A DNA stretch of 37,192 nucleotides, from assembly GCA_002839545.1 (NCBI GenBank), contig PGYG01000045.1:1-37192 (forward strand), written 5' to 3'. The notes beneath the pieces were generated by a model. It did no database searches. It worked only from the letters and a program-made list of their open reading frames with translations, and had not been told where the DNA came from. This DNA is from Candidatus Methanoperedentaceae archaeon HGW-Methanoperedenaceae-1. GTDB lineage: Archaea; Halobacteriota; Methanosarcinia; Methanosarcinales; Methanoperedenaceae. Below, one piece after another: positions 1 through 37,192 of the stretch; the first letter of the stretch is position 1; the number at the start of each line of letters is the position of its first letter. Position numbers and translations under genes: made by a program.

Positions 1-1
1 G

Positions 2-253
2 GTGGATGATATTCCGCAGGCTTCTCATTCCGGCGAGGTAAATGTTCCGCTTTCAAAGGGCTTGATTAAGGCTGATGATATTTGCTGTGAGATTGGCGAG
101 GTGGTTGCTGGTATGAAAAAGGCGCGGATGAGTGATTCTGATATTACTGTTTTTGATTCGACAGGGCTTGCAATCCAGGATGTGGTGACTGCTGATATGG
201 TTTACAGGAAGGCGCTGGAGAAAGGTCTTGGGGTGCGGTTGAAGCAGTTTTAA
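2..253 (+). CDS. ala: Alanine dehydrogenase / ornithine cyclodeaminase family, C-terminal end (partial)
   Basis: Only the last 83 codons lie in the window; the 5' part is upstream. The fragment runs through a GEVNVPLSKG segment, an EIGEVVAGMKK helix and the FDSTGLAIQDVVTA segment. That order is typical of the C-terminal Rossmann part of the archaeal alanine dehydrogenase / ornithine cyclodeaminase (mu-crystallin) family, whose members make pyruvate or proline by NAD-linked deamination. The ala-type assignment rests on resemblance to the archaeal enzymes, and ornithine cyclodeaminase cannot be excluded from the tail alone. The frame is clean and ends in TAA. Confidence 0.75.
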   Translation: MDDIPQASHSGEVNVPLSKGLIKADDICCEIGEVVAGMKKARMSDSDITVFDSTGLAIQDVVTADMVYRKALEKGLGVRLKQF

Positions 254-266
254 GCTTTGGGTTTTT

Positions 267-298
267 GCGAAACGTTCCCATCGTTGGTGACGTTTTGC
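267..298 (+). terminator. Hairpin downstream of ala
   Basis: GCGAAACGT and ACGTTTTGC can pair (8 of 9 bases) around a loop of about 14 nt, starting 14 nt after the ala stop codon. No T-run follows, so a role in 3' end formation is only inferred. The rest of 254-576 has no convincing gene. The minus strand around 325-455 holds a short interrupted reading frame that I could not assign. Confidence 0.3.
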
Positions 299-576
299 AC
301 CAATCCATTGTTATCCGCAGTTCTTAAAAGTCAAATATCTCTTTTGCTCTTTTCCAGTTTTTCTTCAGTATGGGTTTACTAACGCTTGTCTCACCGTTTG
401 ATGGTTCTCTCCATCAACTGTTATGTCACAAACTTTATTTGTCATCGCATGGTTCGGTCTTATATTAATAGTGGTGGAGATATATTTCAATCGAAATCTG
501 GAGCGAAAAAATAGCAAAAACAAGGCACAATAAACAGCATATTAAAGCAGGCGCAATTAAAAAAGGAGGACTAAAT

Positions 577-810
577 ATGTACCGTTTCCTTATCGTAATC
601 GAAAAAGCAAACAACAACTATTCGGCATATTCACCAGACTTACCCGGATGTGTTGCAACAGGCGCAACCCGTGAAGAGACTGAAAAAAACATGCACGAAG
701 CTATTGAAATGCACATAAACGGATTGCAGGAAGATAATTTACCCATTCCGGAATCAAAATCATTCGCAGAATATGTAGCCATTTCTGAAAAAAACCGTCA
801 GTTCCTTTAA
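577..810 (+). CDS. hicB: HicB-family antitoxin
   Basis: A 77-residue protein of the HicB fold. It begins with a strand (YRFLIVIEK), then the conserved YSPDLPGCVATG turn, then the helix EETEKNMHEAIEMHINGL ending in LPIPE. That order is characteristic of HicB antitoxins, which neutralise HicA mRNA interferases. A strong ribosome binding site (AAAGGAGG) sits just upstream of the ATG. No full HicA lies alongside; only a degenerate fragment overlaps its 3' end, so this antitoxin seems to have lost its partner or to act on a toxin elsewhere. Confidence 0.8.
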   Translation: MYRFLIVIEKANNNYSAYSPDLPGCVATGATREETEKNMHEAIEMHINGLQEDNLPIPESKSFAEYVAISEKNRQFL

Positions 811-947
811 AGCGCCGCAAACTGCTTCATAAAATACAGACTGATACAAACTCTGCCTTTATGCGTGATTGTGAAGAAGAGCTGCATTCAACTCTCGAAG
901 ATTGGATTCTGGTGGGTATGAATTTGGGTCATCCTTTGAAAATTTAG
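789..947 (+). pseudogene. Chimeric hicA/hicB remnant
   Basis: A 52-codon open frame overlaps the end of hicB in another phase. Its start (VPLKRRKLLHKIQ) resembles the N-terminus of HicA toxins. After a short unrelated stretch, its end (CEEELHSTLEDWILVG then MNLGHP) resembles the C-terminal half of a second type of HicB antitoxin. There is no start codon at the head of the frame; the first ATG is at 861. The simplest reading is a deletion that joined the head of a hicA to the tail of a different hicB. The family resemblance is from memory of the families and is not certain. Confidence 0.4.
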
Positions 948-949
948 CC

Positions 950-1065
950 GCAGATGAACGCAGATAAACGCAGATTTACCGAGACGGGGAACACGGATGA
1001 CACGGATCAAACGGATTTTCACTGATCCGTGCGCATCTGTGTCATCCGTGCCATCCGTGTCCTAT
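950..1065. repeat. Inverted-repeat element built from short CGCAGAT / CACGGAT units
   Basis: Three direct units of about 10 nt beginning CGCAGAT are followed by two ACACGGAT units and an AACGGAT unit. After a short spacer the inverted forms follow (TGATCCGTG, TGTCATCCGTG, CATCCGTGTCC). The two halves can fold into a long imperfect hairpin. No coding potential was seen. A related but different hairpin lies at 24350-24412. Confidence 0.7.
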
Positions 1066-1103
1066 CGTCGGTTTTTCTCTTAACCGATGACGAAAGCACC
1101 ATT

Positions 1104-1571
1104 TTATGATATATTGGTTGGCACAAATGATAATTTATAATATTTTTCAAGTAATGATAAAACTTTTTTATTGGGTTTATTTGTACTATAACCACCTTGT
1201 TTTTTCCATGAGTCTGTTTCTTGAAAATCCATTGTTCCATTAAGCTTGTTTTTAAATTCATCATGAGGATAAAGATACCAATCTGGTTCAATTTCTTCAT
1301 CTTTTTTATGTGGGAAGCAAACCCATATGTCTTTCCCTAAATATTTTTTGGAAAATGTAAGACGAGATTTAAGTTGCACTTTTAAAAAAGTCTCACCATC
1401 TTTATGTGCTGCTATAAAATCTGCACCTTGCCAGTCATCTGATAATCGCAATGTGTTAAATCCATAATCAGCAAGTATAGAAGATACTTTTTGAAAATTA
1501 TAATTCTCTTTTTGTTTGGAATTAAGTTTATTGTAGGGAATTATTTTTTTCCACGCCATTTTAATATTCAT
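1104..1571 (-). CDS. Hypothetical protein, PD-(D/E)XK nuclease-like
   Basis: A 155-residue protein. Residues 23-75 carry a helix (NFQKVSSILADYGF), then LSDDWQGADFIA, then FLKVQLKSRL. This D..GADF...x-VQLKSR layout matches the catalytic core of PD-(D/E)XK-fold proteins: an acidic residue on one strand and a Q/E-x-K on the next, here Q-L-K. The C-terminus has WYLYPHDEF and SWKKQGGYS segments seen in uncharacterised bacterial and archaeal homologues. Q in place of the usual E may still be active, as some families use it. It stands alone and AT-rich between the repeat element and the ATPase gene, so transfer is likely. The in-frame ATG at 1559 is an alternative start. Confidence 0.6.
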   Translation of the reverse strand: MNIKMAWKKIIPYNKLNSKQKENYNFQKVSSILADYGFNTLRLSDDWQGADFIAAHKDGETFLKVQLKSRLTFSKKYLGKDIWVCFPHKKDEEIEPDWYLYPHDEFKNKLNGTMDFQETDSWKKQGGYSTNKPNKKVLSLLEKYYKLSFVPTNIS

Positions 1572-1701
1572 AGTTCAGCCCTTCGACCAACATATATTTG
1601 ATATTCTTTTATATTAATTTAATGTTCTTAATTTTCTCATGTAAACATAGCATTGACATTTATTGATGGGACTATTCAATGTGGTACGGAGAAAACTTCA
1701 A

Positions 1702-3108
1702 TCATTTCTGCATCTGAAACAGAAAAGGAGAGAAATCCCTGAGATCAAAAGCAAGATAACCCCTATCCCTCAATTTTTCTTTGTCCTCAATCTCCTTTGC
1801 GATAATGCCATATCTTTCCTTTCGCCGGGTATTATGCCATTTCACCAGCGCAGCTTTGCGTTTTAATTCAGCCAATATTATCTCCGCCTTTTTAACATCC
1901 AACAAACTCCACTTACATTCAAAAAAGTAAATCTCCTTATTCTCCCTGTTCAAAGCAATTATGTCTATCTCCTCAGTTTTATGCCACCATCTGCCAACAT
2001 CCATAAATTCAAAAGGAAGCATTCCTTTCCGGTTCATTTCTACCAGAAATTCGACTGCCTGTTTTTCAAATGCCCTCCCGAAATAAGAATTAATATCTTT
2101 CATAATCAATTCAAAAGCCCTTTCAGGATTAATTTCCAGCAAGCGTGAATTCCTGTAGATAAACCTGAACCAGAAATTAAAAAAATTATCCGTAATGAAA
2201 TACCTGGTGTCCCTGGCGCGGCTCATTATCACAGGTTTTTCTCCTATCACTATCTCGTAATTATTTACAAGTTCGTGAAGGTATTTTGATACCGCGCCAG
2301 ACTTCAAACCTGTATAATCCGAAATCTCCTTCGGGGTTGCATTCCCTGATGAAATTGCTTCAAGTATCGAAAAATAGCTCCTGTGCTCGGAGCCAAACTC
2401 AAGTGTAAGAATATTTTTCCCTTCTTCTGCCAGTATCCTGGTATCTATAAATAATTTTTTAAACGTCTCCACCGGGTCATCAGTTCCCATCTGTCCGGTA
2501 AGAAGAAGGTATTTAGGAACACCGCCGAAAATAAAATAGAACTTTGAAGCATCCTCTGTTTCCAGATCAAAAAAAACTTTCAGGAACGTAAAACTATCAA
2601 AAAAGTTAAATGGTTTAATATTAAAAAGCATCGTAGCTCTTCCAAACAGCGGTTCTTTAGTATCTTTGAATATTTTCTTTATCATCCCGACATACGAACC
2701 TATTATCAGGAACATATGCTGCGATACAGTATGATTTAAGTCCCAGTATTTCTGGAATTTTGAAAATATGCCGGGATTGACTTTACTAAGGTTCTGGAAT
2801 TCATCGAACACAACAACCAATTTCTCTTTATGCCCAAAAATCAGATTGAAGAGATCATCCCAATTATCAATCCGCGGTTTTATTTTGAATATCTCTCCAA
2901 ACGACTCTTCTATATCTTTCAAAACCAGCGCTTCAGGTTTGATTTCTATAAAAATATAAACCGCTTTCTTTCCTTTTATGAATTCGCGGCTCAATTCAGT
3001 TTTTCCCACCCTGCGGCGTCCGTAGATTACGACGAGTGATGATGATTTCGAATTGTAGATATCCTCTAATATGTGAATTTCATTCTTCCGGTTTATGAAG
3101 CCTACCAT
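1702..3108 (-). CDS. Archaeal ATPase with DUF234-type C-terminus
   Basis: A 468-residue P-loop protein of the archaeal ATPase family. Walker A is GRRRVGKT (residues 30-37) and Walker B is VVVFDEFQ (about 97-104). A winged-helix region follows (ATPKEISDYTGLKSGAVSKYLHELVN, in two pieces around residues 250-280). The C-terminal DUF234-type domain contains GRAFEKQAVEFL and ends with a nuclease-like strand pair (EIDIIALN, IYFFECKW). The D...E-C-K pattern suggests a PD-(D/E)XK fold. These proteins are widespread in archaea and their biological role is unclear. A perfect palindrome lies only six bases upstream of the start codon. The gene is monocistronic and complete. Confidence 0.8.
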   Translation of the reverse strand: MVGFINRKNEIHILEDIYNSKSSSLVVIYGRRRVGKTELSREFIKGKKAVYIFIEIKPEALVLKDIEESFGEIFKIKPRIDNWDDLFNLIFGHKEKLVVVFDEFQNLSKVNPGIFSKFQKYWDLNHTVSQHMFLIIGSYVGMIKKIFKDTKEPLFGRATMLFNIKPFNFFDSFTFLKVFFDLETEDASKFYFIFGGVPKYLLLTGQMGTDDPVETFKKLFIDTRILAEEGKNILTLEFGSEHRSYFSILEAISSGNATPKEISDYTGLKSGAVSKYLHELVNNYEIVIGEKPVIMSRARDTRYFITDNFFNFWFRFIYRNSRLLEINPERAFELIMKDINSYFGRAFEKQAVEFLVEMNRKGMLPFEFMDVGRWWHKTEEIDIIALNRENKEIYFFECKWSLLDVKKAEIILAELKRKAALVKWHNTRRKERYGIIAKEIEDKEKLRDRGYLAFDLRDFSPFLFQMQK

Positions 3109-3114
3109 ATAGTA

Positions 3115-3132
3115 ACATACTGTCCAGTATGT
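3115..3132 (-). promoter_or_regulatory. Perfect 8-bp palindrome at the ATPase gene start (putative operator)
   Basis: ACATACTG-TC-CAGTATGT is an uninterrupted 8-bp inverted repeat with a 2-nt spacer. On the minus strand it lies between a TATA-like AAATTATATATAC and the ATG at 3108. With archaeal spacing the transcription start would fall at or inside the palindrome, so a bound repressor would block initiation. The operator role is an inference. Confidence 0.5.
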
Positions 3133-3379
3133 ATATATAATTTATGACTTAAACAGACCTGGCAATGCAACAACATTCCTGAAACTGACAGGCATTATGG
3201 GGCTATTCGCTGAAGCCTGGTCTTGAGTGGCAATATTCTGGCACCGATAATAGGTCGTGTTATAACTGCTGATAAGTGACACATGGCTTATCTATCAGAG
3301 AATATTGACAGCCCCGGATACAAAAACAAATGACAACGATAGTCTTATGAAGAATAGAAACAAAAAAGGGACGTTACAC

Positions 3380-3424
3380 GGGCTCGTGGTCTAGCTGGTT
3401 ATGGTTCGAATCTCCGCGGGCCCA
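3380..3424 (+). pseudogene. tRNA-like remnant lacking the anticodon arm
   Basis: GGGCTCG at 3380-3386 pairs over 7 bp with CGGGCCC at 3417-3423 (one G-T wobble), and A3424 fits as discriminator base. Between them are a D-arm sequence (TGGTCTAGCTGGTTATG) and a T-loop (GTTCGAATC). The anticodon arm, the variable loop and the 5' half of the T stem are absent, so the element is 45 nt, about 29 nt short of a normal tRNA. The ends resemble archaeal tRNA-Val or a similar species; the identity cannot be decided without an anticodon. The surrounding 3133-3489 has no other gene I can support. A 23-codon open stretch ending at 3226 could be the tail of a lost membrane-protein gene. Confidence 0.65.
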
Positions 3425-3489
3425 TCCTTTAATTCATCATTATAAGCTAATAATATGTGAAAATCACAGGTTAAAAAGAATAATACAAA

Positions 3490-4140
3490 ATGCAGTTTGA
3501 CATAACTTCCATATATACACTGGTCGGGCAGGCAGTAATTTACATCCTTGTATTCTTATTAATAGCAGCAGTTTTTGCCTCATTACTGATTGCCTACTCC
3601 TTCAAGACCGAACGGTTCATCTTCCCGAATTTCATGCTCTTTAATATCACCCTGCTTGAAACCCTCCTCAAGGCATTGTTCCGCTTTGTCAGGATGGATG
3701 ATGACATTGTGGACGAGGTTGGAATCCAGCTCAAGAATAAGATTTCCCTCAAGAAATTCAGGAACACGCCGCAGGACAGGAGAATAATCTTCCTTCCCCA
3801 GTGCCTGAGGGGTGTTGAATGCCCGTCAAAATTAAGTTCAGAAGGCATGCAGTGTATTAACTGCGGAAACTGTGAAATCGGGAAAGCAAAGAAATGCGCC
3901 GAGGAAAAAGGCTACAGGGTTTATATAGTACCGGGTTCGAGTTTTATAATCCGGCTTGTCAGGAAACACAAGCCTGTTGCGATACTTGGTGTCGGATGTA
4001 TGGCAGAAATAAAAGCAGGACTTGAAATGTGCGAAAAACTCAACCTTTACGGTGTCGGCATGACACTTGATAAAGCTGGCTGCGTTTCCACAGTACTGGA
4101 CTGGGATAATTTCTATGAATTCATAGGAAAGGATAACTAA
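3490..4140 (+). CDS. DUF116 domain protein
   Basis: A 216-residue protein with an N-terminal membrane segment (about residues 10-33) and a cysteine-rich cytosolic part. The cysteines occur in CLRGVECPSKL, CINCGNCEIGKAKKC and later GVGCMAEIKAG, a layout typical of DUF116 proteins from methanogens and clostridia. A metal- or Fe-S-binding role is suggested by the cysteines but the function is unknown. It lies just upstream of mfnA on the same strand with a 40-nt gap. An AT-rich stretch with TATA-like sequence precedes it. Confidence 0.8.
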   Translation: MQFDITSIYTLVGQAVIYILVFLLIAAVFASLLIAYSFKTERFIFPNFMLFNITLLETLLKALFRFVRMDDDIVDEVGIQLKNKISLKKFRNTPQDRRIIFLPQCLRGVECPSKLSSEGMQCINCGNCEIGKAKKCAEEKGYRVYIVPGSSFIIRLVRKHKPVAILGVGCMAEIKAGLEMCEKLNLYGVGMTLDKAGCVSTVLDWDNFYEFIGKDN

Positions 4141-4180
4141 AATAGAACTTTTTATTAACCTGTATTAGTGTATTTAGCAC

Positions 4181-5305
4181 ATGAACCGGAAAGGGCTTTC
4201 AGAAGATGAAGTATTTTCCTTACTAAACATGGAAATACAGAAAGACACTTCTTACGATAAGGTCTTAAATGCCATGTGCACAAGACCCCATCCAATTGCG
4301 GTTAAAGCCCATATGCAGTTTATTGAGGCAAACCTTGGCGACTTCGGATTGTTTAAGGGAACAAAGGAACTTGAGGAAAAGGTAATCAATATACTGGGAG
4401 ACCTGATGGGCAGTCCCGATGCCTGCGGGTATATCACAACAGGGGGTACTGAATCGAATATCCAGGCACTCAGGACAGCGCGCAACCTCAAACGTAAAAA
4501 ACACCCGAATGTTGTCATTCCGGCATCAGCCCATTTTTCATTCGATAAGATTGCTGACATCCTGGGAATTGAGATGAGGAAAGCGCAGCTCGACACTGAA
4601 TTCAAGGTTGATACCTGCTCTGTTGAAAGCCTCATTGACGAAAATACAATAGCACTTGTCGGGATTGCAGGCTCAACCGAGTTCGGGCAGGTTGACCCGA
4701 TTAACAAACTCTCAGACCTTGCCATGTCACATGACCTATTCCTGCATGTGGACGCTGCGTTCGGGGGTTTTGTGATACCTTTCCTTGACAGGAAGATTGA
4801 TTTTAATTTTTCACTTAATGGCGTGACATCGATAACAATCGACCCTCATAAGATGGGGCTTTCCACTATTCCGGCAGGAGGACTTCTTTTCAGGGAAGAA
4901 GCATGCCTTTTGCCGCTTGAGGTAGATACGCCGTATCTTACAATCAGGAAACAGCACTCACTGACCGGAACCAGAAGCGGCGCGGCTGTGGCGGCTGCTT
5001 ATGCTGTGATGATGCATCTTGGCATGGAAGGATACAAGAAAATAGTAGACAGGTGTATGCGCATGACACACCGTATTGTGGAAGGGGCGAAAGAACTGGG
5101 TGTGGAACCGCTTGTTGAACCAGTGATGAACGTTGCGGCACTTGAGGTTCCTGAACTTGATGCGGTCAGGAAAAAACTGCATGAGAAGGGATGGGTGACC
5201 TCAATTACCCGAAACCCAAGGGGAATGAGGTTGATATTAATGCCGCATATGACAGAAGAAAATATTGAGGTATTTCTTTCTGACCTTGGGGATTGTATCA
5301 GTTAA
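4181..5305 (+). CDS. mfnA: L-tyrosine decarboxylase / aspartate decarboxylase (MfnA)
   Basis: A 374-residue PLP-dependent group II decarboxylase. In methanogens MfnA makes tyramine for methanofuran, and some members make beta-alanine for coenzyme A. Visible features are TTGGTESN (PLP phosphate contacts, about residue 86), HVDAAFGGF (the PLP-binding aspartate) and DPHKMG with the Schiff-base lysine at K224. The length fits the archaeal family. The stop codon overlaps the convergent DUF3795 gene by 8 bp. The assignment to tyrosine rather than aspartate is by lineage; sequence alone does not separate them. Confidence 0.88.
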   Translation: MNRKGLSEDEVFSLLNMEIQKDTSYDKVLNAMCTRPHPIAVKAHMQFIEANLGDFGLFKGTKELEEKVINILGDLMGSPDACGYITTGGTESNIQALRTARNLKRKKHPNVVIPASAHFSFDKIADILGIEMRKAQLDTEFKVDTCSVESLIDENTIALVGIAGSTEFGQVDPINKLSDLAMSHDLFLHVDAAFGGFVIPFLDRKIDFNFSLNGVTSITIDPHKMGLSTIPAGGLLFREEACLLPLEVDTPYLTIRKQHSLTGTRSGAAVAAAYAVMMHLGMEGYKKIVDRCMRMTHRIVEGAKELGVEPLVEPVMNVAALEVPELDAVRKKLHEKGWVTSITRNPRGMRLILMPHMTEENIEVFLSDLGDCIS

Positions 5306-5555
5306 TCGTGTTTTCGATTACTGTAATAATTCCATTTTTGCTGAAGACAGGACAGTATGATTTTGATAAACCACGCATCAGATTGCATGGGTAATTCCCA
5401 CATTGAATACAATAACTGACGGATTTCTCTTCAGCGCACCTGAAAATGAGACAGAGGTCATTCTGGCTGTTTTCCTTTTCGCAGCCAAGACACCCGTTGT
5501 TATAGTTCTTACATACCCCGCAAGCAATACCGCACTTTCCGATTATAATATCCAT
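5298..5555 (-). CDS. DUF3795 cysteine-rich protein
   Basis: An 85-residue protein with eleven cysteines, arranged as CGIACGVC, GCLGC, C-IF-RC, YCIQCGNYPC and a final YCP. This is the DUF3795 pattern, a small putative zinc- or Fe-S-binding domain of unknown function common in anaerobes. It is convergent with mfnA and overlaps its stop codon. The 5556-5702 gap carries the dadD promoter region. Confidence 0.8.
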   Translation of the reverse strand: MDIIIGKCGIACGVCKNYNNGCLGCEKENSQNDLCLIFRCAEEKSVSYCIQCGNYPCNLMRGLSKSYCPVFSKNGIITVIENTIN

Positions 5556-5670
5556 AAATTTCCAACATTTTCAGGATTATTTTTAATAAGGGTATATTTT
5601 AATACGGTGTTTTAATATTTAAAACTCTCTAATTATACTCATCTACTTTTTTTACTATAATTTAGAAAGC

Positions 5671-5680
5671 TTATTTTATA
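5671..5680 (+). promoter_or_regulatory. TATA-like box for dadD
   Basis: TTATTTTATA is centred about 27 nt upstream of the dadD ATG at 5703. With usual archaeal spacing the transcript would start within a few bases of the ATG, which fits a leaderless mRNA and the absence of a ribosome binding site. Confidence 0.45.
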
Positions 5681-5702
5681 ACCACCACATACCTGAAAGA
5701 AT

Positions 5703-6983
5703 ATGCCAGACCTGATTATAAAAAGCGGTCGCGTAATTACCATGGATGGCGCGGTAATTGATGGGGGGACGATTGTCGTTGATAACGGTATGATAACGTA
5801 TGCCGGGAAAGATACGGCGGGGAAAGCAGACACCGCAGACCGGGTAATTGATGCAAATGGCTGTACCGTCCTGCCTGGTCTTGTTAATTCCCATACTCAT
5901 GTTTCCATGACACTGCTCAGGGGAGCTGCGGATAACCTCCCATTTAAGGAATGGCTGAATAAAATCCAGAAAGCTGAGATGAAACTTACACCAGATGATG
6001 TCAGGGCAGGCGCATACCTTGGCATTCTTGAGATGATAAAGTCAGGAACTACCGCTTTTGCTGATATGTATTTCCATATGGATGAAGTGGCAGAAGTTGT
6101 CAGGGAAACAGGTATCAGGGCATCACTCGGGTACGGGATGATTGAAGGAATGAACGAGGAGCCGGAAGCGAAACTTAAAAACAGGGCAGAATTTAACCGG
6201 AAATGGCACGGGGCTGCAAATGGCAGGATTTCGACCATGTATGCACCCCATTCAGCGTTATCCTGTTCAAGGGAATTCCTGTTAAGGATAAAGGAGCAGG
6301 CTGCCAGGGATGGTACGGGAATACACATCCACGTGCTTGAAACAGAGGCTGAACTTGGGATGATGAAAGAGAAATACGGTATGTGTTCTGTTAATTTTCT
6401 TGACAGTATAGGAATGCTTGACTCCAGCACAATTGCAGCCCATTGCATCTGGCTTTCGGACGGCGATATTGAAATATTGAAAAACAGGAATGTGAATGCC
6501 GCCCACTGCCCCTCAAGTAACATGGCTCTTGGCGTGGGAACAGCGCCTGTTCCGAAGATGCTCGAAAAAGGCGTAAACGTGGCTCTTGGTACGGACGGCG
6601 CTGCATCGTCGGGAAGCCTTGATATGTGGAATGAGATGAAGGCGGCTTCTGCACTTCATAAGTCAAAAGGAAATAATGGTATTACGCCGCGAAAATTGCT
6701 TGAAATGGCAACTTTAAACGGCGCAAAAACACTGGGTATTAATGCAGGCATCCTGAAACCAGGATGTTGCGCTGACATAATTATTGTAGATACGGGCAAA
6801 TTACAGTTCGTACCAGGTGACATATATTCAGCTCTTGTTAATGGTGTTTCGGGCTGTGATGTGAGGACAACCATTGTGGACGGTAAAATACTCATGGAAG
6901 ATTACGAGGTAAAAGTGCTTGACGAAGAAAAAGTGATTGAAGGCGCGAGAAAGGCGGCGCTTAAAATAGCTTGTGATAATTAA
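5703..6983 (+). CDS. dadD: 5'-deoxyadenosine / S-adenosylhomocysteine / MTA deaminase
   Basis: A 426-residue amidohydrolase. The metal site is visible as HTH at residues 64-66 after GLVNSHTHVSM, GIHIHVLET, AAHCIWL and GTDGAASSG. The family deaminates 5'-deoxyadenosine, SAH and methylthioadenosine to their inosine forms. In methanogens this recycles radical-SAM and methyl-transfer by-products that lack the usual nucleosidases. The length matches archaeal DadD/MtaD enzymes. It is followed after 34 nt by the broken enolase gene on the same strand. Choice among the substrates cannot be made from sequence. Confidence 0.85.
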   Translation: MPDLIIKSGRVITMDGAVIDGGTIVVDNGMITYAGKDTAGKADTADRVIDANGCTVLPGLVNSHTHVSMTLLRGAADNLPFKEWLNKIQKAEMKLTPDDVRAGAYLGILEMIKSGTTAFADMYFHMDEVAEVVRETGIRASLGYGMIEGMNEEPEAKLKNRAEFNRKWHGAANGRISTMYAPHSALSCSREFLLRIKEQAARDGTGIHIHVLETEAELGMMKEKYGMCSVNFLDSIGMLDSSTIAAHCIWLSDGDIEILKNRNVNAAHCPSSNMALGVGTAPVPKMLEKGVNVALGTDGAASSGSLDMWNEMKAASALHKSKGNNGITPRKLLEMATLNGAKTLGINAGILKPGCCADIIIVDTGKLQFVPGDIYSALVNGVSGCDVRTTIVDGKILMEDYEVKVLDEEKVIEGARKAALKIACDN

Positions 6984-7017
6984 AATTAAGTACAAACATA
7001 ACCATTCAACCAGATAG

Positions 7018-8252
<1,235 letters not shown>

Positions 8253-8271
8253 ATTAATCTTTATCGCCTTA

Positions 8272-8454
8272 TCATAAATATATTTCATCGTGGTGTGCAA
8301 AATCCAGGAATTCCACTTTATGCAGGTCTTCATTTAGTGTAAAAGTCAAAACAAATGGGTCAAAATGCACTCGCCTGATGGTCTTCATGCCGTATTTCAG
8401 CGGTTTGTAGTGATTTGGATTTTCGATAATTTCAAAAAGAAAAATATTGGTCAA
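8272..8454 (-). pseudogene. RelE/ParE-type toxin fragment, N-terminally truncated
   Basis: A 60-codon frame carries NPNHYKPLKYGMKTIRRVH, PFVLTFTL and a VEFLDFAHHDEIY ending. These are the central and C-terminal strands of RelE-type mRNA interferases (the substrate-contacting arginines and the FxxHHD-Y end). Full toxins have 80-90 residues; the N-terminal helices are missing here. Its first codons overlap the end of the putative antitoxin frame at 8432-8560, which suggests a deletion across the antitoxin-toxin boundary. Confidence 0.6.
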
Positions 8455-8560
8455 ATTCTTCGGCTGTTATGAATTCAATGCCCTGTTGTTTTTGAATTTT
8501 TTCTAATTTATTAAGATATTTCGGATTAATTTCTTGATGTATAAGTCCTGATTCTGCCAT
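8432..8560 (-). CDS. Short putative antitoxin paired with the RelE fragment
   Basis: A 42-residue frame, MAESGLIHQEINPKY followed by a lysine-rich helix (LNKLEKIQKQQG), ends AEEFDQYF. It sits directly upstream of and overlaps the RelE-like fragment, the place where an antitoxin is expected. The length is short for an antitoxin and I do not recognise the family, so it may itself be a remnant. Confidence 0.4.
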   Translation of the reverse strand: MAESGLIHQEINPKYLNKLEKIQKQQGIEFITAEEFDQYFSF

Positions 8561-8633
8561 TATATTTAATTTACATTAAGCAATATATAAAACATTATCG
8601 TCTTTATGCAGAACTAAGGATACTATCATCACG

Positions 8634-8897
<264 letters not shown>

Positions 8898-8960
8898 TAA
8901 AATAAAATCCTCGACACCCATCGAAGCATATATAAACTCACCTGACAAAACAAACATATC

Positions 8961-10234
8961 ATGCTCGACCAATCCATCCGTTCATGGAACCCGTGGTGGG
9001 TGCAAAAGATGCCTCCATCCCTCACAAAGATGCCTCCATCCCTCACAGGCATCAGAAGGGACATCACAGGGGACATAATCAAAAGCCTTGGCACTCCTCA
9101 CATAAAAGACATAATAGGGGTCAGGCGGTGCGGCAAGACCACAATTCTCTATCAGGTGGCAGAGCATCTGACCTCTCAGGGAGTGCGGGCAAAGGATATC
9201 ATCTTCCTGAACTTCGATGACCCATCGATAAACGCAGCCTCATTTCCCGAACTACAGAAAGAGATATTCAAAATAAACCCTGATATATCCCACATATTCC
9301 TTGATGAAATACAGCAAAAAACAGGATGGGAGCGGTGGGTAAGAACGCTTTACGATACAAACAAATTCCAGAGGATATTCCTGTCAGGCTCATCTGCAAG
9401 CCTGCTATCACAAGATATGGGAAGAGTGCTGACTGGCAGGCATATAACCTTTGGCGCCGCGCCGTTTTCCTTCAAGGAATATCTAATGAAAAAAGGATGG
9501 GAAGATTTCACCCCTGATTTTCTCGCTTATAATAAAGACAAACTCCTGCATTACTTAAACGGATATCTTGAATCCGGAGGCTTTCCTGAAACAATAACGA
9601 TATTATTGCAAGGGACATTTCCTCAAGATACGGCGCATCCTTTGAGATAACAGATAAAATATGCAGGTTCATGCTCACAAATCCGGGCGCGCTCTACTCA
9701 AGCAACAGCGTGGCACAGGCTGTCGGCACTGCGCCAGAGACCGCTGAAAAATATATCGGTTACCTGAAAGAATCCCTGCTGATTTATGAACTTCCTATTT
9801 TCTCTTTTAAATTGAAGACCCAGTTCAAGCAGAACAAAAAAACATACCCCGTGGATACAGGTGTCAGGAATGCCGTATGTTTGCGTTTCTCCCAGGACAC
9901 AGGAAGGCTCGCTGAGACTGTGGTTTTTCTTGAAATAAAACGGCGGAATTCTGAAGTTTACTACTGGAAGAGTCCTGATGGTTATGAAGTTGATTTTGTG
10001 GTAAAACAAGGGCAAAAGCCCACAGAGCTTATCCAGGTTTCATGGGATGTAAGTGATGAAGCCACGCAAATGCGCGAAGAACGTGCGCTTCAATGCGCTA
10101 TGGAAGAACTTGATGTAAATTCGGGAATTATTTTAACCGAGGACGAGGAAAGCAGTGTTGAAAAAAATGGAAAAGTCATAAAATACGTTCCTATATGGAA
10201 GTGGCTTCTCGTCTCATCCGAATACATGCCATGA
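8961..10234 (+). pseudogene. AAA-type ATPase (DUF4143 family), split by a deletion and frameshift
   Basis: The first part (to 9650) has the WNPWW start typical of the family, Walker A GVRRCGKT (residues 53-60), Walker B HIFLDEIQ, and GSSASLLS. It reaches SGGFPET and then shifts to TILLQG and a stop. The second part continues in a different frame from about 9610: DIIARDISSRYGASFEITDK, RFMLTN, a winged-helix region, VDTGVRNAVCLRFS, and the C-terminal nuclease-like strands (VVFLEIKRR, YEVDFVV). A stretch of family sequence between GGFPE and DIIARDI is missing, so there was a deletion and not only an indel. A 21-nt tandem duplication lies near the start. Confidence 0.85.
9005..9046 (+). repeat. 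21-nt tandem duplication inside the broken ATPase gene
   Basis: Two perfect, adjacent 21-nt units (9005-9025 and 9026-9046) encode the repeated heptad KMPPSLT-KMPPSLT. The unit is a multiple of three and leaves the frame intact. It lies between the WNPWW motif and the P-loop domain. Confidence 0.9.
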
Positions 10235-10314
10235 GGCGGTTCGTATATGAAGTGGTCGAAAGCCGCATCATGGCAGTCCGCAAATTCTGCGTTAAATTAA
10301 TAGATTAATCCTGC

Positions 10315-12789
10315 ATGTTAAGTCCGATGACCACGGATATTCTTGAATCTTACCAGAAACACACAAAAGAACGGCAGGAACTGGGAATCCCGCCCCTTCC
10401 CCTTGACGCAGAACAGGTAAAACAACTCTCAGAACTTGTATTAAATCCGCCTGAGGGACAGAAAGAAACCATACTTGAATTACTGGAAAAACACGTTCCT
10501 CCGGGCGTTGACCCTGCCTCACTCGAAAAAGCAAAACTCCTGCGGCATATTGCCCTTGGTGAAAAGTCATCAAGCATCATTACCCGGCTTCATGCGGTAG
10601 AAATGCTTGGTATGATGAAAGGGGGATACAACATCGAGACACTTATCGAACTTCTCGATGATGAAGAACTCGGTGACGCTGCCGTACAGGCGCTCTCAAA
10701 CACAATCCTGGTTTTCGGGTTCTTTGACAGGATAAAACAACTTTCATACACAAATTCGCGCGCAAAAGCCCTCCTTGAAAGCTGGGCAAATGGCGAATGG
10801 TTCACACGGAACACCCCGCTTCCCGAATCTATAAAAATCACAGTATTCAGGGTGCAGGGCGAGGTAAACACAGACGATTTCTCTCCTGCATCCCACGCAG
10901 GAACCCGTCCTGACATACCATTACATGCACTTGCCATGCTTGAGTCCCGTTATCCCGGCGCACTTCCTGGAATTGCAGAACTCAATAAAAAAGGCTGCCC
11001 GGTTGCTTTTGCAGCCGATGTTGCAGGGACTGGAAGCAGCAGGAAATCTGCAATGAACTCCCTTATCTGGTGGATAGGCGAGGATATTCCCGGAGTCCCA
11101 AACAAGCGAAAAGGCGGCGTGATTCTCGGAAGCCAGATTGCCCCGATATTTTTTAATACGGCAAGAGACAGCGGCGCACTGCCCATAAGGTGCGATGTTT
11201 CACGGCTTGAAACCGGGATGGTCATTACAATTGATATTGCCGGCGGCAGGATTCTTGATGAAAACGGGAATGAGCTGACAGCATTTAAACTTGAGCCGGA
11301 AACACTGGCAGATGAATACAAGGCAGGAGGACGGCTTAATCTTTTGATAGGGAAAGACCTGACAGGGAAAGCGCGGGAAACACTTGGAAGAGAGTATGAG
11401 GACATTTTCAGGAAGCCCGTAGAACCCGCCCCTTCAAACCGCGGATTCACACTTGCCCAGAAGATTGTCGGGAAAGCATGCGGACTTCCAGGCGTGCGTC
11501 CCGGTCAGTCAGTCCTCCCGAAAATAACAACCGTGGGTTCACAGGATACAACAGGTCCGATGACAGCAGACGAGATTAAGGAACTGGCGTGTGTTGAATT
11601 TGAGGCTTCACTTGTCATGCAGTCGTTCTGCCATACTGCCGCCTACCCGACCCCGAAAGACATGTTGATGCACACCGAACTTGCGCAGTTTATGAAAAGC
11701 AGGGGCGGCGTTGCGCTAAAGCCAGGTGACGGCATAATCCATTCATGGCTCAACAGGATGCTGCTTCCTGATACTGTCGGCACAGGAGGCGACAGCCATA
11801 CGCGTTTCCCGATAGGTATTTCATTCCCTGCCGGAAGCGGACTTGTTGCATTTGCAGCGGCGCTTGGCATCATGCCCCTTGACATGCCTGAAAGCGTGCT
11901 TGTAAGGTTCAAAGGAAAGCTCAGGGACGGCATATTCCTGAGGGATGTGGTGAACGCAGTTCCGTATTTTGCACAGCGGCAGGGCAAACTCACAATAGAA
12001 AAGAAGAACAAGATAAACGTATTCAATGGCAGGATAATCGAGTTTGAAGGTCTTGACCTGACAGTACAGGAAGCATTTGAGATAACAGATTCATCAGCCG
12101 AGCGCTCGGCAGAAGCTTCGGTTTTTGCGCTTTCAGAGGACAAGGTATCGGATTTCCTCACGGAAAATATTACAATCCTGCAATCACTGGTTAATGATGG
12201 ATACAGGACAGGTGCACTCGAAAACCGAATAAAAGCGATGGAAGAATGGCTGGCTGACCCGAAACTCCTTAAAGCTGACCAGGATGCAGAATATGCCGAT
12301 ATTATTGAGATAGACCTGTCACAAATAACAGAACCTTTGCTTGCATGCCCGAACGACCCTGATTATGTCAAACCATTATCTGAAGTGGCGGGTAAGAAAA
12401 TAAATGAAGTGTTTATCGGCTCATGCATGACAGATACAGGTCATTTCAGTTCATCTGCCCGGATTCTTAAGGGCAGTGGAATTTTATCGGCAAAACTGTG
12501 GGTATCACCGCCAACAAAGCTTGTTGAAAAAGCGTTGAAAGAGAGCGGCGAGTATGCGGTATTTGAGAAACTGGGAGCCAGGATGGAAATCCCGGGATGC
12601 AGTTTGTGTATGGGCAACCAGGCACGAGTGGAAGATAATGCTGTTGTGTTTTCTACATCAACCCGCAATTTTGATAACCGGATGGGTAAAAACGCCCAGG
12701 TTTACCTTGGCTCTTCGGAACTGGCAGCTATAATCTCGAAACTTGGCAGGATTCCGACAAAAGATGAATATTTCAGGCTTGTCCGGTAA
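10315..12789 (+). CDS. acnB: Aconitate hydratase B
   Basis: An 824-residue AcnB-type aconitase, which interconverts citrate and isocitrate using a [4Fe-4S] cluster. It has the AcnB domain order: an N-terminal HEAT-like domain (residues 1-160), the swivel domain (VNTDDFSPASHAGTRPDIP, about 185), then the catalytic domains. Cluster ligands are C704 in GSCMTDTG, and C762 and C765 in GCSLCMGNQ. That spacing is close to the E. coli enzyme. Other catalytic motifs are GDSHTRFPIG and SFCHTAAYPT. In this lineage it would serve the oxidative or reductive branch to 2-oxoglutarate and glutamate. The start could also be the ATG at 10327; no ribosome binding site decides it. Confidence 0.93.
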   Translation: MLSPMTTDILESYQKHTKERQELGIPPLPLDAEQVKQLSELVLNPPEGQKETILELLEKHVPPGVDPASLEKAKLLRHIALGEKSSSIITRLHAVEMLGMMKGGYNIETLIELLDDEELGDAAVQALSNTILVFGFFDRIKQLSYTNSRAKALLESWANGEWFTRNTPLPESIKITVFRVQGEVNTDDFSPASHAGTRPDIPLHALAMLESRYPGALPGIAELNKKGCPVAFAADVAGTGSSRKSAMNSLIWWIGEDIPGVPNKRKGGVILGSQIAPIFFNTARDSGALPIRCDVSRLETGMVITIDIAGGRILDENGNELTAFKLEPETLADEYKAGGRLNLLIGKDLTGKARETLGREYEDIFRKPVEPAPSNRGFTLAQKIVGKACGLPGVRPGQSVLPKITTVGSQDTTGPMTADEIKELACVEFEASLVMQSFCHTAAYPTPKDMLMHTELAQFMKSRGGVALKPGDGIIHSWLNRMLLPDTVGTGGDSHTRFPIGISFPAGSGLVAFAAALGIMPLDMPESVLVRFKGKLRDGIFLRDVVNAVPYFAQRQGKLTIEKKNKINVFNGRIIEFEGLDLTVQEAFEITDSSAERSAEASVFALSEDKVSDFLTENITILQSLVNDGYRTGALENRIKAMEEWLADPKLLKADQDAEYADIIEIDLSQITEPLLACPNDPDYVKPLSEVAGKKINEVFIGSCMTDTGHFSSSARILKGSGILSAKLWVSPPTKLVEKALKESGEYAVFEKLGARMEIPGCSLCMGNQARVEDNAVVFSTSTRNFDNRMGKNAQVYLGSSELAAIISKLGRIPTKDEYFRLVR

Positions 12790-12810
12790 AACGATACGTG
12801 GTATATCATC

Positions 12811-12828
12811 TTAAAAGATATATATCAT
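12811..12828 (+). promoter_or_regulatory. TATA-like region for the dacZ operon
   Basis: TTAAAAGATATATATCAT precedes the dacZ start at 12858 by about 35 nt (centre to ATG). That places transcription start near 12848 and gives a very short leader. Confidence 0.4.
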
Positions 12829-12857
12829 CATAATTAATTAGGATATTAATAATTTAT

Positions 12858-13805
12858 ATGGAATCCATTATGTCAGGTAAAAAGCATCACAAAGGTGATA
12901 AACATCATAAAACCAAGTCCTCAAAAAGTATTATTAAAAAAACCGGTAAGAGGGATATCTCCATAATAACGAAATCAGCCGTTAAAATAGCAGAAAAACT
13001 CAATGCTTCTGTAATAATCATTTTTTCAGAAAAACTCCCTGAGATTTCCACACACATCCCGGTGCTTGTCTTTACCGGGCGGAAACTGGCAATGGTCAAC
13101 CAGTTCTCACGCTATATTGATGATAGTGACAAAACACTTTATGAGAAAATGGAAGACCGGACACGAAGCGAAGTCAGGGACATAAGTGATGCAAGTGTTA
13201 TTGCTTTCATAAATAACCTCCTTGAAGTAGAAGGGCTTGTCGTGGGTATAATCAGTATGAAAGACAATGATTCCATAATCGTTTACGACCTTTCGACAAA
13301 TGATGTTATAAAGCAGCTAAGGGAATGTACAGAAAGGGCAGACACGCGGGTAATTAAGGCTATCCTTAATATAGCACTTGAAATAGCCATGCAGGGACGG
13401 GAGGGCAAGATGTTCGGAACAGGTTTCATAATAGGGGATTCAGATGAAGTTATGCGGCGCTCACACCAGCTTGTACTCAACCCGTTTGAGGGACAGCCTG
13501 AGGAGAACTGTGATATCGTGAACCCTGAATCATGGGAAACTGTGAAAAGCTTTGCACAGCTTGACGGTGTTTTTGTGGTGACTGAATCCGGAGAAATCAA
13601 GGCTGCCGGAAGGTATCTTGATATTAACGCAAGGGATGTCCCGGTAGAAAAAGGGCTCGGGGGAAGACACGCTTCTGCTGCTGCCATAACACGGGATACA
13701 GAAACAATAGCAATTACTGTTTCCTCAAGCGGGGGCATCATCAGGGTATTTAAGGATGCCCTTGAAATCATAAAGATTGAACCCGACATCATGATGGTGC
13801 AGTAA
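12858..13805 (+). CDS. dacZ: Archaeal diadenylate cyclase (DacZ type)
   Basis: A 315-residue protein with a C-terminal DAC (DisA_N) domain that makes cyclic di-AMP from two ATP. The catalytic pair is visible as D236-G237 in LDGVFVVTESGEI and R270-H271 in GLGGRHASAAA; the usual DGA is DGV here. Residues 33-180 form the pyruvate-kinase-like N-terminal domain common in archaeal DacZ. The first 30 residues are a Lys/His-rich tail (KKHHKGDKHHKTK). Its stop codon overlaps the start of a lipoprotein gene (TAATG), so the two are co-transcribed. c-di-AMP is linked to osmotic and potassium control in archaea. An alternative start is the ATG at 12873. Confidence 0.85.
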   Translation: MESIMSGKKHHKGDKHHKTKSSKSIIKKTGKRDISIITKSAVKIAEKLNASVIIIFSEKLPEISTHIPVLVFTGRKLAMVNQFSRYIDDSDKTLYEKMEDRTRSEVRDISDASVIAFINNLLEVEGLVVGIISMKDNDSIIVYDLSTNDVIKQLRECTERADTRVIKAILNIALEIAMQGREGKMFGTGFIIGDSDEVMRRSHQLVLNPFEGQPEENCDIVNPESWETVKSFAQLDGVFVVTESGEIKAAGRYLDINARDVPVEKGLGGRHASAAAITRDTETIAITVSSSGGIIRVFKDALEIIKIEPDIMMVQ

Positions 13806-14512
13806 TGAAGTCATACCAAATTCTTGGTATAATCTTATTAACCCTGTTAATCTTAATAACAGGATGCATATCACCGGAAATACAGGAGGGGAATCCGCAG
13901 GAATATGAACTTCCGGGTATTATCAATACAACAATTTATTATCTTAACACTTCTTCCATAGATGTGGTACAAAGCGTCACCAATTCAACAACGTTAAGGA
14001 TTGATATGGGGGATACAGGTGACCTGAATATCAATAATCCGGTAGCAGTTAATTATTCGGGAGAAAATGTTTCGTTCAATGTTTCCAAAGAGGTTGTTTT
14101 CGGGAAAAGTTATGCGCGTTTTGAGTTTAAATCGCCTTTTACGGGATTTGTGGCATTTACCCAGCAAGACGGTCAGGATTTTTCCAGACCGTTAACAAAT
14201 AACGGCAGTGTCCGCGTAGTGCTTCCGCTGGATTTTACTACAGGTTCACGTTTTCTTGGCATAGCCCAGCCAAAGCCTGATAATATTACTGTTGACACAT
14301 CAGGCAGGGAAGTCTTCATATGGGAGAATCCGTATCCCGAATACAGGGTTATATCAGTAAAGTATTACGAAAAAAACGCACCAGTCATACTTGGTTACTT
14401 CTTCGCATTCCTTTTCATAACAGGTGTGTCGCTATTCGGGTACTATTATATGGTCATACACAAACTGAATAAAAAACGGGCTGTGATGGAACGGGATATC
14501 AGGAAGAAATAA
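13805..14512 (+). CDS. Membrane-anchored lipoprotein (DUF5803-like)
   Basis: A 235-residue exported protein. It has an N-terminal signal with lipobox LITGC (lipidated cysteine at 21), an extracellular beta-rich domain (residues 30-190) with many Asn-X-Ser/Thr sites (NTT, NTS, NST, NYS, NIT), and a C-terminal membrane segment around 195-216 followed by a basic tail (LNKKRAVMERDIRKK). The architecture resembles the archaeal DUF5803 family, but I am not sure of the label. Translational coupling to dacZ suggests a surface sensor or a partner of c-di-AMP signalling; this is inference. Confidence 0.6.
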   Translation: MKSYQILGIILLTLLILITGCISPEIQEGNPQEYELPGIINTTIYYLNTSSIDVVQSVTNSTTLRIDMGDTGDLNINNPVAVNYSGENVSFNVSKEVVFGKSYARFEFKSPFTGFVAFTQQDGQDFSRPLTNNGSVRVVLPLDFTTGSRFLGIAQPKPDNITVDTSGREVFIWENPYPEYRVISVKYYEKNAPVILGYFFAFLFITGVSLFGYYYMVIHKLNKKRAVMERDIRKK

Positions 14513-14523
14513 TAGACTTTATT

Positions 14524-15345
14524 TCATTTTTCAGAATCGTGAACCCACCATTCACTTTCCAGTGTGTGTTCCTTTTTCCAGATAGGGACTTCCTCTTTCA
14601 GGCGCTCGATTGCATCCCTGAGAACCGGGAATAGCTGTTCCCTGTGCCCTGCTGCCACGACAATATACACAATATCCTCACCAGCCCGGATTATTCCCGT
14701 CCTGTGGTGTATCAGGACATCCGTTATCCCGTCTTTCGCTTTTAGTTCGGAGCATATATTATCCAGTTTAGCACGGGCAATACCTGCATATTCCTCAAAT
14801 TCAAGGTATTCAGTTTTCGTGTTTCCTGTAACTTCCCTTACAATCCCTGTGAATGTCCCGATTGCACCTGCTTGTTCTATACGGCCGGCTGCGCGTATTT
14901 TCCTGACCAGTGATTCCAAAGTATGGTACTCAGGCAATTCCATGATGATGTTTACAAGTTTTCCAATATCTGCGTCTTCGGGTTTTTCAATTGCCTCTAT
15001 GACATTCGTGGTTTCGATGCTTCCAAGTGCTATCTTTGGTAAACTGCTGTCTTTAAACCCTTCAACTACCCCGAAATCCATTCCTGAATCTGCAAGTTCA
15101 TCAAGAGCCGCTGCCAGAGTATTGTTTTTTGAGAATTTTACAAGCTCGCCTTTTGTGACAGCAACCACTACATCCGCACCTGCTTCTGTGTGTTTCTGTG
15201 TATCTGTTCCCTTTTGTCCGATATTATGCTCGTGCAGGTGTTTCACTGTCCCGACTGTTCCGTGTTTCCTGAGTGAAGAAACCAGCCGCTCAACAAGCGT
15301 TGTTTTGCCTGATTTCTTATATCCCACTACCGATATTACTTTCAT
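14524..15345 (-). CDS. Fused MobB - MoaE (molybdenum cofactor synthesis)
   Basis: A 273-residue two-domain protein. Residues 1-130 are MobB, a P-loop GTPase (GYKKSGKTT at 8-16, then VKHLHEH and VVEGFKD) that assists guanine dinucleotide attachment. Residues 145-273 are MoaE, the large subunit of molybdopterin synthase (GAIGTFTGIVR, EYLEFEEYAG, IHHRTG, VPIWKKE with the active-site lysines). MoaE would act with a MoaD such as the one at 33115-33387. Fusion of the two is seen in some methanogens. The next gene on the same strand upstream is argS, 8 nt away. Confidence 0.9.
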   Translation of the reverse strand: MKVISVVGYKKSGKTTLVERLVSSLRKHGTVGTVKHLHEHNIGQKGTDTQKHTEAGADVVVAVTKGELVKFSKNNTLAAALDELADSGMDFGVVEGFKDSSLPKIALGSIETTNVIEAIEKPEDADIGKLVNIIMELPEYHTLESLVRKIRAAGRIEQAGAIGTFTGIVREVTGNTKTEYLEFEEYAGIARAKLDNICSELKAKDGITDVLIHHRTGIIRAGEDIVYIVVAAGHREQLFPVLRDAIERLKEEVPIWKKEHTLESEWWVHDSEK

Positions 15346-15353
15346 GACAGCGA

Positions 15354-17096
15354 TTACATTGACTCAGGGGCTGTTATCCCCAGGGTATCAAGGGCGTTTG
15401 CAAGGACAATACGCGAACATTCAACCAGTGCAAGCCTGGCTTTTACGTATTCGGGTTCTGCGGAAAGTACAGGCACGAACCTGTAGAACTGGTTAAAAGC
15501 ATCTGCCAGTTCCCTTGCATAGATGGCAGGAAGAGCGGGTTTTAAGTCATGCGCCGCAATATCTATGACATTCTCGAAAGCCGCCAGTTTCTTGATAAGT
15601 GCCACTTCCTGTTCCTCAACAAGGATATTAGGGTCAAATTCCCCAAGAACAGCTCCTTTTTCCTCTGCATTCTTTATGATGCTACAGGCTCGTGCATGGG
15701 CATACTGGATAAATGGCGCGCCCTGCTTTTCAAAATCAAGCGCCTGTTTCCAGTCAAATGTGGTTGATTTTTCAGGGGAAACCCTGATTATGTCATACCG
15801 CACCGCACCTATTCCAACAAATTCCGATACTTTCTTCTTGAATTCCTCGTCGGTTTCAGGGCGGCGTTTTGCAACTTCTTCGTATGCAGCCTGCCGTACC
15901 TGGTCAAGGACTTCATCCGCAGAGATAAATACGCCGCGCCGTGTGCTCATTGAACCTTCGGGCAGGGAGACAAATTCGAAAATCACGATTTCCGGCTCTT
16001 TTATACCGATTATACTGAGGACGGCTTTAAGCTGGGATGAGATTAGCTTGTGGTCAGCTCCAAGAATATCTATCATCCTGTCACATTGTCCTGCTTTCCA
16101 TTCATGATATGCAAGGTCGCGGGTCGTGTATAACGATGTCCCGTCAGAGCGCTGTATCACAAGTGCTTTCTGGATGCCTTTATCTTTCAGGTCAACCATG
16201 AGTGCGCCGTCTTTTATTGCGGCACGTCCGGTTTCCTTTATGCGTTCAACAATTTTATCAACATCTCCTGAGCGCACGAACCTTGATTCAAGGATAAAGT
16301 TGTCATGGTGGATGTTCATGCGTATGAGGGTTTCTTTTATACCAAGGATGGCAGTGTCCATTGCATTCCTGAACAATGTGATTGTATCGGTATCGCCTTC
16401 CTCGTATTTTTTCATGAAGTTGTTTACTTCAGGCGAGTGTTCTTTTTCATCCACCAGTGTTTTGTTGGCTTCGATGTACACTTCTGCTATGGCATGGTCG
16501 GGTTTTTTTGTCGTGTCAAGCTTGAAATTCTCAAGTCCCCAGACCACAACTGCGACCTGTCGCCCCATATCGTTTATATAATATTGCCGTTCCACATCAA
16601 AACCTGCACGGTCAAGTATCCTGGCAAGGGTGTCGCCGATAACTGAATTCCTGACATGTCCTATGTGCAGTGGTCCGTCAGGGTTTGCAGACGTATGCTC
16701 AAGGATGATTTTCCCTTTATTTCCAAGCCTGCCGAAGTTTTCCCTGTCAAGCAGGATACGCAGTACGTTTTCATTCAGGAACGCGCGGCTTGCGAAAAAA
16801 TTAAGGTATGGTCCTGCTGTTTCCACCCGTTCGATATACGAGTCAGGTACTATTTTGATTTTGTCCCGGATAATATCGCATATTTCTTTCGGGCTTTTTT
16901 TATATCTGGATGCCAGCCTGAATGCGACCGACGATGCTATATCCGCATGCGGCGATTCACCCAGAGCCATATCACAGGTTTCAAATCCAGCACTTTCCAG
17001 TGCATTTGATAATACGGATGAGACCTCGTCCTTGAATTTAAGAAACATAAGTAGCGGCTTACACTCAAGCCAAGTACATAATTTTTTCTTAAGCAT
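15354..17096 (-). CDS. argS: Arginyl-tRNA synthetase
   Basis: A class I synthetase of 580 residues from the first ATG, or 564 from the ATG at 17048. The later start gives MFLKFKDEVSSVL, the expected N-terminus of archaeal ArgS (an Add-1 domain), so it is more likely; the extra MLKKKLCTWLECKPLL has no family match. The HIGH motif is in PDGPLHIGHVRNSVIG. A KMSKS-like MSTRRG follows in LPEGSMSTRRGVF. The DALR anticodon-binding domain closes the protein (FNQFYRFVPVL). The upstream region holds a TATA-like TATTATATACTATA near 17152-17166. Confidence 0.93.
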   Translation of the reverse strand: MLKKKLCTWLECKPLLMFLKFKDEVSSVLSNALESAGFETCDMALGESPHADIASSVAFRLASRYKKSPKEICDIIRDKIKIVPDSYIERVETAGPYLNFFASRAFLNENVLRILLDRENFGRLGNKGKIILEHTSANPDGPLHIGHVRNSVIGDTLARILDRAGFDVERQYYINDMGRQVAVVVWGLENFKLDTTKKPDHAIAEVYIEANKTLVDEKEHSPEVNNFMKKYEEGDTDTITLFRNAMDTAILGIKETLIRMNIHHDNFILESRFVRSGDVDKIVERIKETGRAAIKDGALMVDLKDKGIQKALVIQRSDGTSLYTTRDLAYHEWKAGQCDRMIDILGADHKLISSQLKAVLSIIGIKEPEIVIFEFVSLPEGSMSTRRGVFISADEVLDQVRQAAYEEVAKRRPETDEEFKKKVSEFVGIGAVRYDIIRVSPEKSTTFDWKQALDFEKQGAPFIQYAHARACSIIKNAEEKGAVLGEFDPNILVEEQEVALIKKLAAFENVIDIAAHDLKPALPAIYARELADAFNQFYRFVPVLSAEPEYVKARLALVECSRIVLANALDTLGITAPESM

Positions 17097-17226
17097 TGAA
17101 TGGTATCCGATTGGGTACTTGTATTGGTACTGTATTAGATTAGTTTATTCAGTTATAGTATATAATATGATAAACAATATGGTAACAAATGATAAATAAT
17201 GTTATTCAGATATGGTTTAGAAAACC

Positions 17227-17234
17227 ATTATATG
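17227..17234 (+). promoter_or_regulatory. TATA-like box for the grx-nrdD operon
   Basis: ATTATATG lies about 43 nt before the GTG start at 17274. Transcription would begin near 17256, leaving a short leader that contains the AAGGAGA ribosome binding site at 17261-17267. Confidence 0.4.
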
Positions 17235-17273
17235 CCTTGGAAATCAGTTTCTTGATTTACAAGGAGACGAAGC

Positions 17274-17534
17274 GTGCCAGACATATCAATTTACTCAACA
17301 AGCAATTGTCCGAATTGCAGGGTACTAAAGCAATCAATTGAGAAAATGAATGTGGAATTCAATGAAGTGGACATGTCAACACCTGAATCACTGACTGAAC
17401 TCAGGATGAATGGCGTGTTCACTATGGCAGCGCCTGTCCTGCAAGTGGATAATAAATTTTATACATACGAGGAGTTATTCACCCAGGACCGGATAAATAC
17501 GGAAAAGCTTGAACGTTTCCTTAAGGTGAGCTGA
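17274..17534 (+). CDS. Glutaredoxin-like / NrdH-type redoxin
   Basis: An 86-residue thioredoxin-fold protein beginning with GTG, with a good AAGGAGA site 7 nt upstream. The redox motif is CPNC at residues 13-16 (SNCPNCRVLK), followed by a conserved TMAAPVLQVDN cis-proline region. It sits 66 nt before nrdD. Class III ribonucleotide reductases of the methanogen type are reported to use NrdH-like redoxins as electron donor, so this is the likely reductant for NrdD. Confidence 0.8.
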   Translation: MPDISIYSTSNCPNCRVLKQSIEKMNVEFNEVDMSTPESLTELRMNGVFTMAAPVLQVDNKFYTYEELFTQDRINTEKLERFLKVS

Positions 17535-17600
17535 CTTAACATTGCTACCTTAAACAAATGGTTGTGGAAAGCCATAATAAAAAACAGGAGGAGACAGTAA

Positions 17601-20072
17601 ATGGGAAAATACATTGAAGTTCAGGTTTCAAGGCTTATCGAAGAACATAAAAACGAGCTTGTGGAAGCCCTTAAGCATGAAACACGACAGGGTTTTACAT
17701 CACTTGAAACACAAAACATACAGGCTGCCAGGGATATCCAGACCGTCCAGAAGACGCTCAGCGGTGCTTCTGTTTCAGATATACCAAAAGTCAGGACAAC
17801 AGACGGGCATCTGGTAGACTGGGACAGGAATGCTGTTGTCAACCAGCTTTTGAAAGAGACAAAACTCAGCGAGAGCTTCTATTCCAAACCTGCCATAACA
17901 CTTGAAGAAGCAAAGGAAATAGCGCGTGAAGTCGAAACAAGGATAAAGGATATGGGCTTGCAGTTTTTGTCTGGTCCGCTTGTCCGTGAACTTGTTAATA
18001 TAATACTGCTTGAGAAAGGGCATACTGAGTGGCGCAACCTCTCAACAAGGGTTGGTACACCGGTTTATGATGCATACCGCATAGACATGGGTACGGGTTT
18101 TGAGGCAAAGGATAACGCTAACCTGCAGGAGAATGCAGAGACATCCCACAAGAAGAAAGCGGACAAGATGAGCAAGGAACAGTACCTTCTCATGATACCG
18201 CCGAAACTTGCTGATGCGCACTTAAACGGTGACATCCATATCCATGACCTTGAGTACCTTGGTACGCGGGCATTCTGCCAGGACTGGGATTTGAGGTATT
18301 TCTTTTATTACGGTTTGATGCCTGACGGCAGCGGGACAAAAGCCAGTGTTGCAGGTCCTGCCAAAAAGGCTGAGGTTGCTATACTTCATGCTGTTAAGGC
18401 GCTTGGCAGTGCACAGACAAATTTTGCAGGCGGGCAGGGGTTCTATAATTTCCTGACATTCATTGCGCCGTATTTTGAGGGCATGGAGTATGACGAGATA
18501 GAGCAGCTCATGCAGATGTTCGTTTATGAGATGACCCAGATGATGGTAGCCCGCGGAGGACAGCTGGTTTTCTCCTCTGTCCAGTTGTCCCCTGGCATAC
18601 CTGGGCTCTGGCGCGACAAACCTGTTGTCTATAAGGGTGAAATCTATAACGGGGAGCGTGTGCCGCTTCGGACATACGGTGAGTTCGAGCGTGAAGTACG
18701 CCTGTCATTCGAGGCGCTGATGAACGTGATGATGATGGGGGATTACTGGGGTAAGCCGTTTAATTTCCCGAAGCCTGAAATCAGTATCGAGCCTGATTTC
18801 ATGGAAGAGGACGAGGAATTTAACCGCGCTCATCCTGATATCCTGAGTTATGATGCACTTTACACAAAGGCGTTTGAGCTTGCGGCAAAGTATGGCGCGC
18901 CGTATTTTGATAACCAGCTTCCTGCGTACAGGGGGGCTGGCAAGGGCATAAGCTGTTACCAGTGCTGTGCTTATAATTTCTCATCGTCCCACGAAAAGGA
19001 TAATCAGTTTGATGCCAAGCTTAATTTTGAGGACGGGAAGCATTTTTCGATGGGTGCATGGCAGGTTGTGTCCCTGAATTGCCCGCGTGCCGCCTATAAG
19101 GCTAAAAAGGATGACCAGGCGCTGTTTGCCGAGCTTAAGAGGATGATGGACCAGTGCATGGAACTCTTTACCGTGAAGCGCAAGTGGATGGATGTTGTTA
19201 TGAAGAATGGCAGGATGCCGTTTGCGACCCAGAGACCGAAGGACCCTGTTACGTTCGGACGGGGCGAGATTGCGGTTGATACGAGCGCGCTTGTGTATAC
19301 AATTGGCGTTGTCGGGATTAACGAGATGGTGAAGCACCATACAGGTCAGCAGATTCATGAGGGTGATGATGCGAAACGGCTGGCGATTCGCGCCATGTTC
19401 GAGATGAAGTTTTATGCGAAGGAACTGAGTGAGAAGTTTGGTATGGAGATTGCACTGGCACGGACGCCTGCTGAGACGACAGGGCAGAGGTTTGCGGTCT
19501 CCGACCTGCTTCATAAAGAGTACAGGCAGTGTGCTGAGCCTATTATAAATGGTAACGTCCCTGAGGCGTTGCGGAAAATCGGGGAGACGCGGGATTTGCC
19601 GGTTTATTATACAAACGGAACGCATGTACCTCCTAATGCGAATATCCCGCTCCCTGAGCGTATTAAGCTTGAGGAGATTTTCTTCCCGATTGTTGACGGG
19701 GGTAATATCCTGCATATCTGGCTTGGCGAGGCTGCGCCTGACCCGCATGGGTTGAAGGAGCTTGCCATGAATATTGCGAAGAATACACAGGTTGGGTATT
19801 TTGCGTTTACGAAGGATATGACTGTGTGTATGGATGATTTCCATGTGGCGTCAGGGCTGCTTGAGGAGTGCCCGAATTGCGAGAGTGAGAATATCGAGCA
19901 CCTGAGCAGGGTGACCGGGTATATCCAGGCTGTCGGAGGCTGGAATGAGGGTAAGAAGCAGGAGCTTAAGGACAGGACGCGGTATGGAAAATATTTTATT
20001 ATTCATCAGCCACGATTAAAAAAATGGAAGAAAGGGATAAAACATGGCATCCTGCTTAACCAACAAAAATAA
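17601..20072 (+). CDS. nrdD: Anaerobic ribonucleoside-triphosphate reductase (class III)
   Basis: An 823-residue glycyl-radical enzyme that reduces ribonucleotides under anoxic conditions. An ATP-cone lies at about residues 55-155 ([20 protein letters not shown]). The catalytic region includes [19 protein letters not shown] and [11 protein letters not shown]. Near the C-terminus are the zinc-site CPNC and the glycyl-radical motif RVTGY. After ELKDRTRYG the final 23 residues (starting KYFIIHQ) look non-homologous and overlap the downstream methyltransferase gene, so the original tail was replaced. A strong AGGAGGAG site precedes the ATG. No nrdG activase is in the window. Confidence 0.93.
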
Positions 20073-21543
20073 AATCGTTAAAACAAGCCTGTTTGACTTC
20101 AATACAGATGTCGTATCATGCTCACAAAACCTGAAAGAAATTCCTGATATTATACTCACAGAACAACAGAATGCCCTATCCAAAATTGATGCTCTTGATT
20201 TTAAACTGTCGCAGCACTTCAATGACAAGTTCATAATTCAACGGTCTCTGACCAGGCAGCTTGTCAGCTTTCAAGCAAACAAGACAATAGCATCATATCG
20301 CTGGTACAAATACAAGGAGGCATTTTCTGCGCCTCTTGTGGGATATTTGCTTTCCAGATATGGGATTGAATCTGGTAAAATTTTAGACCCGTTCGCGGGG
20401 AGCGGAACAACTCTGTTTGCAGCAAGTTGCGCTGGCATGGATGTTGATGGTATCGAACTTCTTCCCATCGGAGATCAGATTATTGCCGCCAGATTGTGTT
20501 TAGATAGAGAATTTACAACCGATGATTTTACCGAGCTCAAACGCTGGCTAAAAACGTGTCCCTGGAAGGAATCACATGAAAAATATCCTCTGCTAAAATT
20601 GCGAATTACGGACGGCGCATACTCAGCAGAAACATCCGATGCAATCGAGAGGTACATTGGTGCGCTACAAAAAGAGAACGAGCGTGTCCGGCTTATCTTA
20701 CGTTTTGCACTGCTGTGTATTCTGGAGTCCATCAGTTTTACTCGAAAAGATGGTCAATATCTCAGGTGGGATTATAGATCAGAACACAGGAAAGGAGGAA
20801 AAACATTCAATAAGGGGGAGATTCTTAATTTTGACCAGGCGATATACGCTAAGATTGAAGATATCTTGCATGATATGAAACTTGGTAATGAACATTTGGA
20901 GAAACATAATCAGGGAAATATCCATCTTTTTCAGGGTTCGTGTCTTGATATAATGCCAGAACTACCTTTCGAAACATACAATGCGATAGTAACATCTCCA
21001 CCGTACTGCAATCGTTATGACTACACACGAACTTATGCTCTCGAACTGGCGTTACTTGGCGTTAATGAGAAAGAACTCATCAACCTAAGACAGCAAATGC
21101 TAAGCTGCACCGTTGAAAATCGTGCCAAAGATTTGCTGGCAATAAATCCCCGATGGGCTAAAGCCATAGAAGCGGCAGACCAGCAGGAGCTATTGCAGTC
21201 TATATTGCAATATCTGGACGATCAAAAAGCGCAGGGTAAGCTGAACAACAGTGGTATACCCAGAATGGTTCGAGGTTATTTTTATGAAATGGCATGTATT
21301 ATAGCAGAATGTTCCCGCGTTATGAAACAAAATGCATACATGTTCATGGTAAATGATAATGTTCGCTATGCAGGCGCAAGTGTCTCAGTAGACATGATAC
21401 TATCAGATATAGCTGAAAAGCTGGGGTTCTATGTTGAAAATATTCTTGTACTGCCAAATGGCAAAGGTAACAGCAGCCAGCAAATGGGGGAGCATGGGCG
21501 TGATTCATTGAGAAAATGCGTGTATATATGGAGAAAAATATAA
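20044..21543 (+). CDS. DNA methyltransferase of a BsoBI/AvaI-type R-M system
   Basis: A 499-residue SAM-dependent DNA methyltransferase. The SAM-binding motif I is DPFAGSGTT (from residue 115). The catalytic motif IV is SPPY (318-321, in [17 protein letters not shown]). The roughly 195-residue gap between them likely holds the target-recognition region. SPPY points to N4-cytosine or N6-adenine methylation. Its start overlaps the end of nrdD by 29 nt, and its stop codon overlaps the nuclease start (TAATG), so the pair is translationally coupled. By partnership it should protect the CYCGRG sites cut by the nuclease; this is inference. Confidence 0.85.
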
Positions 21544-22499
21544 TGCCACATGACAAAACACACCGCCAGCATTTAACCAGTAGCAAAAGCCTTGTGACAA
21601 CATATGAAGAAACACGGGCTGGTTTTGTCACCTTAGCTCTTGAGAAGAACCGCAGAGCTACGCCCTTCATTGAAGAAGCGAGAGCCTTAAAGGCTGCGGC
21701 ATCTAATATCTCAACACCCGCAACATTGGTTAATATTTCAGGGATACAGGCTGCCCTGTTGACTGCGGCTGGCGTTTCCAATAAAGCTGCCGGTCATATG
21801 GAACATCAGGACAAAGAGGAAGCAATACAAATATTGATAAAACAATTTCTTGAACCTGCCGGATCGAATTTTGTTGAAGAGTTGGTTTTTAGATTCCTTT
21901 TGACGCGGGGTGATGCTTTAGGTGGATCGATGCGAAACGTGGGAGGGGCTATAGCACAACGCAAGCTTACTCGCGCGATTATTGCTACGCTTTCTGTTGC
22001 AGGAATTTCGTATGATTGGCTTTCTACCAAGAGCAATTCATGGATACATGGAAGTGGAGATGATCCTGATATAGAGTTTGAAGCAAAAGGGCTTAGTTGG
22101 TCAAACGGTAGTTTGAATCGAACAGTAAGATACAACCTTACCGTGCCATTTTTAAAGAAAAATGTAGATTTGTGCCTTTTTAACTGTCATTATCAAGAAC
22201 TTTCTGTTAGCTATAAAAATCCCGCGTTCTATATTGCACTTGGAGAACTCAAAGGTGGTATCGATCCCGCAGGAGCGGATGAGCACTGGAAAACGGCAGG
22301 AACATCCCTTTCTCGCATAAGACTGGCATTTGATAATCATGGGCTTTCACCCCATTTATTCTTTGTTGGAGCCGCTATTGAAAACAGCATGGCAGAGGAA
22401 ATCTGGGACCAATTGGAAGATGGTACGCTTAGCAATGCTGCCAACTTAACTGATACAAACCAAGTCGCTTCTCTTTGTCGCTGGTTATGCAACTTATAA
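21543..22499 (+). CDS. AvaI/BsoBI-family type II restriction endonuclease
   Basis: A 318-residue nuclease resembling BsoBI along its whole length: [45 protein letters not shown], and [20 protein letters not shown] near the C-terminal third. The catalytic residues known in BsoBI are present as D209, E235, K237 and H248, with the last three at the same spacing. The family cuts CYCGRG, so that specificity is predicted. The start at 21543 ([10 protein letters not shown]) gives the same N-terminal length as BsoBI; an upstream ATG at 21516 would add nine residues inside the methyltransferase. The 3' side runs into the repeat region from 22567. Confidence 0.92.
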
Positions 22500-22566
22500 A
22501 AACATTACTGTGGAAGCTCCAAAATTTAATCTTTATAAATATATAAAAACATACCTTTTTGAAATT

Positions 22567-22712
22567 CCACCCTTTCAGCGCGCCGCCACCCACAAGCGTC
22601 CGGTGGCTGTGGGAAACAGCGCCTCGGTGTTAGTTTATGGCGCTTTTGGAGAACCTGATTTAATCCGTTTAAAAATGTAGTTTTGTTTATTGTGTTGCGC
22701 CAGAAAATTAAT
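22567..22712. repeat. Dispersed non-coding repeat, copy 1
   Basis: It begins CCACCCTTT, then GCGCCGCCACCC, a GCGTCCGG core, GGAAACAGCGCCTCGGTG, TTAGTTTATGGCGC, a spacer, TTTTGTTTATTG and ends TTGCGCCAGAA. The same blocks in the same order occur at 23333 and 24209. CCCACA and TGTGGG around GCGTCCGG can pair into a hairpin in this copy. No protein is convincing in either direction. Confidence 0.75.
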
Positions 22713-22777
22713 TGCATCGTTTTTATAAAAGTCGTGGCGCTTTGTGAAAGCAATGTAAAAACACTATAAACCTGACA

Positions 22778-23032
22778 TCACTTATCATAAACTCCTCCGC
22801 GCCAGTCAATTTTCAACACCCTTAACTCAGAACCCCGAACAGAATATATTACCCTGAAATCCCCTATCCTGATGCGATATGTACTATCCCTGCCCTTTAT
22901 TTTTTTATAAGGTAGAGAAAACGGTTTATCTTCAAGTTGCCTGAGTTTTGTGATAATTCTCTGCTTATTCACCTTATTGAGATTCTCAAGAAACTTGGCA
23001 GCGCCTGAACTTAAAAAGATGTTATAATTCAT
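22778..23032 (-). CDS. RelE/ParE-family toxin
   Basis: An 84-residue toxin with the RelE fold: two N-terminal helices (SSGAAKFLENLNKVNK, IITKLRQLED), then strands carrying YRIRIGDFRVIYSV and the ending VLKIDWRGGVYDK. The basic residues and final tyrosine match mRNA interferases of this family. Its ATG overlaps the antitoxin stop (ATGA), so expression is coupled. The module is bracketed by two copies of the dispersed repeat. Confidence 0.85.
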   Translation of the reverse strand: MNYNIFLSSGAAKFLENLNKVNKQRIITKLRQLEDKPFSLPYKKIKGRDSTYRIRIGDFRVIYSVRGSELRVLKIDWRGGVYDK

Positions 23033-23220
23033 TCAATATCAGACAGAGATATTTTAATCCCCCGTTCCATAGCTTCTTCAATACTGTCAAGTTCTTTAAG
23101 TTCATCAACAGACAGTTCCTCAACACCGAGAAGGTTATCAATCTTCAGGTTCAATGCATTGAGCTGGTTTTCGATATTCATCAAATGATGGATAATTTCT
23201 TTACTTGCATTAACTGCCAT
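23029..23220 (-). CDS. Antitoxin partner of the RelE-type toxin
   Basis: A 63-residue protein. The N-terminal half is a predicted amphipathic helix (EIIHHLMNIENQLNALNLKI), suited to dimer formation, and the acidic C-terminal half (VDELKELDSIEEAMERGIK) would wrap the toxin. It lies immediately upstream of the toxin and overlaps it by 4 nt. I do not recognise a named antitoxin family; the call rests on position, size and composition. Confidence 0.7.
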   Translation of the reverse strand: MAVNASKEIIHHLMNIENQLNALNLKIDNLLGVEELSVDELKELDSIEEAMERGIKISLSDIE

Positions 23221-23332
23221 AATTATTAAATTGTCAAAGCCGTAATAAAAACTTTTGTGATAAAACAGGATTCATTCTGTATACAGCGTCGCACCAGTCT
23301 TTTATTTTTATGGTGCCAGAAGGCTCAGAAAA

Positions 23333-23454
23333 CCACCCCTTTGCGCCGCCACCCCCGCGCGTCCGGCTGCTTCGGGAACAGCGCCTCGGTGTTAGTTTAT
23401 GGCGGTTCAAGAGCATATTTTGTTTTGTTTTTTATGTTTGCGCCAGAATTTAAT
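23333..23454. repeat. Dispersed non-coding repeat, copy 2
   Basis: It shares CCACCCCTTT, GCGCCGCCACCC, GCGCGTCCGG, GGAACAGCGCCTCGGTG, GTTAGTTTATGGCG, TTTTGTTTTGTTTTTTATG and TTTGCGCCAGAA with copy 1 in the same order. It lies between the RelBE-like and VapBC-like modules. At its right end GCGCCAG (23440-23446) can pair with CTGGCGC at 23476-23482 across an AT-rich loop. Confidence 0.8.
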
Positions 23455-23536
23455 AAAATATATATTATAATAATACTGGCGCTCAAAAAGAAACTATATC
23501 TACATTAAAAGCCGATTATAATCAGGTGAAGAAAAT

Positions 23537-23737
23537 ATGTCAACAGCAAGTCTGGAAAGAAGATTGATAGCCCTTGATAGGGAACTTCACGATATACTGG
23601 ATATGGTAAAAACCCAGAAAGCAAAAGAAACAAAAAGTAACGTAGTTGAAAATTCAGCAGGGGCATGGGGCTACGATGTTGAAAGTGCGGAGTTTGTTGA
23701 TGGGTTAAGAAAATCCAAAAGACTGGACTGGATTTAA
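23537..23737 (+). CDS. VapB-type antitoxin
   Basis: A 66-residue protein with an N-terminal helix (SLERRLIALDRELHDILDMVKTQK) and a C-terminal toxin-binding tail (ESAEFVDGLRKSKRLDWI). It starts after an AGGTGA ribosome binding site and its stop overlaps the VapC start (TAATG). The DNA-binding fold is not obvious; the call rests on operon position directly before a PIN-domain toxin. Confidence 0.75.
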   Translation: MSTASLERRLIALDRELHDILDMVKTQKAKETKSNVVENSAGAWGYDVESAEFVDGLRKSKRLDWI

Positions 23738-24156
23738 TGGAATTTTTTGTTGACACTTCTATTTTCGTGGACTGTCTAAGAAAAGATGTTGTTCCCGCAT
23801 CAAAATCATTTCTTGTGTCCATGGAAGAAGGTAATCTCGGATATACATCCACAATTACTTTAGCAGAACTCAGTGTTGGCGCTCATTTATCACCAAAAAA
23901 AGACGCTATGGAAAAGACGCTTGACCTTATTACAAGCGTGAGTAGTGTTGATATTAGTAGTGAAATTGCAATCGAAGGCGGAAGAATTTATTCATCACTT
24001 GTCAGGGATGGGGATGAGATAGAACTAAACGATTGCCTGATAGCGGCTTCTGCAAAATATGTAGGAATTACTGATATAGTAACCAGGAATAAAAAACACT
24101 TTAACCGGATTCAGGGAATTAATGCATTGACGCCGGAAGAATTGGGATTTAAGTAA
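23737..24156 (+). CDS. vapC: VapC-type PIN-domain ribonuclease toxin
   Basis: A 139-residue PIN domain. The metal-binding acidic residues are D6 (FVDTSIFVD), E44 (LAELSVG), D99 (LNDCLIAA) and D113 (TDIVTRN), in the standard order. VapC toxins cleave tRNA or rRNA and are held in check by VapB. It is coupled to the upstream antitoxin through the overlapping stop and start codons. The length is normal, and repeat copies lie on both sides of the module. Confidence 0.9.
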   Translation: MEFFVDTSIFVDCLRKDVVPASKSFLVSMEEGNLGYTSTITLAELSVGAHLSPKKDAMEKTLDLITSVSSVDISSEIAIEGGRIYSSLVRDGDEIELNDCLIAASAKYVGITDIVTRNKKHFNRIQGINALTPEELGFK

Positions 24157-24208
24157 AATTGTATACATATTTACGTTCCAAGAGCCAGAATTTTTTAGGT
24201 TCAGTGTT

Positions 24209-24318
24209 CCATCCTTTATTCTCGCACCCCGCCGCCCACACGCGTCCGGTTGCTTCTGGGAACAGCGTCCCAGGATTGCGCATTTTATAGAACTTTTGTT
24301 TTGTTTTTTATGTTTGCG
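24209..24318. repeat. Dispersed non-coding repeat, copy 3
   Basis: The most diverged copy: CCATCCTTT, CGCCGCCCACACGCGTCCGG, TTGCTTCTGGGAACAGCG, then a different middle, and TTTTGTTTTGTTTTTTATG with TTTGCGCC at the end. It follows vapC after 52 nt and is itself followed by a hairpin element. Confidence 0.75.
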
Positions 24319-24349
24319 CCGACACTGTATTGATTTCAAGTTATTTTTT

Positions 24350-24412
24350 GGACACTGATTAACACCGATTAACACAGAGCTCGATCTCACTGGCATTAAT
24401 CTGTGTCAATCA
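24350..24412. repeat. Hairpin element built on CACTGATTAACAC units
   Basis: The left arm (CACTGATTAACACCGATTAA) and the right arm (ATTAATCTGTGTCAATCAGTG) are imperfect reverse complements around a short central region. The unit length and style resemble the element at 950-1065 although the sequence differs. The following 24413-24740 shows no gene I can support. A 54-codon open frame at 24592-24756 is listed among the rejected items. Confidence 0.7.
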
Positions 24413-24741
24413 GTGAAATCAGTATCTAACGCAATTGTTGAAATCACTGGATTATGGAACTGTGCCTTAAAATAGTATAACAAAATGAAAAGAATTGCCC
24501 GGACAATCCAGGCAAGACTTTAGACATAGCCATTGAATCGAAGGAGAACACTTAAGAATTACACAATGTAAACATCCGAAGTGCTGATTAAATGTTGGCT
24601 CGTCTCATGTTCCGGTGGAACTATAAAACTAAAGTTTCACATTTATTTATACTTGTTGCGCATGATTGTACTGATTGTTTGCAGATTAAAACCAGCCCCA
24701 CCAATCCAGCAATTCAGGCGCTGTATAGGGGTGGCAAAGAG

Positions 24742-24749
24742 TTTATATA
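24742..24749 (+). promoter_or_regulatory. TATA box for the TRAM / RGG-zinc-ribbon cluster
   Basis: TTTATATA is preceded by purines (GGCAAAGAG, a plausible BRE). Transcription would begin near 24770, leaving a leader of about 95 nt before the TTG start at 24865. That is long compared with the near-leaderless genes elsewhere in the window. Confidence 0.45.
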
Positions 24750-24864
24750 CAAATAAATATTATTACTATCTTAACAGTTAGCTTATTTGATTACTTATAG
24801 AACATGGGACAAACCCACTATACTGGCTTCTTTTAGTTAATTGATTAATAAATAGAGGAATATA

Positions 24865-25077
24865 TTGTATACAGAAATAGATGAAAATGCTCCTGTTTCA
24901 GCAGGCGCTGTCCACGATGTCACAATCGAGGGCATTGCAAGAGAGGGAGATGGAATTGCGCGTATCCAGGGGTTTGTGATTTTTGTGCCCGACACAAAGG
25001 TCGGAGACCAGGTCAAAATAAAGATCGAAAGAGTCATGCAAAAATTCGCATTTGCAGCCCTTGCTGAGACGAATTAA
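24865..25077 (+). CDS. TRAM-domain small RNA-binding protein
   Basis: A 70-residue single TRAM domain: VTIEGIAREGDGIARIQGFVIFV, PDTKVGDQVKIKIERVMQKFAFA. TRAM domains are beta-barrels that bind RNA. Free-standing ones in methanogenic archaea act as RNA chaperones, in a role similar to bacterial cold-shock proteins. The start is TTG, chosen because GAGG at 24855-24858 is well spaced and no ATG is available. The next gene is only 28 nt downstream and has its own AAAGGAG site, so the cluster is probably one transcript. Confidence 0.85.
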   Translation: MYTEIDENAPVSAGAVHDVTIEGIAREGDGIARIQGFVIFVPDTKVGDQVKIKIERVMQKFAFAALAETN

Positions 25078-25105
25078 TAAAAACAAAATAAAGGAGATAA
25101 AATAA

Positions 25106-25336
25106 ATGAGCGATGATAGAAGAAGAAGCAGTGGCGGAAGAGGCGGTAGTGGCGGCAGCGGCGGAGGTTTCCGTGGCGGCGGCGGTGGCGGTTTCAGGCC
25201 AAGCGGTCCAAGAGAAATGCATAAAGCAACATGCGCAGACTGCAAACAGGAAACGGAAGTACCTTTTGTACCATCCGGCGACAGACCGGTGTACTGCAGG
25301 GATTGCTACCAGAAACATAAACCAGCAAGATATTAA
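25106..25336 (+). CDS. RGG-rich CxxC-x17-CxxC zinc-ribbon protein, copy 1
   Basis: A 76-residue protein. Residues 4-34 are an arginine/glycine-rich low-complexity region (GGRGGSGGSGGG, FRGGGGGGFRPSG), resembling RGG boxes that bind RNA. Residues 36-76 are a zinc ribbon with CADC and CRDC separated by exactly 17 residues, the CxxC-x17-CxxC family. The ribbon ends CYQKHKPARY. A good ribosome binding site (AAAGGAG) precedes the ATG. It is the longest of three tandem copies, with zinc-ribbon residues identical to copy 3. Function is unknown; RNA binding is inferred from the RGG region and the TRAM neighbour. Confidence 0.85.
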   Translation: MSDDRRRSSGGRGGSGGSGGGFRGGGGGGFRPSGPREMHKATCADCKQETEVPFVPSGDRPVYCRDCYQKHKPARY

Positions 25337-25347
25337 ATTCAGATTTT

Positions 25348-25414
25348 TGAATTTTTAGCAATAATGCAAATTCAACAAAATAAACATAAGGAGAAATAAA
25401 ATATGGGCGATGAT
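25348..25414 (+). repeat. 67-nt direct repeat, unit A (leader of copy 2)
   Basis: This unit is identical to 25630-25696 across 67 nt, including the AAGGAGA site and the first codons (ATGGGCGATGAT). The 282-nt spacing equals one gene unit, so copies 2 and 3 arose by recent tandem duplication or were homogenised. Confidence 0.9.
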
Positions 25415-25632
25415 GCAGCGGAAGAGGCGGAAGCAGCGGAGGTTTCCGTGGCGGAAGCGGCGGCGGAAGAGGCGGCGGCGGTGGCGGTTTCAGACCAAGC
25501 GGTCCAAGAGAGATGCATAAAGCAACATGCGCAGACTGCAAAGAAGAAACGGAAGTACCTTTTGTACCATCCGGTGACAGACCGGTGTACTGCAGGGATT
25601 GCTACCAGAAGCATAAACCAGCAAGATATTGA
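25403..25632 (+). pseudogene. RGG zinc-ribbon protein, copy 2 (frameshifted)
   Basis: From the ATG the frame gives MGDDAAEEAEAAEV and runs on in the wrong phase through the Gly-rich region. The proper frame (GFRGGSGGGRGG, then CADCKEETEVPF and CRDCYQKHKPARY) is intact up to the TGA at 25632. A deletion of a few bases after GATGAT, compared with copies 1 and 3, explains the shift. The zinc-ribbon part differs from its sisters by K-E-E-T for K-Q-E-T. An in-frame ATG at 25513 could start a 39-residue ribbon alone, but no clear ribosome binding site supports it. Confidence 0.85.
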
Positions 25633-25696
25633 ATTTTTAGCAATAATGCAAATTCAACAAAATAAACATAAGGAGAAATAAAATATGGGCGATGAT
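25630..25696 (+). repeat. 67-nt direct repeat, unit B (leader of copy 3)
   Basis: Identical to 25348-25414. It spans the end of copy 2, the intergenic stretch, the ribosome binding site and the start of copy 3. Confidence 0.9.
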
Positions 25697-25906
25697 AGAA
25701 GAGGCGGCAGCAGCGGAGGTTTCCGTGGCGGAAGCGGCGGCGGAAGAGGCGGCGGTGGCGGTTTCAGGCCAAGCGGTCCAAGAGAAATGCATAAAGCAAC
25801 CTGTGCAGACTGCAAACAGGAAACGGAAGTACCTTTTGTACCATCCGGTGACAGACCGGTGTACTGCAGGGATTGCTACCAGAAGCATAAACCAGCAAGA
25901 TATTAA
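25685..25906 (+). CDS. RGG-rich CxxC-x17-CxxC zinc-ribbon protein, copy 3
   Basis: A 73-residue protein, intact. The Arg/Gly region is shorter than in copy 1 (GGFRGGSGGGRGGGGGFRPS). The zinc ribbon (CADC-x17-CRDC) is identical to copy 1 from PREMHKATC to the end. Its AAGGAGA site and leader are identical to those of copy 2. A strong hairpin terminator follows 5 nt after the stop, marking the end of the transcript. Confidence 0.85.
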   Translation: MGDDRRGGSSGGFRGGSGGGRGGGGGFRPSGPREMHKATCADCKQETEVPFVPSGDRPVYCRDCYQKHKPARY

Positions 25907-25910
25907 AAAA

Positions 25911-25953
25911 AGGGCAGATATATTAAACATATTTGCCCTGCAAACTTTTTTTG
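25911..25953 (+). terminator. Hairpin with T-run after the zinc-ribbon cluster
   Basis: AGGGCAGATAT and ATATTTGCCCT pair as a stem of about 11 bp around ATTAAAC, followed by a run of eight T. The stem plus T-run fits an intrinsic-type terminator. The next 200 nt (25954-26127) have no gene; a CCCAGAGAATCCCTGGG small hairpin lies around 26010-26030. Confidence 0.75.
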
Positions 25954-26127
25954 TTAATTTTCTTTCAATTTGTAACCCAGCCCTTGAGTTAAACAGCCAG
26001 CTCAAGAAAACCCAGAGAATCCCTGGGAAATATTCCTGGGAAAGGGAAGCCGTTTTGAGATATTGTGGATTCAAACCACTGCTTATTAAAGGTAAAACCA
26101 ACATTGTATGAAACGTTATATTATAGT

Positions 26128-26140
26128 ACTATAAAAAATA
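26128..26140 (+). promoter_or_regulatory. TATA-like box for cdc48
   Basis: ACTATAAAAAATA is centred about 24 nt before the ATG at 26157, giving a predicted leaderless transcript. Confidence 0.45.
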
Positions 26141-26156
26141 AATCAATAACCATACC

Positions 26157-28379
26157 ATGAACGAAAAAACAATACTTCGGGTTGCAGAAGCCCAGCACAG
26201 GGATGCGGGCAGGGACATCGCACGGATAAGCCGCAGCCTTATGGGAAAACTTGGTATATCAAGCGGGGATGTTATCCTGATAACCGGCAAGGACAAGACC
26301 TGTGCGATTGTAGGTTCGGGTTACCCTGAAGATGAAGGGCAGGACATGATACGGATAGATGGTAATGCCAGGACAAATGCCCGTGTGGGTATAGATGACG
26401 ACGTGTACGTACAGAAAGTCACAGCCCCTGAAGCAGCCCGCGTTGTACTTTCACCTACCCAGAAAATACGGCTTGTCGGCGGACCGCAGTATATCAAGCG
26501 TTTACTCGAAGGCAGACCTGTCATAAAAGGACAGCATCTCAGGGTTGATACAGTAAGCAGCCCGTTATCATTTATCGTTATATCAACACAGCCCCCCGGT
26601 CCTGCTATAGTAACAGGGAAAACTGAAATTGTTGTTAAGGAGAAGGTTATTGATGAACTTGAGGTTACCCGGACATACCTCACTTATGAAGATATAGGCG
26701 GTCTGAGACGTGAGCTCGGTCTGATAAGGGAGATGATTGAACTTCCGCTTCGCCATCCTGAGCTGTTCGAGAAACTTGGTATTGACCCTCCAAAAGGTGT
26801 CCTCCTGTACGGTCCTCCCGGAACAGGCAAGACCATGATAGCAAAAGCCGTAGCCAACGAGACCGATGCGAATTTTGTCTCAATAAGCGGTCCTGAAATA
26901 ATGAGCAAGTATTACGGGGAAAGCGAGAAACAGATGCGTGAGCTCTTTGATGAAGCAGAAAAAACATCGCCCACGATTATTTTCATTGACGAAATAGACA
27001 GCATTGCCCCGAAGCGTGAGGAGGTAACCGGCGAGGTCGAGCGGCGCGTTGTGGCGCAGTTATTGTCCCTGATGGACGGGTTAAAAGCGCGGGGACAGGT
27101 TATAGTAATTGCCGCAACCAACCGTCCAGACGCAATAGACCCTGCACTCAGGAGGGGGGGAAGGTTTGACCGTGAAATTGAAATCGGAATCCCGGACAGG
27201 CTTGGCAGGCTTCAAATCCTCCAGATTCACACACGCGGTATGCCGCTGTCTGGAAATATGTCCGAGGAAAAAGGTCTGCGCGAGATTGCGGATATGACGC
27301 ACGGATTCGTGGGCGCTGACCTATCCATTCTCTGCAAGGAAGCGGCAATGCATGCGATTCGCGCAATAATGCCAAAAATAAAAATCGAGGAGGAAATCCC
27401 GCATGAGATTATGGAAAGACTTGAGGTTACAAGGGATGATTTTTACAATGCTTTCAGCAGTGTCGAGCCTTCTGCAATGAGGGAAGTTTATGTTGAGGTT
27501 CCCAGGGTGAACTGGTCGGACATTGGCGGACTTGAAACTGTGAAACGGGAACTTATTGAGGCTGTTGAATGGCCGCTTAAGTTTCCTGAAGCTTTTGAAG
27601 CTATAAACACTTCTCCCCCGAAAGGAATCTTACTTTTCGGTCCGCCAGGCGCTGGAAAGACACTGCTTGCAAAAGCCATAGCCACGGAAAGCCAGGCAAA
27701 TTTCATAAGTATAAAAGGTCCTGAACTTTTGAGCAAATACGTGGGTGAATCTGAGCGCGCCATCAGGGAGACGTTCAGGAAGGCGCGCCAGGCTGCGCCG
27801 TCTATCGTTTTCTTTGACGAGATTGATTCGATTGTGCCATTGCGGGGCACTGCATTTGATACAGGTGTCACTGAAAGGGTCGTAAGCCAGATACTTACTG
27901 AACTTGACGGGCTTGAGGAACTCAAGAACATCGTGATTGTTGCCGCCACAAACCGTCCTGATATGATTGATCCTGCGTTGCTAAGACCTGGGCGGTTTGA
28001 CAGGCTTATTTACATAGGCAATCCTGATATGGATGAAAGAGTGGCAATATTCAATATCCATCTTAAGGGCAAGCCTGTTTCACCGGAAGTGGACGTGGAA
28101 TACCTTGCAAAGAAGGCACAGGGTTATGTCGGGGCTGACATCGATGCCATATGCCGTGAGGCGGCAATACTTGCCCTCAGGGATTATATCAAGCCCGGAA
28201 TGGACAGGGAAGATGTGAAAAAAGTTGTGTCTGGAATTGTAATTAAAAATGAGCATTTTGAGGAAGCATTTAATATGGTAAGACCCACCTCATGGGAGCT
28301 GGCTGAATTTGAAGCCATGAAGGAATTCTCAAAAGCTTTCAATAGAAGGAAAGATAAGAAAGATAATAAGGAAACCTGA
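26157..28379 (+). CDS. CDC48/VCP-type AAA+ ATPase
   Basis: A 740-residue double-AAA unfoldase. Residues 1-180 form the N-domain ([16 protein letters not shown], then a double-psi barrel). D1 has Walker A GPPGTGKT at 219 and Walker B FIDEIDS. D2 has GPPGAGKT at 495 and FFDEIDS. Both carry the AATNRPD sensor segments and arginine fingers (RPGRFDR in D2; RRGGRFDR in D1). Archaeal CDC48 unfolds proteins for the proteasome. The C-terminus is short and charged (KDKKDNKET). The hsp20 gene starts 3 nt later, so they form an operon of protein quality control. Confidence 0.95.
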
Positions 28380-28382
28380 AAA

Positions 28383-28814
28383 ATGAAAAAAAGAAACGAT
28401 TTTGATGAACTTTTGCGGCAATTGGAAGAGGCTTTAGAGGGTATAATTAACGAGATTGAGATTCCGCAAGACCGCCCGGTTTCTATTGACGTCTCAATAA
28501 ACATGTGCCCTTACATGGTTTTTGATGGGGTGCAGGATTTAACAAGGTCTGGGGAAAAAACACAGGTTGATATTCTTGAAACCGAGAAAAGTGTCCATGT
28601 TGTTGCAGGAATTCCTGGCATGGAACAAGAGGATATTGAGCTTAACTGCACAGGATGGGGTCTTGAAATAACAGCCTCAAATCCCGTAAAGACAGTCAAA
28701 GAGATTGTGCAACTTCCTGTAAGGGTTAATAAAACAGGGATGAAAACCACTTACAGGAATGGTATTCTTGAAGTGGTTTTCAATAAGTCAAAAAGGAAGG
28801 CGCAGGAATGTTAA
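28383..28814 (+). CDS. Hsp20 / alpha-crystallin small heat-shock protein
   Basis: A 143-residue holdase. The N-terminal 50 residues are variable and acidic (DELLRQLEEALEGIINE). The alpha-crystallin domain spans about residues 58-140, with VVAGIPGMEQEDIELN, the loop before LPVRV, and the signature YRNGILEVVF. A C-terminal IxI motif is absent; the protein ends KSKRKAQEC. The gene is 3 nt behind cdc48 and would be co-translated with it. Length and motifs fit short archaeal members. Confidence 0.85.
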   Translation: MKKRNDFDELLRQLEEALEGIINEIEIPQDRPVSIDVSINMCPYMVFDGVQDLTRSGEKTQVDILETEKSVHVVAGIPGMEQEDIELNCTGWGLEITASNPVKTVKEIVQLPVRVNKTGMKTTYRNGILEVVFNKSKRKAQEC

Positions 28815-28829
28815 ATCCCGGATAAAGGA

Positions 28830-30353
28830 TTACCTGCTTGCTTCCTTGAATCTTTTCACCACAAAATCCTTCTCAAGCGCTTCGAGGAAATACCCTGCGC
28901 GCGGTCCTGATTTAATACCAAGGAGTGACTGGTACACTGCTTCAAAAACCTGCTTTCCCGTGATGCCGACTTTTTCGGCGACATTGTAGATATTCTCATG
29001 GATTTCCTGACCGCTCATGCCATGTTCAATATCATCCGCCAGGATGGAAAGCGCCTGTTTTTGCCCGCCCGAGAAACTCGTAACCTGCACGGGAAGTGTG
29101 TCCTGTACCTTGAATTTAACAACAGGCGGTGCATATTTCAGAAGCCAGTTCCGTGCATTATCTGCCCTTTGCCTGATGGCTTCAACATCAGACGTGTCGT
29201 AATCTGTCCGCTTAAGGATTGTTAACAGGTAGTCAAAATCCCTGCCGTCTGCAATCTGCACTGCTGTAACCATGTGCCTGAATGGTACATCAGTCGGCTT
29301 GGAGGCTTCTGTCTGGGAAAGCTTATACGCCCGTTTATCACCTTCAACCTGGTCATACTCGTCAATCAGGTTAAGCAATGCCATCCCCGGGTCGAATTCG
29401 ATATGTTTCTCTGGTCTTTGCCTGAGAATAAGGTACCTCAGGACTTCAGGCGGGACAATTTCAAGCATATCACCTATGGAAATAGCAAGACCTGTGGATG
29501 AGTGCATTGCACCTTTGCCTTTTAGCATAATCCACTCGTACACTATCGGGTGCGGCGGCTCGTAATTATAAACCTCGCGGGAAATCCTTATCCCGGTATC
29601 GTAAGACCCGCCTGCTGTTGCATGGTCTTTCCCGAACGGCTCAACTGTTGTCCCGAATATGGGCCACCGTGCAGGCCAGTCAACGCGCCATGTGAGTTTC
29701 CCGCCACCGTTCATGGGAACGGTACTATTTGAACCACAGTCGCATGCGTAATCGATGGTCTCTTTTTCAATATCAAATCCTGTCACTTTCGTGGTTGTAA
29801 GCCGTCCGCACTTGCTGCATATCGGATTAAACGGACTCCAGTCGGGTGCAAGCTCGCGTCCTGAGACTTCGGATAGTATGTTGGCAATAGCATCCCGGTT
29901 AAGGAGTGCTTTCTTTATGGCATCAAGGTATTTCCCTTGCCTGTAGAGTTCATCTGCCCTGTAAACGTCTGGTTTTATTCCGAGTGTGTGCAATGATTCG
30001 ATGAATGGTAACAGGAAATGCTCTGCATAGTTCTTATGGTTCCCGCAGGGACACGGGATATCAGACAACGGTTTTCCCACATGGGCTTCATAATCATCAG
30101 ACAGGAACGGGTACACTTTCCGCAAGGGGTCAAGGGTATCTGCGATATAGATGAGGCGGACATCTGCGCTTTTTTCCTTAAGCGCCCTGTAAGCGGCATC
30201 AGCCGTGACAACTTCGCGCATATTGCCGATATGGATTGCTCCCGAAGGAGTGATACCTGAAGCCACTGTATGCTTATTTCCTCTTTCCAGCACATCTTCT
30301 GCTATTATGTCTGCCCAGTGTATTGTCTCGTTCATTTGTGCCATAAACTGCAT
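28830..30353 (-). CDS. lysK: Class I lysyl-tRNA synthetase
   Basis: A 507-residue class I LysRS, the archaeal type unrelated to the bacterial class II enzyme. The HIGH equivalent is HIGN in [12 protein letters not shown]. Zinc-like pairs occur as CPCGNH and as CSKCGRL with [17 protein letters not shown] and [15 protein letters not shown] are family-specific. The KMSKS site reads AMHSS in [12 protein letters not shown], less basic than the usual motif. The start is ambiguous among three methionines (30353, 30344, 30335); [11 protein letters not shown] at 30335 best matches other LysK proteins. It is divergent from coaD. Confidence 0.93.
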
Positions 30354-30403
30354 AAGGAATATTAAAAGATACTCTTATGGTCTGGAAACACAGTTTTGGA
30401 ACC

Positions 30404-30886
30404 ATGGCACGTATGGCACGTATGGCGGCGCGGGTAGCTGTCGGGGGAACCTTTGACCCGCTGCATGACGGTCATAAGGCTCTGCTTCGCAAGGCGGTTG
30501 AGTTAAGCAGGGGCGGTGAGCTTCTTGTTGGAATTACGTCTGATGTTATGGCAGGGAAAAAATGCCATGATGTTGCAGAGTACAGTTTACGTTATGAGGA
30601 TGTCAGCCGCTTTATCAGGCCGCAGGGTATAGCTCCTGCAATTGTCAGGCTGGATGACCCGTATGGTCCGACAGTACATGATGATTTTGACTATCTTGTG
30701 GTGTCGCCCGAAACTTACCCTGCGTCTCTTGAAATTAACAGGCTGCGCAAAGAGAATGGTCTGGTGGAGATTGAGGTTGTGCTTGTTGATTACGTTATTG
30801 CGGATGACGGTCTGCCGATTTCCAGTACCAGGATTAAGAACGGGGAGATAGATAAGCACGGCAGGGTTCTGGTGTCGGGCAGGTGA
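30404..30886 (+). CDS. coaD: Phosphopantetheine adenylyltransferase (archaeal CoaD)
   Basis: A nucleotidyltransferase that makes dephospho-CoA. The catalytic region is VAVGGTFDPLHDGHKALL (the HxGH motif as H-D-G-H), and ISSTRIKNG near the end is the second conserved motif. The start is uncertain: ATG codons occur at 30377, 30404, 30413 and 30422. The last three lie in a 9-nt repeat (ATGGCACGT twice, then ATGGCGGCG). The one nearest the conserved VAVGGTFD is 30422, and I report 30404 as the start of the repeat block. About 155-160 residues fits archaeal PPAT. Confidence 0.85.
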   Translation: MARMARMAARVAVGGTFDPLHDGHKALLRKAVELSRGGELLVGITSDVMAGKKCHDVAEYSLRYEDVSRFIRPQGIAPAIVRLDDPYGPTVHDDFDYLVVSPETYPASLEINRLRKENGLVEIEVVLVDYVIADDGLPISSTRIKNGEIDKHGRVLVSGR

Positions 30887-30970
30887 AGACGCAGGCAATT
30901 TTTGCCGCATTTTCATGCCAGTTTGCCAGCATCATTAATAATTAATACATATTAGCCCAATGTACATGCC

Positions 30971-31840
30971 ATGACAGCTAAAAAAGACAGGCACGTAATG
31001 GAAGCCCTTGGTAAGACAAGGGTTGTTGTTGAAAACGGGAAAGTTGTTGAAGTCGGGGAACCGCAGACGGATTATTGCCCCATATTTGACAAGGTTCGCG
31101 GAATCAAGAAATTCACATCAAAGACTGCAAAGGAAAATATCGAGTTCAGGATTAAGGATTTCGGGATTTTCACTGAGGACAGGGAGCTTGAAATGGAAAT
31201 ATTTGTCGGCTTTGGTGCAAGTGAGACTTTCATGACAGCATTGCGGCGCGGATTGCTTGATACCTGTGTTACCGCATGTGACGGCGCAGGCACTGTTATT
31301 ACAAGTAACCCGAAACTTACGCAGGGCATGGGTTCAAGAATCTCAGGACTTTCGGAAACTACACCAATCCCGAAATTGATTGCACGGATACAGGAACTGG
31401 ACGGTGTGGTACTTGACCCGGAAACTGCAAAACTTGACCAGGTTGAAGGCGTGAAAAAAGCAATCGAACTGGGTTTTAAGAATATCGGCGTATCTGTCAC
31501 AAACGCAAAGGATATGCGCGCACTCCGTGACCTTGAGAAGAAACACGGCGTGAAGGTTGTCGGGTTTGGCGTGCATACAACAGGCATGTCTGAGAGTGAG
31601 GCTAAGGAATTTATCAGTCTTGTGGATATGACAACAGGATGCACTTCGAAATGGATTCGGGGATGTATTGCAGGACATACCATAGCCCAGTTCGGGACTG
31701 CGATTCCGATTTTTGCCACAAGCCAGTGCGGGAAGGAACTCCTGCTTGAGCGGGCAAAGGAAGTCAATGACCCTATCCTGATAAATACCATGAAACTTCC
31801 TGTCCAGCCAGATGAGAAACAGCCAAGACCGCTTGTTTAA
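30971..31840 (+). CDS. Methanogenesis marker protein 8 (DUF2099)
   Basis: A 289-residue protein that matches DUF2099, found in methanogens and anaerobic methane oxidisers. Recognisable segments are ALGKTRVVVENGKV, CPIFDKVRG, FGIFTEDRELEM, FGASETFMTALRRGLLD, GAGTVITSNP and GMGSRISGLSETTP. Cysteines in CVTACDGAG and TTGCTSKWIRGC suggest a metal or redox role. The function is not established; the family is presumed tied to methyl-coenzyme M reductase or its cofactor. A TATA-like TTAATAATTAATAC about 30 nt upstream suggests a short leader. It is the strongest lineage marker in the window. Confidence 0.9.
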   Translation: MTAKKDRHVMEALGKTRVVVENGKVVEVGEPQTDYCPIFDKVRGIKKFTSKTAKENIEFRIKDFGIFTEDRELEMEIFVGFGASETFMTALRRGLLDTCVTACDGAGTVITSNPKLTQGMGSRISGLSETTPIPKLIARIQELDGVVLDPETAKLDQVEGVKKAIELGFKNIGVSVTNAKDMRALRDLEKKHGVKVVGFGVHTTGMSESEAKEFISLVDMTTGCTSKWIRGCIAGHTIAQFGTAIPIFATSQCGKELLLERAKEVNDPILINTMKLPVQPDEKQPRPLV

Positions 31841-31936
31841 TCCTGGAACGGGATGAACTTATGGGCGGGAAAATGTATGTGTTGAAACAGAGGTTTTTCA
31901 AAATACCCTCTATTGAAATTATTGGTGTAAAATCAA

Positions 31937-33115
31937 TCAATCAATCAGTTTCACTTCAACTGTTTCGCCCATGTCATACCCTTCAATGTTCTCAGGAATA
32001 ATCACAAAGCCGTCAGCCTTTGACACTGAACTCAATATCCCTGCGCCTGACGTTGCAAGCGGGACGGCTTTCCCGTTTTCAATCCTGACACGTGCAAATG
32101 TCTTGAAACCCGTGCGGGAAGTTATTTTCTCAGAAAGTACAGCGTAAACAGGAGCCTCCAATCCAGGGGGCATGTTCCCGAGTTTACGCAGTGCCTCCCT
32201 GCCAAACCAGTACAGCGCAACGACACCTGCAACAGGATAACCTGGCATGCAGACAACAGGCTTGCCTTTTATGAGACCAAGAGCCGTGGGCTTTCCGGGA
32301 CTTATGCCGACACCGTGAACCAGCAGTTCGCCAAGGGATGCAACAACACCAGGAACAAAATCCCGCTTACCAACAGACGTGCCACCGCTTATGAGAATCA
32401 TGTCAGCATCAATGTTTTTTTCAATTGCGCTTTGTATCTTTTCCGGATTATCGGTTACAATATCAAAAAGCTTTGGCACCCCGCCCCATTTCCTGACATA
32501 AAGCTGTGTCATCAGCCCGTTTGTCTCGTAAACCTCACCCGTCCCCGGCACGGTGCCGCCCCTCGGTATCAGTTCCTCACCAGTCGGGATTATCGCAACG
32601 ACAGGCTTCCTGAATACCATGAGTTTCCTGATACCAAGCGATGCAATAACCGCAATATCACACGGACGCAGGCGCTTTCCTTTGTTTATTATAACCTCGC
32701 CTTTTCGTATGTCTTCCCCGATTTCACCGACATTTTTCAAGGGATGCACCTGCGCAAAAACTTCAACATTGCTTCCATGCAGTTCCGTATCCTCAACCAT
32801 TACGACAGCATCGGCGCCATCAGGTACCGGCGAACCTGTGTGGACGCGCGCACATGTGCCGTTTTTAATTGTTTCATCAAGTTTAAATATCACAGGAGAA
32901 CTGCTGCCAGCACCCAGCGTGCCAGAAGCCCTGACCGCAAAACCGTCCATTGCTGCCCTCCTGTAATGCGGCACATCCGTTTTTGCGATTATATCTTCTG
33001 CAATAATCCTTTCGTCACAGTCTTCGACAGGCAGGTTTTCATACCCTGTAAGCGGCTCAAATGAATCAAGGAACAGTTCCCGTGCTGTGTCAGCGTTCAT
33101 TCTCTTTTTAAACAT
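31937..33115 (-). CDS. moeA: Molybdopterin molybdenumtransferase (MoeA)
   Basis: A 392-residue gephyrin-like enzyme that inserts molybdate or tungstate into adenylated molybdopterin. Motifs in order are AMDGFAV (near residue 59), VHTGSPVPDGADAVVMVE, PTGEEL, and SGGTSVGKRDF. The C-terminal domain IV follows (LSEKITSRTGFKTFARVR). Length fits the family. Its start codon overlaps the moaD stop (TAATG), so the two are translated together. Confidence 0.93.
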   Translation of the reverse strand: MFKKRMNADTARELFLDSFEPLTGYENLPVEDCDERIIAEDIIAKTDVPHYRRAAMDGFAVRASGTLGAGSSSPVIFKLDETIKNGTCARVHTGSPVPDGADAVVMVEDTELHGSNVEVFAQVHPLKNVGEIGEDIRKGEVIINKGKRLRPCDIAVIASLGIRKLMVFRKPVVAIIPTGEELIPRGGTVPGTGEVYETNGLMTQLYVRKWGGVPKLFDIVTDNPEKIQSAIEKNIDADMILISGGTSVGKRDFVPGVVASLGELLVHGVGISPGKPTALGLIKGKPVVCMPGYPVAGVVALYWFGREALRKLGNMPPGLEAPVYAVLSEKITSRTGFKTFARVRIENGKAVPLATSGAGILSSVSKADGFVIIPENIEGYDMGETVEVKLID

Positions 33116-33387
33116 TATCCACCTGAAACAGGAGGAAAAATTGCGAGTTCATCATCAGGAGCCAGTTCCTGTTCCAATCCGCCTGATTCGTTGATATTGT
33201 TACCGTTAATGAAAATATTGATATAAGGTCGTACAGTACCGTTTTTGAAAACAAGTTCTTCCAGTCCTGCAAACCTGTTACAGAGTGAATCAAGTATCTC
33301 CCTGACAGTTTCACCTTCAAGTTCCAGTTCTTTCGTATGTGTAAATTCCCTGAAATTGGCGAACAGTTTGACCCTGATTTTTGGCAT
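33115..33387 (-). CDS. moaD: MoaD-family ubiquitin-like sulfur carrier
   Basis: A 90-residue beta-grasp protein: IRVKLFANFREFT, TVREILDSLCNRF, YINIFINGNNI and the C-terminal PPVSGG. The terminal Gly-Gly is the site of adenylation and thiocarboxylation. With MoaE it forms molybdopterin synthase; the MoaE domain is in the fused protein at 14524-15345. It is directly upstream of and overlaps moeA. It could also be a tungsten-cofactor or tRNA-thiolation carrier (SAMP), but the moeA partner favours molybdopterin. Confidence 0.88.
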   Translation of the reverse strand: MPKIRVKLFANFREFTHTKELELEGETVREILDSLCNRFAGLEELVFKNGTVRPYINIFINGNNINESGGLEQELAPDDELAIFPPVSGG

Positions 33388-33450
33388 GGATTTAAGGATG
33401 TGCCTATTAAACCATAAATGCTATGAATATGGTTTAACTATTACAGGTAA

Positions 33451-35034
33451 ATGAATAAGAGAGACTATGCCCTTTACGGAATCTTTATTCTACTTACTGC
33501 AATTGCTTTTCTCCTGAGGCTCTACCGCCTTGACGAGCGGGTTTTGCATCATGATGAAGCAGCTATGGGGCATTTCACGTACCTGTTATTTAAGGATGGT
33601 GTATATTCCTATAATCCTTCTTTCCACGGTCCTTTCATTTATTACGTGACAGCAGGCATGTTCAAGATTTTCGGAGACAGCATCTTTTCACTCCGCCTGC
33701 TGGCGGCACTCATTGGCGCTTCCATGATTTTCTTACTTATTCCCCTGCAGCGGTATATCGGTGACAGGGGCATGGTTTTTTCTGCTTTTTTCCTTGCTTT
33801 TTCACCGTCATTTTTGTATTATTCGCGTTTTTTCAGGACTGATATTTTCATATCGTTTTTTTACCTTGTGATTCTGGTATGCGCTGTAAAATATATGGAA
33901 AACATCACAGGGAAATTCAGTGTGCCAGGATTGATGTACCTCTTTTTCGGGGCAGCCTCGCTTGCGTCACTTGTAGCACTCAAGGAAAACGGCTACATTA
34001 CGATTGCGCTTATCACTTTTTTCTTATTCCTTGTATTTACCAGGGAAGGATGGTACAAAGGGCTAATCGGCAAGTTAAGAAAACGCGACAGAAAACTCAT
34101 GATAACCTCAGCAGAAGGAATATTTTCCATTCTTGTACTGCTTGTTGTTTTTTCCCTTTTTTATACCGGAAAACCTCTTGATTTTACAGGCATGATAGAT
34201 GCAGTCGGACGTGCTGTTGACCACTGGGTAGGGATGCATAATATCAAACGCATCGGAGGTCCAATGTATTTTTACCTGCCGATTATGACACTGTACGAGC
34301 TTCCTGTTGTTGTGTTCGGGATTGCGGGAATGGTTCATTTTTACAGGAAGAATAATTTCCTCATGACGTTCCTTGGATACTGGGCGTTGATGAATCTATT
34401 AATTTATTCATATCTCCAGGAAAAAGTTCCGTGGCTTGTACTGAACCCGCTTTTGCCGATGGTGATTATAGCAGGCGCGTATCTTGGCGAAATTTTGCCG
34501 CAGTTGAAATCCAGGAAAAAAGCCGGTGCCGTCATTGCCATATTCCTTATCCTGGGTTCATCGTATTTCGTGTATTCCAGCGTTTTATTGAACTACCGGA
34601 ATTTCGCAAATCCTGCTGAACCCTTAATACAGGCAGCACAGCCGCCGCAACAATATTCAGGGTTTATAGGGAAGATAGAAGAAATTTCCTCGCAGTATGA
34701 CGGAACATCAACGCGGATTCAGGTTGCGGATGAAGGAGTTGAAACCCAGTTCCTCTGGTACCTGCGGCATTATGATAGGGTCGAATGGAAGGTCAGCCTT
34801 AACTCAAGTTTTGATGCGCCTCTTATCGTAGTGCATGATACGGACGGTGACAGGTCAGAGGCTGATATTGTCAGGAGCCGCCTGCGTACAGATTATGAGA
34901 GGCTTGACAGCGCAAAAATGTCATGGTACTTTTTCAAACCCTCGGATGTTACCCTTGATTTCCTGCTGTACAGGAAAATGGACCGGGAACCAGGCGGGTA
35001 CAGGGTTGTGCTGTATTACCAGCCTAAAGTGTGA
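33451..35034 (+). CDS. Multi-spanning membrane protein of the Agl23-like (TIGR03663) family
   Basis: A 527-residue protein with about ten to twelve membrane segments and a C-terminal soluble domain of about 130 residues. The N-terminal motif (LRLYRLDERVLHHDEAAMGH) has the luminal Asp/Glu pair typical of GT-C glycosyltransferases. The family is known as flippase activity-associated protein Agl23, involved in archaeal protein N-glycosylation. The substrate is unknown. No other glycosylation gene is near. It is divergent from moaD-moeA, with a 63-nt gap. Confidence 0.75.
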   Translation: MNKRDYALYGIFILLTAIAFLLRLYRLDERVLHHDEAAMGHFTYLLFKDGVYSYNPSFHGPFIYYVTAGMFKIFGDSIFSLRLLAALIGASMIFLLIPLQRYIGDRGMVFSAFFLAFSPSFLYYSRFFRTDIFISFFYLVILVCAVKYMENITGKFSVPGLMYLFFGAASLASLVALKENGYITIALITFFLFLVFTREGWYKGLIGKLRKRDRKLMITSAEGIFSILVLLVVFSLFYTGKPLDFTGMIDAVGRAVDHWVGMHNIKRIGGPMYFYLPIMTLYELPVVVFGIAGMVHFYRKNNFLMTFLGYWALMNLLIYSYLQEKVPWLVLNPLLPMVIIAGAYLGEILPQLKSRKKAGAVIAIFLILGSSYFVYSSVLLNYRNFANPAEPLIQAAQPPQQYSGFIGKIEEISSQYDGTSTRIQVADEGVETQFLWYLRHYDRVEWKVSLNSSFDAPLIVVHDTDGDRSEADIVRSRLRTDYERLDSAKMSWYFFKPSDVTLDFLLYRKMDREPGGYRVVLYYQPKV

Positions 35035-35050
35035 TTATTGACAATAACCC

Positions 35051-35848
35051 TCACAGCACTTCATCCATGCTGCCGCTCCTGAATCCCAGAAGGTCAAGGG
35101 TGATATATGAAAAACCCAGTTTCTTGAACCCAGAAACGATTTTCTCCCGCATTCCCATGAACCGCACCATATCACCAGGCATAATCTCGATGCGCGCAAT
35201 ACCGCTATGGTCGCGCACCCGGACGACCCTGAAACCAGAATTCCGCAGGAACTCCTCAGCTTTGCCAACGCGAAAAAGTGCATCCATTGTAATCTCCTGC
35301 CCGTAAGGAAAACGCGAGGAGAGGCATGCCATGGAAGGTTTATCTGCAACCGACAGACAAAGGGTTCGCGCCATTTCCCTGATTTCTTCTTTTGTAACCT
35401 CAAACTCAACAAACGGGTTATACACATCTTCCTCTTTAACAGCCCTGTGCCCTGGTCTGTGTCCTTTTAAATCAGAAAAATTCGTACCCTCAATGACAGT
35501 ATTTATGTTGAGCCGTTCTGCGAGTTTTTTCAGTTCCCTGAGAAGCCCTTTCTTGCAGAAATAGCACCGCTCAACAGGATTATTCGCAAATCCGGGTTCA
35601 TTGAGTTCATCATAAAAAATAACCTCATGCCTGATACCAATCTCCCCTGCGACAGCTTTCGCACATTCAAGCTCACCTGGCGCAAGTGTCTGGGAATCGG
35701 CTGTAACCGCAACAGCCCGCCCGCCCAGCGCCCTGTATGCAAGCGCCGCAAGAACCGAACTATCCACACCGCCTGAAAATGCGATAAGGACACTGCCTTT
35801 TAAAGCCAGTGAATCAACAATTCCCTGTATTTTGTCTTTGACAGCCAT
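35051..35848 (-). CDS. larE: ATP-dependent sacrificial sulfur transferase LarE
   Basis: A 265-residue PP-loop protein. The pyrophosphatase motif is SGGVDSS (25-31), followed by CYFCKKGLL and MACLSSRFPYGQEIT, the segment that holds the cysteine from which sulfur is taken. LarE builds the nickel-pincer cofactor of lactate racemase, along with LarB and LarC. Neither partner is in the window, so another thiolation role is possible. It is convergent with the Agl23-like gene (16 nt apart) and lies 18 nt downstream of lysA on the same strand, a likely two-gene transcript. Confidence 0.88.
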   Translation of the reverse strand: MAVKDKIQGIVDSLALKGSVLIAFSGGVDSSVLAALAYRALGGRAVAVTADSQTLAPGELECAKAVAGEIGIRHEVIFYDELNEPGFANNPVERCYFCKKGLLRELKKLAERLNINTVIEGTNFSDLKGHRPGHRAVKEEDVYNPFVEFEVTKEEIREMARTLCLSVADKPSMACLSSRFPYGQEITMDALFRVGKAEEFLRNSGFRVVRVRDHSGIARIEIMPGDMVRFMGMREKIVSGFKKLGFSYITLDLLGFRSGSMDEVL

Positions 35849-35866
35849 TTAAGGAATTAAATCCGG

Positions 35867-37147
35867 TTACAGTAACCGTGCCGGTATCTTCTGTTTCCCG
35901 ATAAGGTCCTGCACATCCTCAGCATCCCTTATGACATCATACTTTCCGTCTTTAACAAGTATCTCGGCGCATCTCGGTCTTCCGTTATACTGGCTGCTCA
36001 TGCTAAAGCCATAGGCTCCTGTATCCAGCAATGCCACAAGGTCGCCCTTATCAACATGTGGAAGCACCCTGTCATGAGCCTGGATGTCGCCTGTCTCGCA
36101 TATCGGACCGACAATGGTGTAGGTTTTCTCAGCGGGAAGGTCTGCCTTGTTTGCCAGCAGGGCATAATGGTATGAATCATACATGGTCGGGCGGATAAGG
36201 AGGTTGAACCCCGCATCCACACCAACGAAAGTACGGGCTGCGTGTTTGACCGTATTCACGCGGGCAAGCAGTATGGTTGTGTCCCCGACTATGTACCTTC
36301 CTGGCTCAAGGATAAGTTTCGGCGATATCCCGATTCCTGAGATTCGGTCATTAAACACCGGAAGAATAACATTTGCAAGGTCATGCGGAGTCGGAGTCGG
36401 CTTTCCTTTTTCGTAAGGAATGCCAAGCCCTGAGCCGACATCCACGAATTCAAGGTCGATACCAAGCCTTGTTATCTCTTCAACAAGGTCCATTACTTTC
36501 TCAGTTGCTTCAATAAAAGGAGTTGTATCAAGAATCTGGGAGCCGATGTGGCAGTGAATGCCAATGGGAGCAATGCCGGGAAGCTGCGAAGCTTCGCGGT
36601 AAATTGCGGTCACTTCTTCTGCCGGGATTCCGAATTTTGATGTACGCAATCCTGTGGATATTTTCGGGTGGGTTTTTGCGGAAACATTGGGGTTCACGCG
36701 GAATGCGATATTCACGGTTTTGCCCATAGCAGTTGCAATTGCAGATAATGTGTGCAGTTCATCCTTTGAATCAACAGAAACCCGGATTCCTGTTTCCACT
36801 GCTTTTCCGAGTTCAAAATCCGTCTTTGAGTTACCGTTAAACAGTATCTTCCCGCGCGGGATTCCTGCAAGGAGCGCCATGTAGAGTTCCCCGTAACTGA
36901 ACACATCTGCACCAGCGCCTTGCAGTGCAAGTATCCTCATTACAGCAAGGCTTCCGTTGGCTTTTGCAGCGTAATAAATATCTGCGTCATGAAATGCGTT
37001 CCTGTATGCCGAAAAATTCTCAACAATCCGTGACTCGTTGGTGACATATAGGGGTGTACCGAATTGTTCCGCAAGTTCTGTTGTATCAACGCCGCCGAGC
37101 GTCAGGTGATGGTTTTTGACCTCAAGATGGTTTTTTATCGTGAACAT
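35867..37147 (-). CDS. lysA: Diaminopimelate decarboxylase
   Basis: A PLP-dependent decarboxylase that makes lysine in the last step of the diaminopimelate pathway. From the ATG at 37147 it has 426 residues. The PLP lysine is in YYAAKANGS (residue 62), HCHIGSQI and GSGLGIPY are conserved, GPICETGDI holds the dimer-site cysteine, and GAYGFSMSSQYN closes the active site. A GTG at 37156 would add three residues. I prefer 37147 because the minus-strand ACTATAATAT at 37171-37180 is about 28 nt from it, matching leaderless spacing. Confidence 0.93.
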   Translation of the reverse strand: MFTIKNHLEVKNHHLTLGGVDTTELAEQFGTPLYVTNESRIVENFSAYRNAFHDADIYYAAKANGSLAVMRILALQGAGADVFSYGELYMALLAGIPRGKILFNGNSKTDFELGKAVETGIRVSVDSKDELHTLSAIATAMGKTVNIAFRVNPNVSAKTHPKISTGLRTSKFGIPAEEVTAIYREASQLPGIAPIGIHCHIGSQILDTTPFIEATEKVMDLVEEITRLGIDLEFVDVGSGLGIPYEKGKPTPTPHDLANVILPVFNDRISGIGISPKLILEPGRYIVGDTTILLARVNTVKHAARTFVGVDAGFNLLIRPTMYDSYHYALLANKADLPAEKTYTIVGPICETGDIQAHDRVLPHVDKGDLVALLDTGAYGFSMSSQYNGRPRCAEILVKDGKYDVIRDAEDVQDLIGKQKIPARLL

Positions 37148-37170
37148 AGCTTCCACAATTAGCTGAAATT

Positions 37171-37180
37171 ATATTATAGT
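37171..37180 (-). promoter_or_regulatory. TATA-like box for lysA
   Basis: On the minus strand ACTATAATAT is centred about 28 nt from the lysA ATG at 37147. It supports a start within a few bases of the transcript end and argues for the ATG over the upstream GTG. Confidence 0.45.
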
Positions 37181-37192
37181 TATCCCAATTAA

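What the first reader, a model, noticed from the sequence alone, without database searches (positions are those of the whole stretch)
3380..3424. tRNA with D and T sequences but no anticodon arm
A 7-bp acceptor stem, a D-arm and a T-loop flank a precise gap of about 29 nt. GGTT occurs on both sides of the junction (GGTTATGGTTCG), so microhomology may have driven the deletion. If it is transcribed, a minimal tRNA-like RNA would be novel; decay is more likely.
Basis: partly seen in the sequence, partly recalled or inferred. Interest (0 to 1): 0.5.

Follow-up and report, generated by a model that had tools for sequence, protein, structure and literature searches.

The report
Valine tRNA gene missing its middle
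A valine tRNA gene in a metagenome-assembled archaeal genome has lost exactly its middle 29 letters, most likely an assembly error or otherwise a very recent deletion, and nothing suggests a new kind of RNA.

Summary
The 45 nt at 3380-3424 are a tRNA-Val(CAC) gene without its middle 29 nt. The only congener held (G001) has the intact 74-nt gene at the orthologous place, just upstream of the same DUF116 gene. The 45 retained bases match it 45/45, while the flanks match only 57/69 and 48/57. No other Val(CAC) gene was found in this MAG; Val(UAC) and Val(GAC) are intact elsewhere. The loss removes the anticodon arm, variable loop, two D-stem bases and nearly all of one T-stem strand, so it is not a cloverleaf minus one arm. 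Assembly loss is the most likely cause: the MAG is scaffolded with N gaps; its only enolase, 4.7 kb away, has a similar N-free 22-nt frameshifting loss; and every other shortened tRNA-Val gene found in wide searches carries the letters NN inside it. A very recent real deletion cannot be excluded without reads. A functional mini-tRNA is unlikely.

The parts
3380..3403 (+). 5' part of tRNA-Val(CAC): acceptor 5' strand, D-stem 5' strand, D-loop, up to position 23
   Evidence: identical to L247:926-949 of congener G001
3403..3404 (+). join where 29 nt (positions 24-52, anticodon arm included) are missing; no microhomology, no N
3404..3424 (+). 3' part of tRNA-Val(CAC): G53, T-loop, T-stem 3' strand, acceptor 3' strand, A73
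   Evidence: identical to L247:979-999
3335..3353 (+). conserved promoter-like block (ACAACGATAGTCTTATGA), about 27-45 nt upstream of the tRNA
   Evidence: aligned with congener and with other tRNA upstream regions of this MAG; TATA/BRE reading is inference
856..3310 (.). 2.4-kb stretch absent from the congener (which has about 65 bp there), holding an ATPase_2/DUF234 gene (1702-3108, -); ends 69 nt upstream of the tRNA
3490..4140 (+). DUF116 gene that anchors the orthologous locus
7018..8252 (+). only enolase gene of the MAG, with an N-free 22-nt frameshifting loss at 8150/8151

Best explanation
The locus is the ordinary single tRNA-Val(CAC) gene of an archaeon of the Methanoperedens family, and the missing 29 bp were most probably lost in assembly, not in the cell. 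Shown: the gene is intact in the congener, the remaining bases are pristine, the assembly is a scaffolded metagenome product, and a comparable N-free loss breaks the only enolase gene on the same contig. Inferred: tRNA-Val genes share short exact words with each other and whole genes with other archaea, so the assembly graph broke inside the gene, and the two contig ends were abutted or gap-closed without the bases between. If that is so, the living organism has a normal tRNA-Val(CAC).
For: Retained 45/45 identical to the congener, while flanks differ at 12 of 69 and 9 of 57 aligned bases; a neutral pseudogene as old as the species split would show no change with probability about 0.014 by flanks or 0.00025 by 4-fold sites (simple model). 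The MAG is scaffolded: 9 N runs in 293,805 sampled bases, and 2 of 30 tRNA-centred loci have an N run within 100 nt of the tRNA; contig C111 starts inside a tRNA gene. The only enolase has a 22-nt N-free frameshifting loss while the rest of its reading frame continues undamaged. Shortened tRNA-Val genes were sought in 237 genomes of the class and 392 of the phylum (546 different genomes by handle): besides this one there were three places in two genomes, all with NN inside the gene; UBA471 gave a further NN case. The intact 74-nt gene is letter-identical in the congener, in G038 of another family and in a Methanospirillum MAG, so it is an exact cross-species repeat. Zero microhomology.
Against: The join here carries no N, unlike the other shortened genes. 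I saw no reads. Within this MAG the exact words shared with the other two Val genes are short (17 and 13 nt around the two ends of the loss), less than usual k-mer sizes. The enolase break lies beside enolase 3'-end duplications, so it could be a biological scar and is not proof of artefact. Another family member, G013 (99% complete), also showed no Val(CAC) in either pattern, so true loss may be tolerated.
Confidence: 0.6

Rival explanations
1. A real and very recent 29-bp deletion inactivated the only tRNA-Val(CAC) gene of this strain. GUG is then read by tRNA-Val(UAC) by wobble, and the remnant is a non-functional pseudogene that may still be transcribed.
For: The join is N-free and clean. 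Val(UAC) and Val(GAC) genes are intact in the MAG. The locus has been rearranged in this lineage, with a 2.4-kb insert ending 69 nt upstream. GTG stays in use (19 of 70 Val codons in three genes), which a UAC anticodon could serve. G013 also lacks a detected Val(CAC) gene.
Against: No substitution in the remaining 45 nt and a conserved promoter-like block require a very young event. Val(CAC) was found by a strict pattern in 130 of 150 high-quality genomes of the class. No microhomology at the join.
Confidence: 0.35
2. The 45-nt gene makes a stable small tRNA-like RNA with a job of its own, such as a decoy for synthetase, CCA-adding enzyme or RNase P.
For: The promoter-like block and acceptor stem are intact, and none of 200 shuffles of the 45-nt RNA folded as well (z -3.5).
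Against: The outer stem of that fold is also predicted in the intact gene, so it is inherited. T-stem and D-stem are broken. The form was found in no other of 546 genomes nor in viral contigs. No tRNA model matches it.
Confidence: 0.03
3. A split, permuted or intron-containing tRNA whose missing piece is encoded elsewhere.
For: Such genes exist in archaea (recalled).
Against: The missing stretch is nowhere in the MAG: a search with up to 3 mismatches found only the Val(GAC) gene. The two halves are joined directly, with no leader or intron boundary.
Confidence: 0.01

Closest known systems
tRNA-Val(CAC) gene of Methanosarcinia
   Same: locus, flanks, acceptor stem, D-loop and T-loop sequence as in the congener's intact gene
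   Different: 29 nt from position 24 to 52 absent
Assembly gaps inside tRNA-Val genes of other MAGs (Methanocellaceae UBA148 = G268, Methanoregula UBA471, and G165 of the same order)
   Same: tRNA-Val gene shortened in its middle
   Different: those carry NN at the join, this one carries none
tRNA pseudogenes and tRNA fragments left by integrated elements in archaea (recalled)
   Same: partial tRNA gene beside a lineage-specific insert
   Different: integration leaves an end fragment; here both ends remain and the middle is gone

Membership tests
functional tRNA gene (RF00005) | scores as tRNA by covariance model or ARAGORN | tested here: not met
functional tRNA gene (RF00005) | anticodon stem-loop | tested here: not met
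   29 nt containing it absent
functional tRNA gene (RF00005) | 7-bp acceptor stem | tested here: met
functional tRNA gene (RF00005) | D-stem and T-stem | tested here: not met
   two D-stem bases and four of five T-stem 5' bases missing against the congener
tRNA pseudogene (real deletion) | orthologous intact gene in relatives | tested here: met
   G001 at the same place
tRNA pseudogene (real deletion) | relaxed constraint: substitutions accumulate in the remnant | tested here: not met
   45/45 identical; may only mean that it is young
assembly artefact | absent from the reads of the source sample | not testable with these tools
   no reads available
assembly artefact | similar unexplained N-free losses elsewhere in the same assembly | tested here: inconclusive
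   22-nt frameshifting loss in the only enolase, but it lies beside enolase 3' duplications

The most novel reading that the evidence does not exclude
A living archaeon carries and transcribes a 45-nt tRNA-Val derivative without anticodon arm, kept for a role outside decoding, while tRNA-Val(UAC) alone reads GUG.
Probability: 0.02. Interest if true: 0.7.

Novelty: not a real feature. Interest (0 to 1): 0.1.

Why it matters
If it is an assembly loss, it warns that tRNA genes in scaffolded MAGs can be silently shortened, so that 'missing isoacceptor' claims need reads. If it is a real deletion, it is a young loss of tRNA-Val(CAC) that would test whether UAC alone suffices for GUG in these archaea.

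Tried and rejected
Chance resemblance: rejected (45/45 match to the congener). Split or permuted tRNA: rejected. Integration scar: both ends of the gene remain, and the insert boundary lies 69 nt upstream, not in the tRNA. Microhomology deletion: rejected. Promoter loss: first suspected because the insert ends at 3311, but the promoter-like block lies downstream of that boundary and is conserved. Codon usage: GTG is used normally in own and congener genes, so it does not discriminate. Viral contigs: no match. Paper searches on tRNA pseudogenes in archaea, missing anticodon arms, truncated tRNA genes and tRNA genes in MAG assemblies gave listings only and nothing that describes this case; in PMC8450103 I saw three short passages. 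A search for Ethanoperedens (listing only) did not identify the MAG; I did not establish its name.

Full report
What is there. The 45 nt at 3380-3424 read as a tRNA-Val gene without its middle. No tRNA caller or Rfam model accepts it. The genome is a 2.0-Mb MAG in 128 contigs, 91.6% complete, and the window is its contig C39. The family placement (Methanoperedens family) is my inference from named relatives and the gene content; no call names the organism.

The intact counterpart. DUF116, directly downstream, was used to find the locus in 60 genomes, this one included. The only congener, G001, has an intact tRNA-Val(CAC) at the orthologous place. Of the 30 loci checked with ARAGORN, 4 had a Val(CAC) gene near DUF116 (L032, L054, L055, L056); 26, this MAG's own locus included, had none there, so in most of the more distant relatives the gene lies elsewhere. 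The loss is exactly 29 nt with one possible placement: D-stem 3' bases 24-25, the whole anticodon arm, the variable loop and T-stem bases 49-52 (numbering recalled).

Is there another copy? The MAG has 44 tRNA matches above the Rfam cut-off. I read the anticodons: Val(UAC) and Val(GAC) are present, Val(CAC) is not. A search with the missing stretch and 3 mismatches found only the Val(GAC) gene. In the class, a strict Val(CAC) pattern matched 189 of 237 genomes, 130 of 150 at high quality. In the family it matched 28 of 34; of the six misses one (G029) has the gene by the looser pattern, and five have it by neither (G000, G002, G013, G024, G032). G013 is 99% complete, which counts against the idea that absence must be an artefact.

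State of the remnant. Retained bases match the congener 45/45; upstream flank 57/69, downstream 48/57 aligned bases, DUF116 590/651. The functional Val(UAC) and Val(GAC) genes differ between the two genomes at 1 and 2 positions (read by eye). So the remnant still looks like a gene under constraint. The promoter-like block about 27-45 nt upstream is conserved. A long-decaying pseudogene is excluded; an assembly loss, a very young deletion or selection on the short form remain.

Assembly evidence. The MAG has N gaps of 15-186 nt (9 runs in 293,805 sampled bases; the sample was of contigs chosen because they hold tRNA genes, plus the window, which has none). Two of 30 tRNA-centred loci have an N run within 100 nt of the tRNA. 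Contig C111 begins inside a tRNA gene. In other MAGs, shortened tRNA-Val genes carry NN: UBA148 (L136, the same genome as G268 by shared 31-mers), with two tRNA-Val genes and one further tRNA-like gene affected, UBA471 and G165. Across 237 class and 392 phylum genomes (546 by handle; the two patterns differ slightly) the only N-free shortened gene is the one in this window.

Enolase. On the same contig, the MAG's only enolase gene has a 22-nt N-free loss that shifts the frame, while the reading frame beyond it remains well conserved. This looks like the same kind of error. But the enolase 3' end is duplicated in both genomes, and in the congener an AAA_14/DUF4143 ATPase gene lies between the two copies, so a biological scar is possible. 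I count it as support, not proof. In the rest of the window aligned to the congener, the only other own-side losses of at least 10 nt were an indel of 14-19 nt (by aligner) in an enolase loop, which together with its neighbours is a 6-residue in-frame gap, and a 28-nt one at 25908; neither looked suspicious, though I did not study the 28-nt one.

Judgement. Assembly loss 0.6, real recent deletion 0.35, functional mini-RNA 0.03. The reads decide, and I could not see them.

Noticed in passing
window 7018-9650; L247:4582-7567: Duplicated enolase 3' ends: own fragment at about 8610-8780 followed by an AAA_14 ATPase ORF (8961-9650); in the congener an AAA_14/DUF4143 ATPase gene sits between enolase and a second enolase 3' end. 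This suggests that such ATPase elements insert at the enolase 3' end and carry a piece of it.
   Followed up: partly
window 856-3310: 2.4-kb lineage-specific stretch with an ATPase_2/DUF234 gene between a HicB-like antitoxin gene and the tRNA; the congener has about 65 bp there. It holds an imperfect inverted repeat at about 991-1060.
   Followed up: partly
window 520-855: HicB-like stretch is 95.5% identical to the congener, more than the 87% of the neighbouring 5 kb; the upstream part present in the congener is shortened here.
   Followed up: no
L136/L276 (UBA148 = G268): Two tRNA-Val genes and one further tRNA-like gene of one MAG are interrupted by NN, a recognisable signature of tRNA genes broken by assembly.
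   Followed up: partly
window 25908: 28-nt AT-rich stretch present in the congener is absent here.
   Followed up: no
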